Shown piece after piece: positions 1 through 64,000 of a stretch of DNA of 64,000 nucleotides. Made by a program: the position numbers and the translations under genes. The DNA lies in NCBI RefSeq assembly GCF_900100765.1, contig NZ_FNFO01000004.1, positions 186,001 through 250,000 on the forward strand. Reading direction: 5' to 3'. A model generated the notes under the pieces. That model was not told the origin of the DNA. It made no database searches and saw only the letters and a program-made list of their open reading frames with translations. The DNA is from Catalinimonas alkaloidigena (GTDB lineage: Bacteria > Bacteroidota > Bacteroidia > Cytophagales > Flexibacteraceae). Numbering within the stretch: the first letter of the stretch is position 1; every line of letters starts with the position of its first letter.

Positions 1-1159
1 GCAGATCGTCGACAGAACCCATGCGGGTACCGGAAGCGGTCAGCGCGTTACTCAAAAATGATTTCTCGTTGAGAAACCACGTGTGCGTGAGGCCCAGCAC
101 GCCCAGGTCAGCGCTTTGTTCGTAGCGGTTCAGCGGCTTCTCTTCGTCATTTTCCTCTACCAGGTGAATCGAACTCAAGCCGCCCAGGCCGTACACCGTC
201 ACTACATTTTTCTTGCCGACGGGCAGTTCTACGTTGAACGAGGCATCCTGGTATTTCGGCACGCCGCCGTAATCCAGAATCCCGATCTCCGAAAAGAGTT
301 GCAGTGCTGAGTAGCGATAATTGGCGATGTAGGAGCCGCCGTACTGCTTGCTGAAGGGGCCTTCCGCCGTCACGTCGAGGCCAATCATGCTGGCCCCCAG
401 CGTAAACTCACGTTGCTCGTTATTGCCCTTTTTGAACCGCATGTCGAATACTCCCGAAAGGGCATTGCCGTATTCGGCGGGAAACGCACCGGAGAAAAAG
501 TCGGAGTTGTCGAGCATGTTGCTGTTGAGCGCGTTGATCGGTCCACCCGTGGCGCCTTCGCTCGCGAAGTGGTTCGGATTGGGAGTTTCCACGCCCTCCA
601 GCCGCCACAGGATGCCCTTCGGCGAGTTGCCGCGCACCACAATGTCGTTGTTGCCTTCCGCGTTGCCCGTCACCCCGGCGAAGGAAGCCACCATCCGGGC
701 CGGATCGTTGATGGAACCCGCGTACCGCTGCGTCTCTTCCACCGAAAAGCTCCGCGCGCTGACCAACGCCATGTCGTTCAGGACGTCGCCCTGATTGGTT
801 TCCGAGGTCACCACCACCTCGTCGAGGCTGGCGACCGACTCCTGCATGGGAACGTTGAGAATCACCTCTTTGGCGGCCGTCACCAGCAGGTTGGACACGA
901 CGCGCTCCTCGTAGCCGGTGTAGGTGATCCAGAGCGAGACGCGCCCCACCGGCACGTTTTCGATTCTGAAATTTCCGTCCAGGTCGGTCACCGCCCCTTG
1001 GACCGGATCGGACTGGAGGATACGGACGGTTGCGCCTACCAATGGGGTTTGTGAGTCCTGGTCTTTGAGCGTCCCGCGAATGGTTTGCGTAGCGTGCTGC
1101 GCATACCCGACGTGCACGAGTAACAGCAATAGGAGAAGCAGAAAGGGTTTGCGTTTCAT
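1..1159 (-). CDS. TonB-dependent outer-membrane receptor (N-terminal part; C-terminus beyond window)
   Basis: The open frame runs from an ATG at 1159 off the left edge, so only the first ~386 residues are visible. It starts with a signal peptide (MKRKPFLLLLLLLLVHVGYA, then Q). A carboxypeptidase-regulatory-like beta domain follows at about residues 25-110 (GTLKDQDSQTPLVGATV, TDLDGNFRIENVPVG), ending in the linker SLDEVVVTSE. The plug domain follows, with VVRGNSPKG and GAFPAEYGNALSGVFDMRFKKG. This layout is typical of Bacteroidota TonB-dependent receptors that import a ligand across the outer membrane. No SusD partner is visible on this side and the ligand is unknown. A GGGGTA bipartite motif lies 47-57 bp upstream of the start. 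Confidence 0.9.
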   Translation of the reverse strand, partial: MKRKPFLLLLLLLLVHVGYAQHATQTIRGTLKDQDSQTPLVGATVRILQSDPVQGAVTDLDGNFRIENVPVGRVSLWITYTGYEERVVSNLLVTAAKEVILNVPMQESVASLDEVVVTSETNQGDVLNDMALVSARSFSVEETQRYAGSINDPARMVASFAGVTGNAEGNNDIVVRGNSPKGILWRLEGVETPNPNHFASEGATGGPINALNSNMLDNSDFFSGAFPAEYGNALSGVFDMRFKKGNNEQREFTLGASMIGLDVTAEGPFSKQYGGSYIANYRYSALQLFSEIGILDYGGVPKYQDASFNVELPVGKKNVVTVYGLGGLSSIHLVEENDEEKPLNRYEQSADLGVLGLTHTWFLNEKSFLSNALTASGTRMGSVDDL

Positions 1160-1185
1160 ACGTTTGATTGATGTGATCTATCCGT

Positions 1186-1216
1186 ATGAAAATCAAAGTC
1201 GACGCTACCCCTACGC
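1186..1216 (-). promoter_or_regulatory. Bipartite motif GCGTAGGGGTA-N14-TTTCAT upstream of the TonB receptor
   Basis: Read on the minus strand, GCGTAGGGGTA (1216-1206) is followed after 14 bp by TTTCAT (1191-1186). The same two blocks with the same spacing lie upstream of the next gene at 2319-2349. The upstream block ends 47 bp before the ATG at 1159. It does not resemble the housekeeping TTTG/TAnnTTTG promoter, so an alternative (ECF) sigma promoter or an activator site is inferred. Confidence 0.5.
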
Positions 1217-1248
1217 ATTGACTAAAAAAACTTCCAACCCCGCTCAAA

Positions 1249-1286
1249 ATAAAAAAAGCGAGCTCCCTTAAAGAAGGAAACCCGCT
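1249..1286 (-). terminator. Rho-independent terminator after the LA_2272-type gene
   Basis: On the minus strand a 13-bp stem (AGCGGGTTTCCTT pairing with AAGGGAGCTCGCT, including several G-U pairs) with a 4-nt loop is followed directly by a run of T. It lies just past the stop codon at 1307 and ahead of the TonB receptor promoter region. Confidence 0.7.
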
Positions 1287-1306
1287 AAAATGGACTCAAT
1301 CTTGTC

Positions 1307-2290
1307 TCAAAACAGGATATTCACGCCGCCCGACAAGCCCAGGTAGACGCCCTGCAACTCCCGGGAAGAATCTTTTTGCCAGATGAAGTGATCGACCAGT
1401 TCTTTGCTTTCCGCCTGATTGGTATTGGCGTAATTGAGCGTAGGTCCGGCGTAGAGTTCCAGAAAGTTGGCGAACCGAACGGAGGGCAATAACCGAAGCG
1501 AGGCGCGCAGGTAGTCGCCTTTCCCAAAGTCGAACAGGTTGATGGCCGCAGCCTCGGCCCGAAGATGAAAGAAACGTTGCGTCAGTAGGTGCGCGCCGAT
1601 ACCACCCTCCATCGCATACACCGCTTCTTCGTTTTTGAGATTATAGCCGATCCCTAAAATGCTGTAGAGTACCCGCCCCCCCGAACGAAAGGAAACCAGG
1701 GTGGTCCGGGTTTCGTCCACCGCCACGCCGATGCTCTTCTCGCCGGTTTTGATCAGGTTCAGGACACCAATGGCGTAGTCGCTCGAGTCGGCGAGGTTGA
1801 TCACCCCGATTTGCAATCCTTTTACCGTTTTGGCGACGTTGACTACGCCGGACAGTTGAAAGCCGGTCACGTCGCGCGCGGTGTTGACCACACCCCCGAC
1901 CTGTAGGCCCCGCATGTCGTCGGCAGTCAGGTTGGCTACGCCAGCCAGGTGAAGTCCCTCCTGGCGTTGGCTTTGGTTGAGGACCCCGCCCGCGACCAAC
2001 CCGCGGGAGCTGCCCGTGGTAACATTGGCGACGCCCCCGAGTTGCAACCCGTCCACCCGTCCTCGGTTCACGTTGGCAACGCCGCCGAGTTCAAGGCCCT
2101 TCACCCCACCATTGACGCCGTAGATCGCGTTTAGCGAGAAGTGATTGGCGTAATCGCCCGAGCGGGTTCCGGCGGTGCCGACCGGATACGCCAGCGAAAC
2201 CTGGGCGATGTGCACGCTGGTAGAATCCTGGGCTCGTACGGCCGTGGTCAAAAGAAGGAAGAGCGCAAAGAAGGTATAAATCGTTTTCAT
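1307..2290 (-). CDS. LA_2272-type surface repeat protein, exported
   Basis: The frame is open further upstream, but the start is placed at the ATG at 2290 because it begins a clear signal peptide (MKTIYTFFALFLLLTTAVRA, then Q). This gives 327 aa. Residues ~45-170 are about six tandem ~22-residue repeats of the form GL-LGGVANV---G-V, for example VDGLQLGGVANVTTGSSRG and MRGLQVGGVVNTARD. The second half looks like membrane beta-strands. Such repeats define the LA_2272 surface-repeat family, whose function is unknown. The gene is followed by a terminator and shares its upstream motif with the TonB receptor gene. Confidence 0.8.
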   Translation of the reverse strand: MKTIYTFFALFLLLTTAVRAQDSTSVHIAQVSLAYPVGTAGTRSGDYANHFSLNAIYGVNGGVKGLELGGVANVNRGRVDGLQLGGVANVTTGSSRGLVAGGVLNQSQRQEGLHLAGVANLTADDMRGLQVGGVVNTARDVTGFQLSGVVNVAKTVKGLQIGVINLADSSDYAIGVLNLIKTGEKSIGVAVDETRTTLVSFRSGGRVLYSILGIGYNLKNEEAVYAMEGGIGAHLLTQRFFHLRAEAAAINLFDFGKGDYLRASLRLLPSVRFANFLELYAGPTLNYANTNQAESKELVDHFIWQKDSSRELQGVYLGLSGGVNILF

Positions 2291-2318
2291 GGTTCGTGGT
2301 TGATGTTGGTTTGCTCTG

Positions 2319-2349
2319 ATGAAACCTGAAGGCGCGCTTACCCCTACGC
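2319..2349 (-). promoter_or_regulatory. Bipartite motif GCGTAGGGGTA-N14-TTTCAT upstream of the surface repeat protein
   Basis: This is the second copy of the element at 1186-1216. GCGTAGGGGTA (2349-2339 on the minus strand), a 14-bp spacer of unrelated sequence, and TTTCAT (2324-2319) are identical in both blocks. The upstream block ends 49 bp before the ATG at 2290. Conservation of both blocks, spacing and distance from the start codon, with divergent sequence between them, argues for a shared promoter or operator. Confidence 0.5.
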
Positions 2350-2443
2350 GGCGTTGAAATTTTTTTGCGTCGCCGCTCCTGCCGCCGGCTTGTTTTCGTG
2401 AATTCTTCGTGCCACCTTGGTTCTTTTCCACCTTGCCCGCCCT

Positions 2444-3367
2444 ATGAAACACCTACTCTTCCTGCTCCTGATTTGCCCCTTTTGCATCGAGGGTTCACGC
2501 GCCCAATCGCTGCCCGAGCGACTGGGCTATCCGAAAGACACCAAACTTCTGATCATCCACGCCGACGACCTGGGCGTCTCCCACGCGGAGAATGCCGCCA
2601 GCATCGCCGCCTTCGAGCGGGGGCTGGTCAATTCCGGGAGTATCATGGTGCCCTGCCCCTGGTTTCCGGAAATTGCCGCTTACGCCCGCGCGCACCCCGA
2701 GGCCGACCTGGGACTGCACCTGACACTCACCAGCGAGTGGAAACAGTACAAATGGGGACCGGTGGTCGCCGGAGAACAAACCGCCGGGCTGGTCGATGCC
2801 CAGGGATACTTCTTTGACAATACGACCTCGGTCGCGACAAAGGCTTCGCCCGACGAAGTAGAGCGGGAAATCCGAGCGCAGATCGAACGGGCCAAGCAAT
2901 TTGGGGTCGATCCGACGCACTTCGATGCGCACATGGCGGGCATGTTTGTCCGGCCCGAGTTTTTCAAACTCTACCTCGACCTCAGTCACGAATACCGGGT
3001 TCCGGTGTTGATCGTGAAAGAGATCTTCACCAGACTTAACATAAATCAAAATAATTACGTAACAGATCAGGATGTAGTACTGGATCAGTTGTTCATGGCC
3101 GAACCCGCCGATTACGCGGCCGGCATGGAAGCGTACTATACCCGCGTGCTGAAGGAAGTACAACCCGGCTTGAGTTGTCTGCTGATTCATGTGGCGTACG
3201 ACAACGCCGAAATGCAGGCCGTGACGGTCGATCATCCGGACTACGGAGCCGCTTGGCGGCAAGCCGATTTCGATTTCTTCACCGGGGCGAAGTGTCGGCA
3301 ACTGCTAAAAGAACAAAACATTCGGTTGATCACCTGGCGTGAAATTCGCGACAAGTTGTATCGTTAA
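2444..3367 (+). CDS. YdjC/ChbG-family carbohydrate deacetylase, exported
   Basis: The start at 2444 gives a signal peptide (MKHLLFLLLICPFCIEGSRA, then Q), and an in-frame alternative start at 2417 only adds residues ahead of it. The 307-aa product carries YdjC-fold hallmarks. LLIIHADDLGVSH supplies the Asp-Asp metal/catalytic pair, LGLHLTLTSEW the His of the HLxLT motif, and PTHFDAHMAG a second metal His region. Family members remove acetyl groups from sugars such as chitooligosaccharides using a divalent metal. Export suggests action on an imported or envelope glycan. It ends 6 bp before the next gene, so the two are probably co-transcribed. The substrate is not determined. Confidence 0.85.
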   Translation: MKHLLFLLLICPFCIEGSRAQSLPERLGYPKDTKLLIIHADDLGVSHAENAASIAAFERGLVNSGSIMVPCPWFPEIAAYARAHPEADLGLHLTLTSEWKQYKWGPVVAGEQTAGLVDAQGYFFDNTTSVATKASPDEVEREIRAQIERAKQFGVDPTHFDAHMAGMFVRPEFFKLYLDLSHEYRVPVLIVKEIFTRLNINQNNYVTDQDVVLDQLFMAEPADYAAGMEAYYTRVLKEVQPGLSCLLIHVAYDNAEMQAVTVDHPDYGAAWRQADFDFFTGAKCRQLLKEQNIRLITWREIRDKLYR

Positions 3368-3373
3368 ACTCGT

Positions 3374-4072
3374 ATGAAACCTCTTGCCTTCCCGCCCGGA
3401 GAAGATGAAACCAGCCCCCTCAAAAAGTGGCTCAGCTACGTGTGGCCCCTGACGCACCACGTGCAGTCCGACCTCAGCGGCACGCTCGAAGTGAGCTGGG
3501 TCAACGGCCGGAAAGTCCTCGACAGCCGGAACGCCAACTACTCGTACGGATCGCTTCAAACGATTCTAACCTACGGACTGGCGCACCTGGATTTTTCGGC
3601 GGAGGCTCCTGTTCTGTTGCTCGGCCTGGGCGGGGGCAGCATTTTGCGTCCCTTACGGGAAGCGTTCCGCTGCACCGGACCGATTACAGCGGTAGAAGTA
3701 GATCCGGTCGTGATCGACCTGGCGCACCGCGAATTTCAGGTGGGCGACGTTCCAGACCTGACCATTGTGCAGGCCGATGCGGTGGCTTACGTGACGCAAT
3801 GCACCCAGCGATTCGGGCTCGTCATCGTGGATGTGTTTGTGGACGATCAGGTACCGCCGGTTTTCTACGCGCTGACCTTCTGGGAACGGCTGGCGTCACT
3901 TCTGCGCCCCGGCGGAAGCGTCCTTTTCAACGCGGGGCTCCACCGCCGCCATGCCCTGCGCCTGGAAGCGCTGATCGAAGGCATGCACCCCCGAATTCAG
4001 TTGCAACGCCACGAGCGGGTCAACGGAACGAACACGCTGCTGCTGGGAAAATCTGTTGCTCCGACTGAGTAG
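3374..4072 (+). CDS. Spermidine synthase-like SAM-binding protein
   Basis: A 232-aa cytoplasmic protein with the polyamine-synthase Rossmann fold. The glycine-rich SAM loop is LLLGLGGGS (residues ~76-84), the acidic ribose-binding residue lies in ITAVEVDPVVIDLA, and the active-site region is FGLVIVDVFVDDQVP. This is shorter than true spermidine synthases (~280 aa) and lacks their full N-terminal domain. It therefore fits the spermidine-synthase-like group of unknown substrate seen beside other genes in Bacteroidota. Polyamine synthesis is possible but not supported by the neighbours. Confidence 0.75.
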   Translation: MKPLAFPPGEDETSPLKKWLSYVWPLTHHVQSDLSGTLEVSWVNGRKVLDSRNANYSYGSLQTILTYGLAHLDFSAEAPVLLLGLGGGSILRPLREAFRCTGPITAVEVDPVVIDLAHREFQVGDVPDLTIVQADAVAYVTQCTQRFGLVIVDVFVDDQVPPVFYALTFWERLASLLRPGGSVLFNAGLHRRHALRLEALIEGMHPRIQLQRHERVNGTNTLLLGKSVAPTE

Positions 4073-4140
4073 ACGCCGACAGGTGGTTGTCTCTACATAG
4101 GAAATTCACCACGTCTATCCCGACTGCAACCTCCCCTCCT

Positions 4141-5301
4141 ATGCACCCGAACCGCCGCCACTTCCTCAAGCACTCGTTGACTACGGCCGCCGCTGGTGTG
4201 GCCGCCACCGCCCTGCCGCACGACCTGTTCGGCGCCCCGACTTCCCGCTACCGGGAACTGCGCGCGCCTCGCCGCCGTCCTGTCCAGCCGAAGGAGTCGA
4301 TACGCTTTTCGGTGATCGGACTGAACCACGGCCACATTTACGGGCAGGTTGAATCGTTGCTGGAAGGAGGCGGTCAGTTGGTGTCGGTCTACGCGAAAGA
4401 GGCCGATCTGCTGAAGGATTTCACCAAGCGGTACCCGAACGCCAAAGTGGCCCAGAGCGAGAAAGAGATCCTGGAAGACAAGTCCATTCAGCTGGTGGCC
4501 AGCGCGGCCATTCCGGTGGAGCGCGCGCCGCTCGGCATCCGGGTGATGCAACACGGCAAAGACTACATGGTCGACAAACCCGGCATCATCACCCTCGAAC
4601 AACTGGAAGCGGTGAAGCGCGTCCAACGCGAAACGCAGCGCATCTACTCGATCATGTACAGCGAGCGCATGCGCAATCCCGCTACGGTTCACGCCGGCGA
4701 ACTGGTGCAGGCCGGCGCCATCGGGCAGGTGGTCCAGACCCTTGGTATGGGGCCGCACCGTATGCGCCCCGAAACGCGCCCCGACTGGTTTTTCGATCCA
4801 GCCAAGTTCGGTGGAATTTTGTGTGACATCGGCTCCCACCAGAGCGACCAGTTTCTGTTCTTCACCGGCTCCACAACCGGCGAAGTCATCTCGTCGCAGG
4901 TCGGCAACTTCAACAACCCGAAGTATCCCCAGTTCGAGGATTTCGGGGACATGCACGTGCGCGGCAACCAGGGCACTGGCTACATCCGCATCGACTGGTT
5001 CACACCCGACGGACTGCCCACCTGGGGCGACGGCCGCCTGACCATCCTGGGTACGGACGGCTACATCGAGCTCCGCAAGTACGTGGACATCGCAGGACGC
5101 GAAGGGGGCGACCATCTGTTTCTGGTTGATCAGAAAGAAGTGAAGTACATTGATTGCAGCGACGTGCACATGCCTTACGGCGAACAACTGGTGCACGACG
5201 TGGTGCATCGGACCGAAACGGCCATGACGCAGGCGCACTGTTTCCTGGCAACGGAACTGGCACTCAACGCCCAGAAAAAGGCCTACCGGTTCAATTTGTA
5301 G
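4141..5301 (+). CDS. Gfo/Idh/MocA-family oxidoreductase with Tat signal
   Basis: The ATG at 4141 starts a twin-arginine signal peptide (NRRHFLKHSLTTAAAGVAA), whereas the upstream TTG at 4087 would bury it. The mature part has the NAD(P)-binding Rossmann start IRFSVIGLNHGHIYGQVESL, the family Lys region KDYMVDKPGIIT, and a C-terminal Gfo/Idh/MocA alpha/beta domain with GGILCDIGSHQSDQFLFF. Total length is 386 aa. Tat-exported members of this family in Bacteroidota act on periplasmic sugars or glycosides, which is inferred here. A short lower-GC pseudogene follows 20 bp downstream. Confidence 0.85.
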   Translation: MHPNRRHFLKHSLTTAAAGVAATALPHDLFGAPTSRYRELRAPRRRPVQPKESIRFSVIGLNHGHIYGQVESLLEGGGQLVSVYAKEADLLKDFTKRYPNAKVAQSEKEILEDKSIQLVASAAIPVERAPLGIRVMQHGKDYMVDKPGIITLEQLEAVKRVQRETQRIYSIMYSERMRNPATVHAGELVQAGAIGQVVQTLGMGPHRMRPETRPDWFFDPAKFGGILCDIGSHQSDQFLFFTGSTTGEVISSQVGNFNNPKYPQFEDFGDMHVRGNQGTGYIRIDWFTPDGLPTWGDGRLTILGTDGYIELRKYVDIAGREGGDHLFLVDQKEVKYIDCSDVHMPYGEQLVHDVVHRTETAMTQAHCFLATELALNAQKKAYRFNL

Positions 5302-5321
5302 AAAGAAAAGAAGGGTACGTG

Positions 5322-5801
5322 ATGCAACAGGTAGACTGGCCGTTTCTGAAAAGGAAAATCTATTAGAGCGATGGCTCCCTGCGCGATCTCTACGTTCTGA
5401 ACGCTACGCAAGCGGACTGGCTCAAGTGGGTAAAGTTCGTCAATGCTACGTATGAGGTCGAATTCTATAACGGGCAAACCGAAACAACCAGCTCCATCAT
5501 TCAACAAGACGCCCTCCTTGCTTACTGGACCGGAAAAACAGATCTAATTAACAGTGCTACCCTTTTGATAGGAGCCATGCTGATCAAATGTCATTTCTTT
5601 ACGGACGACGAGATTGAAAATGACGTTGACCCTCGTGAAGTTCGCAGCCTAGAGGATCATCAGCGGCTTCTCGACTACATGATCCGCCTTTCAACACTAC
5701 TGGATCAACCTGTGATCCTAACGCCCGAAAATACGCCTGATCTCATTCATATGCGGGGGTATCAAGAGCAAGTCGATCTCTCAAACCGCCGATTCAAGTA
5801 A
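5322..5801 (+). pseudogene. Small conserved hypothetical gene interrupted by in-frame TAG
   Basis: From an ATG at 5322 one frame reads MQQVDWPFLKRKIY, then TAG (5364-5366), then 145 further sense codons to TAA at 5801. The part after the TAG (SDGSLRDLYVLNATQADWLKWVKFV at its start, later ENDVDPREVRSLEDHQRLLDYM and PVILTPEN) looks like a complete protein read through to a natural end. The residue at the TAG would normally continue the N-terminal segment. Base composition is more AT-rich than both neighbours. A nonsense mutation is likeliest. Restart at TTG 5565, a sequencing error, or readthrough are alternatives. The function of the family is unknown. Confidence 0.6.
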
Positions 5802-5811
5802 GCGTTCGTAT

Positions 5812-5851
5812 AAAAAAATGGGTGCCGGACTTCCGTCATGGCCCGACACCC
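5812..5851 (-). terminator. Terminator after the kelch-DUF4907 operon
   Basis: On the minus strand GGGTGTCGG pairs with CCGGCACCC (one mismatch), followed by ATTTTTTTAT. It lies 31 bp past the stop codon of the DUF4907 gene and faces the end of the plus-strand pseudogene. Confidence 0.65.
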
Positions 5852-5881
5852 TTCCTTCCTATATCACTGCATCGTAACAGA

Positions 5882-6202
5882 TCAGCGTTTCCCCTCCAGG
5901 CTGTCCAGTTCGGCGGCGCTCAGTCGGGGCGGAAACTGATGTGATTCCAGTTTGGCAACTACCAATCTGGCCGTCTGTAGGGCCTGTGTTTCGCTATGAA
6001 ACGGCTGGCGTGCAGCACGAACCGGCACAAAGGGTTGGTCGATCACCGTTTTCTGATCTTGCAGGATCCGGTAGCCCCAACCGCCTTCTACCGCATAGGC
6101 CTCAACGCGGTAAGGCGGGGTGGTGGGCGTAAACCACACGATCCCTCCCACCATACACACCACCAACAGGACTCCCACTGGCCAGCGCTGCTTAATCTTC
6201 AT
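5882..6202 (-). CDS. DUF4907-family small membrane-anchored protein
   Basis: The start ATG at 6202 gives 106 aa: a short basic N-terminus, a membrane segment (PVGVLLVVCMVGGIVWF, residues ~8-24), then a small extracytoplasmic domain with GGWGYRILQDQKTVIDQPFVP and FHSETQALQTARLVVAKL. That pattern matches DUF4907, a Bacteroidota family of unknown role. The coding start overlaps the last 11 bp of the kelch gene upstream, so translation is probably coupled. A terminator follows, making this the last gene of a two-gene operon. Confidence 0.75.
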   Translation of the reverse strand: MKIKQRWPVGVLLVVCMVGGIVWFTPTTPPYRVEAYAVEGGWGYRILQDQKTVIDQPFVPVRAARQPFHSETQALQTARLVVAKLESHQFPPRLSAAELDSLEGKR

Positions 6203-7175
6203 CGTCGTATTCGTCCAGCGGTGCAAATCGCCAGAAATCATCGTAGTAACCGCCGCTGCTGGTGCCCAACCCCATGTAGCCGTAGGAGCCGATGCTGAAC
6301 GCGACCCCATAGTTGCGCCCGGTGCCTTCGAACGAAGTGCGCTGCGTCCAGCTATCGTCAACGGGATTGTACTCCCAGAAATCGCGTAACGAACCGGAAC
6401 TGGTCCCGGCACCGATGTACCCCCGGTCGGCAATGGCAAACGACAGTGCGTAGCCGCGGGCACTTCCGTCGTAATCGGACAGGTCGGCGGCTTCGGTCCA
6501 GGCGTCGCCTTCCGGATCATAGGCCCAGAAATCGCTCAGGTAAGCGCCGTTGCTCACACCCAAGCCCACGTAGGCACGGCTGCCGGCCACGAAGGCGCTG
6601 GCGCCCTGGCGTTTCTCCCCTTTGATGCTCGCGACTTTGGTCCAGGTATCGGCAGACGGATCGTAGCGATAGAAATCGTTAAAGTGGTTGCTGGCGTAGC
6701 CCGTCCCGACGTACCCGAAACCGTTGGCGGCAAAGGCTACGGCGTATTGCCGCGCACCGCCGGCAAATTCGGCAACAGGCGTCCAGGTATTGGCGACCGC
6801 GTCGTAACGCCAGAAATCTGCCAGATAGCCATTGGGGTCGGCATCACTGTAGCCGGTCCCGATAAAGCCATAGTTCCCGACCGCAAACGCCACCGCCGCA
6901 TTTCGTGCGACGCCCTCAAAATCGGCGACCTGGGTCCAGGTATCGCGTGCCGGGTCGTACGACCAGAAATCCTTCAGGCGTTCGTCGCCGTCGTAACCGG
7001 TTCCGACATACGCCTTTTCGCCCATCACGAAACTCACCGCCGAACTCCGCGCCACGCCTTCGAAATACGCCTGCCGTGTCCAGTTGCCGAGGATGTCATC
7101 ATCGTCGTCGTCGTTACAGGCTCCCAACAAAACTAAAAGCGGCAGACAACCGCACATCCATACGCGTAAACTCAT
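6192..7175 (-). CDS. Kelch-repeat lipoprotein (beta-propeller)
   Basis: A 327-aa protein with a lipoprotein signal ending LLVLLGAC (Cys20), followed by a run of six Asp. At least six kelch-type blades follow, each with the pattern R-A-VAF--G--Y-GTGY-----DFW-YDP--DTWT-VA, so the mature protein should be a single beta-propeller attached to the outer membrane. The C-terminus is again acidic (DEYDDED). Kelch propellers of this type bind proteins or glycans and the ligand here is unknown. It is co-transcribed with the DUF4907 gene. The upstream region carries a TACGCGC direct repeat that may bind the adjacent LytTR regulator. Confidence 0.85.
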   Translation of the reverse strand: MSLRVWMCGCLPLLVLLGACNDDDDDDILGNWTRQAYFEGVARSSAVSFVMGEKAYVGTGYDGDERLKDFWSYDPARDTWTQVADFEGVARNAAVAFAVGNYGFIGTGYSDADPNGYLADFWRYDAVANTWTPVAEFAGGARQYAVAFAANGFGYVGTGYASNHFNDFYRYDPSADTWTKVASIKGEKRQGASAFVAGSRAYVGLGVSNGAYLSDFWAYDPEGDAWTEAADLSDYDGSARGYALSFAIADRGYIGAGTSSGSLRDFWEYNPVDDSWTQRTSFEGTGRNYGVAFSIGSYGYMGLGTSSGGYYDDFWRFAPLDEYDDED

Positions 7176-7213
7176 AGATTCTTTGGTTCAATATTCCCTC
7201 AAAGAACGGCGTA

Positions 7214-7242
7214 TACGCGCAGAACGCGGGCTTTGTACGCGC
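7214..7242 (-). promoter_or_regulatory. TACGCGC direct repeats, candidate LytTR binding site
   Basis: TACGCGC occurs at 7214-7220 and 7236-7242, offset by 22 bp (two helical turns), 39-67 bp upstream of the kelch start at 7175. A perfect palindrome GCGTATACGC (7209-7218) overlaps the first copy. LytTR-domain regulators are known to bind pairs of direct repeats about two turns apart, and a LytTR gene lies immediately upstream. Binding is inferred. Confidence 0.4.
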
Positions 7243-7300
7243 CTCAATCGACAGAAGGCGCATTCGTGCCGCCCCGGGTCGATTTTTTCTCTACGAAGCC

Positions 7301-7981
7301 TCAGACCGCTACGCCGAAGCCGCGCAACAGGGATTCGCGGTACAACGGACCGATGGGCAACTCCTGTCCAGCCACCTGCACGTGCTGGCGGCTAATGGCC
7401 TCGACGTGGGGAAGCGCTACAAGGTACGAGCGATGAATCCGGGCAAAATCCTGCGCAGGCAAACGGCTGCTCAACTCCCGGAAGCTCATGAGCGTCAGGA
7501 CCGGATGCGGCAGGGAACGCACGTAGATCTTCAGGTAATCTTTCAGGCCTTCGACGTAGAGGATGTCGTCCAGCAGCAAGCGCACGAGGCGGTGCCCCGA
7601 CCGTACAAACAGCGACTTCTGCAGCCAGGGGGTTCGCTCGTGGGTAACGGGCCGGTGCAGAAAGCGCTGAAGTGCCCGCTCGAAGTCGGCGTATTGCAGC
7701 GGCTTCAACAGAAAATCGAGCGCCCCGATGCGGTACCCGAGCAATGCATGCTGCTCCTGTTCCGACATCAGGATCACGGGCGTCTGTTCCGCCCACGACG
7801 GAAGCCGTATCAAGGTCGTCTCCGGTTCGGCAATGCCATAAAAAATGAGGTCGTAGGCTTCGGTCGGTGCGTCGGGTTGCGTCGCCGACACCGCATCGAG
7901 GAGCGTCGTTCGGCGGGCAAAGCGCTGGAGTACGTGCAGCGCAGTCGCGTCGGTATCCAGCAGGAGGGTTTTCAAGTGCAT
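7301..7981 (-). CDS. LytTR-family response regulator with degenerate receiver
   Basis: A 226-aa cytoplasmic DNA-binding protein. Residues 1-115 form a receiver fold with the acidic pair in LLLDTD (Asp9, Asp11) and the Lys of LDFLLKPL. The phospho-acceptor position in YDLIFYGIAEPE is Gly49 where Asp is expected. Residues ~125-220 are a LytTR domain (DILYVEGLKDYLKIYV, FARIHRSYLVALPHVEAI). No histidine kinase lies beside it. Loss of the Asp suggests phosphorylation-independent control. Its position between the kelch and DUF4270 genes makes these its likely targets. Confidence 0.85.
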   Translation of the reverse strand: MHLKTLLLDTDATALHVLQRFARRTTLLDAVSATQPDAPTEAYDLIFYGIAEPETTLIRLPSWAEQTPVILMSEQEQHALLGYRIGALDFLLKPLQYADFERALQRFLHRPVTHERTPWLQKSLFVRSGHRLVRLLLDDILYVEGLKDYLKIYVRSLPHPVLTLMSFRELSSRLPAQDFARIHRSYLVALPHVEAISRQHVQVAGQELPIGPLYRESLLRGFGVAV

Positions 7982-8031
7982 AGCGGGGAAAGAAAGTCGG
8001 GATGATTAACAGATTGGTCGAGAAAGGAAAC

Positions 8032-8049
8032 CGCCCGGTATATCGGGCG
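8032..8049. repeat. Inverted repeat CGCCCG-N6-CGGGCG in a divergent promoter region
   Basis: A 6-bp perfect inverted repeat with a GTATAT centre lies between the divergent LytTR regulator (start 7981) and DUF4270 gene (start 8091). It has no T-run, so an operator is more likely than a terminator. The binding protein is unknown. Confidence 0.35.
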
Positions 8050-8090
8050 CACGGGGAAAGCGGGGTACGGCTATTTTCGTCATCATTGTT

Positions 8091-9362
8091 ATGAAACAGT
8101 TTTCTCTTTTGTTACTGAGCGGCGTCCTGCTGTGGGCGAGCGCCTGCCAGGAAGCCGACACGCTGGCCGTCGACGAAGATGAGTTTGCGCAGGACTGGTA
8201 CGAAATCTTCCATACCGACTCCATCTCCTTTTACACGTCGACCGTCATGCTCGATTCGCAACCGACCGACCAAAGCGGGCGGCTGCTGGCCGGACAGTAC
8301 CTCGATGAACAGATCGGCGCTTCCAAAGTGTGGAGCTACTTTCAGCTCACCGCCAGCACCAGCGAGCTGTCCAACCTCACCGAAGGCACCTGGTACTTCG
8401 ATTCGCTCACGTTTTCGTTAATGGCGACGTATGCCTGGGGCGATACGGTTCAGCCGCAGTCGCTGGGGATTTATACCCTGTCGGAAGCCATTTCGGAGGA
8501 GACGCACTATACCCCCGATTCCGCGGCTTTGGGCACGCAAATTGGCGAAGTGTACGGGCGACCGAAGCTGGGAAACCTGCGCTCGATGCGGCTGGACGAC
8601 GCTTTCGGACAGGCCCTTTTTGCTGCCATTGTTCAGAAAGAAGTGACCGACAACGAGGAGTTTACCGATTACCTGCCGGGGCTGGCCCTGGTGCCCACCG
8701 ACGCCAATCGTGCCATCATCGGGTTTGCCGACACCTCGGCGGTGATGCAGCTGCACTGCCACCGGTCGTGGCAGGAGCGCGAAACCGCACAGCTTTCGTT
8801 CTCGCTGTCCAGCGACGGGACGTATTACTACCGCCTTGCGGCCAATCGCGACGGCTCTTTCCTGGAAGGATTGCAACCGGGCGACTCGGTTTCGTCCGCA
8901 CAGACGGGCAACACGACCTTCCTCCAGGCGGCAGGCGGCCTGGCGTTGCGCGTCGATTTTCCCACGCTACACACGTTGCAGGACGACGGCGGTGTGGTGG
9001 TGCAGAAAGCGGTGTTGCGGCTGCCCGTCGTAGCGCCCACGTCGTCGGTCCCCTCGGCAACCCTGGCCTGTTACCTGGCGAGCGCCACCAACAAAATTCG
9101 GGGCACGGTGACCACCGACAGCGGGGTGCTGCAGGCGTATCTGCGTCAAGAAGAAAACTCCGGACGGTATTACTACGAATTGAGCCTGACGGGCTACCTC
9201 GACGAAGTGCTCAAGTCGCCGGCGCCGGTGCCCTCTCTGCTGCTGGCCTACACGCCCGGCTCGGTCGTGTCGCAACTCGATCAGGTCACGCTGGCCGGTC
9301 CCGGCTACGGCACACGCCCGGCCGAGCTGGGCCTTTACTACATCCTGATCCAGCGCGATTAA
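8091..9362 (+). CDS. DUF4270-family outer-membrane lipoprotein
   Basis: A 423-aa protein with a lipoprotein signal (LLLSGVLLWASAC, Cys19). The body matches the DUF4270 pattern: an early FHTDSISFYTSTVMLDSQPTD segment, LLAGQYLDEQIG, and long alternating beta-rich stretches such as KAVLRLPVV near the middle. DUF4270 proteins are Bacteroidota surface lipoproteins of unknown function that tend to occur near kelch and DUF4907 proteins, as they do here. It is transcribed divergently from the LytTR regulator, and TATTTTCG, close to a -7 box, lies about 10 bp before the ATG. Confidence 0.8.
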   Translation: MKQFSLLLLSGVLLWASACQEADTLAVDEDEFAQDWYEIFHTDSISFYTSTVMLDSQPTDQSGRLLAGQYLDEQIGASKVWSYFQLTASTSELSNLTEGTWYFDSLTFSLMATYAWGDTVQPQSLGIYTLSEAISEETHYTPDSAALGTQIGEVYGRPKLGNLRSMRLDDAFGQALFAAIVQKEVTDNEEFTDYLPGLALVPTDANRAIIGFADTSAVMQLHCHRSWQERETAQLSFSLSSDGTYYYRLAANRDGSFLEGLQPGDSVSSAQTGNTTFLQAAGGLALRVDFPTLHTLQDDGGVVVQKAVLRLPVVAPTSSVPSATLACYLASATNKIRGTVTTDSGVLQAYLRQEENSGRYYYELSLTGYLDEVLKSPAPVPSLLLAYTPGSVVSQLDQVTLAGPGYGTRPAELGLYYILIQRD

Positions 9363-9480
9363 GAGCGTCCCGCTGGGGTGGCGTCAATACAAAGGTTTGC
9401 CTGGGAAGTATGTGGGGTTTCGTGTAGAATTGTACATTGGTGCTTTCTGCACACGACACCCCGTTAACCTACCACCTCGC

Positions 9481-10767
9481 ATGAACTCGTCTCGCACGTC
9501 GACCCCGCTCCTGCCCTTTGTTCTCATTACCAGCCTGTTCCTGATGTGGGGGCTGGCCAACAACATGACCGACACCTTGTTGGCCGCGTTTAAGCGTATC
9601 ATGAGCATGAGCGATTTCCAGACGGCCTGGATTCAGGTGGCGTTCTACGGATCGTACTTTTGCCTGGCCCTGCCCGCCGCTCTGCTCATCAAACGCTACA
9701 CGTACAAAACCGGCGTGCTGGTGGGCCTGGGGCTGTTCATTGCGGGATCGCTGCTGTTTTATCCGGCTAGCCAGACGATGGTCTACGGCCACTTCCTGAC
9801 GGCGCTGTTCATTCTGGCAGGCGGGCTTTCCATCCTGGAGACGACGGCCAACCCCTACATCATCGCGATGGGACCGGAAGAATCGGGTACCCGGCGGCTC
9901 AACCTGGCGCAGTCGTTCAACCCCATCGGTTCGGTGATTGGCGTGCTGCTCAGCAAGTTTTTCATTTTGTCGCAACTGGACCGCTCCGATGCCCTGGCCC
10001 GTGCTTCCATGACGCCCGAGCAGTTAAACGCCATTCAGGCGAAAGAGCTGGCGGCGGTCATGGGGCCGTATGTGGGCGTAGCGGTGGTACTGCTGGCGCT
10101 CTGGGCCGTCATCGCGTTCACGAAGATGCCGAAGGCGACGGACGAAACACACGTGCTGGATTTCGGTGCGACGATCCGCCGACTGCTTAAAAATTCGAAT
10201 TATGTGTGGGCCGTCGTGGCACAGTTTTTTTACGTTGGCGCGCAGATCTGCGTCTGGTCGTTTACGATCCGGTACGTGATGCAGGAACTGGGTGTCGACG
10301 AAGATGCCGCCGCAAATTACTACCTGGCCGCGTTGCTGCTGTTCATCGTCTCTCGCTTCATCTGCACGGCACTGATGAAATTCTTCTCGCCCGGCGCGAT
10401 GTTGATGAGCCTGGCGATCCTGGCGATGGTCTGCACGGGCATGGTCATTTTGTTCAGCGGGCTGGTGAGTGTTATCGCCCTCGTGATGATTTCCGGCTGC
10501 ATGTCCCTGATGTTCCCGACCATCTACGGCCTGGGGCTACAGGGATTGGGCACCGATACTAAAATCGGCGGCTCGGGGCTGATCATGGCCATTCTGGGCG
10601 GGGCGCTGTTGCCGCTGGTACAGGGGCAGGTGTCGGACATGGCAGGCAGCATCAGCGTGGCCTTTATCATCCCTCTGATCTGCTTCGGTCTCGTGGCCTA
10701 TTACGGAAGCCGTACCCGCCGCCAACAGCCGGTGCCCACCGCTTACGCCGAAGCGGAGAAGTATTAG
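9481..10767 (+). CDS. fucP: MFS sugar transporter, FucP-like (L-fucose:H+ symporter family)
   Basis: The start ATG at 9481 gives 428 aa, and an in-frame start at 9397 would add a non-membrane tail. The protein has about 12 membrane helices. It carries FucP-subfamily features: PFVLITSLFLMWGLANNMTD in helix 1, FQTAWIQVAFYGSYF in helix 2, ETTANPYIIAMGPEESGTRRLNLAQSFN after helix 4, and FPTIYGLGLQGLG near the end. The family imports L-fucose or related hexoses (glucose, galactose) with H+. It is grouped with a LacI regulator and sugar dehydrogenases, supporting sugar uptake. The exact sugar is inferred. Confidence 0.85.
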   Translation: MNSSRTSTPLLPFVLITSLFLMWGLANNMTDTLLAAFKRIMSMSDFQTAWIQVAFYGSYFCLALPAALLIKRYTYKTGVLVGLGLFIAGSLLFYPASQTMVYGHFLTALFILAGGLSILETTANPYIIAMGPEESGTRRLNLAQSFNPIGSVIGVLLSKFFILSQLDRSDALARASMTPEQLNAIQAKELAAVMGPYVGVAVVLLALWAVIAFTKMPKATDETHVLDFGATIRRLLKNSNYVWAVVAQFFYVGAQICVWSFTIRYVMQELGVDEDAAANYYLAALLLFIVSRFICTALMKFFSPGAMLMSLAILAMVCTGMVILFSGLVSVIALVMISGCMSLMFPTIYGLGLQGLGTDTKIGGSGLIMAILGGALLPLVQGQVSDMAGSISVAFIIPLICFGLVAYYGSRTRRQQPVPTAYAEAEKY

Positions 10768-10788
10768 AAGAGCGGGGCACTGTATCTG

Positions 10789-10814
10789 GAGAAACTCGTT
10801 TCTCTCGGTTTTTT
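10789..10814 (+). terminator. Terminator after the FucP-like gene
   Basis: GAGAAA and TTTCTC pair around a CTCG loop and are followed by TCGGTTTTTT. It lies between the convergent transporter and LacI genes. The stem is short, so strength is uncertain. Confidence 0.5.
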
Positions 10815-10830
10815 CTTACCGTCCTGCACT

Positions 10831-11865
10831 TCAACCGCGGGTGCGCCGTGTCGATTCGCGCAGCACCAGTTCGGTAGTTAAGCTTTCGGTGTGTACCTGT
10901 TCGGTGGCCGGGGTGTTTGCTTCTTTGGCTTCCATTTGGGACAACAAAAACCGGGCGGCCTGTTGCCCGACCTGATAGGCAGGCTGGCGTACGGTCGATA
11001 GCGAAGGCGTCACGTATTCGGCTACCGGTTCGTCGGCGTATCCCATCAGGCACAGGTCGTCGGGCACGCGTTTGCCCCACTGTTCGATCAGCTTCAGAGC
11101 GTCGTAGGCTAAATAATCGTTGAAGGCAAAAATCGCATCGATCTCTCCCTGCTCAACCAGCGGCTTCAGGCGCGGTCCGAAAACTTCGGGTTCAAACCCG
11201 TCGATCACCCAGGCAGGCTCCAGTGGAACCTCGGCCCGGCGCAACGCCTCCTGATAGCCCATGTAACGGTTGAACGACGTCGACACGTTAGCCGGCCCGC
11301 GCAGGTGCGCAATGCGGCGGCAACCGATCTCCAGTAGATGCGTCACGGCCTGCTGTGCGCCGTTGAAATCGTCGGTGGTGACGTAGGAAGCGGGCAGATC
11401 TTCGCAGAACCGATCGATGAATACCAGCGGCACGCCGTTTTCCACGACCTGATGGAAATGGTCGAACTGCTGGGTGCTGTCCCCCATGGCGGCCAGAATC
11501 CCGTCAACGCGCATGTCCATCAGCGTCTGACACGACTTCTTTTCTTTCTCGTACCGATCGTCCGACGTGCAGATGATGAGGTGGTAATTTTTGGCCGACA
11601 TCACGCTCTCGATCCCGCTCAGCACCGAGTTAAAAAAATGGTGTGTAAACTCCGGGATGATCAACCCGACGTTGAACGTTTTGTTGAGCAACAGACTTTT
11701 GGCGAATGGATTGGGGCGATACCCCCACTTTTCTGCCAGGTCCATCACCGCCCGACGCGTCTCCTCCCCGATGCGGGAACTGCCGTTCAACGCGCGCGAA
11801 ACCGTGGAAGGCGTTACGTTGAGTTCGCGGGCAATGTCGATGATGCTGACTCTTTTCTTCTTCAT
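10831..11865 (-). CDS. LacI-family transcriptional regulator
   Basis: The ATG at 11865 begins directly with the DNA-binding domain: KRVSIIDIARELNVTPSTVSRALNGSSRIGEETR is the helix-turn-helix and hinge (344 aa in total). The rest is a periplasmic-binding-protein-like sugar sensor (VGLIIPEFTHHFFNSVLSGIE, VDGILAAMGDS, VPLVFIDRF, IDAIFAFNDYLAYDALK, TTVRQPAYQVG-like TLSTVRQPAYQVGQ). It is divergent from the aldo/keto reductase gene and convergent with the FucP-like gene, so it probably represses this sugar cluster. A TATATTTG -7 box and a CAAAGCTTTG palindrome lie upstream. Confidence 0.9.
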   Translation of the reverse strand: MKKKRVSIIDIARELNVTPSTVSRALNGSSRIGEETRRAVMDLAEKWGYRPNPFAKSLLLNKTFNVGLIIPEFTHHFFNSVLSGIESVMSAKNYHLIICTSDDRYEKEKKSCQTLMDMRVDGILAAMGDSTQQFDHFHQVVENGVPLVFIDRFCEDLPASYVTTDDFNGAQQAVTHLLEIGCRRIAHLRGPANVSTSFNRYMGYQEALRRAEVPLEPAWVIDGFEPEVFGPRLKPLVEQGEIDAIFAFNDYLAYDALKLIEQWGKRVPDDLCLMGYADEPVAEYVTPSLSTVRQPAYQVGQQAARFLLSQMEAKEANTPATEQVHTESLTTELVLRESTRRTRG

Positions 11866-11895
11866 GGAAACCGGTTCCGGTAGGTGTTTCGCAAA

Positions 11896-11916
11896 CAAAT
11901 ATAGCGCAAAGCTTTG
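11896..11916 (-). promoter_or_regulatory. lacI-type promoter -7 box with adjacent CAAAGCTTTG palindrome
   Basis: On the minus strand TATATTTG (11903-11896) matches the Bacteroidota TAnnTTTG -7 box for the regulator gene at 11865. A perfect 10-bp palindrome CAAAGCTTTG (11907-11916), with the GC centre common in LacI-type operators, lies just upstream of it. The palindrome may allow autoregulation and control of the divergent reductase gene. Confidence 0.4.
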
Positions 11917-11974
11917 AGTGGCGAATCCCGTGCAGATCAACTACTATTGATTATCCAAACCTGCAACACCGCTT

Positions 11975-12940
11975 ATGAACACCTCTACCTCGCTCATCGC
12001 TCCTACCTATCAGCCCGACCTGAACCACCGCCATCCTGCCTTTCAGAAGGGCAGTCGGCTGGTGTACGGCACGTCGGGCCTTGGAGGCGTCTGGGGAAAC
12101 GTCGATCCGGAAGAAAGCATCGCTTGCCTGTTGTATGCCTTCGAGCAAGGCATCGGTTCGGTCGATACGTCGCCGTCGTACAGCCGTGCGGAAGAGTTTC
12201 TGGGCAAAGCCCTGCAACGCTGGCGCGGCGAGCGCCCGTTTCTCAGCACCAAAGTAGGACGGCTGCCCGCCGAAAAAGCCGATGAGTGTTACGTTGATTA
12301 CTCCCCGGAAAGCATGCGGCGCAGCGTGCTGACCAGCCTGGAGAAACTGGGCGTCGATCAGGTGGACCTGCTGTTTCTGCACGAGCCGCACCTGGTTCCG
12401 CTCGATCGTATGGAGGAGATTCTGGATACGCTGCGTTCTTTCCAGGCCGAAGGCTACACGCGGATGCTGGGCGTAGGGGGCAATCCGACCGACGGCTTCC
12501 GGCCGTTCGTCACGCAGGAGAATTTCCAGGTAGTGTCGGGCTTCCTGAAACTGGACGCCTGCAACCTCTCGGCTTTTCAACAGGATCTGCCCCATTTCCA
12601 GAAACACGGCATCGCCTACTACGCCGCCTCGGCACTGCACATGGCGCTGCTGGGCAACCGGTTCGAGGCCTACGTGGCCGAGCCGCCCAACACAGCGTGG
12701 ATCACCACCGACGACGTTGCTACGGCCCAAGCCGTAAACGCCATCGCGCAGCAACACAACCTTCCGCTGGCATCGCTGGCGCAGCGTTACCTCTTCTCCA
12801 TCAAAGAAGCCGACCGGATTGTGATGGGAGCCCGCACCATTTCGCAAATTGAAGCCACCATCCGCGACTGGCAGGCGGGCGTACTGCCCCGCGACCTTTT
12901 CGACGCGGTGACGGCCGCCATTGTACAGCAACGGTCTTAA
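11975..12940 (+). CDS. Aldo/keto reductase (sugar 1-dehydrogenase type)
   Basis: A 321-aa cytoplasmic TIM-barrel oxidoreductase. The catalytic tetrad can be placed: Asp and Tyr in SVDTSPSYS, Lys in FLSTKVG, and His in DLLFLHEP. The C-terminal NADP-binding motif is VMGARTISQIE. Related aldo/keto reductases in sugar clusters oxidise L-fucose or other aldoses at C1. With a FucP-like importer and a LacI regulator adjacent, a fucose/aldose dehydrogenase role is inferred. It is followed 54 bp later by a zinc alcohol dehydrogenase, and the two probably form one transcript. Confidence 0.8.
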   Translation: MNTSTSLIAPTYQPDLNHRHPAFQKGSRLVYGTSGLGGVWGNVDPEESIACLLYAFEQGIGSVDTSPSYSRAEEFLGKALQRWRGERPFLSTKVGRLPAEKADECYVDYSPESMRRSVLTSLEKLGVDQVDLLFLHEPHLVPLDRMEEILDTLRSFQAEGYTRMLGVGGNPTDGFRPFVTQENFQVVSGFLKLDACNLSAFQQDLPHFQKHGIAYYAASALHMALLGNRFEAYVAEPPNTAWITTDDVATAQAVNAIAQQHNLPLASLAQRYLFSIKEADRIVMGARTISQIEATIRDWQAGVLPRDLFDAVTAAIVQQRS

Positions 12941-12994
12941 GGCGGACGGGTATAAACCTCCGTTTTGCGCCTCTCTGCCACAAAATCTCTTGTT

Positions 12995-14014
12995 ATGAAA
13001 ACACTTGTGCTGGAAGAACCCGGCAAATTTAACTATACCGATACCCCTTTTGACACGACCCTGCAACCCGACGAAGCCCTGTTGAAGGTGCACCGAATCG
13101 GCATCTGCGGCACTGACTACCACGCGTACAGCGGCAATCAGCCCTTTTTCTCGTATCCCCGCATCCTGGGCCACGAGCTCGGGGTCGAAGTGCTGGAAGT
13201 AGGAAGCGCGGTCGATCACGTCAAGGTGGGCGATAAATGCTCGGTCGAGCCGTATCAGAATGCCCAGTTGGACCATGCGGTGCGGCGGGGCTTCACCAAC
13301 TGTGGCGAAAACATTTCGGTATTCGGCGTGCACCAGGACGGCGGCATGCGCGAATACATCAAAATGCCGGCGAAATACCTCCACAAGTCCGCCACGCTCG
13401 ACTACGATGCACTGGCATTGGTGGAACCGCTGGGCATTGGCTGCCACGCGGTGAACCGGGCGCGCGTCCAGGCCGACGACACGGTGCTGGTGGTGGGGGC
13501 CGGGCCCATTGGGCTGGCGACGGTTCAGTTCGCAACGGCCACCGGAGCGCGTACGGTGGTGATGGATGTAAACGAAGACCGCCTGAAGTTTGCGAAAACC
13601 GTATTGCCGATCGACGGCACCGTGGTGGCGGCGCGCGACGAGACGCTGGCGCAATTACGTGCCCAGTTCGACGGTGATCTCCCCACGGTGGTATTCGACG
13701 CCACGGGCAATCGCCATTCTATGAGCAAAGCGCTGGAGTATGCCGCGCCTGCCGGGCGTATTGTGTTCATCGGTCTTTTTCAGGGCGATTTTTCGTTTCA
13801 CGACCCCTACTTCCACAAAAAAGAGCTGACGCTGATGGCGAGCCGGAACGCCCTGCCGAGCGACTTCAAACAGATCATCCGCATGATGGAAGAAGGTAAA
13901 ATCGATACGCGCGCCTGGATCACCCACCGTAGCAGTTTCGAAAACATGGTCGACGAATTTGAGCGCTGGCTCAAGCCCGAATCGCAGGTCATCAAGGCGG
14001 TGGTTTCGCTCTAG
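12995..14014 (+). CDS. Zinc-dependent alcohol/polyol dehydrogenase lacking structural-zinc cysteines
   Basis: Start ATG at 12995 gives 339 aa. Catalytic zinc ligands are present (Cys38 in GICGTD, His60-Glu61 in GHE), and VLVVGAGPIGLATVQFA is the NAD(P)-binding loop. The structural-zinc lobe, normally four Cys spaced over ~15 residues after the SVEPY segment, keeps only Cys103 in this protein. Such degenerate members still occur among sugar and polyol dehydrogenases. Its place in the FucP/LacI cluster suggests oxidation of a sugar acid or polyol intermediate. A strong bidirectional terminator follows. Confidence 0.85.
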   Translation: MKTLVLEEPGKFNYTDTPFDTTLQPDEALLKVHRIGICGTDYHAYSGNQPFFSYPRILGHELGVEVLEVGSAVDHVKVGDKCSVEPYQNAQLDHAVRRGFTNCGENISVFGVHQDGGMREYIKMPAKYLHKSATLDYDALALVEPLGIGCHAVNRARVQADDTVLVVGAGPIGLATVQFATATGARTVVMDVNEDRLKFAKTVLPIDGTVVAARDETLAQLRAQFDGDLPTVVFDATGNRHSMSKALEYAAPAGRIVFIGLFQGDFSFHDPYFHKKELTLMASRNALPSDFKQIIRMMEEGKIDTRAWITHRSSFENMVDEFERWLKPESQVIKAVVSL

Positions 14015-14038
14015 CGTTTTTTGGGTCAGGCAACCAAC

Positions 14039-14075
14039 AAAAGGACCGGCTTCTCGACAGGAGCCGGTCCTTTTT
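14039..14075. terminator. Bidirectional terminator
   Basis: AAAAGGACCGGCT and AGCCGGTCCTTTT form a perfect 13-bp stem with a 10-nt loop, flanked by A on the left and T on the right. It separates the convergent dehydrogenase (ends 14014) and oxidoreductase (ends 14098) genes and can serve both. Confidence 0.9.
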
Positions 14076-14097
14076 GCAAGGCAGTCCGGGAAACGGG

Positions 14098-15246
14098 TTA
14101 GACGTTCACCCAGGCTTGTTTCTTGTTGCTTTCGATGATGCGCTCGCAGATCAACAGCTCGCGCAGGCCGTCGGCGAAGGTCGGGAATGAAGGATTGTCG
14201 GGCTGTTTGCCCTCCCGCACCGCTTTGTACACTTCTTTGAACAATTGCTTCGACGTGTCGGGGAAGCCCTCGTTATGCCCACCGGGGAACGAGATCAGCG
14301 CCGCGCTTTCGCGATGAACCAGGGCCGGATCGCGCATCAGCACTTCGTTGGCCGAATCGCGCTTGCCGATCCAGACATCGTTCGGCGATTCCGAGCACCA
14401 ATGCACGGTTTGCTTCGAGCCGGAAATTTCCAGGTTGATGCGGTTTTTCCGCCCGGCCGACACTTGGCTTACCGTAATGACTCCTTTGCTGCCGTCGTTG
14501 AAACGGAGCATCACGGTGGCGTAATCTTCCGTATTGATCGGCACGTCCGCGTAGTCTTCCGGCTGCAGCATTTTGCCCGAATAGGTTTCTACTTCTTTCA
14601 GCGGTTTCTTGCGGTTGGGGTGCACCGTCGCGAAATCGGCCATGACCTGGACTACTTCCAGCCCGGTGATGTATTCGATCAGGTCCATCAGGTGCGAGCC
14701 GATGTCGGCAATGGCCCGCGAATCGCCCGATTTGTCCGGCTCCAGGCGCCAGTTGTAATCCGTCGCGTAGAACAGCCAGTCTTGCAGATAGGTACCGATT
14801 ACCGAATGGATGTTCCCCAGCTCGCCCTTTTCGCGCATGGTCCGCATGTGGCGGATCAGCGGGTAGTAGCGCAGGTTGAAGTGCACGGCATTTACCTTCC
14901 CGGTTTTGGCGGCCAGCGCGACCAACTCTTCCGCTTCTTTGACGGTGTTGGCCAGCGGTTTCTCACACACCACGTGCTTTCCGGCTTCCAGGGCCGCTTT
15001 GGCCATCGGAAAATGGAGGAAATTGGGCGTACAGATGTGTACACACTCGATCTCCGGGTCGGCCAGCATGTCGTCAAACTTGCCGTAGGCTTTTTCAATA
15101 CCCAGGGTTTGTGCTTTGGCTTTGGCAATCTCGTCGCCGAAGTCGTTTACGGCGACCACTTCGACGTCGGGGAGGCGGCGGAGGGCTTCGATGTGCGCAG
15201 GCCCGATAAAGCCCAGTCCGGCGACACCTACTTTTGTTTTTTGCAT
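14098..15246 (-). CDS. Gfo/Idh/MocA-family oxidoreductase (cytoplasmic)
   Basis: The ATG at 15246 starts directly at the Rossmann domain (KTKVGVAGLGFIGPAHIEAL). EKPL in GKHVVCEKPLANT is the conserved catalytic-region motif, and the C-terminal domain includes SRAIADIGSHLMDLIEYITG. At 382 aa with no signal peptide it should act in the cytoplasm on a sugar or polyol with NAD(P). The neighbouring transporter and dehydrogenases suggest a role in the same sugar pathway, although it is on the opposite strand and separately transcribed. The 222-bp region upstream holds no other gene. Confidence 0.9.
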   Translation of the reverse strand: MQKTKVGVAGLGFIGPAHIEALRRLPDVEVVAVNDFGDEIAKAKAQTLGIEKAYGKFDDMLADPEIECVHICTPNFLHFPMAKAALEAGKHVVCEKPLANTVKEAEELVALAAKTGKVNAVHFNLRYYPLIRHMRTMREKGELGNIHSVIGTYLQDWLFYATDYNWRLEPDKSGDSRAIADIGSHLMDLIEYITGLEVVQVMADFATVHPNRKKPLKEVETYSGKMLQPEDYADVPINTEDYATVMLRFNDGSKGVITVSQVSAGRKNRINLEISGSKQTVHWCSESPNDVWIGKRDSANEVLMRDPALVHRESAALISFPGGHNEGFPDTSKQLFKEVYKAVREGKQPDNPSFPTFADGLRELLICERIIESNKKQAWVNV

Positions 15247-15468
15247 GAAACGTGTACAGTAAATGGAAGATTGAATAGAACTTGTTTTGGCACCAGCCGC
15301 CTTTGCCTGGAGTCGGGAAACCCGAACCGCTTGGTTCCGAAGTGTGCGTACGCAGCGTGTCACGGATCGCACCCGTCGGAAAAGCAGAGGCCCTGCTGAC
15401 GCACGGGGCAGCAAAGTATCATTTTCCTGCACAAACTGCCAAGTCTGCGCCCAAGTAGTGCAAAAAGC

Positions 15469-16065
15469 TTAGGGTTGCTCGGGCAGGGGCAGTTCCACCA
15501 CGCCCCCCGACACCACAAACTTCATGGCCTCGGCTCCCGAAATGGTCAGGGGCGTGACCCACCCCTTCGGCACCAGGTACACATTGCCCGAAAAGTTGTA
15601 AGAATGAGGCACATAGACCGCGACTTGTCCCGGCAGGTGCCACGCCGCCAGATCGGGCTGCGTAATAAATCCCACGCGCCGCAATTCGGACGTCTCGCTC
15701 AAGCGGATCACCACGGGATGCTCAAACTTCTTTTTATCCCCCACAAACGCCGAGAGCAGATCTTTCAGCGAGGTATAGATGATTTTGACCAGCGGCAGGC
15801 GATTGAGCAAGGCATCCGTCCACCGGAACAACCAATTGGCCAAAAATGTAGAACCCAGCCAGCCGAACAGCGTGATCAGCGCTGCGGCCAACACTAACCC
15901 CAGGCCGGGTACGGTGATGTGCACTCCGGCATACTGTTCGATCAAGCGGTAAACAATCACGTCGACCCCGCGCACAAAGGCGATGACGACGTACAGGGTA
16001 ACGCCCAGCGGCACCACCAGCAAAAGTCCTTGAAAAAAATAGCGGAGCAGACGGTTCATACGCAT
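15469..16065 (-). CDS. DUF502-family membrane protein
   Basis: A 198-aa protein with two N-terminal membrane helices (YFFQGLLLVVPLGVTLYVVIAFV and VPGLGLVLAAALITLFGWLGS) followed by a soluble domain. The family motifs are PLVKIIYTSLKDLLSAFVG, VGFITQP, VYVPHSYNFSGNVYLVPKGWVTPL and SGGVV. DUF502 proteins are widespread inner-membrane proteins of unknown function. A second ATG at 16059 is equally possible as start. It lies immediately after the nqrE terminator, so it is probably transcribed separately or by readthrough. Confidence 0.85.
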   Translation of the reverse strand: MRMNRLLRYFFQGLLLVVPLGVTLYVVIAFVRGVDVIVYRLIEQYAGVHITVPGLGLVLAAALITLFGWLGSTFLANWLFRWTDALLNRLPLVKIIYTSLKDLLSAFVGDKKKFEHPVVIRLSETSELRRVGFITQPDLAAWHLPGQVAVYVPHSYNFSGNVYLVPKGWVTPLTISGAEAMKFVVSGGVVELPLPEQP

Positions 16066-16070
16066 ACAAA

Positions 16071-16099
16071 AAAGGCCCCGTGATGACGGAGCCTTTTTA
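16071..16099 (-). terminator. Terminator after nqrE
   Basis: On the minus strand AAGGCTCCGT pairs with ACGGGGCCTT (one mismatch, 4-nt loop CATC), followed by a T-run. It begins 22 bp past the nqrE stop and ends the nqr operon before the DUF502 gene. Confidence 0.8.
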
Positions 16100-16120
16100 T
16101 CAAAAGAATGATAAGTTCTA

Positions 16121-16732
16121 CTAGAGGGCGATTCCGCTGAACGACAGAAACGCCAGGCCCATCAGTCCGGTGATCAGCATCGTGATGCCGATGCCCTTCA
16201 ACGGATCAGGCACGTTCGAATACTTCAGTCGCTCGCGGATGGCGGCCAGAGCCACAATGGCCAGCAACCAGCCAATCCCCGACGAAAATCCGTAGACGGT
16301 CGATTCTACAAACGTGAGTTCTTTCTGGATCATGAACAGCGAGCCACCCAGGATGGCGCAGTTCACCGCGATCAGCGGCAGGAAGATCCCCAACGAACCG
16401 TACAGCGAAGGCGATACTTTTTCAATGACCATTTCTACGAGCTGTACCAGCGCCGCAATGGTGGCAATGAACATGATGAACTGCAGAAACTCCAGGTTCA
16501 CGTCGGCGAAGCTCGCGCTCAGCCAGGCCAGCGCCCCTTCTTTCAGCACGAATTCCTGCAACAGCCAGTTCAAAGGCGCAGTGATGGCCAGTACGAATAC
16601 CACCGCCGCTCCCAGACCTAATGCCGTAGAGACCTTTTTGGAAACGGCCAGGTAAGAACACATGCCCAGGAAGTAGGCGAAGATCATGTTTTCGATGAAG
16701 ATCGATTTGATCCCCAGGTTAATAAGTTCCAT
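16121..16732 (-). CDS. nqrE: Na+-translocating NADH:quinone reductase subunit E
   Basis: A 203-aa protein of six membrane helices. The conserved start [25 protein letters not shown] contains the Cys of the membrane [2Fe-2S] site. The centre has [10 protein letters not shown]-type sequence ([37 protein letters not shown]), where the second conserved Cys lies. NqrD and NqrE together bind an iron centre and form part of the Na+ channel. It lies 21 bp after nqrD and is the last gene before a terminator. No nqrF follows. Confidence 0.97.
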
Positions 16733-16753
16733 GATGAAGCGAAAGGATTGGAA

Positions 16754-17428
16754 TTAATGAGACTCTACGTAACCGCTGATCGAGCGCTGTACCCAGATGA
16801 TCAGACCGAGGATCATGAACGCCCCGATCGGCGTAACCATCAGGTTGTTGGCCGGGTAAGTAGTCCAGCCGATGGCTTCGAATACTTTGAAGCCGAAGAT
16901 CGCGCCGCTGCCGAGCAGTTCGCGAAAAAAGGCCACCGCCAGGATGATCCAGGCGTACCCCATGCCGTTCCCCAACGCATCGAGGATCGAGTCGAAAGGC
17001 TTGTTTCCCATCGCATAGGCTTCAAGGCGGCCCATCACGATGCAGTTGGTAATGATCAGCCCTACAAAGACCGACAGCATTTTCGAAATGTCGAAGAAGT
17101 AGGCTTTCAGCACCTGGTCGACCAACGCCACCAGCGTCGCGATAACAGCCAGCTGTACGATGATCCGCACACGGTTCGGGATGATGTTCCGAATCAGCGA
17201 AATGGTGAAGCTCGACAGCACCATTACGGCAATTACCGACACCGACATCACAAACGTCGGTTGCATCTGCGTCGTGACCGCCAGTGCCGAACAAATGCCC
17301 AATACCTGTACGGTGATGGGGTTCGACTCGTCAAGCGGATCTTTTAAGAGCTTTCTCCGCTTGGGGGAGAAAAGAGGTTCCGAAGGTTTTTCCTTTACTA
17401 GTGGCTTTTCAGCGGTTTCTGTAGCCAT
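16754..17428 (-). CDS. nqrD: Na+-translocating NADH:quinone reductase subunit D
   Basis: A 224-aa membrane protein with six helices. Family motifs are NPITVQVLGICSALAVTTQ (with the first Cys of the shared iron site), VGLIITNCIVMGRLEAYAM (second Cys), and LDALGNGMGYAWIL. It forms the paired half of NqrDE in the Na+ pump. The N-terminus has an extra ~35 residues rich in charged residues (EKPLVKEKPSEPLFSPKRRK) compared with typical NqrD (~210 aa). It lies 30 bp downstream of nqrC and 21 bp ahead of nqrE. Confidence 0.97.
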   Translation of the reverse strand: MATETAEKPLVKEKPSEPLFSPKRRKLLKDPLDESNPITVQVLGICSALAVTTQMQPTFVMSVSVIAVMVLSSFTISLIRNIIPNRVRIIVQLAVIATLVALVDQVLKAYFFDISKMLSVFVGLIITNCIVMGRLEAYAMGNKPFDSILDALGNGMGYAWIILAVAFFRELLGSGAIFGFKVFEAIGWTTYPANNLMVTPIGAFMILGLIIWVQRSISGYVESH

Positions 17429-17458
17429 GAGGCAAGCTATTTAAGCGTCGTAATTCGA

Positions 17459-18289
17459 TTAATTATTCAGGGAGAGCGAGGTGCTGTCCACATTATGAAC
17501 GGGCTCTGACGGCGGTGCAGGCACTTCTTTGCCCGGTGAAGTCGGCTGATCGCCACCCTGCACTTTTTTGATAAAGGGCTCGTAGTACGACAGATACGCC
17601 TGCAACATGTTGTTGACACCTTTGCCGGTCAGCGTTGCCCCCGACATGCCGTCTACGTGGAAATCGTCGTAGTTGGTATCGTTGCCAGATTCGCCTTTCA
17701 CCATCGTGACCGACACCAGGTCGCCACTTTCATCGTAGATGTGCTTGCCCTTGTAGCGGGCCTGCAAATAGCGTTCGGCGATACGAGCGCCCAGACCCGG
17801 TGTTTCCGATTTATGATCGAAAACGACCCCACGAATGGTGTTCAGGTCTTTTTCCAAAGCCACAAAGCCCCAGATCTTATCCCACAGGCCGTTGCCGTAC
17901 ATCGGCAGAATGTAAGACTCTACCTTGCTGGAATCGCCTTCTTCGGTCAGCATGAAGACCGGATACAGACGCTGCTCCGGAGCTTTTTTGTATTCGCCGC
18001 CAATTTCTACCTTCTCTGCCACGATGGGGCTTCCATCGGGACCGGTCGTTACTTCATTGCCGTTGATGTCGACCACGGTGCTCTTGATGCGCCGCTCATA
18101 AAGGCCCAGCACATCGTCCTTACTTTTGTCGATGTCCATTACCGCACTCAAAATCTGGGTTTTCGTATCCAGATCGAGGGCTTTGCGTTGTGCTGGCTTG
18201 AGGCTGGTAGCCGCCAGAGCCAGTAGTCCGCCGAGGATGATGGTCAACCCGGCAGAAAATCCAATGACGTATCCGTTAGACTGTTGCAC
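17459..18289 (-). CDS. nqrC: Na+-translocating NADH:quinone reductase subunit C
   Basis: A 276-aa protein with one N-terminal membrane helix (VIGFSAGLTIILGGLLALAAT) and a periplasmic flavin domain. HVDGMSGATLT carries the covalent FMN site, with Thr219 of SGAT as the expected flavinylated residue. SETPGLGARI is also conserved. The C-terminal tail is Pro-rich (QPTSPGKEVPAPPSEP) and looks variable. The start overlaps the end of nqrB by 14 bp. The ApbE flavin transferase needed for maturation is not in this window. Confidence 0.97.
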   Translation of the reverse strand: MQQSNGYVIGFSAGLTIILGGLLALAATSLKPAQRKALDLDTKTQILSAVMDIDKSKDDVLGLYERRIKSTVVDINGNEVTTGPDGSPIVAEKVEIGGEYKKAPEQRLYPVFMLTEEGDSSKVESYILPMYGNGLWDKIWGFVALEKDLNTIRGVVFDHKSETPGLGARIAERYLQARYKGKHIYDESGDLVSVTMVKGESGNDTNYDDFHVDGMSGATLTGKGVNNMLQAYLSYYEPFIKKVQGGDQPTSPGKEVPAPPSEPVHNVDSTSLSLNN

Positions 18290-19484
18290 GTTTCACTCTC
18301 CGTTTTTTGTTCGCTTCTACTACAAAATGGTCGATCAGGGGGGCAAACACGTTCATCAGCAGAATGGCCATCATGATGCCTTCCGGATAAACGGGGTTGA
18401 ACACCCGAATGATGATGGTAAAGAACCCGATCAGGAATCCGTAGATCCACTTCCCGGTCTCGGTATGGGCCGCCGATACCGGATCGGTTGCCATGTATAC
18501 CGCACCAAACATCAAACTCCCGATCAGCAGGTGATAATAGGCCGGCATAGCCATGTAAGAGTTCACGGCCAGCGCATTTACCAGAAAACCGGTTGCCAAC
18601 GCCCCTACCAATACGCTCAACACGATTTTCCAACTTCCCGTGCCCGTAATGAATAAAATAAGCGCTCCGATGATGATCATCAGTTTAGAGGTCTCCCCGA
18701 TGGAACCGGGAATGGAACCGAGGAACAGACTCTTGATCGAATACAGGTCGTAAGGCGCCCAGCTACCGATACTCGCCAGGGCTTCCAGGGCGGTTTGCCC
18801 GTTGGCCGTCACGTTGTTCTCGGCGATGATGCCCAGCGCCGTTGCGCCGCTGAAACCTTCTACCGCCTGCGCATCGCCCAGGTAAGTCCACACTTCCGAA
18901 CCGGAAATGTAGGTCGGGTACGCAAAGTAGAGAAACGCACGCGCGGTCAGCGCCACGTTCAGGACGTTCATGCCGGTGCCGCCAAAAACTTCTTTCGCAA
19001 TGACGACAGAGAAGATACAAGCCAGGGCTACCTGCCACAGCGGAATGGTCACCGGCATAACGAGCGCGATGAGCATCCCGGTCACGAGGTATCCTTCGTT
19101 CACCGGGTGACGACGCATGGCCGAGAAGATAAACTCGACCGTTAGACCCGCCACGTACGAAACGATGACGATGGGCAGGACCAGTTCGGAACCCAGCAGG
19201 ATTTTCTCCAGGAACGAGGCGTCTTCGCCCACAGCGATGTAGTGCTGATGTCCGGCGTTCCAGATGCCGAAAAACAGCGTAGGCAGCATGGCAATAACCA
19301 CGGTCATCATCAACCGCTTCATGTCCATCAGGTCGCGAATCTGCGTGCCGCGCGCTCCAGTCGTATGATCAGGAGTAAATAAAAACGTTTCGAAGGCTTC
19401 GAAACCGTAGTAGAGCTTCTCCCACTTTCCGCCCTTCGCAAAGTTAGGCTTCAGGTCGTCAAGTGCTTTCCTTATGGCATTCAT
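18276..19484 (-). CDS. nqrB: Na+-translocating NADH:quinone reductase subunit B
   Basis: A 402-aa membrane subunit with about ten helices. The covalent-FMN motif is VEGFSGATALG (Thr215 expected to carry FMN), with Glu in the position often occupied by Asp. Other family signatures are EVFGGTGMNVLNVALTARAFLYFAYP and FGAVYMATDPVSAAHTETGKWIYG. NqrB is the main quinone- and riboflavin-binding Na+ channel subunit. It follows nqrA by 21 bp and overlaps nqrC by 14 bp, so translation is coupled. Confidence 0.97.
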   Translation of the reverse strand: MNAIRKALDDLKPNFAKGGKWEKLYYGFEAFETFLFTPDHTTGARGTQIRDLMDMKRLMMTVVIAMLPTLFFGIWNAGHQHYIAVGEDASFLEKILLGSELVLPIVIVSYVAGLTVEFIFSAMRRHPVNEGYLVTGMLIALVMPVTIPLWQVALACIFSVVIAKEVFGGTGMNVLNVALTARAFLYFAYPTYISGSEVWTYLGDAQAVEGFSGATALGIIAENNVTANGQTALEALASIGSWAPYDLYSIKSLFLGSIPGSIGETSKLMIIIGALILFITGTGSWKIVLSVLVGALATGFLVNALAVNSYMAMPAYYHLLIGSLMFGAVYMATDPVSAAHTETGKWIYGFLIGFFTIIIRVFNPVYPEGIMMAILLMNVFAPLIDHFVVEANKKRRVKRATV

Positions 19485-19505
19485 AAAGTTGTATATCCGG
19501 TATAA

Positions 19506-20873
19506 TTAACTGTTGCGCATTAACTCTATGCCTTCCCGCACGATGGCCTGTACTTCCATCTTCGAGACATCGATGTACTCACAAAGTGCCAGATCTTCCT
19601 CTACGATTTCGTAGATGCCCAGCGCCTCCATGTTATCGTAGTCCTGCGCCATGATGGCTTTCAGCAGATACTCGACGTACACGTCCATCGGCAGCACTTT
19701 TTCCATAAGGCCGGTCTGTACAAATGCCCGTTCTTCCCCGTTCACGTTGGTATCCATCACGTACTCTTTCGTTTTCGGATTGAAGTACGACAGAAGACCG
19801 AACGCACGCTGGAAGCTGTATTTTTCTTTGATCGGCGTGATCCAACCCAGGAACCGATGGTGATTGCCTTCCGGAATGATCGTCAGCATGCTGTGGTAGA
19901 AGCCCAGGAACCCGTTGCCTGCAATGCGTTCGCCATTCAGGACATTTCCGGAAATGAAACGCACGTTATCGCTGTGCACGTTGCCCTGCGTCAGCTTGTC
20001 GATGCGCATGCCGTTCAGCACGCGGTAGTACTGAGGCTGCTTTACTTCCGAGCCGGCCACGGCCACCACTTTGCTGGCGTCGTACTTCCCTTCCAGGAAC
20101 AGTTTACCGATCTGGATAGCCCCCACGGGCGTAATGGTCCACACCAGGTCGCTCTTGTGAATCGGCGCCAAGTGGTGAATCTGCACCCCCACGTTTCCGG
20201 CAGGATGCGGTCCGCTGAATTTATTGACCTGCACACCTTCTAGCTGCGAAAACAGCGACGACACTTCCGCGTCGGCGTTCAGGTTTACGTGAAAAATTCC
20301 GCTGGTGAACTTTTTCAGCACCTGAATTCCGGCTTGCAGGTATTTCTCCTCACCCCGGTACGCAAACCCGAAATCGGGCGCCAGGGGGCTGGAATCGAAT
20401 CCCGACATGAAGATGGCTTGCGGCGTATCGGCCGGATTCGCCACCACCCCGAACGGACGCTGGATGATGTGCGGCCATACGCCGCTGGCCAGCATCTGCT
20501 CTTCGGCTTCTTCGCGCGAGAGGTTGATCAGATCCGAGGGCGTATACTTTTGGAAGGATTCGTACTCGATCTGTTTGTCGGCCAGGACGTGAATCTCCAA
20601 CAACCGGCGTTTCTCGCCACGCTTGACTTCCACCACTTCGCCGCTTACCGGCGAGGTAATGTTCACGCGGTCCATCGTTTTGGAGCGAAACAGCGGGGTG
20701 CCTGCCTTTACATTATCGCCTTCCTGCACGAGCAGTTTCTGACGACCAATGCCCTGAAAGTCGGAGGGTTTTACAGCGTACAATTCTGACGGTGTAGAAT
20801 CGACGATTTTTTTTTCGGCCTTGCCAGCGAGATTAAGGTCTAATCCTCTCTTCAGCTTAATGGTTTTGGACAT
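19506..20873 (-). CDS. nqrA: Na+-translocating NADH:quinone reductase subunit A
   Basis: A 455-aa soluble cytoplasmic subunit. The N-terminal region KTIKLKRGLDLNLAGKAEKKI and the biotinyl-lipoyl-like hairpin LLVQEGDNVKAGTPLFRSK are typical, followed by the SLBB-like and C-terminal domains. First gene of nqrABCDE. A candidate -7 box TACTTTTG lies about 50 bp upstream. NqrA docks on NqrB and contributes to quinone interaction, but needs NqrF for NADH oxidation. Confidence 0.97.
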   Translation of the reverse strand: MSKTIKLKRGLDLNLAGKAEKKIVDSTPSELYAVKPSDFQGIGRQKLLVQEGDNVKAGTPLFRSKTMDRVNITSPVSGEVVEVKRGEKRRLLEIHVLADKQIEYESFQKYTPSDLINLSREEAEEQMLASGVWPHIIQRPFGVVANPADTPQAIFMSGFDSSPLAPDFGFAYRGEEKYLQAGIQVLKKFTSGIFHVNLNADAEVSSLFSQLEGVQVNKFSGPHPAGNVGVQIHHLAPIHKSDLVWTITPVGAIQIGKLFLEGKYDASKVVAVAGSEVKQPQYYRVLNGMRIDKLTQGNVHSDNVRFISGNVLNGERIAGNGFLGFYHSMLTIIPEGNHHRFLGWITPIKEKYSFQRAFGLLSYFNPKTKEYVMDTNVNGEERAFVQTGLMEKVLPMDVYVEYLLKAIMAQDYDNMEALGIYEIVEEDLALCEYIDVSKMEVQAIVREGIELMRNS

Positions 20874-20919
20874 GGTCCGGATTGCGAATAGATGAGGTTT
20901 TGGGTACTAAAAAACGGGG

Positions 20920-20927
20920 CAAAAGTA
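20920..20927 (-). promoter_or_regulatory. -7 box upstream of nqrA
   Basis: TACTTTTG on the minus strand matches TAnnTTTG and lies 47 bp upstream of the nqrA ATG at 20873. A matching -33 TTTG is not evident at 17-23 bp distance, so only the -7 element is supported. Confidence 0.5.
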
Positions 20928-21017
20928 GTAACCACTCCTGAATTTTACTACTAAAGATCCCATGAAATATTGTTAGGAACCTACATGGTTAATCCGCTCA
21001 GTATCAATCGACTCAAG

Positions 21018-21914
21018 TTAGAGTGCAGGTTCAAACTCAGGATTGCTGAGCAAATTGTCGCGTACGCGCTCCATCAGCCACATGGGCGTGGAGGTGGCTC
21101 CGCAGACCCCTACACGGTCCTCAGGACGAAACCATTCGGGACGAAGTTCCGTCTCGTTCTCGATAAAGTAGCTTTGCTCGTTGTGGGCTTTGCACACCGC
21201 AAACAGGGCTTTGCCGTTGGAGCTTTTGCGACCGCTTACAAAGACGATCACATCGTTTTCGGCGGCAAACTTACGTAGTTGGGGTTCGCGGTTCGACACT
21301 TGCCGGCAAATGCTGTCGTTCGCGTCGAAGTTTTTCAGGCCCGCTTCGCCCCCCGCCTGCGCGATTCGTTCCTCGATCATGGCCTTCATGTGATAAAAGC
21401 CCTCGGTGCTTTTGGTCGTCTGGCTAAAAAGGGTCACGGGACGGCTGAAGTCGATCTGGCTTAGGTCTTCTTCGGTCTTGACCACCACCGCTTCGTCGTG
21501 GGTCTGGCCGGCCAGTCCTACAACTTCGGCGTGGCCGGGCTGCCCGTAAATGACGATCTGCCCTTTTACGTCGGCAGTTTTGTCGTAAGCGGCTTTTACG
21601 CGGTTCTGAAGTTTCAGCACCACCGGACACGACGCGTCGATCAGCTCAATGTTGTTCCGCAGGGCCAGTTCGTAGGTTTCGGGGGGTTCGCCGTGGGCGC
21701 GGATCAGCACTTTGCAATCGTGCAGGGCTTGCAGCTCTTCGCGGCTGATTACCCGCAGGCCTTTGGCGTGCAGGCGTTGTACTTCCATGCTGTTGTGGAC
21801 GATGTCGCCCAGGCAGTACAGTACCTCAATGTCTTTCATGGCCTCTTCGGCCATTTGGATGGCGTATTCCACGCCAAAACAGTATCCGGAATTCTGATCG
21901 ATGATTACTTCCAT
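21018..21914 (-). CDS. ispH: 4-hydroxy-3-methylbut-2-enyl diphosphate reductase
   Basis: Start ATG at 21914 gives 298 aa. The three Cys that hold the [4Fe-4S] cluster are visible: Cys12 in NSGYCFGVEYAI, Cys96 in LIDASCPVV, and Cys203 in ANDSICRQVSNRE. Other IspH motifs are LGDIVHNSMEV and IRAHGEPPE. The enzyme makes IPP and DMAPP in the last step of the methylerythritol phosphate pathway. It follows cmk by ~116 bp on the same strand, a link seen in other bacteria. Confidence 0.97.
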   Translation of the reverse strand: MEVIIDQNSGYCFGVEYAIQMAEEAMKDIEVLYCLGDIVHNSMEVQRLHAKGLRVISREELQALHDCKVLIRAHGEPPETYELALRNNIELIDASCPVVLKLQNRVKAAYDKTADVKGQIVIYGQPGHAEVVGLAGQTHDEAVVVKTEEDLSQIDFSRPVTLFSQTTKSTEGFYHMKAMIEERIAQAGGEAGLKNFDANDSICRQVSNREPQLRKFAAENDVIVFVSGRKSSNGKALFAVCKAHNEQSYFIENETELRPEWFRPEDRVGVCGATSTPMWLMERVRDNLLSNPEFEPAL

Positions 21915-22030
21915 AATATACGTTTCCCTCAAGCCTTTCCGACAGACAGACGACGGATGCGTGCGCTAGTTAGCAGCGCATGGCGACTCTCGCAACATAA
22001 ATTCGAGAAAATTGGTGCACATACACGAAT

Positions 22031-22720
22031 TCATTCTTTTCCGTCGTGCATGCGTGTGCGGGCGCGTTCTACGACCCACGCAACCTGCTGCGGAATGGTC
22101 AAATGCGTGGTATCCAGCACTTCTGCATCGTCGGCCTGCCGCAGGGGCGTATCGTCGCGCGATGTATCAATTCGGTCGCGATGCGTCAGATTATCCCGAA
22201 TTTCCTGCAACGAAACGTCCTGCCCTTTGGCCTGCAACTCGGCCTGCCGGCGTTCGGCGCGCACGTCCATGTCGGCCGTGACGAATACTTTCAGTTCGGC
22301 CTCGGGAAATACGTGGGTACCCATGTCGCGCCCTTCGGCCACCACGCCTTTTGCCTGGCCGATCTGCTGCTGCTGTGCCACCAGAAACCGCCGCACGGCC
22401 GGCACGGCACTGACTTCGCTCACTTTCGACGAGACGGCCATGCTCCGGATGGCGTCTTCTACGTTGGCGCCGTTCAGGAGCGTGTCGCGTCCGCCGTCCG
22501 CTCGCCGTTCGCCGAACGAGACCCGAATGCGCGGCAACGCCGCAGCCACGGCATCAGCATCGTTCCAATCGACATGATTTTCCAGAAAGTAATGGGTAAC
22601 GGCCCGGTACATGGCACCGGTATCGAGGTAGGTATACTGCAACGCATCAGCCACGAGGCGGGCGGTGGTGCTTTTGCCACAACCGGAGTATCCGTCGATG
22701 GCTACGGTAATTTTATGCAT
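22031..22720 (-). CDS. cmk: Cytidylate kinase
   Basis: A 229-aa cytoplasmic enzyme. VAIDGYSGCGKSTTARLVADAL is the P-loop. LDTGAMYRAVTHYFL binds CMP, AEGRDMGTHVFPEAELKVFVTAD is the central signature, and R-RRQAEL with IRDNLTHRDRIDTSRDDTPL forms the lid and C-terminal part. It phosphorylates CMP and dCMP. A very short lipoprotein-like gene lies 9 bp upstream and probably shares the transcript; ispH follows. Confidence 0.96.
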   Translation of the reverse strand: MHKITVAIDGYSGCGKSTTARLVADALQYTYLDTGAMYRAVTHYFLENHVDWNDADAVAAALPRIRVSFGERRADGGRDTLLNGANVEDAIRSMAVSSKVSEVSAVPAVRRFLVAQQQQIGQAKGVVAEGRDMGTHVFPEAELKVFVTADMDVRAERRQAELQAKGQDVSLQEIRDNLTHRDRIDTSRDDTPLRQADDAEVLDTTHLTIPQQVAWVVERARTRMHDGKE

Positions 22721-22729
22721 AACAGCGGC

Positions 22730-22864
22730 TCAGCAGTCTTTTACCGGACAGGGAATCGGGCCCTTGCGCGGTTGCTGGCGTCCTTTTTTGTGGGTTTTGC
22801 AAGAATCGAGCGCAGTCATGCTCACCGCGAGCATCAGTCCCCAATACACCAATCGTCTTCTCAT
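22730..22864 (-). CDS. Small putative lipoprotein
   Basis: The ATG at 22864 gives 44 aa: a basic start (MRRR), a hydrophobic stretch (LVYWGLMLAVSMTAL), a possible lipobox ending DSC, then a basic tail with Cys near the end (PIPCPVKDC). The Asp at the second position of the lipobox is unusual, so lipidation is uncertain. It ends 9 bp before cmk. No family is recognised. A 308-bp gene-free stretch follows to 23172 up to the adenine deaminase start, in which I see only a TAACTTGG promoter-like word near its right end. Confidence 0.5.
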   Translation of the reverse strand: MRRRLVYWGLMLAVSMTALDSCKTHKKGRQQPRKGPIPCPVKDC

Positions 22865-23172
22865 CGTGTTGAAATCCAGGTCATCAATAGAACGTGTACT
22901 GACTACGCGTTTCAGGCCGCAAAATTGTACCTTACCGTGCACTTTTCAAACCAGAAACACCATTCTTTCCTACAAGGTGCTGTAAGCATCTGGTTGATAC
23001 AGAGCGATTAACGCCGCGGTGTTTCCCCAACTCTCCCGCCTGCCCCCTCCTGTTCCAATTACCCCCGCCGCCTCTGAACCAGAATGCCGACGCAACCTCC
23101 CCAGTCGTAACTTTTGCTGCCTACCCGCTTCAAAATGAATAACTTGGCGCTCCATTTTCTCAGCTTTCTCCC

Positions 23173-24807
23173 ATGGCTGCCTCGTTTACCCTCTTTACCC
23201 ATCTGATCGACCTGCATCAGCGCCGGACCTATCCGGCCGAGATTACCGTGCAGGACGGACGCATCCGGCGCATTGCTCCGACCGATCAGCCCGTTACCCA
23301 TTATGCCCTGCCTGGCTTTGTCGACGCCCACGTACACATCGAAAGTTCCATGCTGACGCCCAGCGAGTTTGCGCGGCTGGCGGTGGTGCACGGCACGGTC
23401 GCGACCGTTTCCGACCCACACGAGATCGGCAATGTGCTGGGCGTACCGGGCTTGGAATTTATGATCGAAGATGGCAACAAGGTACCCTTCAAGTTCAGTT
23501 TCGGCGCGTCGCCGTGTGTCCCCGCCACTCCCTTCGAAACCGCCGGTGCGACCCTGACGGTCGACGACGTTGCGCACCTGCTGGCGCGCGAAGAAGTGCG
23601 TTACCTGTCGGAGATGATGAACTGGCCGGGCGTTTTGCAGCGCGATGCCGACGTGATGGCGAAGATCAACCTGGCCCACCAGCACGGCAAGCCGGTCGAT
23701 GGCCACGCCCCCGGCCTGCGCGGCGAACAGGCCCGGCAGTACGCCGCGGCTGGGATTTCTACCGACCACGAGTGCTTCACGGCCGACGAGGCCCGCGACA
23801 AACTTGCCTGCGGCATGCACATTCTGATTCGGGAAGGGAGTGCGGCCCGCAATTTCGACGCTCTGATCGACCTGATGGGCGAAGCGCCGGAGCGCCTGAT
23901 GTTCTGTTCGGACGACAAACACCCCGATGCGCTGGTAGAAGGCCACATCGATCAACTGGTCAAGCGTGCGCTGGCCAAGGGATTTGACCTGTACGACGTG
24001 CTGCGGGCGGCGTGTGTCAACCCGGTGGTGCACTATCGTATGCCGGTCGGGCTGTTGCGCGAAGGCGATCCGGCCGATTTCATCCTGGTGGACGATCCAA
24101 CAACGTTTCGTGTATTGAAAACCTGGATTGATGGTGAGCTGGTGGCAGAGCAGGGCCTGACGGCTCTGGCCTCGCAACCGTGCGAGCCGCTCAATTCCTT
24201 TGAAGCTCATCCCAAACAACCCACCGCTTTTCGGGTGGCGAACGAAGGCCCTACCCTGCGGGTGATCGAAGCGCTGGACGGGCAGCTGATTACGAACGTA
24301 TTGGAACTGCCACATCGGCAGACGGGCGCGTGGATCGAGGCCTCGGTGCCCGATGATCTGCTCAAGATTGCGGTCGTGAATCGCTATCAACCTGATGCAC
24401 CGCCCGCGGTCGGGTTTATAAAAGGCTTTGGATTAACGCAGGGTGCGCTCGCTTCATCAGTAGCACACGATTCGCACAACATTGTGGCGGTCGGGGCAGA
24501 CGACGCGTCGCTTTGCCGGGCCGTCAACGCGGTGATCCGGGAGAAAGGCGGCATTGCAGTCGTGCATCAAGAAGCGGTAGCGGTGCTTTCGTTGCCGGTG
24601 GCGGGGCTGATGAGTACAGAAAACGGCTACGAGGTGGCCAGGCAGTATGCTACGCTCGACCGGCAGGCCAAAGAATTGGGAAGTCGGCTGGGGGCGCCGT
24701 TCATGACCCTGTCATTTATGGCACTTCTGGTTATACCCCGGCTGAAAATGAGCGATCGCGGTCTGTTCGACGGAGAAGCGTTTACGTTCGTAAAGCCCGT
24801 CGAATAG
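23173..24807 (+). CDS. ade: Adenine deaminase
   Basis: A 544-aa amidohydrolase. The metal-binding start is LPGFVDAHVHIESSMLTPSEFARL. Further signatures are HGTVATVSDPHEIGNVLG, VDGHAPGL, AAGISTDHECFT, and MFCSDDKHPDAL. The C-terminal adenine-deaminase domain contains GFGLTQGALASSVAHDSHNIVAVG and MSTENGYEVA. It converts adenine to hypoxanthine and ammonia for purine salvage, and full length matches the family. The start is the ATG at 23173. It is a single-gene unit. Confidence 0.95.
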   Translation: MAASFTLFTHLIDLHQRRTYPAEITVQDGRIRRIAPTDQPVTHYALPGFVDAHVHIESSMLTPSEFARLAVVHGTVATVSDPHEIGNVLGVPGLEFMIEDGNKVPFKFSFGASPCVPATPFETAGATLTVDDVAHLLAREEVRYLSEMMNWPGVLQRDADVMAKINLAHQHGKPVDGHAPGLRGEQARQYAAAGISTDHECFTADEARDKLACGMHILIREGSAARNFDALIDLMGEAPERLMFCSDDKHPDALVEGHIDQLVKRALAKGFDLYDVLRAACVNPVVHYRMPVGLLREGDPADFILVDDPTTFRVLKTWIDGELVAEQGLTALASQPCEPLNSFEAHPKQPTAFRVANEGPTLRVIEALDGQLITNVLELPHRQTGAWIEASVPDDLLKIAVVNRYQPDAPPAVGFIKGFGLTQGALASSVAHDSHNIVAVGADDASLCRAVNAVIREKGGIAVVHQEAVAVLSLPVAGLMSTENGYEVARQYATLDRQAKELGSRLGAPFMTLSFMALLVIPRLKMSDRGLFDGEAFTFVKPVE

Positions 24808-24848
24808 ACCGCGACCGTCAAAGATAGGGAGAGCGGATAACGGAACTA

Positions 24849-25055
24849 CTAGTTTTGAGAAGTCAGGATATGTTGAACAAGCGCCGTACGGTTCAGCCGA
24901 TGGTCAACCACTACTTTCCGACTCGGGGCAGCGGGCGCAGGCATCCGTTTGTTCATTTGCTCCAGGTTGCTGTGCGCTGCGGCAATCATTTTTTTAAGAT
25001 CGTTATTGATGGCAGCCAGGCTCTTGATCAGATCTTTCATATGGTTCGAGTTCAT
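24849..25055 (-). CDS. Small hypothetical protein
   Basis: A 68-aa, basic, soluble reading frame (MNSNHMKDLIKSLAAINNDLKKMI at the N-terminus, probably helical, then a Pro/Ala-rich linker and RKVVVDHRLNRTALVQHIL). No family is recognised. It fills the gap between the adenine deaminase and acyltransferase genes and has its own AT-rich upstream region. A second ATG at 25040 is an alternative start. It may be a small regulatory protein or not expressed. Confidence 0.45.
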   Translation of the reverse strand: MNSNHMKDLIKSLAAINNDLKKMIAAAHSNLEQMNKRMPAPAAPSRKVVVDHRLNRTALVQHILTSQN

Positions 25056-25237
25056 ACGGGTAGCCAGTTTGGGAATGAAGTAAGATTAATTAAAAAAATC
25101 GGGCAACAGGTAGATTTACGTCGTTTCGATTGGATTCGTTTACAAATGTAATAGAATGTGAATATTTTAACAAAAAATTATCACATAATTGCTTAGTTTT
25201 TTTATTACTTCTTGATTGTCAAGAACTTTATTTTCGT

Positions 25238-25993
25238 ATGATCCGCAAGTGGCTCCACAAATTCTACGTAATATATGTCCTGGCGACCTTCGTGGGACTG
25301 ATGTTAATCTTACTTCCCCTCTTAACATTACCCTTTTTGTTTGGTGACAAATACGGGGGAAGAGTTGCCTATTTCTTTTTAGGGGTGTGGTCGTTTTTCT
25401 TCTCGCTGCTGGTTGGCGTGCGCTACCGTACGTACGGACGGGAGCACCTGCAAAAAGGTCAGCCTTACATCTTTACGTCCAATCACAATTCATTCATGGA
25501 CGTGGTGATGTCGGTACGTGAAGTTCCGGGGCAGTTCCGTCCCCTGGCGAAGTCGGATTTGCGCAATACGCCGATTTTCGGATGGATTTACCGGGGTGCT
25601 ACCGTAATGGTAGACCGCACGAGTGCCGAGAGTCGTCGCAAAAGTTTAAAGGAGTTAAAAGCGGTACTGACGAAAGGCATTTCGGTGTTTGTGTTTCCGG
25701 AAGGGCGGATGAACCGGACCTCTTCCCTGCTTACGCCTTTCTACGACGGAGCCTTCCGGATTGCGATCGAAACGCAAACGCCCATTGCCCCGATTGTCAT
25801 TCTGAACACGGGTTACATCATGCCCTATTTCAACAAGGATTTCCATCCGGGGGTGATCACCACCTATTTCCTGCCGCCGATCGAAACCAGGAACATGACG
25901 CTGGCCGACGTGCCCGATTTAAAAATGCAGGTCTATAACCAGATGCTGGCGGTGCTGGAGGGCAACGTAAGTTCGCACAACAAAGTCGTCTGA
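25238..25993 (+). CDS. 1-acyl-sn-glycerol-3-phosphate acyltransferase (PlsC family)
   Basis: The ATG at 25238 gives 251 aa. Earlier in-frame codons (from 25130) lie in an AT-rich non-coding stretch. Two N-terminal membrane helices (FYVIYVLATFVGLMLILLPLL and GVWSFFFSLLVGV) precede the catalytic HX4D motif NHNSFMD (His83, Asp88). The glycerol-phosphate motif is VFVFPEGRMNR, and APIVILNTG follows. The enzyme acylates lysophosphatidate in phospholipid synthesis at the inner membrane. Related family members acylate other lipids. Confidence 0.88.
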   Translation: MIRKWLHKFYVIYVLATFVGLMLILLPLLTLPFLFGDKYGGRVAYFFLGVWSFFFSLLVGVRYRTYGREHLQKGQPYIFTSNHNSFMDVVMSVREVPGQFRPLAKSDLRNTPIFGWIYRGATVMVDRTSAESRRKSLKELKAVLTKGISVFVFPEGRMNRTSSLLTPFYDGAFRIAIETQTPIAPIVILNTGYIMPYFNKDFHPGVITTYFLPPIETRNMTLADVPDLKMQVYNQMLAVLEGNVSSHNKVV

Positions 25994-25998
25994 AACGC

Positions 25999-28545
25999 TT
26001 AGGTGCCCCGACGTTTGGCACGCGCGGTGGGAGTAGCGGCCAGCGGATCGTCGGGCCAATGGTGCTTGGGATACCGCCCGCGCAGGTCTTTCCGCACGTC
26101 GAAATACGTGGTGCGCCAGAAACTGTGGAGGTCTTGCGTAACCTGCACCGGGCGGCCGGCGGGCGAGAGCAGATGCATCATCAATGGCACACGGCCGTCG
26201 GCAATGCGCGGGGTTTCCAACATGCCAAATACTTCCTGCAGGCGCACGGCCAATACCGGAGCGGCAGGATTGCTGTAGTCGAGGGGTCGTCGCGAGCCGC
26301 TAGGGACCACAAGATGCGAAGGTGCCATCCGATCCAGTTCCTGACGTTGCGTCCAGGCCAGCGGGCTCAGCAGCGCTTCTGCCAGGTCGAGGCGGCGCAG
26401 GTCATCGAGGCGTTGCATCCCCACTAGAAACGGCCCCAGCCAGTCGTCCAAGTGCGTTGCCAGTGCAGCGTCGCTTACGTCAGGCCAGGGATCTCCCACC
26501 ACCTGTCGCATGAACCCTAACCGGGCGCGCAGGTGCTCAGTGCCGTCATCCCACGGTAACACCTGGAGACCTGTCTGCCGAATGCCGTCCAGCAACGCCT
26601 CCCGCACAGCTACCTCTCCGGTCTGTGCCAACGGTTTTTCTTGTAATACCAACGCTCCTAACCGCTCGGTGGCCTGGGCGCGCACCACGCCGGCGGCGGC
26701 ATCCCACCGGACCGCTTCTGCCCGCTCAATCTCTTCCTTAAAGTGAGTATATAGTTCTTGTTTGGTAATTTCTGCAGCCAGAAAGATCCGGGCGGCGTTG
26801 CCCCGCCCGTCCAGATGAGCCGCCACCAGAAATTCAGCACGCCCCAACGACTGATGCCCCGTCAGCTGAGCCGTGGGGCCACTCCGCAACCGGTATCGCT
26901 CTGTTGACGTCGCTTGGGTCGGTTGCCCCAACCGCTGAGCGATGCGATCCGGGTACGCAAACGCCAGCAACAGCCCTGCCGCCGCAGGATCGGGGTCGGG
27001 CACAAGCCGCCGTTCGCCCAGCTGTCTAGCCAAGTGTTGCGCTTGCTCCCAGGCCCGCGCCAATGCCCCCCGATCCGCCTGCATGCCCGCCCATTGGGAC
27101 GGGGCGCGCCCTTTTGCGGTGGCTGCCAGGGCTTCCAGACGTATGCCCAGATCGATGTCCAGCAACTCGGGCTGTGGGGCTCGCAGCGGGTCTCGTTCCA
27201 GCAACAGCCCCGCCAGATGGCATGCCAGCGCCGTCTGCCCGATTTCTTTTCCGCGCAATACCAAGTGGGCGAGTCGGGGCGGCAGTCCCAACGTAGCCAT
27301 CTGCTGCCCGTGTGAGGTTACTTTTCCAGCGGCATCGAGTGTGTCCAGCGAGTGCAACAAAGCCCGGGCCTGCGCAAAAGTACCCGCCGGTGGCGCGTCA
27401 AGCCAGGCCAGCTCACCAGGGTCCCGAATGCCCCATACAGCCAATTCCAGCGCCAGGGGTGCCAAGTCGGCCTGTAGAATTTCCGGCGCATTAAAAGGCG
27501 CCAACCCGGCATGCGCCGCTTCGGTCCACAGGCGGTAGCACCAACCCGGTGCCGTTCGTCCGGCCCGGCCCTGCCGTTGCGTGGCCGAGGCCTGTGAGAC
27601 GCGAACCGTTTCCAGGCGACTCAGGCCGGTACGGGGATTGAAACGCGGTACACGACTCAGCCCACTGTCAACGACCACCCGTATGCCTTCGATGGTCAGG
27701 CTGGTTTCGGCAATGCTCGTGGCCAGTACGACCTTGCGGCTGCCGTTCCCGGCGGGTGCCAATGCCCGGTCCTGCATTTCCGGCGACAGATCGCCGTATA
27801 GCGGGTAAACTTCCCACGACGTATTGCCCAGTTCGGCTAGGTGCGTAGCCACCCGACGGATTTCGGCGGCACCCGGCAGAAAAACGAGTGCGTCGCCCGG
27901 GTGCTCGCGCAGGGCGACAGCAACGGCGCGAACCACCTGCTTTTCGATCCGGTCGTGGTCTTCGCGAGGCAGGTACAGCGTCTCGACGGGATAGCTTCGT
28001 CCTTCGCTGGTCAACAGGGGAGCCTTTTCCGATCCGTTGGCCAGCAGCACAGCAATGGGGTCGGCGTCCAACGTGGCCGACATCACCAGGAGGCGCAGGT
28101 CAGGCCGCAGTACTTGTTGGGATTGCCGGGCCAATGCCAATCCTAGGTCGGCCTGCAGGCTGCGCTCGTGAAATTCGTCGAACAGAATGATGCCTACCTC
28201 TTCCAGGGCCGGATCGTCCTGCAACAGGCGCGTCAGAATGCCTTCGGTCACCACTTCGATGCGGGTATTCGGTCCGACCACGGTCTGTAACCGCACGCGA
28301 TAGCCTACCGTCTCCCCTACGTTCTCGCCGAGCAACTGCGCCATTCGCCGGGCCGCGGCCCGGGCCGCCAGTCGCCTCGGTTCCAGCACCAGAATTTTGC
28401 GCCCCACCAACCAAGGTTCGTGCAACAGGGCCAGCGGCACCAGCGTCGTCTTTCCGGCACCCGGAGGCGCCTGTAGTACCACAGCGGCGTGTACACGCAA
28501 GGCGTCGCGCAGGTCGGGCAAGAGGGTCTCGATCGGCAAAGGCAT
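25999..28545 (-). CDS. hrpB: ATP-dependent helicase HrpB
   Basis: An 848-aa DEAH-box helicase. Walker A is LQAPPGAGKTTLVPLALL, motif II is ILFDEFHERSLQADLGLAL, and motif III is LLVMSATLD. Motifs V and VI are VVLATSIAETSLTIEGI and QRQGRAGRTAPG. The HrpB-specific C-terminal domain follows (PSHLVVPSGSRRPLDY near residue 735; VQVTQDLHSFW and YPKHHWPDDPLAATPT at the end). Its cellular role is poorly known, and RNA is the expected substrate. It ends 5 bp beyond the convergent PlsC-family gene. Confidence 0.95.
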   Translation of the reverse strand: MPLPIETLLPDLRDALRVHAAVVLQAPPGAGKTTLVPLALLHEPWLVGRKILVLEPRRLAARAAARRMAQLLGENVGETVGYRVRLQTVVGPNTRIEVVTEGILTRLLQDDPALEEVGIILFDEFHERSLQADLGLALARQSQQVLRPDLRLLVMSATLDADPIAVLLANGSEKAPLLTSEGRSYPVETLYLPREDHDRIEKQVVRAVAVALREHPGDALVFLPGAAEIRRVATHLAELGNTSWEVYPLYGDLSPEMQDRALAPAGNGSRKVVLATSIAETSLTIEGIRVVVDSGLSRVPRFNPRTGLSRLETVRVSQASATQRQGRAGRTAPGWCYRLWTEAAHAGLAPFNAPEILQADLAPLALELAVWGIRDPGELAWLDAPPAGTFAQARALLHSLDTLDAAGKVTSHGQQMATLGLPPRLAHLVLRGKEIGQTALACHLAGLLLERDPLRAPQPELLDIDLGIRLEALAATAKGRAPSQWAGMQADRGALARAWEQAQHLARQLGERRLVPDPDPAAAGLLLAFAYPDRIAQRLGQPTQATSTERYRLRSGPTAQLTGHQSLGRAEFLVAAHLDGRGNAARIFLAAEITKQELYTHFKEEIERAEAVRWDAAAGVVRAQATERLGALVLQEKPLAQTGEVAVREALLDGIRQTGLQVLPWDDGTEHLRARLGFMRQVVGDPWPDVSDAALATHLDDWLGPFLVGMQRLDDLRRLDLAEALLSPLAWTQRQELDRMAPSHLVVPSGSRRPLDYSNPAAPVLAVRLQEVFGMLETPRIADGRVPLMMHLLSPAGRPVQVTQDLHSFWRTTYFDVRKDLRGRYPKHHWPDDPLAATPTARAKRRGT

Positions 28546-28601
28546 GCCGCAAAAGTAAAATTCTCCGGGGCACTCCGGCTCGGCTGGCAGGGCCTAAACG
28601 C

Positions 28602-28627
28602 AAAAAACTCCGCAGCGGGCGGAGTTT
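28602..28627 (-). terminator. Terminator after the DUF4168 gene
   Basis: AAACTCCGC and GCGGAGTTT form a 9-bp perfect stem with a 5-nt loop; on the minus strand it ends in six T. It lies 26 bp past the DUF4168 stop codon and ahead of the hrpB start. Confidence 0.85.
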
Positions 28628-28652
28628 CGTATGTGCAAAGTCGGTTGGGAGG

Positions 28653-29183
28653 TCAGGGAGCCACCGTGGTGTTTTCCTGCCCCATCATTTTGTCGATCTG
28701 CTTCTGTAATTCAGGGCTTTGCTGATACGCCAGCAGAATTTCCTGAAATTTTTCGGGTTCCAAGCCGGTCCGCCGGATGGCCCGCACAATCTGGCTGGTC
28801 ACCTCGGTTCGAATCTGGTTGATCTGTTCGCCGGCTTTGGTAAAGGCTGCGAGCTCTTCTTCGGTCGGTAGCATCGTACTGTCCGAAACCAGCGTCTCTC
28901 CGCTGGCTTGCTGCTGCTGGAATTCCACAATTTCGTTAAAGCGATCCAGATTGAGATTTTCCTCTTCGATGGCCCGAAGCGACCGCTTGTTGGCGTTCTG
29001 CTCAATCTCGTTGACACGGTTCACGGCTAAGGCAAACTGCTTCAACTCCTGCTGGGAATAGGTCACGGGAGGCGTCTCGACCGGTTCGGCAGGGGGTGTC
29101 TGGGCAATGACCAAACCACCGCAAATGCCAACCCAAATGGCAACCAGCATGATGTACCGGAAAAGAAAGAAAGGATTACTCAT
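28653..29183 (-). CDS. DUF4168-family exported protein
   Basis: A 176-aa protein with a signal peptide (MLVAIWVGICGGLVIA, then Q), a Pro-rich linker, then two homologous helical repeats. These are YSQQELKQFALAVNRVNEIE followed by a FNEIV region, and TEEELAAFTKAGEQINQIRTE followed by EPEKFQEILLAYQQSPELQKQI. This two-repeat arrangement matches DUF4168, a periplasmic or envelope family of unknown function. Its own promoter and terminator flank it. Confidence 0.75.
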   Translation of the reverse strand: MSNPFFLFRYIMLVAIWVGICGGLVIAQTPPAEPVETPPVTYSQQELKQFALAVNRVNEIEQNANKRSLRAIEEENLNLDRFNEIVEFQQQQASGETLVSDSTMLPTEEELAAFTKAGEQINQIRTEVTSQIVRAIRRTGLEPEKFQEILLAYQQSPELQKQIDKMMGQENTTVAP

Positions 29184-29321
29184 GGAAATGAACTGTGGGA
29201 GCTATTCGTGCAACTAGGACCTGAAGCGAATGCTGGTAAGAGAGACTATCTGAAAGAGGCTTCCGCATCTACGCCTCTAACCGCCTTACCCGAAACATTC
29301 CTATTTTCTCCAGATTATTCA

Positions 29322-29354
29322 CAAATTTATACCATAAGTAGGTGAAATTGCAAA
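29322..29354 (-). promoter_or_regulatory. Bacteroidota-type promoter upstream of the DUF4168 gene
   Basis: On the minus strand TTTG (29354-29351), a 21-bp spacer and TAAATTTG (29329-29322) match the TTTG/TAnnTTTG housekeeping promoter. It implies a leader of ~130 nt. The 308-bp gap 29184-29491 is AT-rich and holds nothing else I can support. Confidence 0.55.
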
Positions 29355-29491
29355 TTTCTAAGCTTACACGTGGAGAAAATGTGTAATTATCCTCTTTCTC
29401 AGAAATAAAATCATTGATAATGAGTCACTTACATAGATAACCCCAAAATAACAAAAAATACGCTCGTGTAAGATACCTCTCAAAAATTTAC

Positions 29492-30799
29492 TTAAGGCCG
29501 GGGAAAATCGACCCAAACGCGTATTTTCTGGCTTCCTTCAGGAGCGGCAATCCACTTCGGGCCTTCCCGGAGTACACGCACCGCTTCCTCGGCAAAACCG
29601 AACCCCGGATCTTTGGGAACGTGGAAATCGGTTAGCGTACCATCTGTTTGCACCGTAGCTTCAACCAGCACACGCGTGGTAGAATCAGCACGCGGCCGAG
29701 CAGCTTCCGGATAGCGCAGGTGGACGCGCATGTATGCGTAAAGGGCTGGATAGCCCCCCACGGGTTGGGGAAGTTCTGGAGTCGCTTCGGCGTTTGCCTC
29801 TGCGGCACGCAGTCGCGCAGTTTCCGCAGCATTCTCGGCCATGGGCACCACTACGGACGCCTGTTGCCCCACCGCGACTTCCTGGGTGCGGTACCCCGAC
29901 GACGAAATCACCAACGCATCGTCGTGCTCGACTTTGGGCAAGGCAAATCGCCCGGCCATGTCGGTAGTGGTCACTTCTGGTTTGCCCTTTACGGCTACCC
30001 GTGCTCCCGGGATGGGTTTGTCGCTTCCGGCCAGCACCACCTGCCCATGCAATGCCCGTACGGTCCGTACCTCGCCCAGTCCGAACAAAGTATCGCCCGG
30101 AAACGGTTTTTCGGCCGTATCAAGCACAAAGGGGGTCACTTCGGGGGGAGCATAGGCCAGATCGGCTTCGCTGGCAACCGGGGGGCGGGCGGTGACCTGT
30201 GTCGGCAGATTGTTCGCCTGCGGGAGAGAAACGGCCTCGTCGTCGGCGAATGCGCGTGCCGCCTTGCTTTTTGCGGCAGGAGGAGCGGCATCGTGCCTTG
30301 CTGCGGGTGCGCTCTTTTTTTGGGCCTGTGCCCTGTCGGGCGGAGGGAGCTGCGCTACGGCTTCTTCTTGTGCCCGCTCTGCTTCCGCTGACTGCACTTC
30401 CGTTCCAGGGGGACTCGTTTCTGCATCGGTTTCAGGAGAAGGCACTTCGCTGGTAACGGGCGGCATCACCGCGACCGAAGCCGGATCGGGTTGCAGTCCG
30501 CTCATCCACCAGACAGAACCGGTCACCAGACACAACAGCACCGATGCGGCGGCCACCATCCAGCCCCAGGACGTGCGGGTATCACCCTGGGTTCGGGCAC
30601 GCAACTGTTGGTTCAACGCATCGAGCGAAGCCCGTACGCGTTCCGGCGGAAGCTGCGCCCATCCTTCGGCGGCATCGGCGTGGAACGGATGTTCGGCCAG
30701 CCACGCTTCTACCCGCTGCTGCGCCGCCGGAGACAGTTCGCCCTTCCGGAAACGTTCCAGTTGCTCAGGGGTCGGTCGGTTCAGTTCAGGATCGGTCAT
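29492..30799 (-). CDS. TonB-like protein with anti-sigma-like N-terminus and carboxypeptidase-regulatory domain
   Basis: A 435-aa single-pass membrane protein. Residues 1-75 are a cytoplasmic helical segment resembling anti-sigma factors (EQLERFRKGELSPAAQQRVEAWL). Residues ~78-99 are the membrane helix. A long Pro/Ala/Glu-rich periplasmic linker follows, then a carboxypeptidase-regulatory-like domain (LHGQVVLAGSDKPIPGARVAVKG, TTTDMAGRFALPKV). The C-terminus is TonB-like (TTRVLVEATVQTDGTLTDFHV, FGFAEEAVRVLREGPKW). The start overlaps the sigma factor gene by 14 bp. The N-terminus probably holds the sigma factor and the periplasmic part senses an envelope signal; this is inferred. Confidence 0.75.
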   Translation of the reverse strand: MTDPELNRPTPEQLERFRKGELSPAAQQRVEAWLAEHPFHADAAEGWAQLPPERVRASLDALNQQLRARTQGDTRTSWGWMVAAASVLLCLVTGSVWWMSGLQPDPASVAVMPPVTSEVPSPETDAETSPPGTEVQSAEAERAQEEAVAQLPPPDRAQAQKKSAPAARHDAAPPAAKSKAARAFADDEAVSLPQANNLPTQVTARPPVASEADLAYAPPEVTPFVLDTAEKPFPGDTLFGLGEVRTVRALHGQVVLAGSDKPIPGARVAVKGKPEVTTTDMAGRFALPKVEHDDALVISSSGYRTQEVAVGQQASVVVPMAENAAETARLRAAEANAEATPELPQPVGGYPALYAYMRVHLRYPEAARPRADSTTRVLVEATVQTDGTLTDFHVPKDPGFGFAEEAVRVLREGPKWIAAPEGSQKIRVWVDFPRP

Positions 30800-31340
30800 C
30801 GTACTTCTCCACGTAAATTTTCAGGTTGCGCTTTCCGTTTTGCAGGTAGCTCTTCACTTTTTTCAGGTCGTAGCCCGTTAGGTCCGCAATTTCCTGGTAG
30901 CTGCGCTGCTGTCGGTAAAACAAATCGAGGCACCGCTGCTGTTCGATCGGCAGGGTGTCCAGGCCCTTTTCGAGCAGTTGCAGTGCCGCTTCCCGGGGGT
31001 CTTCTTCTTCAGGATGCACCGCCTCGTCCGATTCCATAAAGGGTTCGTGCACGTTGCGTTTCCGCAGTTGCCCAAGGCAGTAATTTTTGGCCGTTACGTA
31101 AAGCCAGGGGGCAAATTCGCGCACGTCGTGTTTCTGCAGGCTCGTGACCAACTGCTCAAAAATCTGCATGACGGCGTCTTTGCTGTCCTCCTCGTGTTTC
31201 AGGTATTTCAGGCTTACCCCGAACACCAGATCGGTATAGCGTCCGTACAACTCGCCCAGCACCGCCACCTCGCCCGTGCGTCGGTAGCGCGCCAGAAGCT
31301 CGGCATCGGTAGCGGGCGGTTTACGACGGAACAGGCGCAT
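30786..31340 (-). CDS. ECF-type RNA polymerase sigma factor
   Basis: The start is placed at ATG 31340 (184 aa); upstream codons run into the divergent gene's region. Region 2 is LGELYGRYTDLVFGVSLKYLKHEEDSKDAVMQIFEQL with APWLYVTAKNYCLGQLRKR. Region 4 is LPIEQQRCLDLFYRQQRSYQEIADLTGYDLKKVKSYLQNGKRNLKI. It overlaps the TonB-like gene by 14 bp and is divergent from the VWA gene. The VWA gene is a likely target along with the operon itself. Confidence 0.92.
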   Translation of the reverse strand: MRLFRRKPPATDAELLARYRRTGEVAVLGELYGRYTDLVFGVSLKYLKHEEDSKDAVMQIFEQLVTSLQKHDVREFAPWLYVTAKNYCLGQLRKRNVHEPFMESDEAVHPEEEDPREAALQLLEKGLDTLPIEQQRCLDLFYRQQRSYQEIADLTGYDLKKVKSYLQNGKRNLKIYVEKYDDRS

Positions 31341-31418
31341 GCGCAGCGATACTAATTTTTTTTGGAGGGAAGATATGGAATTTCTGCCGGGCGTGCATCC
31401 CTCCGGAAAAGCAACGTT

Positions 31419-33290
31419 ATGAGAACCTACCTGATTGTAGGCTGGCTCCTGCTGGCCCCTCACGCTTTCGCGCAGACGCGACAGATCACCGGACACGTAA
31501 CCGACGGAGACGCGCAAAGTGCCATTCCGGGTGTGAACGTGCTGGAGAAAGGCACCGCGAACGGCATAATTACCGACGTCAACGGGCACTACACGCTGAG
31601 CGTAACCGCTAACGCGACCCTGGTGTTCAGTGCGGTTGGCTACATGACCCAGGAGATAGCCATACAGAAAGATTCCGTCCTTGATGTACAACTGGCGGTA
31701 GACGTTAAAGCGCTCAACGAAGTGGTAGTCGTCGGCGACGCCGTTGCCCAACGTCAGAGCATAACCGGCTCCGTCGCGACCGTCCAGCGTTCCAGACGCA
31801 AGCAGCCTAGCCAAGTTGCGCCTGCATACGACCAAAGCTGGGCTCCAGCGCCCGTCTATCCCGACGATGAAGAATACGAATTGCCTGAAGAGGCGGGGTT
31901 TCTACACGTCAACAAACAGCCGCTTTCGACCTTTTCGATCGACGTAGAAGCCGCCTCGTACAGCAATGTCCGGCGTTTCCTGAACCAGGGCCAACGCCCC
32001 CCGCAGGAAGCCGTGCGCATTGAGGAAATGATCAATTACTTCACGTACGACTATCCGCAACCGAAAAACGGAGCGCCTTTTTCCGTCACGACCGAACTGC
32101 ACGCCTGTCCCTGGAACGAACGACATCAATTGCTACAAATCGGCCTGCAAGGCAAATCCATTCCCACCGAAAACCTCCCGCCGGCCAACCTGGTCTTTCT
32201 GATCGACGTGTCGGGTTCGATGCAGTCGCCCGAAAAACTGCCGCTCCTGAAGTCGGCCTTTCTGCTGATGATCGAGCAACTGCGTCCGCAGGACCGGGTG
32301 GCGATGGTGGTCTATGCCGGAGCGGCGGGCGTGGTGCTACCCCCTACGTCCGGTCGAGAAAAGGAAAAAATCCGGATGGCGCTGCAACAACTCGAAGCGG
32401 GCGGGTCTACGGCCGGTGCCGCCGGACTGGAACGCGCCTACCAACTGGTGCAGGAGCATTTTACGGCTGAAGGCAACAACCGCGTGGTGCTGGCGACCGA
32501 CGGCGATTTTAACGTGGGTATTTCGAATAACCACGAATTGGAAAAACTGATCGAACGGAAGCGGGAGTCGGGCATTGCGCTGACGGTGCTGGGCTTCGGC
32601 ACGGGCAACTACAAAGACGCGAAAATGGAACTGCTGGCCGACAAGGGCAACGGCAATTACGCCTACATCGACAACCTGAAAGAGGCGCAGAAGGTGCTGG
32701 TGCAGGAATTTGGCGGCACGCTGTTCACCATTGCCAAAGACGTGAAGCTGCAACTGGAGTTCAACCCGACGCAGGTGCAGGCCTACCGCCTGATCGGCTA
32801 CGAGAACCGCCGCCTGTCCGACGAGGATTTCAACGACGACCGCAAAGACGCCGGCGAGCTGGGCGCGGGCCACACCGTGACGGCCCTGTACGAACTGATT
32901 CCGGCCGGGGCGGAAAACGATCCGGACCTGCACGCCGTCGATCCGCTGAAGTACCAGCCCAACCCGACGCCCCGCCCGCAACCCAACCTCTTTCTGGAGG
33001 AGGTGATGACCGTCAAACTCCGCTACAAGGCACCGCAGAGTCGTAAAAGTGAGTTGCTGACGCACGTGGTGCATCGGCCAGATGTCCGCATAAAGGCTTC
33101 TGACAACTTCCGCTGGGCCTCGGCGGTAGCGGCCTTCGGCATGATCCTCCGGGATTCAGATTACAAAGGCTCCGCCTCGCTCGATGCTGTTCTGGCCTGG
33201 GCGCACTCGGCCCGCGGCGAAGACGAAGAAGGCTACCGCGTCGAATTTATCAACTTAGTCAAGTCAAGTCGTTTTCTGGCCAAACGATAA
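31419..33290 (+). CDS. VWA-domain protein (YfbK-like) with N-terminal carboxypeptidase-regulatory domain
   Basis: The ATG at 31419 begins a signal peptide (MRTYLIVGWLLLAPHAFA, then Q), giving 623 aa. Residues ~22-105 form a carboxypeptidase-regulatory-like domain (ITGHVTDGDAQSAIPGVNVLEKGTANG) ending LNEVVVVGD. Next is the von Willebrand N-terminal region (FSIDVEAASYSNVRRFLNQGQRPP, EEMINYFTYDYPQP). The VWA domain has an intact MIDAS (LVFLIDVSGSMQSPEKL). A YfbK-type C-terminal domain ends the protein. Periplasmic or surface location is expected. The receptor-like N-terminal domain matches the one in the adjacent TonB-like protein. Confidence 0.88.
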   Translation: MRTYLIVGWLLLAPHAFAQTRQITGHVTDGDAQSAIPGVNVLEKGTANGIITDVNGHYTLSVTANATLVFSAVGYMTQEIAIQKDSVLDVQLAVDVKALNEVVVVGDAVAQRQSITGSVATVQRSRRKQPSQVAPAYDQSWAPAPVYPDDEEYELPEEAGFLHVNKQPLSTFSIDVEAASYSNVRRFLNQGQRPPQEAVRIEEMINYFTYDYPQPKNGAPFSVTTELHACPWNERHQLLQIGLQGKSIPTENLPPANLVFLIDVSGSMQSPEKLPLLKSAFLLMIEQLRPQDRVAMVVYAGAAGVVLPPTSGREKEKIRMALQQLEAGGSTAGAAGLERAYQLVQEHFTAEGNNRVVLATDGDFNVGISNNHELEKLIERKRESGIALTVLGFGTGNYKDAKMELLADKGNGNYAYIDNLKEAQKVLVQEFGGTLFTIAKDVKLQLEFNPTQVQAYRLIGYENRRLSDEDFNDDRKDAGELGAGHTVTALYELIPAGAENDPDLHAVDPLKYQPNPTPRPQPNLFLEEVMTVKLRYKAPQSRKSELLTHVVHRPDVRIKASDNFRWASAVAAFGMILRDSDYKGSASLDAVLAWAHSARGEDEEGYRVEFINLVKSSRFLAKR

Positions 33291-33293
33291 ACC

Positions 33294-33328
33294 ATCAGGG
33301 CTTTGAAGGTAAACTTCAAAGCCCTGAT
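33294..33328. terminator. Bidirectional terminator between VWA and UBP zinc-finger genes
   Basis: ATCAGGGCTTTGAAG and CTTCAAAGCCCTGAT form a perfect 15-bp stem with a 5-nt loop. No long T-run follows, but it lies 4 bp after the VWA stop codon and 22 bp before the convergent gene's end. Confidence 0.7.
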
Positions 33329-33349
33329 CGATTTTCGAGTTCATACGCT

Positions 33350-33625
33350 TTAATACCGCGCAAATTGTTCGTCGGGATAGCACCACAGCCAGCGCTCACC
33401 GGGCTCGGCCGAGATCACGACAGGATGGTCCATCGTTCGGGCGTGTTTGGAAGCATGCTGATTGGGTGACGAGTCGCAGCACAAGGTGGTGCCGCAGGTC
33501 TGGCAGGTGCGCAGATGTACCCAGCGACTGCCGGTTTTGACGCATTCGTCGCACGCGTGGGCGCGGGGCTGCTTCAGGTCTCCAACGGCCTGAAGATGGG
33601 CGCAGGGTTTGGGCGTTAGGCTCAT
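33350..33625 (-). CDS. UBP-type zinc-finger protein
   Basis: A 91-aa protein made almost entirely of one UBP-type (ZnF-UBP) zinc finger. The metal ligands fall in CAHLQAVGD, HACDECVKTGSRWVHLRTCQTCGTTLCCDSSPNQHASKHAR and HPVVIS. The C-terminus WLWCYPDEQF is also typical. In eukaryotes this fold binds ubiquitin C-termini. In bacteria the small stand-alone form is common and its partner is unknown. It is followed by the cytochrome c gene on the same strand upstream. Confidence 0.88.
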   Translation of the reverse strand: MSLTPKPCAHLQAVGDLKQPRAHACDECVKTGSRWVHLRTCQTCGTTLCCDSSPNQHASKHARTMDHPVVISAEPGERWLWCYPDEQFARY

Positions 33626-33649
33626 AGCAAGGGGATTGGGAGGTAAACG

Positions 33650-34066
33650 TTACTGCTGGTTTCGGCAGGTCTTCAACGCCGCTTCTACTTCCTCGATCGA
33701 GGTTTTATCGGCCTCGTTGCCCCACGAATTCTGAATATAGGTGATCAGTTCCGCAATTTCCAACGGATACAGTTCCTCGTGCCCCGGCATGGGTTGGTTG
33801 TAGGTAATTCCGTCGACGACGATCTCGCCAGCCATACCCCATTTGATGCCACACACCACCGCGGCTTTGTGTTGCGCGACGTAATCGTTGCCCACCAGCG
33901 GCGGATACAACTCCCCCAGCCCCCGGCCATCGTCGCCGTGGCAATTCAGGCAGTGCTTTTCGTAGAGGTACATGCCCTCCGAATAGTAGCGCGCCTTCTC
34001 CACGTCGTTGGGGTTGCAGGCGCCTAGCATCAGCAGCAGGGCACCGATCAAACCGACTCCTCTCAC
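33650..34066 (-). CDS. Monohaem c-type cytochrome lipoprotein
   Basis: A 138-aa protein with a lipoprotein signal (LLLMLGAC, Cys17). The haem site is CLNCH (Cys39, Cys42, His43), and the likely axial Met93 lies in YNQPMPGHEEL. It belongs to the class I cytochrome c fold and should be membrane-anchored in the periplasm. It overlaps the upstream SCO gene by 4 bp (ATGA), so the two proteins are made together. Expected role is electron transfer to an oxidase or other reductase not present in this window. Confidence 0.9.
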   Translation of the reverse strand: MRGVGLIGALLLMLGACNPNDVEKARYYSEGMYLYEKHCLNCHGDDGRGLGELYPPLVGNDYVAQHKAAVVCGIKWGMAGEIVVDGITYNQPMPGHEELYPLEIAELITYIQNSWGNEADKTSIEEVEAALKTCRNQQ

Positions 34067-34716
34067 GAATTTGTTTCGTACTCCTGCAGCAGCAGGTCGA
34101 TGTCGTGAATCAGCTGGTCGACGTCGGCCGCGTCGGTCCCGTCATAATACCCCCGAATGCGACGATCTTTGTCGATCAGAATTAATTTTCCGCTGTGGTC
34201 GAGGCTTTCCACGCCCCGCTCGGGGTCGTCCTGCACCGGGACCAAATAAGCCTCCCGGCTCATGCTGAAAATGTCGTCTTTTTCGCCCGTCACAAAGTGC
34301 CACTTATCGCTGTTGTCTACGCCCAGCTTGTCGGCATAGTCGCGCAAAACGGCCACCGAATCGTAGCCGGGATCGACGGTATGCGAAATAAAGCTGACCT
34401 GATCGTTATCCTCGTACGCTTTGTAGACCCGCAGCATCTGCTTGCTCATGATCGGGCAGATCGACTGGCACGTCGTGAAGAAAAAATCGGCGACGTACAC
34501 CTTGTCATCAAAATCGTCTGTCGTGACGGTTTCGCCCTCCTGGTCTGTAAACTGAAAAGCGGGAATGGTTTTGTAGATGGTGTCTTCGACTTCCTGGCCA
34601 TTGACCATGCGGGTGGCCACTTCGCGGGGGCCTAACACGGGCAACCGTTCAGGCGTCGACTGGCAGCCGGACCAGAGCAGAATGCCTGCGCCCAGTGCCC
34701 AAAAAGATGTTTTCAT
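34063..34716 (-). CDS. SCO-family copper/redox protein (lipoprotein)
   Basis: A 217-aa protein with a lipoprotein signal (GILLWSGC, Cys18). The thioredoxin-like domain carries the SCO copper motif FFFTTCQSICPIM (Cys83, Cys87) and the third ligand His174 in SLDHSGKLILID. SCO proteins deliver copper to the CuA site of cytochrome oxidases or act as thiol reductases. It is co-translated with the cytochrome c gene. A good promoter lies just upstream at 34751-34778. Confidence 0.92.
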   Translation of the reverse strand: MKTSFWALGAGILLWSGCQSTPERLPVLGPREVATRMVNGQEVEDTIYKTIPAFQFTDQEGETVTTDDFDDKVYVADFFFTTCQSICPIMSKQMLRVYKAYEDNDQVSFISHTVDPGYDSVAVLRDYADKLGVDNSDKWHFVTGEKDDIFSMSREAYLVPVQDDPERGVESLDHSGKLILIDKDRRIRGYYDGTDAADVDQLIHDIDLLLQEYETNS

Positions 34717-34750
34717 AACTACGTTGACGAATCGTTTCGATTGATCAACA

Positions 34751-34778
34751 CAAAACTAGGCAAACCGGTGCGGACAAA
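34751..34778 (-). promoter_or_regulatory. Promoter of the SCO-cytochrome c operon
   Basis: On the minus strand TTTG (34778-34775), 16 bp, then TAGTTTTG (34758-34751) fits the Bacteroidota promoter closely. The -7 box lies 35 bp upstream of the SCO start, giving a leader of about 28 nt. Confidence 0.6.
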
Positions 34779-34872
34779 GCGGCACATTGGTGAGTTTACA
34801 AAGTTGCCGGCCAGAAAATAAGCGCTCAGCGTCAGGCGTTCAGCCCGATGACCGGGCGGCCTCCCTTGCGCC

Positions 34873-35601
34873 CTACTGCCATTCGGCCAGCTCGGCGTAA
34901 GTATAGTCTTCGTGGACTTCCGGCACGTTCGTGTTTTTGCGGGCCTGTTGCGACACCAACGGCGAAACGGTATGGACGCGCAAATAACCGTCGTCGACGG
35001 GACGCATCAGGTGCTCGACGTCGGGGCGAGTCAGGTCTTCGCGAATCCATTGCCGCTCCACCTCGTGGGGCAACACAAACGGCATGCGTTCCTTGGTGTT
35101 GTGAATGCGGGCCATCAGCGGATTGGCGTCCAGGGTCACCACCGAACAGGTATTCACCACTTCGCCCGTTTCGCGGTCGGTCCAGGTTTCCCAAAGGCCC
35201 CCCAGGGCAAACGGCTTCTGTTGTTGCACCTGAATAAAGAAAGGGTACTTTTTGCCGCCCTGGTGCATCCACTCGTAAAAGCCGTCGACCAGGATAAGAC
35301 ACCGCCGCCGGGCGGCCGCCTGCTTGAACGAAGGCTTTTCAAACATGCTGTCGCCACGGGCGTTAAGCGTCATGCGGGCCAGATCGCTCGCCTGATCTTC
35401 GTTTTTCACCCAGCCGGGAATCAGCCCCCACCGAAACAGTTGAATGGCCTGCGGTTGGTCGCCGGTGATGACGGGCACCTCGGGATGCGCAAAGGCCGAC
35501 ACATGATGGTAGACGGGCGGCTCCACCCCATCCGGAAACTGGGCCTGGAAGCGGTCTTCCAGCGCTTCGGCCGGAGACGTGAGAGCAATGTGGTAGCACA
35601 T
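34873..35601 (-). CDS. SOS response-associated peptidase (YedK/HMCES family)
   Basis: The ATG at 35601 makes Cys2 the second residue (MCYHIALTSP), as required for the catalytic Cys exposed after Met removal. The frame is open further upstream, but only this start fits the family (242 aa). Motifs include FRWGLIPGWVKNE, TLNARGDSMFEKPSFK, RRCLILVDGFYEWMHQGGKKYPFFI, and NTKERMPFVLP. Members crosslink through Cys2 to abasic sites in single-stranded DNA and protect them. It follows a small lipoprotein gene by about 35 bp. Confidence 0.94.
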   Translation of the reverse strand: MCYHIALTSPAEALEDRFQAQFPDGVEPPVYHHVSAFAHPEVPVITGDQPQAIQLFRWGLIPGWVKNEDQASDLARMTLNARGDSMFEKPSFKQAAARRRCLILVDGFYEWMHQGGKKYPFFIQVQQQKPFALGGLWETWTDRETGEVVNTCSVVTLDANPLMARIHNTKERMPFVLPHEVERQWIREDLTRPDVEHLMRPVDDGYLRVHTVSPLVSQQARKNTNVPEVHEDYTYAELAEWQ

Positions 35602-35635
35602 GAGAGAATACGTGGAAGGTGAAGGGCAGAGCGAC

Positions 35636-36007
35636 TCAGCGCTGGAGCATCGATCCGTACACGACGGCGTCTCCTTCGGGCAATTCCTGGAAACCGATCT
35701 GCAAGGCTTCCTCCTCGCTTTTCCGGTTGATCTCCACCCGGAACTTGCGTCCGGTGTCGCACGAACAGTCGTCGCAGGCCTCGCCTTCGTGAATGGCAAT
35801 CTTATAGACGGGAATTTCGTACTGACTAAGGTATTTCACCAAATTCGCCTTGGTTTCTTCGTCGGACGTGCCGGCGGGCCAGGGATCGTCGCAGCCAGTT
35901 TCTGCGTAGTAAACCCAGCTGGTTTTGATCGGCTCTTCACAAGCCGACACCAGCAGAGCTACTGCCGAAAAAAGTGCTAACATTGACAAACTTTGGCCGA
36001 GACGCAT
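35636..36007 (-). CDS. Putative lipoprotein with Cys-rich segment
   Basis: A 123-aa protein with a lipoprotein signal (ALFSAVALLVSAC, Cys23). The mature part includes EACDDCSCDTGRKFRVEI, a Cys cluster that could form disulphides or bind a metal, and further Cys at GCDDPW. No family is recognised with certainty. It is divergent from the lipoprotein gene at 36097 and precedes the YedK-type gene. Confidence 0.65.
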   Translation of the reverse strand: MRLGQSLSMLALFSAVALLVSACEEPIKTSWVYYAETGCDDPWPAGTSDEETKANLVKYLSQYEIPVYKIAIHEGEACDDCSCDTGRKFRVEINRKSEEEALQIGFQELPEGDAVVYGSMLQR

Positions 36008-36096
36008 ATCGTAGTTTAAGACGCAAGATATACGCGGTATGTTGCCCTGCGGCTCACAAAAAGTTAAAAAAACATTAGATCTGAAGCGTTTCTCCC

Positions 36097-37080
36097 ATGC
36101 CCCACACCCTCGCTCGTGTTTCAGTGCTTGTTGCCGTGCTCACCGTCCTGCTGACGGGTTGTTACGGCCTCTACCCGCCACCCGAAAAACCGCTCTCGCC
36201 CGTCCCGATTATTCCGCACCAGAAGGACGTCAAAGTTTTTGCGAAAGGCGACACGCTGGCCGATTCGTTGTACCTGCCCATGTACGAGCTGGCCGTGCCC
36301 GATTACGCCGGGGCGATGCCGCTGGAAGACTTCGAATACCTGGCGCAATCGTACGGGCTCGATGCAGTCATCAACGTCAGCAACCGCCCGCTGCGAGGCA
36401 GCACGCGCTACCTGTATAGCTCGTCGATGCTCTACGGACTGGGCATTATCTACTACGACAGCCTCGACTACGTCCGTTGGTTCGTAAAAGATAAGTGGAC
36501 CTACAAACTCCCCGAACGCGACGGAACCTCCGCCCAGGAAGATTCGGCCCAGGTACCCGCCCGGCTGGTCTACCGCGCACATTTCGACTACCGAAGCGAG
36601 GAGCGCCCACCCCGCGAAGGCGAGCCGAACGAAGATTACGTGCGCTACGTGCGCAACTACTCGGCCGATTTCCTGATCAACGCCATCGAAAACTGGCGCT
36701 TCAAGCTCTCGGCCAGCACGAACCAGCTCGTCAAACGGCGCTATTACCAGAACGGGGAGAAAGTGTTGACTGCCGCCTTTACCTACGACCGCAAGGGGCG
36801 AATCGGGCAGATCGACCTGCAACATCACCAGAAAGAACCCGATCAGGAGACCATCGAACTGATTTATGACTCGACCGACCGGGTGATCGAAAAAAATATT
36901 ACGGTCGACGGCGAACTGACCGGCCGGGAATTTTTGTATTACGACAACCTGAACCGCGTGGACCTGACCAAGTACTACCAACGGCAGGGCGAAGACCTGG
37001 TGCTCTACCTCCAGACCGAATACGATTACTACGAACCGATCGACTTTTACCCGGATTCGCTGCAGGTCGAGAATCGGTAG
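36097..37080 (+). CDS. Hypothetical lipoprotein
   Basis: A 327-aa protein with a lipobox LLTGC (Cys22), so it should be anchored in the outer membrane. The body is rich in Tyr and alternates short beta segments (RYYQNGEKVLTAAFTYDRKGRIGQIDL, REFLYYDNLNRVDLTKYYQRQ), resembling YD/toxin-type or MORN-like beta repeats in its C-terminal half. No family is firmly recognised. It is followed by gldC, which has its own -7 box. Confidence 0.65.
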   Translation: MPHTLARVSVLVAVLTVLLTGCYGLYPPPEKPLSPVPIIPHQKDVKVFAKGDTLADSLYLPMYELAVPDYAGAMPLEDFEYLAQSYGLDAVINVSNRPLRGSTRYLYSSSMLYGLGIIYYDSLDYVRWFVKDKWTYKLPERDGTSAQEDSAQVPARLVYRAHFDYRSEERPPREGEPNEDYVRYVRNYSADFLINAIENWRFKLSASTNQLVKRRYYQNGEKVLTAAFTYDRKGRIGQIDLQHHQKEPDQETIELIYDSTDRVIEKNITVDGELTGREFLYYDNLNRVDLTKYYQRQGEDLVLYLQTEYDYYEPIDFYPDSLQVENR

Positions 37081-37126
37081 ACGCCCCGAATCCACGGAAA
37101 TCTGCCCGTATTCCCGCCCTACTTGT

Positions 37127-37134
37127 TAGGTTTG
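37127..37134 (+). promoter_or_regulatory. -7 box upstream of gldC
   Basis: TAGGTTTG matches TAnnTTTG and ends 15 bp before the gldC ATG at 37150, so the leader would be under 10 nt. No clear -33 TTTG is seen. Confidence 0.45.
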
Positions 37135-37149
37135 CGGAAACTAGTTGCC

Positions 37150-37491
37150 ATGAGAACCTCCGAAATACGCTTCACTATTACCCTCGACGACAACAACGTG
37201 CCCGAACAAATCCACTGGCGGGCGGCCGATGCCCCCGGCGGCGGACAGCAGGAAACGCCGGCCATTGCGCTGGCCCTGTGGGATCAGCACGACAAAAGCA
37301 CCATGAAGATTGACCTCTGGACAAAAGAAATGCCCGTGGGAGAGATGAAGCGCTTTCTGATCGGCACCATCGGCAGCCTGGCCGACACGCTGGAAAACGC
37401 AACCGACGACATGTCCATGGCCGGCGACATCCGCGAGTTGTGCGAGCGGTTGAGCAAAAAACTGGCCGACCAGGAAAAGACACAGGAGTAG
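37150..37491 (+). CDS. gldC: Gliding motility protein GldC
   Basis: The ATG at 37150 gives 113 aa. The sequence follows GldC along its length: RTSEIRFTITLDDNNVPEQIHW, IALALWDQHDKSTMKIDLWTKEMPVGEMKRF, then a helical tail with LADTLENATDD and ICELCERL-like sequence. GldC is a small protein associated with Bacteroidota gliding and the T9SS-powered motor; its exact role is unclear. gldB is not adjacent here. Presence of gldC together with T9SS cargo genes supports a T9SS-positive host. Confidence 0.85.
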   Translation: MRTSEIRFTITLDDNNVPEQIHWRAADAPGGGQQETPAIALALWDQHDKSTMKIDLWTKEMPVGEMKRFLIGTIGSLADTLENATDDMSMAGDIRELCERLSKKLADQEKTQE

Positions 37492-37626
37492 GCCTGACGG
37501 GTGAGGCCTCCGCTCCGAAATCGGCAACGATTGTGTGAAGAAGGCTTCTTTCCACAGGGCAATTCGCAAAAAATTGTAGGGTCTTTTGTTAATTTTCCTT
37601 CATTTCTTGAGCAGAATTCTCGAATC

Positions 37627-37648
37627 TCTATCAATATTGATAGATTTG
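37627..37648 (+). promoter_or_regulatory. pfkA promoter with 18-bp palindrome
   Basis: TCTATCAATATTGATAGA (37627-37644) is a perfect 18-bp palindrome. It overlaps TAGATTTG (37641-37648), which matches the TAnnTTTG -7 box. The ATG of pfkA follows 53 bp later. A protein bound to the palindrome would cover the -7 box, so repression is the simplest inference. Confidence 0.55.
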
Positions 37649-37700
37649 GGCGTCGTTTCAGACCTTACTACGCAGCTACACATCTGATCATTTACTTTGC

Positions 37701-38672
37701 ATGAAGAGAATAGCAGTTTTTACCTCGGGGGGGGATGCCCCGGGCATGAATGCGTGTATTCGCGCCGTCGTTCGCACGGCGGTTTATCATAAATTAGAAG
37801 TTTTCGGAATTAAGCGGGGATACAACGGCATGATTCAGGGCGACATCTTCCCGATGACGTCGTTCTCCGTGAGTAACATCGTACAACGCGGCGGCACCGT
37901 CCTGAAGTCGGCCCGCAGCATGGAGTTCAAAACCAAAGAAGGACGCCAGAAAGCCTACGAAAACCTCAAGCGCCTGGAAATCGACGGCCTGGTGGCCATC
38001 GGGGGCGACGGCACCTTTACGGGGGCCAGCATTTTCTACGACGAGTACCAACTGCCCACGGTGGGTTGTCCCGGCACCATCGACAACGACCTGTACGGGA
38101 CAGACTACACTATCGGGTTCGATACGGCGGTGAACACGGCGCTCGACGCCATCGATAAAATCCGCGACACGGCCGACTCGCACGACCGGATCTTCTTCAT
38201 CGAAGTGATGGGCCGCGACTCCGGTTACATCGCCATCGAATCGGGCATCGGCGGAGGTGCTGAGATGATCATGGTTCCGGAAACCCTCACGACCTTCAAC
38301 GACGTGATCGAGACGCTCCGGCAAGGATGGGACCGCTCCAAAACCTCGTCGATCATTGTGGTGGCCGAAGGCGACGAACTGGGCAACGCCACCGAAATTG
38401 CCGAGAAAGTCAAAAAACAACTCCCCCACGGCGACTACCGCGTCAGCATCCTGGGCCATACGCAGCGGGGCGGCGCCCCCACAGCCATGGACCGCATTCT
38501 GGCGAGCCGTCTGGGTGTCGGCGCGGTCGAAGGCCTGCTCAAGGGCATGTCGAACGTGATGGCGGGTGTGGTGAACAACCAACTGGTGTACACGCCTTTC
38601 AAAGAGACCATTACCAAGAACAAAGCCATTCACCCGGACCTGATTCGGATCGTCGATATCCTGAGCGTTTAA
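37701..38672 (+). CDS. pfkA: 6-phosphofructokinase
   Basis: A 323-aa enzyme of the standard bacterial ATP-PFK type. KRIAVFTSGGDAPGMNACIRAVVR contains the ATP site. VAIGGDGTFTGA and PTVGCPGTIDNDLYGTDYTIGFDTAVN carry the fructose-6-phosphate and catalytic Asp residues. RIFFIEVMGRDSGYIA and ILGHTQRGGAPTAMDRI complete the substrate pocket. It commits sugar to glycolysis. A palindromic element overlaps its -7 box, and a terminator follows. Confidence 0.97.
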   Translation: MKRIAVFTSGGDAPGMNACIRAVVRTAVYHKLEVFGIKRGYNGMIQGDIFPMTSFSVSNIVQRGGTVLKSARSMEFKTKEGRQKAYENLKRLEIDGLVAIGGDGTFTGASIFYDEYQLPTVGCPGTIDNDLYGTDYTIGFDTAVNTALDAIDKIRDTADSHDRIFFIEVMGRDSGYIAIESGIGGGAEMIMVPETLTTFNDVIETLRQGWDRSKTSSIIVVAEGDELGNATEIAEKVKKQLPHGDYRVSILGHTQRGGAPTAMDRILASRLGVGAVEGLLKGMSNVMAGVVNNQLVYTPFKETITKNKAIHPDLIRIVDILSV

Positions 38673-38692
38673 GTACGTTCTTCCTGAGACTC

Positions 38693-38740
38693 AAGCCTCT
38701 GAGGCCGCCCTTGTTTTCAAGCGTGGCCCCAGAGGCTTTT
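38693..38740 (+). terminator. Terminator after pfkA
   Basis: AAGCCTCTG and CAGAGGCTT form a 9-bp stem with an inner GGCC pairing, followed by TTT. It begins about 20 bp after the pfkA stop. The rest of the 293-bp gap to the next gene holds only the -7 box of the permease gene. Confidence 0.7.
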
Positions 38741-38948
38741 CTGTGTGCGCTCCATCTTTTCCTGGCCGTTCCGGTGGCCCTTCTCTCCCCGCCCTGGTGC
38801 CGCGCTTCGGTCCCAATGTGCATTTCCTGCAAAAAGTAAAACCTGCCCTTCAGAAATCCGTTTCTCTCGGTACGCTGGCGACCCACTTCCGGGACAGGCA
38901 TCACCGTGCCACCGTTCGTCCGGGTCGGCTGTCAGCCTACGTTCGCGT

Positions 38949-38956
38949 TAATTTTG
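38949..38956 (+). promoter_or_regulatory. -7 box upstream of the Mla-type permease gene
   Basis: TAATTTTG matches TAnnTTTG and ends 9 bp before the GTG at 38966. Transcription would begin within a few nt of that codon, implying a very short or absent leader and favouring the GTG at 38966 over the one at 38906. Confidence 0.45.
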
Positions 38957-38965
38957 GGATTCCCT

Positions 38966-39742
38966 GTGCAAATAAAAACTCCTTATCCACCCGGCTTCCG
39001 CACTTTTTTTATTCGGCTGGCCCTTAATGCCCGCTATGTGTGGCGTCTGTTTCTGGCGATGATCACGCCGCCTTACGAAGGCCGCGAAATTCTGGCGCAG
39101 TGCTACCGCATGGGCTACAAATCGTTTCTGCTCATCGGCTTCACCGCCCTGCTGGTGGGCAGTGTTTTCACGCGGCAGTCGCGCCCGTCGCTGATCAGTT
39201 TCGGTGCCGAAAGCTGGTTACCCTTTCTGATGGCCGTCGCCATTGTGCGCGGGACCGGCCCGCTGGTCACCGCCCTGATTTGTGCCGGCAAAATCGGTTC
39301 CAACGTGGGCGCGGAGCTGAGTGCCATGAACGTGACCGAACAAATCGATGCGATGGAAGTCTCGGGTACGGACCCGTTCCGCTACCTGGTAGTGTCGCGC
39401 GTGACGGCCATCACCCTGATGCTTCCCGTGCTGGTGATTTACGCCGATATGCTGGGGCTGTTCGGCGCTTTTCTGACGACCCGCTACTACACCAACATCA
39501 GCCTGGAACTGTTTGTCCACCAGACGTTTAGCTCCCTATCGATTCGCGATCTGGCCCTGACCATCATCAAACCGCTGGTATTTGGGTTCGCCATCGGGAC
39601 CATCAGCACATACCACGGGTATTACTCGTCGCGGGCCACCATTGGCGTGGGCAAAGCCGCCAACTCGTCGGTTGTGGCGTCGATGGTTTCCATCTTCATC
39701 CTCGACTTCCTGACCGTACAGTTTATCTCCCTTTTTCCGTAA
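38966..39742 (+). CDS. MlaE-family lipid ABC transporter permease
   Basis: A 258-aa permease from GTG 38966; the frame is also open from GTG 38906. It contains about five membrane helices with MlaE motifs: AMITPPYEGREILAQCYRMGYKS, VRGTGPLVTALICAGKIGSNVGAELSAMNVTEQIDAMEVSG (the family's conserved helix), and YYSSRATIGVGKAAN near the C-terminus. It forms the inner-membrane channel of a phospholipid transporter with the ATPase and MlaD protein encoded downstream. Confidence 0.88.
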   Translation: MQIKTPYPPGFRTFFIRLALNARYVWRLFLAMITPPYEGREILAQCYRMGYKSFLLIGFTALLVGSVFTRQSRPSLISFGAESWLPFLMAVAIVRGTGPLVTALICAGKIGSNVGAELSAMNVTEQIDAMEVSGTDPFRYLVVSRVTAITLMLPVLVIYADMLGLFGAFLTTRYYTNISLELFVHQTFSSLSIRDLALTIIKPLVFGFAIGTISTYHGYYSSRATIGVGKAANSSVVASMVSIFILDFLTVQFISLFP

Positions 39743-39756
39743 GAACCCCTCACCTG

Positions 39757-40584
39757 TTGACAAGAGTTGTGAAAGACGTTGCCGTAAAAGACCAACGAAA
39801 ACATACCGGAGCCTCGGCGTTCCTGCCTCCTGACGACCTGAAGTGCGTGCTCCACATCGAGCACCTGCGCAAAGCGTTCGAGGAGCGTGTGGTGCTGCAG
39901 GACGTGACGCTGTGCCTGTTTCAGGGCGAAAATCTGGTGATTCTGGGCCGCTCCGGGACAGGGAAATCCGTCTTGCTGAAGTGCATCATCGGCCTGATTA
40001 TGCCCGACGAAGGCACCGTGGAAGTGCTGGGACGCCGGATCGATACCCTCTCGTCGCGCGAGTTGATGGAACTGCGCCGTCGGGTCGGCTTTTCGTTTCA
40101 GGGAAGTGCCCTGTACGATTCGATGACGGTCCGCGAAAACCTGGAATTTCCGTTGCGCCGCAACCTGGGCATCGACGATCCGCGCGAACTGAAACCCCGC
40201 GTGGAAGAAGCCCTGGAGGCCGTGGGCCTGTCGCACGCCATCGATCAGCAGCCCTCCGAATTGTCGGGAGGCATGCGCAAGCGCATCGGCATTGCCCGCA
40301 CGTTGATCCTCAGGCCCGAAATTATGCTCTACGACGAGCCGACGGCGGGCCTGGACCCGGAAACTTCGACCGACATCAACGACCTGATCAACGAAGTGCG
40401 CAAGGTGTACCATACGTCGTCGATCATCATCACGCACGACATTGCCTGCGCCAAAACCACGGCCGACCGGATCATCTTTCTGAAGGATGGCCTCTGTTAC
40501 AACGAAGGGTCGTTCGCCCAGATGAGCCGCGAAGACGACCCGCTTCTCCAGACCTTTTTCAATTATTTCAAAGTATCCTCATGA
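39757..40584 (+). CDS. MlaF-type ABC transporter ATP-binding protein
   Basis: A 275-aa ATPase. Walker A is GRSGTGKSV, the signature is LSGGMRKRIGIARTLI, and Walker B is EIMLYDEPTAGLDPETS, followed by the switch His in IIITHDIA. The start is TTG 39757 or GTG 39769; there is no upstream ATG. It follows the permease by 14 bp and overlaps the MlaD gene by 4 bp (ATGA). It should power lipid movement between the membranes. Confidence 0.93.
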   Translation: MTRVVKDVAVKDQRKHTGASAFLPPDDLKCVLHIEHLRKAFEERVVLQDVTLCLFQGENLVILGRSGTGKSVLLKCIIGLIMPDEGTVEVLGRRIDTLSSRELMELRRRVGFSFQGSALYDSMTVRENLEFPLRRNLGIDDPRELKPRVEEALEAVGLSHAIDQQPSELSGGMRKRIGIARTLILRPEIMLYDEPTAGLDPETSTDINDLINEVRKVYHTSSIIITHDIACAKTTADRIIFLKDGLCYNEGSFAQMSREDDPLLQTFFNYFKVSS

Positions 40585-41594
40585 AAGCCATCGAAATACG
40601 CCGGAACATCCGACTGGGCATTTTTGTGGCAGTTGCCATTCTACTGGTGCTGCTGGCCCTGTTCACCATCGGCGGTCAGAATAATTTGTTTGCCCCCACG
40701 TTCCCGCTGCAGGTAGAGTTTCGCAACGTGCAGGGATTGCAGGGCGGCGACCGCGTCCTGTTTTCGGGCGTGGGCATCGGCAACGTCACCGACGTAGAAA
40801 TTGTGCAGGACACCGTGATTCGGGTGCAGATGAAAATCAAGGAACGGGTGCGGCCGTTCATCAAGAAAAATTCGACCGCCACCATCACGACCGACGGCCT
40901 GGTGGGCAACAAAATTGTGGTCATTGAGCCAGGCGACGCCGCTTCCGGTCCCGTCGACGACGAAGATTTTATCGTGGCAAAAACCGAAGCCGGCGCTCAG
41001 GAACTGATCAACACCCTGACCGCCTCGGGACAGAACGTGATGGAAGTAACGGGCCAACTGAAACGCATCGCGCAGGGCCTCGAAGAAGGCCGGGGAACCT
41101 TCGGCATGCTGCTGAAAGACGACCAGATGGCCGCGTCGCTCCAACAGGCCGCCCTCAACATTCAGGTGACGGGACGCAATTCGGCCACCATCACGGGCGA
41201 CATCCGCAGCATGGTGAACCAACTGCAACGCAACCGGGAAGGCCTCGTCAGCACCCTACTGACCGATACCAGTTTCTCGCGCGTTTACGATCAGACCCTC
41301 ACCAACATCCGCGTTACCGGCGAGAACACCGCCGAAGCCACCGGCGACTTCAGTCGCTTTACCGACAAGCTGAACAACGAGGAAGGCTCGCTCAACGTAC
41401 TGCTGGCCGACACGGCTTTCGCCAACGACCTGCAACGTACGCTCACCAACACCGCGCGGGGCACCGAAGCCCTCGCCGAAGATGCCGAAGCGCTGCAAAA
41501 GACTTTTCTGTTGCGGGGCGTGTTCCGGCGGCAACGCAAGCAGGAAGCAAAAGCCCGGGAACAGGCCCAAGAAGAAGCACAGCAGAAGCAGTAA
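40581..41594 (+). CDS. MlaD-family lipid-binding protein
   Basis: A 337-aa protein with one N-terminal membrane helix (LGIFVAVAILLVLLALFTIGG). An MCE/MlaD domain follows at ~40-120 (FRNVQGLQGGDRVLFSGVGIGNVTDVEI, TATITTDGLVGNKIVVIEPG). The long C-terminal helical region contains repeated NxxxTG-type segments (ALNIQVTGRNSATITGDI, LTNIRVTGENTAEATGDF) and an Arg/Lys/Glu-rich tail. It forms the periplasmic lipid-binding hexamer with the permease and ATPase. MlaB and MlaC homologues are absent here, as is common in Bacteroidota. Confidence 0.9.
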   Translation: MKAIEIRRNIRLGIFVAVAILLVLLALFTIGGQNNLFAPTFPLQVEFRNVQGLQGGDRVLFSGVGIGNVTDVEIVQDTVIRVQMKIKERVRPFIKKNSTATITTDGLVGNKIVVIEPGDAASGPVDDEDFIVAKTEAGAQELINTLTASGQNVMEVTGQLKRIAQGLEEGRGTFGMLLKDDQMAASLQQAALNIQVTGRNSATITGDIRSMVNQLQRNREGLVSTLLTDTSFSRVYDQTLTNIRVTGENTAEATGDFSRFTDKLNNEEGSLNVLLADTAFANDLQRTLTNTARGTEALAEDAEALQKTFLLRGVFRRQRKQEAKAREQAQEEAQQKQ

Positions 41595-41608
41595 CCCCAA
41601 CGGAAACA

Positions 41609-41658
41609 AGAACGTCTCCCGGATACCGCAGCAAGGCCGTAGTACACGGGAGACGTTT
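41609..41658. terminator. Terminator between MlaD and pectinesterase genes
   Basis: AACGTCTCCCG and CGGGAGACGTT form a perfect 11-bp stem with a 25-nt loop, followed by TTTT. It serves the plus-strand operon, and probably the convergent pectinesterase gene (ends 41681). Confidence 0.8.
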
Positions 41659-41680
41659 TTCTAGTGAGTCGAGAAACCGC

Positions 41681-44600
41681 TTACCGTTGCAGAAGCATGC
41701 GACGCGTCTGGCTTCCCTCGTTCGTGAACAAGGTATAGAAATACACGCCGTTCGAAAGTCCCTGGCCGTCGAACGCAACGCGGTACGTACCGGGCGTCTG
41801 CCGACGATCGACCAGCGTGCGCACCGGCTGCCCTAGCGTGTTGTACAACACCAGCCGTACCGGCGTCGGCGTCAGCAGTTCGTACCCGATGGAAGTCAGG
41901 TCCCGCAACGGATTGGGATAGTTCTGCTCCAAGCGGGAAGAGACGGGCTGCGTCCACCCTTTCGACGACGTGACGGTCGTATCGGCCGGCAGCCAGTCGC
42001 GGTCGAAGCGCGGGTGCGAGCCCTGCGCGAAGATGTTGGCGATGGTGTACTGCGCCGCTTCCTCGTCCGTCAGTTGCTGGGAAATAGAGATGCGCTGCGA
42101 CACGTCCGAACCGGGTCCAAAGCACTGATACTCTGCGTACAGGGCGGGCTTCACGTTCCAGGTCGACCATCCGGCGGGCGACAGCGACGCCGGCTCTTCA
42201 CACTGCACGAAGACCGTGCGCGGGGCGTCCTGCCAGGGGCGTCCCAGAATAAAAGAGGTAATCGGCGTTCCGTCGAACCCGACCGAGTCGGCGGTGATGG
42301 TGTTGTTCAGAAACACGTACCCGAACTTGCTGACGGCTTCCGTCGCGGCGGCGGTCAGTGCCCCACCGTTCCGGTTCACGTGAAGTTCGCAGTGATCGAA
42401 CACCACAATGTCGCGCCCGAAAATGAAGTCGACCGATCCTTCCACGTAACAATCTTTCAGGTAGATCCGGCCGGTACCGCGCCCGCCCCACGTGTAGAAC
42501 GTATCCTGATACCCCAACAGACGGCAGTTGTAATACGCCTGGCGGTCGCCATTGACGCGCAGCGCCACGGCTTGCTGCCCTCCTCCCGAGCCGTCGTTGA
42601 CGACGGTGTTCTGGAACGTGATGTTCATGGCCGTGAAATCGTCGGGCTCGATGGCCACGCTGTAGGAATTCGAAGTGCCCCCGGCAATTCCCGCGTAGTC
42701 GTCGTACGTCAGGATGGTCGTCAGCGGATCGTCGCCTTTCAACACGACATTCACTTTATTCCGCTCCAGGATCAGCTTTTCCTTGTAGGTGCCGGGCTTT
42801 ACGTAGATCGTGTAGGTGCCGGTATAGTTGTCGGGAACCGCATCGAAGGCCGCCTGCACGGTTTCGTAGTCGCCGCTGCCGTCCTGCGCAACCGTCACCA
42901 TCACATCCGGCGCTTTGGCTTCCGTCGTAAAGGTTACTTCATCGCCATAAGCCGTTCCCACGCCGTTGGTCGCATACGCCCGCACATAGTAGTCGGTATT
43001 TTCTTCCAGCGGCATCAGCGCGCTCTGAAACGCTCCCAGGCCCGCCCCCGCTTCGCTGTATGCATCGGCCAGGGTCGGGGCACCGGTGGTGTTCCAGACC
43101 AGCCCGCGCGCGGTGATGGTGTCGCCACCCCAGTCGGTTACTTCGCCACTGCCCACCGCCTCTTCGGCCAGAATGTTGGAAATCTGTCCCGTGGTGACCG
43201 TGGGCACCGAACGTTCGGTCAGGGTCGTGAAGCTCACTTCCCCGCCGTAGCTGGTTCCGGCGCTGTTGGTCGCATACGCCCGCACGTAATATTGGGTGCC
43301 GGGCGTCAGGCCGGTCAACTGGCTGGAGAAGGTGCCCGGGCCGGTGCCGTCTTCGGTTTTGCTGTCGTCAACGGTCGGGCTGCCGGTGGTGTTCCAGACC
43401 ACGCCCCGGGCCGTAACGGGTGCGCCGCCGTCGGTATAAATGTTGCCCCCGCTGGTGGCGAAGGTGGTCGAGATGGCAGAAACCGGTTGCGAGGAAATCG
43501 CGGCCGGATCGGCCGTCACGCCGCTGACGGTCCCGCTGATGGTCACGTCTTTCAGGGCAACCAGCTTGGCCCACCCTTGCGCTTCGGTGTTGTAAGGGTA
43601 GATGCGTAGGTAAAACTGCCCGCCGCTTTCGACCATGGCCTCGACCGGGAACGTCCAGGAGGCCACCGCATTGCCCACCAGTGCCGAGTCGGCTACGAGC
43701 AGCGTGCTGGTGGCAAACGTGGGGTCGGTCGACGCGTAGACCGTGGCGCGGAGCGTGGAGGTAAACCACCCGCCGATGTAAAACGAAACTTCTTCTACCG
43801 CCAGCGTCCCGCCCGATTTGGGGGCGGCCGCAAACTGGGCATACATGCCGCCGACCGAATCAGGCTCGGCTATCCATTCGCCTTCGCCGGGTGTTTTGAG
43901 CGAGATCACCTTGACCTGCTCGGACGTGCCGTCGATCGGCAGCTCCGTAAAGTTGTAGAACTCCAGCCCTTCGAACGCGGGCAATTCGGCGACCATACCG
44001 CCGGTCGTGACGGGTTCCTGCGTATCGTTGAACGACCACAAGGCCGTCGAAGAAGCCGGAAGGGCTTTGCTTTGGCCCCCGATCATCACGTTGTTGGGCA
44101 GGAGGTATTTCCCGGTCCGCACGTCGGGGTCCTGGTCTACCCACGGGTAAATCCGCAGGTAAAACGTATCGCCTTCGGCCAGTTGCACCTCGGGTGCGCC
44201 GCTAAAAGTCATCAGCGTGTCGACCGAGAGGTAATTATTCTCCAGCCCGGTGTCGTACATCAACTCCATCGCCTCCGAAAAATCGGGCGAGGCGGCGTAA
44301 AAAATGCGTGCCCGCATGGAGCTGATCGACCGCGCCGCCAGTCGCAGCGAAAGCGTATCGACCATGAAGGTGGTCCCTTCGTTAGGGGCCACGGCAAACT
44401 CTACGTACGTACCGGCGATGGTATCGGTCTGATTGGCAGGCCATTCGTTACCCTGAATGCGCAGACGCTGGCTTTCTTCCAGGCCGGTGTACTGATTCAG
44501 TTCCAGGTTACTCAGCCGCTCGTCGGTGGCTGCTACCAGGCCCGTGGTGACCGGTGCAAAGCCTGTACCGTCCGCATCCGGATTGGTCAGCGGCCAGGTG

Positions 44601-44689
44601 GCCGACGACGGCACCTGCTGCGCCCAGGCGCTTGCCAGCGTGAGCCAGCTCAGCAGAAGAAAAAACGAAAATCGGCAGGGTGTTTTCAT
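41681..44689 (-). CDS. Pectinesterase with T9SS sorting domain, secreted
   Basis: A 1002-aa secreted protein. It has a signal peptide (FFLLLSWLTLASAWA, then Q). Two beta-sandwich modules of unknown role occupy ~24-390, and two fibronectin-like repeats ~395-590 (each with ARGVVWNTTGSPT or ARGLVWNTTGAPT and YYVRAYATN). The catalytic right-handed beta-helix lies at ~592-900. Its pectinesterase residues are visible: Gln in GGGQQAVALR, Gln in LGYQDTFYT, Asp in EGSVDFIFGRD, and Arg-Trp in ILGRPWQDAPRT. Residues ~922-1002 are a T9SS type A sorting domain (LEQNYPNPLRD, GVYFYTLFT). It removes methyl esters from pectin outside the cell. Confidence 0.93.
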   Translation of the reverse strand: MKTPCRFSFFLLLSWLTLASAWAQQVPSSATWPLTNPDADGTGFAPVTTGLVAATDERLSNLELNQYTGLEESQRLRIQGNEWPANQTDTIAGTYVEFAVAPNEGTTFMVDTLSLRLAARSISSMRARIFYAASPDFSEAMELMYDTGLENNYLSVDTLMTFSGAPEVQLAEGDTFYLRIYPWVDQDPDVRTGKYLLPNNVMIGGQSKALPASSTALWSFNDTQEPVTTGGMVAELPAFEGLEFYNFTELPIDGTSEQVKVISLKTPGEGEWIAEPDSVGGMYAQFAAAPKSGGTLAVEEVSFYIGGWFTSTLRATVYASTDPTFATSTLLVADSALVGNAVASWTFPVEAMVESGGQFYLRIYPYNTEAQGWAKLVALKDVTISGTVSGVTADPAAISSQPVSAISTTFATSGGNIYTDGGAPVTARGVVWNTTGSPTVDDSKTEDGTGPGTFSSQLTGLTPGTQYYVRAYATNSAGTSYGGEVSFTTLTERSVPTVTTGQISNILAEEAVGSGEVTDWGGDTITARGLVWNTTGAPTLADAYSEAGAGLGAFQSALMPLEENTDYYVRAYATNGVGTAYGDEVTFTTEAKAPDVMVTVAQDGSGDYETVQAAFDAVPDNYTGTYTIYVKPGTYKEKLILERNKVNVVLKGDDPLTTILTYDDYAGIAGGTSNSYSVAIEPDDFTAMNITFQNTVVNDGSGGGQQAVALRVNGDRQAYYNCRLLGYQDTFYTWGGRGTGRIYLKDCYVEGSVDFIFGRDIVVFDHCELHVNRNGGALTAAATEAVSKFGYVFLNNTITADSVGFDGTPITSFILGRPWQDAPRTVFVQCEEPASLSPAGWSTWNVKPALYAEYQCFGPGSDVSQRISISQQLTDEEAAQYTIANIFAQGSHPRFDRDWLPADTTVTSSKGWTQPVSSRLEQNYPNPLRDLTSIGYELLTPTPVRLVLYNTLGQPVRTLVDRRQTPGTYRVAFDGQGLSNGVYFYTLFTNEGSQTRRMLLQR

Positions 44690-44738
44690 GGGTGGTGGGG
44701 TTCGTTGAAAAATGGGTTATCGCTGGTAAAGAGCAGCC

Positions 44739-44749
44739 TACCCCATCGC
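44739..44749 (-). promoter_or_regulatory. GCGATGGGGTA element upstream of the pectinesterase gene
   Basis: On the minus strand GCGATGGGGTA (44749-44739) differs at two bases from the GCGTAGGGGTA element upstream of the TonB receptor and surface repeat genes, and its distance to the start codon (50 bp) matches theirs (47 and 49 bp). The downstream TTTCAT block is not conserved here (AGCGAT at the same spacing), so membership is less certain. Confidence 0.35.
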
Positions 44750-44822
44750 AACAACCCAACCCGCCCCTGATTTTTAAGACTTAGCAGAGAAAGTTGACAG
44801 CACGAGGCGTCAAGAAAAATCG

Positions 44823-45557
44823 TTAGCGTACAACTCGGACAATTCCCAAGTCGTCGGTGGGTCGTAAGCCGCACTGCTGTTCCAGATAAGCCCACTTCTT
44901 GGTGAACATGCTGGGTAGGTGCATGTCGTCCCGGTTGGAGAGTAAGTACGCCACCGGATCGACTTGCGGGTTGGAGGCCGCTTTGGTGTACGGTGCAAAC
45001 GTAAAAATGCCGTCGGTGCTCAGGCTGACATCTGAAAAATGCCGGAAGGAGATTACCTGCGTTTGTTGCCGGTACCAGGTGTTGAAATCGGTTCCCAGAT
45101 GGTAGCCCAAGTAATCCGGCCGGTTCTGGTGATCGTACTCCGTCAGTTGTCCGTCGATGCACACCAGCCCATCCCCCACTGTAAGCACTATGTCCTCTTC
45201 CTGCTGCTCGTCCAGCACCATGAGCAGCAACGTCGTTAGCAGTTCATCATCGCGCAGCACGAGTTGATTCGTAAGCGCCCTGAACTCCGCCAGAAGCTGC
45301 CGGAGAATTTCCCGCAGATCCACCTCAACCGAGCCGGACACCAAGGGTGCGTACAACGCTTGATAGCTTCGTTCCAACACAATTTTCCGCAACAGCTTGC
45401 CCACCAGCGTCGCTGCAAAGTAGCTGTCGGTTCCCATCGTGCAACCGTCCATCACCGCCCCTACCAACCGGTGCGTGCTCAACGGTGCTGTCAGTACATA
45501 ATCCTCACAGTGGTTAACGTGGTGCTCGCCAATGCGCAACAATTGATACGTGTTCAT
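44823..45557 (-). CDS. PP2C-like phosphatase-domain protein
   Basis: A 244-aa cytoplasmic protein without signal or membrane helix. It shows the outline of the PP2C fold: an N-terminal start with HCEDYVL, VGAVMDGCTMGTDSYFAAT in place of the usual DG-GG motif, a central DIVLTVGDGLVCIDGQL and SLSTDGIFTF, and the final DDLGIVRVV. Key acidic residues seem present, though the second motif has Cys instead of Gly. A Ser/Thr phosphatase or regulatory pseudophosphatase are both possible. It stands alone between the pectinesterase and permease genes. Confidence 0.65.
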   Translation of the reverse strand: MNTYQLLRIGEHHVNHCEDYVLTAPLSTHRLVGAVMDGCTMGTDSYFAATLVGKLLRKIVLERSYQALYAPLVSGSVEVDLREILRQLLAEFRALTNQLVLRDDELLTTLLLMVLDEQQEEDIVLTVGDGLVCIDGQLTEYDHQNRPDYLGYHLGTDFNTWYRQQTQVISFRHFSDVSLSTDGIFTFAPYTKAASNPQVDPVAYLLSNRDDMHLPSMFTKKWAYLEQQCGLRPTDDLGIVRVVR

Positions 45558-45619
45558 GCATCGGCAAAATAAACTCTTCTTGTATTTCTCCCGATGGTCG
45601 AACTACCTAAGTTACCTCG

Positions 45620-47317
45620 TTACTCTTTCAGTTTGCTGTGGGAGCGGCTGTAGGTGAAGTACACAACGAGGCCCAACACCAGCCAGATCAGGAACCGGAT
45701 CCAGTTGGTCGCGCCCAGTTCAGACATCAGGTACAGGCAACTCAGGAGCCCCAGTACCGGAATCAGCGAGAGGTTGAGCCGGTACGCGAGCACGGCCACC
45801 CAAATCGCCACCCCCAGAAACAGTAGGAACGGCCATTCGTCCTCGTGCCGGAGGGCGGTAATCGTCCAGGATTCAGGGCTCAGGACGAAACTGCCAATCA
45901 GCATCACCGCCAGTAGCACTGGCACCCAATACTTGCCGTTGACGTACGGTACGCGAAAACGACCGTCGGCCGGGAGCGGTTCGGCGGGCTGGCCCTGCTG
46001 TTGCACCAGCAGGCCGCCGCAGACCAGCACAAACGCGAACAACGTACCGATGCTCGTCAGGTCGGTCACTTCCGTCAGGTTCATGAACAGCGCCGGAATG
46101 GCCACCACAAAGCCCGTCACCACGGTCGCGAACGAAGGCGTCTGGAACCGGGGATGGATGCGCGAAAACGCCGGGGGCAGCAGGCCGTCGCGGCTCATGT
46201 TCATCCAGATGCGGGGCTGTCCCATCTGAAACACCAGCAGCACGCTGGCCATCGCGATGAGGGCCGTAAACGCGACGATGCCACCGATCCAGTGCAGACC
46301 AACGCGCTGAAATACAAACGCCAGCGGATCGCCGACGCGCAGGCTTTTGTACGATACCATGCCGGTCAGCACCAGCGTAATCAGCACGTAGAGGATGGTA
46401 CAGATGATGAGCGAATAGATGATGGCGCGGGGCAAATCGCGCCGCGGATTGCGGGCCTCTTCGGCTGTGGTCGACAGGGCATCGAACCCGATGTAGGCAA
46501 AAAACACAGCCGAGACGCCTTTCATCACGCCCCCGAATCCTTCCGGATCGAACGGATTCCAGTTGGCCGGATGGACGTAAAACGCCCCGATCAGAATCAC
46601 CGCCAGCACAACCAGCACTTTGATGCCCACCATCACGTTGTTGATGGTTTTCGACTCCCGCACGCCGATGTACACCACCGCCGTAATCAAGGCCACAATG
46701 ACCAGCGCTGGCAGGTCGACGATCAGCCGCAGGCTTCCCAGCTGGGGGGCGGTCGACCAGGCGGCCGCTGCTTCCTGCAACAAAGGTGTCGTCGCCTCAC
46801 CCCCGCGTTGCACCGCTTCGTAGCCCCGGAACGCGCTGAAAAAATCCATCGTCAGGTACGCGGGCAGGTGAATGTTCAGTCCCCGCAGAAACGCCGTGAA
46901 GTAGTCGGACCACGAGATGGCGACCGCAATGTTGCCGATGGCGTATTCCAGCAGCAGGTCCCAGCCGATGATCCAGGCCAGGAGTTCGCCGAACGATACG
47001 TAGGCGTATGTATAGGCGCTGCCTGAAATGGGTACGGACGATGCAAATTCGGCGTAACACAGGGCGGAGAAGCCACACGCCACGGCTGTGAACACGAACA
47101 AAAGCGACACGGCCGGCCCGCCGTCGGCGGCAGCGTTGCCGATCGTACTGAAAATGCCGGCACCGACGATGGCGGCGATGCCCAGAGCCGTCAGGTCGCG
47201 CACGGTGAGCACCCGGCGCAGTTGCGGGGCCGGCGGTTCGGTTCCTTCCACCAGTTCGTCGGTCGAAGGCAGCATGTCCACGGATTTTCGGCGTTGAAAA
47301 AGCGGATGTTGTAGCAT
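45620..47317 (-). CDS. APC-family amino-acid permease
   Basis: A 565-aa protein with about 12-14 membrane helices. The first helix has the APC motif LGIAAIVGAGIFSTIGNAAADGGPAVSLLFVF. Further conserved segments are ISGSAYTYAYVSFGELLAWIIGWDLLLEYAIGN and FFAYIGFDALSTTAEEARNPRRDLPRAI. Size and sequence resemble the cationic amino-acid transporter branch. The C-terminal helices extend past the usual APC core. An alternative start at 47275 exists. It lies 15 bp downstream of the VIT1/CCC1 gene, so the two may be co-transcribed. Confidence 0.9.
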   Translation of the reverse strand: MLQHPLFQRRKSVDMLPSTDELVEGTEPPAPQLRRVLTVRDLTALGIAAIVGAGIFSTIGNAAADGGPAVSLLFVFTAVACGFSALCYAEFASSVPISGSAYTYAYVSFGELLAWIIGWDLLLEYAIGNIAVAISWSDYFTAFLRGLNIHLPAYLTMDFFSAFRGYEAVQRGGEATTPLLQEAAAAWSTAPQLGSLRLIVDLPALVIVALITAVVYIGVRESKTINNVMVGIKVLVVLAVILIGAFYVHPANWNPFDPEGFGGVMKGVSAVFFAYIGFDALSTTAEEARNPRRDLPRAIIYSLIICTILYVLITLVLTGMVSYKSLRVGDPLAFVFQRVGLHWIGGIVAFTALIAMASVLLVFQMGQPRIWMNMSRDGLLPPAFSRIHPRFQTPSFATVVTGFVVAIPALFMNLTEVTDLTSIGTLFAFVLVCGGLLVQQQGQPAEPLPADGRFRVPYVNGKYWVPVLLAVMLIGSFVLSPESWTITALRHEDEWPFLLFLGVAIWVAVLAYRLNLSLIPVLGLLSCLYLMSELGATNWIRFLIWLVLGLVVYFTYSRSHSKLKE

Positions 47318-47331
47318 AAAATAAGATGATA

Positions 47332-48027
47332 TCAGGCAATGAAGCGAGCAATCCCAAACGCAGCGGCGGCGGCCAGTCCCCCCACCACGACGGTTTGCAG
47401 CGCACTACGCCACGCCCGGGTCCCCGTAAAGAGGCCTTTGATGTACCCAAAGACCCCGAGGGCCAGCAGCGTTGCGACCACCGACCAGACCAGCGCCTCC
47501 AGAATGGGAATCGCAAAAAAATAAGGGCTGAGCGGAATCAGGCCTCCGGCAATGTACGCCCCTGCAATGGTCAAGGCGCTTTTTAAAGCACGACGCGGAT
47601 CAGGTTCTTCCAGTCCCAACTCAAAACGCATCATAAAGTCAATCCAGGCCTCCGGCCGTTGACGCAGCGCCTTCGCTATCGCCCTCCCCTCCGGTTCTGC
47701 AAGGCCGTAGTTTTTCAAGACGTCTACGACTTCCTGCTCTTCGCGTTCGGGCATGCGCTCTACTTCGCTCTGTTCACGGCGACGCTCACTGAAGAAGTGC
47801 TCCCGGTCGCTGTTGGCCGCCAGGTAACCGCCCAGCCCCATCGCGATGGAGCCGGCTGCAATTTCGGCCAGACCCGCCGTCAGTATCAGGTCGGTCTGCG
47901 CTACTGCTCCGGCCAGTCCGGCCGCCAGCGCAAACGGCACCGTCAGCCCGTCGGACATACCGATCACCACATCGCGCACCGTTCCGGAGGCCGTGAAATG
48001 CTTTTCTACATGAGGGGTCTGAGGCAT
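47332..48027 (-). CDS. VIT1/CCC1-family Fe2+/Mn2+ transporter
   Basis: The ATG at 48027 gives 231 aa (a TTG at 48042 is an alternative). Membrane helices enclose the family motifs RDVVIGMSDGLTVPFALAAGLAGA and IAAGSIAMGLGGYLAANSDREHF. The Glu-rich loop ERRREQSEVERMPEREEQEVVDVL forms the cytoplasmic metal-binding helices. Family members export iron or manganese from the cytoplasm. A dps gene lies divergently upstream, consistent with iron handling. Confidence 0.9.
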   Translation of the reverse strand: MPQTPHVEKHFTASGTVRDVVIGMSDGLTVPFALAAGLAGAVAQTDLILTAGLAEIAAGSIAMGLGGYLAANSDREHFFSERRREQSEVERMPEREEQEVVDVLKNYGLAEPEGRAIAKALRQRPEAWIDFMMRFELGLEEPDPRRALKSALTIAGAYIAGGLIPLSPYFFAIPILEALVWSVVATLLALGVFGYIKGLFTGTRAWRSALQTVVVGGLAAAAAFGIARFIA

Positions 48028-48254
48028 AGGCAGTGCTGGCAAACGCTACCACCTAAAGTAGAGAGGAAACTTCAGAGATACGCCGTTTCAAAAATTTTAA
48101 GCTGTTTTTAATTAACTCCCCCAGCAGCGCCCTCGTAACCTCTACTAACGTAACTTCTTTTTGGTGAGGAGTTTAGCGGCCTGACTTCCTGGAATGTGTC
48201 TTTTTCCCTCAGCCGACCGTTGGCTCCCCTTCTTCCACCCTTAGATTCCCACGT

Positions 48255-48815
48255 ATAGCTACGAAAACAAAATCTGCTGCGGCACAAAACGGCCAGTCCA
48301 TCGCCCATGCCGAAGGCTATCCGACTCCCGCGGCGCTGGCAACACCCACCGACCTGCACGACGACGAAGTGCAGGCCGTGGTCCAAGCGGTCAATCCGAT
48401 CATTGCCGATGCTTTCGCACTTTACCTTAAAACCAAGAATTTCCACTGGCACCTGTCCGGGCCGCACTTCCGCGACTACCACCTGCTGTTCGACGAGCAG
48501 GCCGAGGCCATCCTGGACTCCATCGATCCGCTGGCCGAGCGCATCCGCCGCATCGGGGGAACCACGCTGCGGAGCATTTCGCACGTGCATCAGCTCCAGA
48601 CCATCACCGACAACAATGAAGCATTTGTCAAACCGCTCGACATGGTGAAAGAGCTGCTGAGCGGCAACCGGCACATCGCACGGCAGATGCGCGAGGCGAT
48701 GGAGTTGTGTGATGCCAAGCGCGATCACCCGACCAGCAACTTGTTGCAGGAAGTACTCGATGCCACCGAACGGCGCATCTGGTTCCTGTTCGAGATTACG
48801 CAACAAACACAGTAA
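48255..48815 (+). CDS. dps: Dps-family ferritin-like DNA-protection protein; probable ATA start
   Basis: From GTG 48369 the frame gives 148 aa with the Dps core: ALYLKTKNFHWHLSGPHFRDYHLLFDEQAEAI carries the ferroxidase His, Asp and Glu residues, followed by AERIRRIGGTTLRSI. The frame is open upstream to 48177, and the residues from 48255 (ATA, then ATKTKSAAAQNGQSIAHAEG) read like a natural Dps N-terminal tail. No ATG, GTG or TTG lies in frame between 48177 and 48369. I therefore annotate from the ATA codon (186 aa), with GTG 48369 as the alternative that would trim the first helix. Role: iron storage and DNA protection. Confidence 0.75.
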   Translation: MATKTKSAAAQNGQSIAHAEGYPTPAALATPTDLHDDEVQAVVQAVNPIIADAFALYLKTKNFHWHLSGPHFRDYHLLFDEQAEAILDSIDPLAERIRRIGGTTLRSISHVHQLQTITDNNEAFVKPLDMVKELLSGNRHIARQMREAMELCDAKRDHPTSNLLQEVLDATERRIWFLFEITQQTQ

Positions 48816-48943
48816 CCCCGCCGACGGCGTCTGGCTACGCCGTGGCGCGCTATACACTTTTTTCGGCCGGGTGAGTCTCTTCTGAAAACGGCCCACCGAG
48901 GCCCCATTTTAATTTTTTCGCTTTATCACTTTTTGATCTGATC

Positions 48944-48991
48944 ATGAACCAAACAGTCAGTGATTTTATCCTCAAGCGCATGCGTGGCTAA
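48944..48991 (+). pseudogene. 5' stump of a thiamine-diphosphate-dependent enzyme gene
   Basis: ATG 48944 reads MNQTVSDFILKRMRG then TAA. The first 13 residues closely resemble the start of thiamine-diphosphate-requiring enzymes of the acetolactate synthase/pyruvate oxidase type, which begin with a (T)VSDFIL-RL-type helix before the GYPGD segment. Nothing that follows continues that family. A deletion that left only the first codons is the simplest reading, but chance similarity of a 15-codon frame cannot be excluded. Confidence 0.35.
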
Positions 48992-49022
48992 TCCTCCTTG
49001 TTGTACGCGTTTAGTGGAGAGG

Positions 49023-50051
49023 CTACTGGTTCAACGTCACGACCACTTTGCCGACGGTGTTACCGCGCTGAAAACGGCGGAGGGCGTCCGGTAATTCGGC
49101 AAACGGAAAAACTTGTCCGACATGCGGCGGCGCGAGCTGGAGCGCCTGCAGGCCGTCGAGCATCTGGTGCATCAGGTCCGTTTGTTCGTAGAGAAAAATG
49201 AGGTTGAAGCCCATCAGCGACTTGTTCTGCGAAGGCAAACGCAGAGGATCGATCTTGGGACGGCGCAGGAATTTCCAGAGCAGTTGCGGGTAATTGGGCC
49301 GGTCGCTATGCGACGTGAAACTGGCCGATCCGTAGGCCACCATGCGGCCCATCGGGGCCAGGACGTCCCAGCCCTGCCGGAGAATCGTCCCGCCGATGCA
49401 CTCCATGATCAGCAGCAACGGACGTCCGTCCAGCGCCTCGACCAGTCGTTCCCGGAAGTCACTGCCCCGCAGGATGATCGCGTCGTACCGTTCCTGTTCC
49501 CGCAGAAAATCCACTTTGTGCGGTTGCCCGACGGTGCCGATCGTGTAGGCATCGTATTGTTTGCAGATCCGGTTGGCGAGGATGCCAACCCCGCCCGCCG
49601 CACTGTGGATCAGCACCGCCATGCCCCGCTGCAAATTGCCCAGTTCGGTCAGGGCGTAAAACGCGGTGAGGCCCTGCACCAGAAACCCCGCCCCTTCTTC
49701 AAAACTCCAGGCGTCCGGCAGCGGGGTCACGTACCGCCGATGGCTGTTGAGGTGCGACGCGTAGCCCCCGAATTTCGTCGCGCCCATCACCCGGTCGCCC
49801 ACGTGCCACTCCGATACGGCCTCGCCGACGGACGTCACCACGCCGGAAAATTCCAGGCCGGGGATGAACGAGCCTTTCGGGGTGGCCTTGTACAGTCCCT
49901 GAATGGCAAAAATATCGGCGAAGTTGAGGCCGATCGCCTTCACCTCCACCTGCACTTCGTCGGGTTGCGGAGGTGCCAACGCTTCGGTTCGTTGGTCCAA
50001 CTGCCGGAGCGAACCCGCTTTGGGCATACGGTATACCTGACGCTGTAGCAT
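49023..50051 (-). CDS. Zinc-type MDR oxidoreductase (quinone oxidoreductase-like)
   Basis: A 342-aa MDR-superfamily protein. The GroES-like domain has VEVKAIGLNFADIFAIQGLYKATPKGSFIPGLEFSGVV. The nucleotide-binding part has TAFYALTELGNLQRGMAVLIHSAAGGVGILANRICKQ and IGTVGQPHKVDFLREQ. It lacks the catalytic zinc Cys/His pattern of alcohol dehydrogenases and instead matches NADPH-dependent quinone reductase or synaptic-vesicle VAT-1-like proteins. The substrate is unknown. It is a single-gene unit. Confidence 0.85.
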   Translation of the reverse strand: MLQRQVYRMPKAGSLRQLDQRTEALAPPQPDEVQVEVKAIGLNFADIFAIQGLYKATPKGSFIPGLEFSGVVTSVGEAVSEWHVGDRVMGATKFGGYASHLNSHRRYVTPLPDAWSFEEGAGFLVQGLTAFYALTELGNLQRGMAVLIHSAAGGVGILANRICKQYDAYTIGTVGQPHKVDFLREQERYDAIILRGSDFRERLVEALDGRPLLLIMECIGGTILRQGWDVLAPMGRMVAYGSASFTSHSDRPNYPQLLWKFLRRPKIDPLRLPSQNKSLMGFNLIFLYEQTDLMHQMLDGLQALQLAPPHVGQVFPFAELPDALRRFQRGNTVGKVVVTLNQ

Positions 50052-50164
50052 AGACGATCTGTATCAGATTAATTCTTTCGTATGACAGAACGTGTCGGTA
50101 AGCAGTGGGTTACTACATGAGCCTGCCCAAGCCTGAATCAACCCGGTAGATTAGGAGACACCTG

Positions 50165-50509
50165 TCAAAAAGAACGGTATCGTTTCCATAGAGTAAGTAC
50201 GCGCTCCAAAAGGGAGATCGTCAGAAGCACAAAAACAACTTGAAACCAACGTACCAGTTGATCTATCGGAAGGTTTCCTACTTTCGTAAGCATCTCCGGA
50301 AGTGTCAGGCTCAGGAAAACCCCGAGGACCGTTCCCAGAGCAAAAAACAGCATAGATAGATGGATATTCCGGCGGACGCCTTTCTTCAATTCGGTCTCAA
50401 TTGCGATTCGCTGCAGGACCCGGTCTTCGAAATCAGAGAAGGGGAGTTGCAGTTTGCTCTTTCGCAACAGGGTGGCTAGCGTTTCGTCAGGAGGGGAAGA
50501 TGAGGACAT
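50165..50509 (-). CDS. Small membrane protein of an ECF sigma module
   Basis: A 114-aa protein with a soluble N-terminus (TLATLLRKSKLQLPFSDFEDRVLQRIAIE) and two membrane helices (HLSMLFFALGTVLGVFLSLTL and VRWFQVVFVLLTISLLERVL). It lies 11 bp after the sigma factor gene. Position and topology suggest an anti-sigma or signal-sensing partner, but it has no zinc-binding motif and no recognised domain. Confidence 0.6.
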   Translation of the reverse strand: MSSSSPPDETLATLLRKSKLQLPFSDFEDRVLQRIAIETELKKGVRRNIHLSMLFFALGTVLGVFLSLTLPEMLTKVGNLPIDQLVRWFQVVFVLLTISLLERVLTLWKRYRSF

Positions 50510-50520
50510 CGGAAATTAGA

Positions 50521-51063
50521 TTAGGTTGCGTTCAGTAGTTCTTTGCAAGCGACCAGCATGCTCTTACGCGCTCGGAATAAAGTCACTTTTACTTTGGCTT
50601 CGGTCCATCCGGTGATGGCGCTTACTTCTTTGACACTTTCTTCTTCCAGGTAGAAGAGCCTTAACACCAGGCTCTCGTTGGGTGAAAGTTTCCGAAGGGC
50701 TTCGTTGATCAAATGGGTTTGCTCCTCTTCCTGAGGTGACAGCAAAATGCTTTCGTCGACCCATTCCGCTTTAGAGTCATCTACAAACGAGATGCTTTCC
50801 CACTTTTGAATCTGTTTCAATCGCTTGAAGGCTTCATTGGTAACAATCCGGTACAACCAGGTGCTGAATTTTGACCGGCGATGAAACGACCGGATGCCTT
50901 TAAACGCCTTTATAAAAGACTCTTGCACCACTTCTTCTGCCTCAAATTCATCTTTGACAACCGACATGGCAATGGAAAAGGCCATGTCTTTGTACTGCGT
51001 GATGAAATAGCGAAAGGCATGGGTATCTCCCTCCAGTACTTTGTCAAGATAGAGGTCATCCAT
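50521..51063 (-). CDS. ECF-type RNA polymerase sigma factor
   Basis: A 180-aa sigma-70-family protein. Region 2 is FRYFITQYKDMAFSIAMSVVKDEFEAEEVVQESFIKAFKGI with KFSTWLYRIVTNEAFKRLKQ. Region 4 is LSPNESLVLRLFYLEEESVKEVSAITGWTEAKVKVTLFRARKSM. It lies between two small membrane-protein genes in one tight minus-strand unit (3 bp and 11 bp spacings). The base composition is lower in GC than the flanking genes. Confidence 0.93.
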   Translation of the reverse strand: MDDLYLDKVLEGDTHAFRYFITQYKDMAFSIAMSVVKDEFEAEEVVQESFIKAFKGIRSFHRRSKFSTWLYRIVTNEAFKRLKQIQKWESISFVDDSKAEWVDESILLSPQEEEQTHLINEALRKLSPNESLVLRLFYLEEESVKEVSAITGWTEAKVKVTLFRARKSMLVACKELLNAT

Positions 51064-51066
51064 ACC

Positions 51067-51426
51067 TCAGCTATGGTTTTTCTCTCTATCCACATAATGG
51101 GCCACAATCATGGAAGCCCCGACACAGGCAAACAAGACAAACAGGTAAGGGGGTTCATCAATCACATCCATGCGGATTAAGATTGCCTGTAGCCCAAAAC
51201 CTACGCTCAGCCCGATGGTTACAATGCCGGCACGAAGCCAAGGAAACGTGAAAGGTCGCCTGTCATTCAAATACAAGTTCATGTCGACACCTTTCTCCAA
51301 GAGGACAAGCCGCTCCTTCGCTTTAGCGCGATGATAGAAATAAAAAGCCAAGAAAATGCAAGTAATGAGGACTATGACGAAGACGGTTAACAGAATGAAG
51401 GGAAGATACTCGTAGGCAATATTCAT
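51067..51426 (-). CDS. Small membrane protein (DUF6249-like)
   Basis: A 119-aa protein with three predicted membrane helices: LLTVFVIVLITCIFLAFYFYH, LRAGIVTIGLSVGFGLQAILI, and PPYLFVLFACVGASMIVAHYV. Between the first two is a soluble loop with RLVLLEKGVDMNLYLND, the pattern seen in DUF6249 proteins encoded with ECF sigma factors in Bacteroidota. It ends 3 bp before the sigma gene and is the first gene of the three-gene unit. Confidence 0.65.
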   Translation of the reverse strand: MNIAYEYLPFILLTVFVIVLITCIFLAFYFYHRAKAKERLVLLEKGVDMNLYLNDRRPFTFPWLRAGIVTIGLSVGFGLQAILIRMDVIDEPPYLFVLFACVGASMIVAHYVDREKNHS

Positions 51427-51510
51427 AACGATTCTTTGATTTTCTATCGGTTGGATCAGCCAGCACCCGCATTGGTTACAAACTCAAAAAAATAATTTCA
51501 ATTTGCCCCT

Positions 51511-52416
51511 ATGCACGATTTCCGTTTGCGCGTCTTCTACAGTGTCGCGACGCACCTGAACTTTACCAAGGCGGCGGGTGAGTTGTTCATCAGCCAGCCC
51601 GCCGTGACGCAGCACATCAAAGAACTGGAAAAGCAGTACGAACTGCGGCTCTTTGAGCGGCGGGGGAACCGGATTTCGCTGACGCCCGGCGGCGAACGCT
51701 TGCTGGAATACGCGGAAGAGGTGCTGTCGCTGCACCGCAAATTGGAAAACGACCTGCAAACCCAGTCCCAGCAGCGGTGGCGAGGGGCGCTGCGCATCGG
51801 GGCCAGTACCACGATTGCGCAGTACGTGCTCCCCGCCGTGATGGCCAGTTTTTACGACCGCCATACGGACGTCAACTTTTCGTTGTTGAGTGCGAACACG
51901 ACGCAGATTGCGGACGCGCTGCTGAAAGGACGCATCGACCTGGGGCTGGTGGAAGGACCGGTGGCCAGCCGCGACCTGAAACAGGAATGGCTGCTGGACG
52001 ATGAACTGGTGGTGGTGGCGGCCAGCAAGAGCGAGTGGGCCCGTCAGCCCCGCCTGACGCTGGCCGAACTGCCCCGGTTGCCGTGGGTGATGCGCGAAGA
52101 AGGGTCCGGCACCCGTTCGGTGGTGGAACAGGCGTTTACCGACGTCGGCATTGCGCCCGAGGCGCTGCAGGTGGTGATGTCGCTCGGCAGCACCGAAGCC
52201 ATCAAATCGTTTTTAGCGGCCGGGGTGGGGGTCAGTGTCCTCTCCCGCCGATGCTTGCGGCACGAGCTGGCGCTTGGCATTTTGCAGGTGTTGTCCATCC
52301 CGCAGTTTCAGCCGCACCGTTCGTTCAGCTTTTTGTACCTGCAAGGCCCGACGCCGACCGGATTGGCCGGCGAATTTCTGCGATTCACACGACGAATGCT
52401 GCAACAAGCAGATTAA
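51511..52416 (+). CDS. LysR-family transcriptional regulator (YeiE/CysL-like)
   Basis: A 301-aa regulator. The N-terminal helix-turn-helix is RLRVFYSVATHLNFTKAAGELFISQPAVTQHIKELEKQYELRLFER, followed by a PBP2-type co-inducer domain (LRIGASTTIAQYVLPAVM, RIDLGLVEGPV, LPWVMREEGSGTRSVVEQ). It lies 98 bp upstream of a YeiH-family transporter, the arrangement of YeiE-YeiH pairs. An inverted repeat with LysR-type symmetry lies in the gap between the two genes. Confidence 0.9.
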   Translation: MHDFRLRVFYSVATHLNFTKAAGELFISQPAVTQHIKELEKQYELRLFERRGNRISLTPGGERLLEYAEEVLSLHRKLENDLQTQSQQRWRGALRIGASTTIAQYVLPAVMASFYDRHTDVNFSLLSANTTQIADALLKGRIDLGLVEGPVASRDLKQEWLLDDELVVVAASKSEWARQPRLTLAELPRLPWVMREEGSGTRSVVEQAFTDVGIAPEALQVVMSLGSTEAIKSFLAAGVGVSVLSRRCLRHELALGILQVLSIPQFQPHRSFSFLYLQGPTPTGLAGEFLRFTRRMLQQAD

Positions 52417-52442
52417 TCACAGATCAATAACTTATACTTATA

Positions 52443-52471
52443 CTACATCATAAATTACAATTATGATGTAG
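52443..52471. promoter_or_regulatory. 11-bp inverted repeat upstream of yeiH-like gene (LysR-type operator)
   Basis: CTACATCATAA (52443-52453) and TTATGATGTAG (52461-52471) are perfect reverse complements with a 7-bp AT-rich centre. A TACCTTTG -7 box follows at 52485-52492, so the repeat sits about 15-40 bp upstream of the box, the usual activator position. The adjacent LysR gene is the likely regulator. Confidence 0.6.
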
Positions 52472-52484
52472 CGATAGGGTCTTC

Positions 52485-52492
52485 TACCTTTG
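52485..52492 (+). promoter_or_regulatory. -7 box of the YeiH-family gene
   Basis: TACCTTTG matches TAnnTTTG. It ends 22 bp before the ATG at 52515. No good -33 TTTG is present at the right distance, which fits an activator-dependent promoter. Confidence 0.5.
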
Positions 52493-52514
52493 TTTCCAGT
52501 AAGCGAAAACCGAC

Positions 52515-53519
52515 ATGGAAACATCCGAAAACTATCCGTTGCCCCACCGCCTGACGACCTGGCACCGTCGCCTGCAAGGCTTGCTGGAACGGAGCGTCAC
52601 TTACCGAGAAATTATCTTTGTACTAGCGTTAGCGGTGTGTCTGTTGCCCGAAATCACGCCCCCCCTGGCCTTGGTACTGGGCCTGATTGTCGCGCAACTT
52701 ATCGGTCACCCGTTCCTACACCTCAACCACAAGGCAACCCGCTGGCTGTTGCAAGGTTCGGTGGTGGGATTGGGGTTCGGCATGCATGCCGGCAGCGCGT
52801 TGGCCGCCGGAAAAATGGGCATCACGTTTACGGTCATTTCCATTCTGGGCACGCTTGTGGTCGGCATAGCGCTTGGAAAGCTGTTGCGTCTCGACCGGAT
52901 TACGGCCTACCTGATTGCGGGCGGTACGGCCATCTGTGGGGGCAGTGCCATTGCTGCGCTCTCGCCCGTCCTCAACGCGAAGGAGCAGCAAATCTCCGTG
53001 GCGCTGGGCACGATCTTCCTCCTCAACTCTGTCGCGCTGTTTCTTTTCCCCTGGGTTGGGCACCTACTTGACTTATCGCAGACGCAGTTTGGCCTCTGGG
53101 CGGCGCTGGCCATTCACGACACCAGTTCGGTGGTGGGCGCCGCCGGGCACTACGGCCCTCAGGCGCTCGAACTCGCCACCACGGTGAAACTGGCGCGGGC
53201 GCTCTGGATCATTCCGGTGGCGTTGGTTACTTCACTCCTGTTCAAAACCCGCGGCGCCAACGTCACGATTCCGTACTTCATCGGTGGGTTTGTCGTGGCC
53301 ATGGTCCTGAACACCTACGTACCGATGCTACGGCCGGTCGGAGCGGTGGTGGTACCCCTGGCGCACACCGGACTGACATTGACACTCTTTCTGATCGGCG
53401 CGGGCCTCTCGCGTCAGGCCTTGCGGGCGGTAGGCTTCCGGCCATTGGTGCAAGGCGTGCTGCTGTGGGGGCTGATCTCGGTAGCGGCTCTGGCCCTGGT
53501 CTTGCAGTGGCACGGATAG
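52515..53519 (+). CDS. YeiH-family putative sulfate/anion exporter
   Basis: A 334-aa membrane protein with about ten helices. Family motifs are VVGLGFGMHAGSALAAG, RLDRITAYLIAGGTAICGGSAIAALSPVLNAKEQQ, FGLWAALAIHDTSSVVGAAGHYG, and ATTVKLARALWIIPVAL. The YeiH/PSE family is thought to export sulfate or related anions. The start is the ATG at 52515. Control by the adjacent LysR regulator through the inverted repeat at 52443-52471 is inferred. Confidence 0.9.
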   Translation: METSENYPLPHRLTTWHRRLQGLLERSVTYREIIFVLALAVCLLPEITPPLALVLGLIVAQLIGHPFLHLNHKATRWLLQGSVVGLGFGMHAGSALAAGKMGITFTVISILGTLVVGIALGKLLRLDRITAYLIAGGTAICGGSAIAALSPVLNAKEQQISVALGTIFLLNSVALFLFPWVGHLLDLSQTQFGLWAALAIHDTSSVVGAAGHYGPQALELATTVKLARALWIIPVALVTSLLFKTRGANVTIPYFIGGFVVAMVLNTYVPMLRPVGAVVVPLAHTGLTLTLFLIGAGLSRQALRAVGFRPLVQGVLLWGLISVAALALVLQWHG

Positions 53520-53632
53520 CCGCTGGCGCATCGTCTTGCTAACAAACCCGTATACTGCTATTGTTGCTTTCTGATTTCCTACCCGTCCTACTTTAAAGAG
53601 AACCCTCTATCCTTTGGCTCACAATAGGTTAC

Positions 53633-53661
53633 AAACACCAGACAACGTAAATCTGGTGTTT
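53633..53661. repeat. Inverted repeat and direct repeat ahead of the T9SS cargo genes
   Basis: AAACACCAGA (53633-53642) and TCTGGTGTTT (53652-53661) form a perfect 10-bp inverted repeat. The 9-mer CCAGACAAC occurs at 53638-53646 and again at 53663-53671. No T-run follows, so a regulatory site upstream of the gene at 53749 is more likely than a terminator for yeiH. The remaining 229-bp gap holds nothing else I can support. Confidence 0.4.
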
Positions 53662-53748
53662 ACCAGACAACTATTTTCTCCGACCTTTCTTAGGATATTT
53701 CAAATTTTATTATGATTATCGCCCCATTCTTTAACATACGCTTAACCT

Positions 53749-54846
53749 ATGAAAAGACTCCTCCTCCCCCTCGTCCTGAGCCTCTTCCTCCCGCTTTCCC
53801 TGGCTCATGCACAGATTACCATTACGCAGAGCTCTTTCTTTGAATTAAACCAACGCCGCGTCGATGGTGATGTAGAATCGGATACGATCACGATTTCTCC
53901 GGCAGGTCCTGATCAGATGTGGGACTATAGCGCCTGGACGGATGTTGACTCAACTTTTATTAACATCATCTCTCCAGAAACAACCCCTTACTATGCAGAT
54001 TTTCCGGATGCAACTCATGCGATACTAGTCGACTCGTCTTCAACTTCGTTTGGTTTTGATGAGAGTGATAGCACAAGTGCCTACGTTTACTTTAGCAGCA
54101 AGCCCTCTGGCTTTTTTATGGAAGGGTTTTCTACGGTGTTTTTTGGAGATACTGTAGCCTATAAATACACGCCCCCCCTTCTCTTCGCTCCTTTGCCTTT
54201 GGCGTACGGCGATCAAGGAACAGATTCTTCAAACAGTCGAGTAGAAGTTAATATTGAATTTGAAGGAGAAGAATACCAAGGCCAAATGCGCTCAACCGTC
54301 ATAACCGAGTGGGAAGCTGATGCTTGGGGCACGGTGATGCTACCTGGCGATCAGATGTACAACACCCTCCGGCTGCAATCCATTCAGACGTCGTTCGACT
54401 CAATTTTCGTCATGATTTTCGGCGAGGAAGTTTTAATGTCGGCAGAAGAGTCCGGCCCCGATACTTCCTATTATTGGCTTACGAATGGAACACCTCACTT
54501 GGTGATGGCAGCGTCACTTTACTCCGAGAGCGATACAGTTAGCGTTTCGTTCTTCATGTCGAGTACAGAAATTGTTACCGATGCGAAAACGCTGCTGAAC
54601 CGGGCACCCGTCCGGGCGTATCCGAACCCTACGCGCGATCAGATCACGTTCGAGGCCGAGAAAGCGACCGGAGCGCCCCTTCAACTCCAGGTGTTCGACG
54701 CCACCGGCCGGTTGCAGGAAACACACGAACTGACCGAACGGTCGTTCACCTTACCGACGCGCCACTACGCCAGCGGCACGTATTTCTACGCCCTGACCGA
54801 TCGGGACGGCACCGCCCGGCGCGGCAAGTTTGTCGTGACGCGCTGA
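53749..54846 (+). CDS. T9SS-sorted secreted protein, family unknown
   Basis: A 365-aa protein with a signal peptide (LLLPLVLSLFLPLSLAHA, then Q). Residues ~22-275 are a beta-rich module (MWDYSAWTDVDSTFINIISPE, FYMEGFSTVFFGDTVAYKYTPPLLFAPLPLAYGDQ-type sequence) of no known family. Residues ~283-365 are a T9SS type A sorting domain (VRAYPNPTRDQITFEAE, SGTYFYALTDRDGT). The DNA for the first ~280 codons is clearly more AT-rich than the sorting domain. A diverged paralog follows 154 bp downstream, after a terminator. Confidence 0.8.
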   Translation: MKRLLLPLVLSLFLPLSLAHAQITITQSSFFELNQRRVDGDVESDTITISPAGPDQMWDYSAWTDVDSTFINIISPETTPYYADFPDATHAILVDSSSTSFGFDESDSTSAYVYFSSKPSGFFMEGFSTVFFGDTVAYKYTPPLLFAPLPLAYGDQGTDSSNSRVEVNIEFEGEEYQGQMRSTVITEWEADAWGTVMLPGDQMYNTLRLQSIQTSFDSIFVMIFGEEVLMSAEESGPDTSYYWLTNGTPHLVMAASLYSESDTVSVSFFMSSTEIVTDAKTLLNRAPVRAYPNPTRDQITFEAEKATGAPLQLQVFDATGRLQETHELTERSFTLPTRHYASGTYFYALTDRDGTARRGKFVVTR

Positions 54847-54869
54847 TCGTCTTCCACCTTCTCCACAAC

Positions 54870-54904
54870 GCGGCTGCTCACCAACGTGGGTAGCCGCTTT
54901 TTTT
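54870..54904 (+). terminator. Terminator between T9SS paralogs
   Basis: GCGGCTGCTCAC and GTGGGTAGCCGC pair over 12 bp (two G-U pairs) with a CAAC loop, followed by seven T. Strong Rho-independent terminator for the gene ending at 54846. Confidence 0.92.
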
Positions 54905-55000
54905 GCCCCCGGCCTCCCGTCTGGCATTTTGGTGTAACTGCCGATTTTGTTTGCGCGTTGCAGAAACAAATCTTTACCTTGGGACTTCACCCTGATGTCT

Positions 55001-56116
55001 ATGAAAAAACGCTACTTCCCTCTGCTGTTTCTGCTTCTGTGCTACGGCACCACCCACGCGCAACTTACGCTGACGCAAGACGATCACTTCCAGTCCGGCC
55101 AGCTTCGTACCGATGTGTTGTTGTCGAGCGAAACGTTCGTGTTGCCCGACAGCGGTAGCCAGCAGTTGTGGGATTACAGTTCGCTGACCGGCGGCATGCT
55201 GTCCAACACGTCGATTCTTGAGCCGGCCCAAACGCCCTACGCCGCACAATATCCGGGAACGACCTACGCCCTCGCGGCCGGTTCGAGCACCGGCATTTTT
55301 GGTGTGGAGAGTTTCCTGGCCGACATGGACGGCTACGTATACCTGTCAAGCACCGAAGCGGGCATTCAGGCCGATGGCGTCGTGCTGAAACGCGGTGGCG
55401 AAGCCCTGAAATTTCCGTTCGAACCGGCACTGGTGCTGTTCCCGACCCCGCTGCGCTACGAGGACGCCGGCCTCGACACGGCCTTTATTTCGGTTTCGTT
55501 CGACACGACGCTGACGCTCCCTAACACCACGCTTTCGTTCCAGGGTACGGTGACCATCGACAGTTACATTTATACGGATTGGAAAGCCCTCAGCGAAGGA
55601 TTGCTGGCCACGCCCCTCGACATTTACGAAACGCTGCTGCTTCGCTCCATCCGGACGGTGTACAACGAGGTCTCGTTTACCTACGACGTGTTTATGGTGC
55701 CGACCACGCTGCCCATCTCTCAATACACCAGCCCGGCCGACACGTCCTATTCGTGGCTGACGAACGCCGAACCGTTTCTGGTGATGACGGCCAGTCCGGA
55801 CTCCGGCACTACGGAGCTCTCGTATTTTGTCTCCAACGAAGTGATTACCGACGCTCCTTCTTTGCTTGCGACTGCCTCGGTGCGGGCGTATCCGAATCCT
55901 GCCAACCAGCAGCTAACGCTGGACGCTGCGCGGCTTGTTTCGCCTCCCACCTACCTCCACGTTTACGACATGACGGGACGTTTGCAACACTCCTACCCGA
56001 TGGCGCAGCGTCAGCTGACGGTCGATACCCGTTCGTATGCCAGCGGTGCGTATTTCTACACCCTCGAAACCCGAGACGGCACACACCAGCGCGGCAGATT
56101 TGTGGTTACGCATTAA
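55001..56116 (+). CDS. T9SS-sorted secreted protein, paralog of the upstream gene
   Basis: A 371-aa protein starting at ATG 55001 (ATG 54995, two codons earlier, is possible). It has a signal peptide (RYFPLLFLLLCYGTTHA, then Q), a beta-rich body, and a T9SS type A sorting domain (VRAYPNPANQQLTLDA, SGAYFYTLETRDGTHQRGRF). It aligns with the upstream protein along its length, for example QLTLTQDDHFQSGQLRTD, QQLWDYSSLTGG, and ADTSYSWLTNAEPFLVMTASP in place of the matching segment. The body DNA is as GC-rich as the rest of the genome, unlike its neighbour. Function unknown. Confidence 0.8.
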   Translation: MKKRYFPLLFLLLCYGTTHAQLTLTQDDHFQSGQLRTDVLLSSETFVLPDSGSQQLWDYSSLTGGMLSNTSILEPAQTPYAAQYPGTTYALAAGSSTGIFGVESFLADMDGYVYLSSTEAGIQADGVVLKRGGEALKFPFEPALVLFPTPLRYEDAGLDTAFISVSFDTTLTLPNTTLSFQGTVTIDSYIYTDWKALSEGLLATPLDIYETLLLRSIRTVYNEVSFTYDVFMVPTTLPISQYTSPADTSYSWLTNAEPFLVMTASPDSGTTELSYFVSNEVITDAPSLLATASVRAYPNPANQQLTLDAARLVSPPTYLHVYDMTGRLQHSYPMAQRQLTVDTRSYASGAYFYTLETRDGTHQRGRFVVTH

Positions 56117-56277
56117 TCGCGGTGAAATGCGAAGCGCATGGAGCAAAGCGCAGAGCGTGAAAGGCGAAGTGAGCTGTATGAAAGAATGAGAAGGAGCGTT
56201 TAGAGATTAAGGCGGAAGTCTGCTTTGTCCCTCACCAGCCGTTTTCTTTGAGCTTTAAACGCGTAACTCAGAACTTT

Positions 56278-57834
56278 TTACTTGTCCTCGAACGGCTGAG
56301 GCGTAACCATCAGGACGCTCTCTTTCTCGACGATGACCTGTCCCGGTGGCGCGCCTTTCACCTTCCGCACCCACTTTTTGGGGGTATAGATGACCGGGCA
56401 AAGCGAGTCGGTTTTGCGTTTGGAGTACCAGGCAGCCAGTTCGGCAGCCTTCTGAATCACAGGGGGCGGAAAAGGCTTTCCGGCCTGGTATTTCAACAGA
56501 ACGTGCGAGCCCGACACATCGCGGGCGTGGAGCCAGAGGTCTTCTTTGTAGCTGTGCCGCTGGGTGAGTTCGTCGTTGCTTTTGGCGTGTTTCCCCACCC
56601 AGATCTGAAACCCACCGTACACAAACGCTTTGTAGGGCAGCGATTCTTCCTGTTGCTGTTCCTCCTGCGTCAGGCCCTTGTCCTTCAGAAACTTGCGCAA
56701 CGGCTTTAGCTGGTCGAGCGTTTTCACGTGCTCGATTCCGCTTTCCAGCTCCGAGAGGCGCTCCCACTTGGCATCCAGGTTCTGCCGCAGTTGGTTTAGC
56801 TCTTTCTGCTGGTTCTTGGCTTTGCGGTAAAAGCGCTCGGCGTTTTTCTGCGGCGACAGGTCCGGATTGAGCCGGAGCGTCAGGTCGCGGTCGTGATAAA
56901 AGTCGTAGAGCGTCACCTCACGACTCCGCTCCGGAATCTGGTGGAGGTTCGCCATCAGGATGTGCCCCCACTCTTCGTAGCGGCTTTCCCGTTCCAGTTC
57001 TTCTAACTTAGCCGAGGTCTTTTCGATGTAATTCTCCGCCCGCTTGCGTTCGCGCTCCAGCGTGGCCAGCGCCGCGTTTTTCTCCCGTTCCAGGTAATAT
57101 TCCTGCGTAAAGTAACGGGCGTAACGGTTGGCGGCTTCCAGCGGATCGGTCGTATGCACTAGCACCTCGCCCGTCTCCAGCAGCGAAAGGTGGATCTGCT
57201 GATCGTCCGTCCGCACCACGTAGAAATCGGACGCATCGAGTTGCGCCAGCACTTCCTGCACCAGCGCCCACTTCTGTTCGAGCGAAGCTTCCGCATAACC
57301 ACGCGCCTCCAGCGACTGCCGCACCAGCGGCCCAAACGTCGGATACAGCGTTTTCAGGTTCCCGCCGCTGGCCTCAAACGCAGCATGGCTCTGGTCGATC
57401 GCCCGGTCCTCCACCTGCACCCGCTCAACCGGATGGCTGCGGTGAAACTGATCGATCACCTCGCCCGCTGCCCCCACCAGCAGCACGTTGCTGCGGCTAC
57501 CGAACAGTTGAAACAGCAGCCGCACGCCCCCGCTCAATTGCAGAAAAAAACTGCGTTCGTTCTGTTGTTGCACCACGCGCTCTACCGTCCGGCCGATGGC
57601 CTCTGGAAACAGGTCGACAGAGTTGCGCCGCGCCCGGTGAAATTCGTCCTGAAAGGCCAGATGATACGCCTTCGGCGACAGATCGGCCCGGAGGTAAAAA
57701 TCCTCACCGGGTCGCCCGAAGCCCAGCACCAGCTCGTCTTTCGACTGACTGAAGGCCGTCAGCAGCTCCCACCCCACCAGCTTTGTTTCCAGTGCAGGCG
57801 TCAGGTGGCGCAAAAAGTGGTAATTGAACAGCAA
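56278..57834 (-). CDS. RqcH/NFACT-family protein (ribosome quality control)
   Basis: A 518-aa protein. The N-terminal NFACT-N domain (FNYHFLRHLTPALETKLVGWELLTAFSQSKDELVLGF), a central coiled-coil (ATLERERKRAENYIEKTSAKLEELERE and NAERFYRKAKNQQKELNQLRQNL), and the C-terminal NFACT-R domain (FVYGGFQIWVGKHAKSNDEL, DLWLHARDVSGSHVLLKY, PVIQKAAELAAWYSK) are in the expected order. Homologues bind stalled 50S-tRNA complexes and add C-terminal Ala tails that mark truncated proteins for degradation. Confidence 0.92.
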   Translation of the reverse strand: MLFNYHFLRHLTPALETKLVGWELLTAFSQSKDELVLGFGRPGEDFYLRADLSPKAYHLAFQDEFHRARRNSVDLFPEAIGRTVERVVQQQNERSFFLQLSGGVRLLFQLFGSRSNVLLVGAAGEVIDQFHRSHPVERVQVEDRAIDQSHAAFEASGGNLKTLYPTFGPLVRQSLEARGYAEASLEQKWALVQEVLAQLDASDFYVVRTDDQQIHLSLLETGEVLVHTTDPLEAANRYARYFTQEYYLEREKNAALATLERERKRAENYIEKTSAKLEELERESRYEEWGHILMANLHQIPERSREVTLYDFYHDRDLTLRLNPDLSPQKNAERFYRKAKNQQKELNQLRQNLDAKWERLSELESGIEHVKTLDQLKPLRKFLKDKGLTQEEQQQEESLPYKAFVYGGFQIWVGKHAKSNDELTQRHSYKEDLWLHARDVSGSHVLLKYQAGKPFPPPVIQKAAELAAWYSKRKTDSLCPVIYTPKKWVRKVKGAPPGQVIVEKESVLMVTPQPFEDK

Positions 57835-57859
57835 AGCGACGTTAGCTTACAAGTTGCAG

Positions 57860-57975
57860 GTTTGAAAAGATGTAGAGTTTAAAGTTCAACGGTTAAGGCT
57901 TAAAGATCAAAGCAAACATTAGAGCCAAGTTGACGCTAGACTTTAAGCTGTAAGCGTTAAGCTTTCAACGCATTG
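57860..57975. repeat. Degenerate TTAAAG/CAAAG-rich intergenic repeat tract
   Basis: The gap between the RqcH and MBL-fold genes holds many variants of one word: GTTTAAAGTTCAACGGTTAAGG, GGCTTAAAGATCAAAG, and ACTTTAAGCTGTAAGCGTTAAGC, with GCTTAAAG and CTTTAAGC forming an inverted pair. No coding frame or known element. It may be a decayed repeat family. Confidence 0.3.
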
Positions 57976-57978
57976 CGC

Positions 57979-58740
57979 TCAAAGCTCCACCACCAGGCCA
58001 TCGTAGGCGAGTTCGACGAAGGCGGGCAGACGCGGTGCGACCTCACGGTAGAGGCCGAGGCGGTGGCTGATGTGGGTGAAGTAGCCCTGTTCGGGAGCAA
58101 GCTCTTCCATCAGCGCGATGGCTTCCTGCAACGTAAAGTGCGAAATGTGGGGCTCTTCCTGCAACGCATTGATTACCAGCACCCGCGAGCCCCGGATCTT
58201 TTCCTTTTCGGCCTCGGCGATTTCGCTGGCGTCGGTGATGTAGGTAAAGTCGCCGAGGCGGAATCCGAACACCGGCAACTTGTGGTGGAACACCTCGATG
58301 GGCGTCACGGCAATGCCTTCGACCTCGAACGGCGCGTGGTCGATTTCGTGGAGCCGCAAACGCGGCACCCCCGGATACGGATTTTCGCTAAAGGCGTAGG
58401 CAAAATCCTGCGTGAGCTGGTTCAACACCGAACGACGGCCGTAAAGGGGCATGTCGCGGCCCTGCATGAAATTGAACGGACGCACGTCGTCGAGACCGGC
58501 CGTATGGTCGCGGTGCTCGTGGGTAAACAGGACGGCATCGAGCGATTTGATCCGCTCACGCAACATCTGCTGCCGGAAGTCGGGGCCCGTGTCGATGACC
58601 AGACTCTTGCCGCCGACCGCCAGGTGCACGGACGTACGCAGCCGCTTGTCACGAAAATCGAGCGAGCGACACACCTCACAGTCGCAGCCAATCACAGGCA
58701 CCCCCTGGGAGGTCCCTGTACCGAGAAACGTTATCTTCAA
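57979..58740 (-). CDS. MBL-fold metal-dependent hydrolase (PhnP-like)
   Basis: A 253-aa enzyme. MKITFLGTGTSQGVPVIGCDCEVC begins with the PhnP-type start, with two Cys at CDCEVC. Metal ligands are LFTHEHRDHTAGLDD (HxHxDH), FKGFHH-type sequence (EVFHHKLPVFGF), FTYITDASEI, and the final THISHRLG. Relatives are phosphoribosyl cyclic phosphodiesterases or octanoyl-hydrolases. The substrate is not determined. It lies 2 bp downstream of a small conserved gene and probably shares its transcript. Confidence 0.88.
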   Translation of the reverse strand: MKITFLGTGTSQGVPVIGCDCEVCRSLDFRDKRLRTSVHLAVGGKSLVIDTGPDFRQQMLRERIKSLDAVLFTHEHRDHTAGLDDVRPFNFMQGRDMPLYGRRSVLNQLTQDFAYAFSENPYPGVPRLRLHEIDHAPFEVEGIAVTPIEVFHHKLPVFGFRLGDFTYITDASEIAEAEKEKIRGSRVLVINALQEEPHISHFTLQEAIALMEELAPEQGYFTHISHRLGLYREVAPRLPAFVELAYDGLVVEL

Positions 58741-58742
58741 AA

Positions 58743-59015
58743 TCAGGAAGGGCTTTGGGCCAGACTTGCCAGCAGGGCTTTGCTCTGCACACTCAGGCGA
58801 TCATCTTCCGGCAAGACCAGGTCGCGAATAATGTCCATCAAGCAGTTGATCTTGCCTTCCAGCGAGTAAAACTGATTGACGATGACGACTTTTTTGTGTT
58901 GTAAGATGCAGAAGCCGGAACGGAAGTTTCCTTTTTCATACCGAAGCAGGTACCCTGCCTCTTCGACCAAATGCTCCAGCTTCTGCAAAAAGCTACGGGA
59001 ATACGAAATCTGCAT
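58743..59015 (-). CDS. Small conserved Bacteroidota protein
   Basis: A 90-aa soluble protein (SYSRSFLQKLEHLVEEAGYLLRYEKGNFRSGFCILQHKKVVIVNQF at the N-terminus, with GKINCLMDIIRDL following). It resembles a short hypothetical family found near MBL-fold and signalling genes in Bacteroidota; I cannot name it. It lies between the response regulator and the MBL-fold gene with spacings of 18 and 2 bp, so the unit kinase, response regulator, this gene and MBL-fold hydrolase is likely one operon. Confidence 0.7.
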   Translation of the reverse strand: MQISYSRSFLQKLEHLVEEAGYLLRYEKGNFRSGFCILQHKKVVIVNQFYSLEGKINCLMDIIRDLVLPEDDRLSVQSKALLASLAQSPS

Positions 59016-59033
59016 GTAAAAATATGGTACTAC

Positions 59034-59411
59034 TCAGTTCGTCAGGCGGTTTACTACTTCGACCAGCTTGTCGAAATCGAGCGGTTTCAATAAGTAGTCG
59101 TTAATCCCGGCGGCTGTGAAATCTTCTTCGGTATAGTTGCGGGCGTTGCCGGTAATGGCCACAATCGGAATGTTGGCTTTGTTCTGGTCGTCTAACGAGC
59201 GAATCTGACGCGCACATTCCATACCGTCCATGATGGGCATGTTGATGTCGAGCAGCAACACGTCGTAATGTTCGGAAGTGATTTTATCGAGCACCTGCTT
59301 TCCGTTTTTCGCGGAGAAGATTTCGTAATTCTGAAACTGAAGGATCTTTCTGGTCAGATTCTGAATGACCGAACTATCCTCACCAATAAGCACTTTTTTG
59401 GTTTTACTCAT
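59034..59411 (-). CDS. Single-domain response regulator (CheY-like)
   Basis: A 125-aa protein made only of a receiver domain. The acidic pair is Glu11-Asp12 (LIGEDSSVIQNL), the phospho-acceptor is Asp55 (VLLLDINMPIMDG), and the switch residues are Thr and Lys in IVAITGNA and NDYLLKPLD. It has no output domain. It overlaps the hybrid kinase gene by 4 bp (ATGA), so it is probably the kinase's partner and passes phosphate on or acts as a phosphate sink. Confidence 0.93.
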   Translation of the reverse strand: MSKTKKVLIGEDSSVIQNLTRKILQFQNYEIFSAKNGKQVLDKITSEHYDVLLLDINMPIMDGMECARQIRSLDDQNKANIPIVAITGNARNYTEEDFTAAGINDYLLKPLDFDKLVEVVNRLTN

Positions 59412-62400
59412 GGACTTATGGTATTGAGAAGGTTGGGGTATAGATCCTGATATTCACGGAATTTTTCTTCTAAATATATCAGGTCTTGTTGCAAAGATAT
59501 ATAATTACCTGTTTTTAATTTTTCCTCGGTCAAGCGGGCCTGTTCCGCGAGCTTTTCGACGCCCAGCGTTCCTGCATTGCCTTTCAGGGTATGGAGGTGA
59601 CTCTTCACCACATTGTACTCTTCACGCGCAGTGGCTTCCTGACACTCGTGCAAAAACTGCTGTGTTTCTGTCTCAAATTCCTGATACGTTTCCTGGGTCA
59701 TTTCTTCTCCGATGATACGCAGAAGATTTTTCACTTTTTCAAGATTGAGCACCGTACCCGCCGACGCTTCAGGAGCTTCGGCCGGGCCTTTCAGGACTTT
59801 GGTCGGTTTCTTCACCCACTCTTTGACCATCATCACCAGCGTTTCGGGTTTGATGGGTTTCGAGAGGTAATCGTCCATGCCCGACTGAATAAACTTGTCT
59901 TCGTCGCCCTGCATGGAGTAGGCCGTCATGGCGATGATGGGCGGCAGTTGTTTGTGCTGTTCGCGCAGCTTTTTCATGGCCGTGACGCCGTCCATGTCGG
60001 GCATCTGGATGTCCATAAAAATCAGCTCGAAACTGTCGTTCCCCACCGTAGCGAGGGCTTCGGCCCCGTTCGAGGCGGTCACCACATCGCACCCGGCTTT
60101 GCGCAAAATTTCGCTGGCCACTTTCCGGTTGATGGGGTTGTCGTCGACCAGCAGAACCCGCGGCGGCTCCAGAAACTGGTAGCGTACGGCCACGGCATGT
60201 TCGCTGTCGCGGGACGGCACCTGCGCGGCTTCTACCTCGCGGGTCTGGAACGTAAACCAGAACGTGCTGCCCTTGCCCTTCTCCGACTTCACGCCGATGT
60301 CGCCGTTCATCAGGTGGCTCAACTGCTTGCTGATGACCAGCCCCAGGCCCGTTCCGGCATACGACTTGGTCGACGAGTTGTCGAGTTGCGCAAAGTAGTC
60401 GAACAGGGCGCTCAGGTTTTCGCGCGAAATTCCAATGCCCGTGTCGGTTACTTCCACGCGGATCAGGTGCTTGCGCTGTGGGTCGTTCCCCTGCGCGGGC
60501 AGCACCTGTCCGGTAAAGGTCAGGCGCACTTCGCCCTTGTCGGTAAACTTGATGGCGTTGGACGTCAGGTTCGACAGCACCTGCAACAGGCGCGTTTCGT
60601 CGGCGCTGATGTAACGCGGCACCTCGTCGGCCACCTGGTAGTGGAGCCGGATGCCCTTTTGCGACGCCTGCTGCTGGAAGAGCGAAATCAGTTTGTCGAT
60701 CGTGTCGAACAGCGAAAGCGGGTGCCGCCGCAGTTGCATCTTCCCGGCCTCGATTTTGGAGATGTCCAGAATGTCGTTCAGGATGTTCAGCAGCGTCTCC
60801 GACGATTTTTTGACGGTCTGCACGTAGTCGCGCTGTTCGGTATTCAGGGGCGTGTCGTTCAACAGGTCGATCACCCCGATGACGCCGTTCATGGGCGTGC
60901 GGATTTCGTGGCTCATGTTGGCCAGGAACTGTTCTTTCACTTTGAGCGAACGTTCGGCCAGATCGCGGGCGTCCATCACCTCCTGGTTCGCCTTTTTCAG
61001 CTCCGTGATGTCGCGCGCCACGCCTTCCACCCCGACCACCTTGTTTTGTTCGTTGCGGATCAGGCGCATGTTACAGATGAACTGGATCACCTCCCCCCGT
61101 TTGTCGATGATGGGCACCTCGAAGTTACGGATGCTGCCCTTGCGGGTCAGTTGTCGCAGCGAGTCGCGCCGCCGCACGTTGTAGACGTAAAATTCGGTAA
61201 CTTTTTTCCCCATCACCTCTTCCGGTTCGTAACCGCAAAGTTCCTGCACCGATGGCGAGATCATGGTGATGTAGCCCTCCTGATCGGTTCGGAAGTAAAT
61301 GTCCTGGAACGACTCGAAGATGTTCCGGAACTTCTCTTCGCTCTCTTTCAGGGCCAGGCCGCTGATTTTTTTCTGGGTGATGTCGTGCCCGATGCCCGAA
61401 ATCTCTTCAATCTGTCCGTCGGATTTGTAGATCGGGTTGAGAAAGATTTCCCACCAGAGTTCCTCGTTCCGCACCGTTTGCGACGTCTCGAAATTGAGGG
61501 GCCGCCCGTCGAAGACCTGCTGGTACTGCGACAGCCACGTGCTGAACCAATGGTCCATCGGGATGCTGTGCTGGGTTCCCTCCTGTCCGAGTGTCACGCC
61601 GTAGTTGCTGTTGAAGGATGTGAGGCGTCCCTGGCGGTTTACGGACCAGATCAGGTGCGAGCTACTTTCGAAAATGGCGTTGAGTCGCGCCGTCTGGTCA
61701 CTCAACATTTCCTCGTCTTTCTTCCGCTGAATACTCAGCGCCACCTGCCCCGAGATAAAGTCGAGTAGTTTCAGGTCTTTCCGGTCGTAGGCGGTGCGGT
61801 CGTAATACGAATAGATGGCGATGACGCCGGTCAGGGTGCTGCCCAGCCGGAGCGGCACACCCAACCACACTTTCGGCACGGGCTTGGGCAAACTGACCCC
61901 GGCTTCGCGGGCCAGGCCCACCAGCCGCCCTTCGTAAAGAAATAAGGGCTGCTCCTGCTGCATGACCTGATAGGCCAGCCACTCGGCCATCTGCCGCCGC
62001 TCGGCGGGATACGGGTCGTCGTCGCCGTGTTCGTCCTGGAAAAAGGCAAACTGCAACCCGTCGCCTTCCGGATTGGTCAGCACAATCGAAAAGTTGTTGG
62101 TATCGACCGCCTGCCCCAGTTCCTGCTGAATGTTGGCGTAGAGATCGCGGAGGTTCGGGCTCTGGACCGTCAGCCCGGCAATGGTGTGGTACAGCCGCTG
62201 CGACCGCTCGGCACGGGTGCGCTCCGTGATGTCGTGCATGATGACACGGAAGGCCATCGGACGCCCGTTCTGAAACTGGCAGTTGATACTCGCCATCACG
62301 TTGATGTTTTTCCCGTCGTGGGTCAGCAGCACCGTTTCGAAGCGCTCGGTAGCGCCGCCCTTCAGCAGCGATTTCAGGTAGCGTTCGATCTGCTCGCGGT

Positions 62401-64000
62401 GTTCGGGATGGATCAACTGACTGAAGTGCAGTTGCTTGGCCTCGTCTTCGGTGTAGCCCAGCGTCGCCCGGAACGCGGTGTTGCCCGTGCGGAGCGTGCC
62501 GTCGGGCGCAAAGATCATGATCAGGTCGTTCGCGTTTTCGAAGAAGTCCTGCAACTGGCGGGTGCTCTCTTCCAGGGCCTTGGCGACGCGCAGTTTTTCC
62601 GTGATGTCTTCGCCCACCACCGTGGCGCGCAGTTGCCCGTCGGCGGCGTTGTTCAGGATGATGGTGTTGAACCGCACCACCCGCACTTCGCCGTTCCGAG
62701 TCAGGATTTCCTGCTCGAAGTTCTGCATCAACCCTCCCGACTCGAACAACTGCTTCAGATCGGCCACGGCCTGTTCGCGCTGGTCGGGCGGAATCAGGTC
62801 GAACCAGTTGCGCGCCTTCAGTTCGTCTTCCTGCCAGTCGGTGATGGTCTGGAAATAGTGGTTGGCATAGAAAAGCTGGCCTTCCTGATCCAGGTTCAGC
62901 GCTACCAGCGTGGCCTTGGCCAACACGTTGTGCAGGCGCTTTTCCGACTCGATCAGGGCTTCCTGACGGCGGGCTTCTTCTTCGGCGGCGCGGCGGTCGG
63001 TGATGTCGACCGCGCACGAAATGTAGCCCCGAAACTGCCCCTGGTTGTCCACGTAGGGCACGCCGTTGTCCAGCATCCAGCGGTAGGTGCCGTCGGCGCG
63101 TTTCAGGCGGTAGTTGATTTCGAACGAACCGCGCCGCTTGAAGGCCCGGTCGAGGGTCACCAGAAAATTGGGCAGGTCGTCGGGGTGCAGGTTGTCGAGC
63201 CAGCCGTTTTCCAACGCCTGTTCGGACGTGTAGCCGGTAAACGTGAGCCACTGCCGACTGAAGAAGTTGAAGTAGTTGTTGGCGTTGGTCATCTTCATCA
63301 GCACCGGCGCGTTATCGGCCAGCGTGCGGAACTTCGCCTCACTTTCTTTCAATGCCACTTCGGCCTGCTTGCGGTCCGTGATGTTGCGGATGATGGCCAC
63401 CATCAGGAAATTGTCGGGCGTTTCGAGCGAATTGAGCGTGATCTCCGTGTCGATCAACTCGCCGTCGAGGCGCTGGTGTTGCCCTTCGAACGAAAACGAC
63501 AGCCCCTTGCGTACGGTCTGAAACCGGCTGGCGACCAGGTCGGACGACAGCGCTCCATCGGGCTGCCGCTCGGGCAGCAGCGAAAGGTAGGGCATGCCGA
63601 TCATCTCGTCGGTTACGTCGCCGAAAATTTCGGACGCGCGCTGGTTACAGTCGACCACTACGCCGTCTTCCAGGAGAAGAATGCCGTCGTTGGCGGATTC
63701 GAACAGCAGCTTGTAGCGCTCTTCGTAGTTGGTCAACTGGCCCTGCAACCGCTCGTGCGTCAGGTAGTTGCCGAGTTCTTTGCTGATGAAGTTCAGCAGC
63801 AGAATCTCTTCCCGCCGCACCCGCTCCAGCATCCGCCGGAACACCAGCACCGCCCGCAGTTGCCCTTCCGTTTCGATGGGGAAATAGAGTAGTCGTTTGT
63901 CCGGGTCGACCGGGCTGGTCGTCACCACGTTGCGGTGGTAGCGCCGCAACTGCTGAAACGTCTTGTTTTTCAGGTCCAGCTGTTGCAGGGCAGCTTCTTC
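59408..64000 (-). CDS. Multi-PAS hybrid histidine kinase with receiver and Hpt domains (N-terminus beyond window)
   Basis: The frame is open from the right edge (no start codon inside the window that fits), so at least 1530 residues are present and the N-terminus is missing. The visible order is: end of a GAF-like domain, six PAS domains with one GAF between the fourth and fifth, then HisKA (NMSHEIRTPMNGVIG, His near 60910), HATPase (GTGLGLVISKQL), receiver (LIFMDIQMPDMDG, Asp near 60015), and a C-terminal Hpt domain (SHLHTLKGNAGTLG). This is a His-Asp-His phosphorelay protein likely in the cytoplasm or at the membrane. The partner response regulator is encoded directly downstream with a 4-bp overlap. 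Confidence 0.93.
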   Translation of the reverse strand, partial: EEAALQQLDLKNKTFQQLRRYHRNVVTTSPVDPDKRLLYFPIETEGQLRAVLVFRRMLERVRREEILLLNFISKELGNYLTHERLQGQLTNYEERYKLLFESANDGILLLEDGVVVDCNQRASEIFGDVTDEMIGMPYLSLLPERQPDGALSSDLVASRFQTVRKGLSFSFEGQHQRLDGELIDTEITLNSLETPDNFLMVAIIRNITDRKQAEVALKESEAKFRTLADNAPVLMKMTNANNYFNFFSRQWLTFTGYTSEQALENGWLDNLHPDDLPNFLVTLDRAFKRRGSFEINYRLKRADGTYRWMLDNGVPYVDNQGQFRGYISCAVDITDRRAAEEEARRQEALIESEKRLHNVLAKATLVALNLDQEGQLFYANHYFQTITDWQEDELKARNWFDLIPPDQREQAVADLKQLFESGGLMQNFEQEILTRNGEVRVVRFNTIILNNAADGQLRATVVGEDITEKLRVAKALEESTRQLQDFFENANDLIMIFAPDGTLRTGNTAFRATLGYTEDEAKQLHFSQLIHPEHREQIERYLKSLLKGGATERFETVLLTHDGKNINVMASINCQFQNGRPMAFRVIMHDITERTRAERSQRLYHTIAGLTVQSPNLRDLYANIQQELGQAVDTNNFSIVLTNPEGDGLQFAFFQDEHGDDDPYPAERRQMAEWLAYQVMQQEQPLFLYEGRLVGLAREAGVSLPKPVPKVWLGVPLRLGSTLTGVIAIYSYYDRTAYDRKDLKLLDFISGQVALSIQRKKDEEMLSDQTARLNAIFESSSHLIWSVNRQGRLTSFNSNYGVTLGQEGTQHSIPMDHWFSTWLSQYQQVFDGRPLNFETSQTVRNEELWWEIFLNPIYKSDGQIEEISGIGHDITQKKISGLALKESEEKFRNIFESFQDIYFRTDQEGYITMISPSVQELCGYEPEEVMGKKVTEFYVYNVRRRDSLRQLTRKGSIRNFEVPIIDKRGEVIQFICNMRLIRNEQNKVVGVEGVARDITELKKANQEVMDARDLAERSLKVKEQFLANMSHEIRTPMNGVIGVIDLLNDTPLNTEQRDYVQTVKKSSETLLNILNDILDISKIEAGKMQLRRHPLSLFDTIDKLISLFQQQASQKGIRLHYQVADEVPRYISADETRLLQVLSNLTSNAIKFTDKGEVRLTFTGQVLPAQGNDPQRKHLIRVEVTDTGIGISRENLSALFDYFAQLDNSSTKSYAGTGLGLVISKQLSHLMNGDIGVKSEKGKGSTFWFTFQTREVEAAQVPSRDSEHAVAVRYQFLEPPRVLLVDDNPINRKVASEILRKAGCDVVTASNGAEALATVGNDSFELIFMDIQMPDMDGVTAMKKLREQHKQLPPIIAMTAYSMQGDEDKFIQSGMDDYLSKPIKPETLVMMVKEWVKKPTKVLKGPAEAPEASAGTVLNLEKVKNLLRIIGEEMTQETYQEFETETQQFLHECQEATAREEYNVVKSHLHTLKGNAGTLGVEKLAEQARLTEEKLKTGNYISLQQDLIYLEEKFREYQDLYPNLLNTISP

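Follow-up and report, generated by a model that had tools for sequence, protein, structure and literature searches.

The FecI-FecR-FecA systems, known as fec in E. coli and as pup and fpv in Pseudomonas, combine a FecI-type ECF sigma factor and a FecR-type anti-sigma factor or regulator with an STN-domain protein of the outer membrane that is itself a TonB-dependent receptor with a plug. The signalling domain in published systems binds the periplasmic part of FecR-type regulators, according to the accessible text of PMC9249621. A different arrangement is found in the Dma/Das proteins, which act with ECF21 in Bacteroides thetaiotaomicron and unite anti-sigma factor, transmembrane helix, disordered tether and barrel in a single chain. 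Bacteroides thetaiotaomicron has 50 ECF factors, many of which are of largely unknown function and network (PMC12596196, accessible text).

The locus described here lies in Catalinimonas alkaloidigena, at the left end of the window, by which we mean the whole analysed stretch of 64,000 nucleotides (C4:186001-250000 of our genome G000, which comprises 7,107,765 bases, or 7.1 Mb, in 38 contigs). A pattern search of the window found two copies of the two-part element GCGTAGGGGTA-N14-TTTCAT on the minus strand, at 1186-1216 and 2319-2349, one in front of a gene for a TonB-dependent receptor and one in front of a gene for an LA_2272-repeat protein. We assign a probability of about 0.82 to the reading that both elements are promoters read by one dedicated FecI/FecR-type ECF sigma factor, which is encoded about 4 kb left of the window. 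The features in the window are:

1206..1216, minus strand: -35-like box GCGTAGGGGTA of the TonB-dependent receptor gene, exact match, AGGG(G)TA kept in relatives
1186..1191, minus strand: -10-like box TTTCAT of the TonB-dependent receptor gene, after a 14-bp spacer
1..1159, minus strand: 5' part of the TonB-dependent receptor gene (780 aa, extending left of the window; Pfam CarboxypepD_reg, Plug and TonB barrel)
2339..2349, minus strand: -35-like box GCGTAGGGGTA of the LA_2272 gene, exact match
2319..2324, minus strand: -10-like box TTTCAT of the LA_2272 gene, 14 bp from the first box
1307..2290, minus strand: LA_2272-repeat protein gene (327 aa, ATG at 2290; NF047436, E 4e-9)

The spacers of the two copies are unlike each other, and the pattern was absent from 100 dinucleotide shuffles of the window, which bears out the paired element with differing spacers that a reading of the sequence alone had proposed. 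With the core GTAGGGGTA-N13-15-TTTCAT, no further exact match beyond these two was present in the genome. From the end of the 11-mer to the start codon, 47 bp were measured for the TonB-dependent receptor (ATG 1159) and 49 bp for the LA_2272 protein (ATG 2290); together with 50 bp at a pectinesterase gene, these values agree with the 47-50 bp given for all three sites by the sequence-only reading.

That reading had also placed a relative of the first box, GCGATGGGGTA at 44739-44749, in front of the pectinesterase gene. Its distance to the start codon and the identity of the gene (PF01095, E 4.6e-63, and a C-terminal sorting domain that narrowly misses its cut-off) were correct, but the kinship of the site was not confirmed: at N14, AGCGAT stands instead of TTTCAT, and the box is one of 20 places in the window with at most two mismatches, where 12.8 were expected and 20 were reached in 3 of 100 shuffles. 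Since the second box is missing, we ruled out the pectinesterase gene as a regulon member, and the wider regulon that was meant to include it is not supported, the strict element having two copies in the whole genome.

Both genes downstream of the element encode proteins with signal-peptide-like starts, judged by eye for the LA_2272 protein. For the latter, the mechanically called ORF 1307-2452 with a GTG start was rejected in favor of the ATG at 2290, because it would overrun the element. In the AlphaFold model of the LA_2272 protein (pLDDT 87.3), residues 183-327 matched the OprF barrel with a Z score of 14.2 (121 aligned residues, rmsd 2.5). The last 145 residues matched a designed transmembrane barrel with a Z score of 14.4, and a second structure comparison was confined to residues 181-327. 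Avidin-type barrels also reached Z scores of 10-11, and therefore the models support a barrel in the C-terminal part, but no particular barrel family. Divergent from the LA_2272 gene lies a YdjC-like gene (2444-3364, plus strand). The far end of the window holds a gene for a 1513-aa hybrid histidine kinase (59408-63949, minus strand) that has GAF, receiver and Hpt domains and as many as five PAS matches with a single model.

The regulatory genes were found in the 20 kb left of the window (region L003 of G000:C4):

About G000:C4:181306-181872 (ORF L003:13249-13872), plus strand: linked ECF sigma factor gene, about 4 kb left of the window (TIGR02985)
L003:13897-14922, plus strand: fecR (PF04773 with 67.3 bits and PF16344 with 43.9 bits, both above cut-off)
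L003:14907-16610, plus strand: gene for a protein with STN, carboxypeptidase-regulatory-like and LA_2272 parts (profile matches)

They form an operon in the order ECF sigma factor, fecR, STN/LA_2272 gene on the strand opposite to the genes behind the two elements, and the TonB-receptor and LA_2272 genes adjoin this operon in convergent orientation. The linked ECF factor reached 182.7 bits with TIGR02985 (cut-off 126.4) and matched Sigma70_r2 and r4_2 above the cut-offs; its matches to the FecI models NF041727 and NF007232 were well below theirs. By these matches it is the FecI-type ECF sigma factor expected in a FecIRA system, just as the FecR and FecR_C domains of the second protein are those of a FecR anti-sigma factor or regulator. 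The ECF gene has no in-frame ATG before the conserved part, and a TTG start near L003:13306 is likely. A third, looser copy of the element, GGGGTA-N14-TGTCAT, lies outside the window before fecR (G000:C4:181856-181884, plus strand); in full it reads GGGGGTA-TTTGGTAAGTTAGT-TGTCAT, with three mismatches to GTAGGGGTA-N14-TTTCAT, and it would give a leader of a few bases only. Upstream of the linked ECF gene itself, no copy of the element is visible. The fecR copy has the GTC-type core in its -10-like box, but both window copies have TTTCAT. Among the 60 matches in the locus set described below, TGTCAT was the commonest form (26/60), and TTTCAT occurred in 4/60. The replacement of TGTCAT by TTTCAT may mean that the two window promoters are weakened or tuned.

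The product of the third operon gene is the likely sensor, judged by profile matches and models. Its AlphaFold model (mean pLDDT 90.4) shows an STN-like alternation of strands and helices. The STN profile PF07660 matched at E 0.0014 and 18.8 bits, which is below the cut-off of 28.4. For an alignment of such proteins, 27 were picked by hand from a list of 53 that included stand-alone LA_2272 proteins (L094 and L147 were left out), and a separate alignment was made of 13 hand-picked LA_2272 proteins. STN matches at E ≤0.01 were obtained for 18 of the 27 STN/LA_2272 members (best 2.7e-8) and CarbopepD_reg_2 matches for 26, and at E 0.01 none of the 27 matched a Plug or TonB-barrel model of Pfam. 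LA_2272_repeat matched in the C-terminal half of our protein with 30.9 bits (cut-off 25). All barrel matches in Foldseek were weak (E 0.0087 or worse) and concerned outer-membrane proteins or designed transmembrane barrels; the signalling domain of PupA matched weakly as well (E 0.084). Taken together, an STN-domain protein with a predicted outer-membrane location is present, but it is not itself a TonB-dependent receptor with a plug. The overall shape of the locus fits FecIRA-type signalling in which the sensor is not a TonB receptor, and the STN domain would sit, unusually, on a predicted barrel without a TonB plug.

The element is conserved in related loci. A search with the LA_2272 protein gave matches in at least 117 of 291 genomes of the order, and 20 regions around high-ranking matches were compared with the five proteins of our locus. 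One locus from another family (L088, genome G267) is colinear with ours in all five genes (identities of 55% for the ECF factor, 40% for FecR, 36% for the STN protein and 60% for the TonB receptor) and carries GCATAGGGGTA-N14-TTTCAT before its LA_2272 gene. Upstream regions of other loci contain TTAGGGTAA-N13-TGTCAT, ATAGGGGTA-N14-GGTCTT and similar variants. These variants were summarised in the form AGGGG?TA-Nk-[TG]TC, which was set on L003 and L072-L091 and tested for every k from 6 to 25. The set comprised 101 Bacteroidota loci, including our own, with 270 upstream regions of 350 bp before each protein match. At k=15, 60 of the 270 regions matched (two of them the window's own), compared with 0-11 at the 19 other spacings and with a mean of 0.5 and a maximum of 2 in 100 dinucleotide shuffles at k=15. 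By spacer identity, the 60 sites fall into 23 groups with unlike spacers, against at most seven groups at any other spacing. De-duplication by shared 14-mers condensed the 270 regions to 105 clusters (11 with the element at spacing 15 and 0-5 at other spacings); it chained unlike regions and was replaced by spacer identity. Smaller side peaks occurred at N8 (11 matches in seven spacer groups) and N19 (nine matches in two groups, eight of the nine in discovery loci).

As hold-out served 80 loci that were found by alignment to the TonB receptor and whose upstream regions were unseen until the form was fixed. In these, k=15 matched 32 of 195 regions and 25 of 80 loci, any other spacing at most eight regions, and the antisense strand four. 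Sorted by gene, the element preceded 24 of 52 ECF genes, 13 of 25 LA genes, 14 of 88 TonB-receptor genes, 5 of 47 fecR genes, 4 of 54 STN-type genes and none of four Dma-like genes; downstream genes of an operon do not need a promoter of their own. Loci that combine ECF, FecR and STN genes had it in 31 of 40 cases, the remaining nine being whole systems without a match, and other loci in 14 of 61. Cultured relatives that carry the element include Fulvivirga marina (L147) and Algoriphagus chordae (L116). Two boxes at one main spacing, with a bias towards the coding strand and a position shortly upstream of genes, are the properties expected of an ECF sigma-dependent promoter.

A tree was built from 71 ECF rows, requiring >80 bits and 140-260 aa for those from the loci and >130 aa for the set from our genome; L204 gave no ECF. 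In this tree, the linked ECF factor groups with the ECF factors of L088, L093 and L094 (98/84), and the element is present in all of those loci. A weaker and larger branch (89/85) is shared by the 31 element-bearing rows and 10 of the 12 rows from element-free loci; L203 and L230, two ECF factors of our genome, are also in this branch, yet no element lies near their fecR. Mapped on the tree, the presence of the element required 8 changes, compared with a mean of 23.5 after shuffling, and none of 500 shuffles was as low, although near-copies contribute to this clustering and the label does not mark a single clade. The element is thus both linked to one ECF lineage and co-varies with it. The sequence-only reading had put forward an ECF sigma promoter, and this idea finds good support in an element that is conserved, fixed in spacing, biased towards one strand and linked to one ECF lineage.

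The best-surviving alternative, although improbable, is that the element is a two-part operator for an activator or repressor encoded near the locus and not a promoter. About two helical turns between the boxes would also suit a dimeric regulator. However, neither box is a repeat of the other, the 32 sense against 4 antisense matches of the hold-out represent a strong strand specificity, and presence of the element is clustered on the tree of ECF factors. In addition, the -10-like TGTCAT resembles the -10 boxes of ECF promoters, for example the CGT box in Flavobacterium psychrophilum, as far as described in the accessible text of PMC9723704.

AGGGGTA-N14-TKTCAT had 85 exact sites in 194 genomes versus 69 for the reversed control, and for AGGGGTA-N14-TKTC no excess over the control was seen across the genomes G282, G246 and G014 (7 vs 8, 5 vs 9 and 14 vs 12). 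A looser pattern gave 104 sites in our genome versus 67 for its control, and the strict element with up to three mismatches gave 150 sites there versus 116 for the reversed control. Copy number in whole genomes is therefore only modestly above control, and the case rests on position. Counting the LA_2272 matches listed, at least 21 of the 85 exact sites have one within 5 kb, versus none of the 69 reversed ones (Fisher p 1.3e-6), with several of these sites coming from the same genera and hence not being independent; leaving out our genome, at least 19 of 83 sites are near a listed match (p 5.6e-6). In the 4.1-Mb genome G267, AGGGGTA-N14-TKTC has just two copies, and both belong to the operon, one preceding fecR and the other the LA_2272 gene.

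For our own genome, a larger strict regulon was considered and rejected: 27 of the 28 inexact sites examined, out of 148, lie inside mechanical ORFs of at least 150 aa, in a weak test that also flags both true sites via GTG or TTG starts. In a single one of the 28 (L025), an ORF begins within 80 bp. Neither an AGGG(G)TA nor an AGGG(G)AA box lies upstream of the genome's other LA_2272 gene (C1:113254) within its locus. A further conserved exact site, about 31-32 kb from the one at the LA_2272 locus, was observed in four genomes belonging to a single genus (L188 at G153:C3:59374, G142:C4:533834, G106:C56:145466 and G191:C9:531752).

We regard it as very improbable that FecI-type ECF factors of our genome use the element as a general promoter, without specificity for this system. 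Consistent with such a role, the genes behind some of the exact sites in other genomes do not, by eye, obviously belong to a locus of this kind. When 30 loci were fetched at exact sites, the next gene by eye was fecR-like in L173 and L189-L191, an ECF gene in L174 and TonB-receptor-like in L195 and L197, and nine of the 30 had no ORF start within 300 bp downstream. Looser variants also occur in our genome, AGGGGAA-N14-GGTCTAT before fecR of L216 (G000:C13, about 9518) and GGGGAA-N15-GGTCTT before the ECF gene of L224 (G000:C8), which are possibly sister systems with altered specificity. Against a general role, the genome has 29 loci with FecR matches above the cut-off, and a search of 1.5 kb either side for GGGTA-N14-[TG][GT]TC just before fecR and on its strand found it in the linked locus (L215) and in none of the others; the matches in L202, L204, L210, L222 and L229 are on the strand opposite to fecR. 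Moreover, 22 of the 28 ECF rows from the FecR loci of the genome (28 including the linked factor) form a separate branch of the tree (96/85).

The sequence-only reading had suggested as sigma factor one of two ECF factors encoded in the window. Both exist, with sigma parts at about 30801-31319 and 50524-51063 on the minus strand, and each matches sigma-70 region 2 and region 4, which speaks for the suggestion. Their best identities in the ECF set are 25% and 27%, and there is no FecR or LA_2272 match within 20 kb of either gene. As it is the linked ECF factor that clusters with those of element-bearing loci, the assignment to a window factor is probably wrong, and we rate it marginally lower still than a general promoter. 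Chance or a recent local duplication without function is hardly credible, given that the spacers are unlike, the genes behind the two copies have no relation to each other and both boxes are retained by relatives at an unchanged distance around dissimilar spacers, even though our genome has just two strict copies, both in one short stretch.

Against the preferred reading of a dedicated ECF sigma factor stand the missing copy before the linked ECF gene, the very short leader at fecR, TTTCAT in the window copies, the exact sites without a nearby ORF start, the whole systems without a match and the element-free rows in the larger branch of the tree. The reading can be combined with the gene content of the locus into a proposed mechanism. 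The STN/LA_2272 protein would reside in the outer membrane and hold FecR via its STN domain. An event at the cell surface would serve as signal and alter the contact between STN domain and FecR, upon which FecR would release or activate the sigma factor. With the sigma factor bound, RNA polymerase would then initiate at (A)GGGGTA-N14-T(G/T)TCAT before fecR, the LA_2272 gene and the TonB-receptor gene, with transcription probably starting a few bases past the second box. Most simply, fecR and the sensor gene, the LA_2272 paralogue of the sensor and the TonB receptor can be read as a small ECF regulon. Whether the locus stands for a Bacteroidota-wide signalling class is in our estimate evenly balanced. 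Members of such a class would use an STN domain on an LA_2272 barrel as sensor instead of a TonB transporter, would report on the outer membrane or the cell surface and not on an imported substrate, and would drive their own paralogue and a TonB receptor via TAGGG(G)TA-N14-TGTCAT.

With this locus, one Bacteroidota ECF lineage is tied to a promoter consensus, to a candidate regulon of compact size and to a candidate sensor of unusual design, so that target prediction and reporter tests become possible straight from the sequence, and a possible functional setting is offered for LA_2272 repeat proteins. The large re-classification of ECF factors reportedly includes predicted promoters, and an earlier prediction of this motif may be found there. 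In the accessible parts of the literature on the motif, the ECF group, LA_2272, Dma and STN sensors, we recognised no description of the element or of an STN/LA_2272 sensor.

Among the known systems, SM6 of Flavobacterium psychrophilum is similar in being a Bacteroidota ECF promoter with a conserved -10 region around GT, but it drives genes of a secretion system, its -10 region is a CGT box, and a GGGGTA box is not mentioned in the accessible text of PMC9723704. The Dma/Das proteins likewise belong to a Bacteroidota ECF system and have a C-terminal barrel tied to anti-sigma function (PMC13088901), for which the accessible text offers no promoter motif for comparison; in contrast to their one-chain plan, FecR and the STN/LA_2272 barrel of our locus are separate proteins encoded by separate ORFs. 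In another genome (G009), an ECF gene (L034:48-560) is followed by a gene for one long protein ending in LA_2272-like repeats (L034:550-2499), which by eye has a possible anti-sigma start and a transmembrane stretch and resembles the Dma plan. This protein suggests that LA_2272 barrels also serve in one-chain systems. The FecI-FecR-FecA systems share with our locus the FecI-type ECF factor, the FecR protein with FecR and FecR_C domains, the STN-like domain on a predicted outer-membrane protein and the location of target genes for surface proteins beside the regulators. The boxes of the fecA promoter differ from those of the element, and the STN protein described here lacks a plug and a TonB barrel and ends in a predicted LA_2272 barrel instead. 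Unlike in the FecA system, the TonB receptor of our locus looks like a target rather than the sensor.
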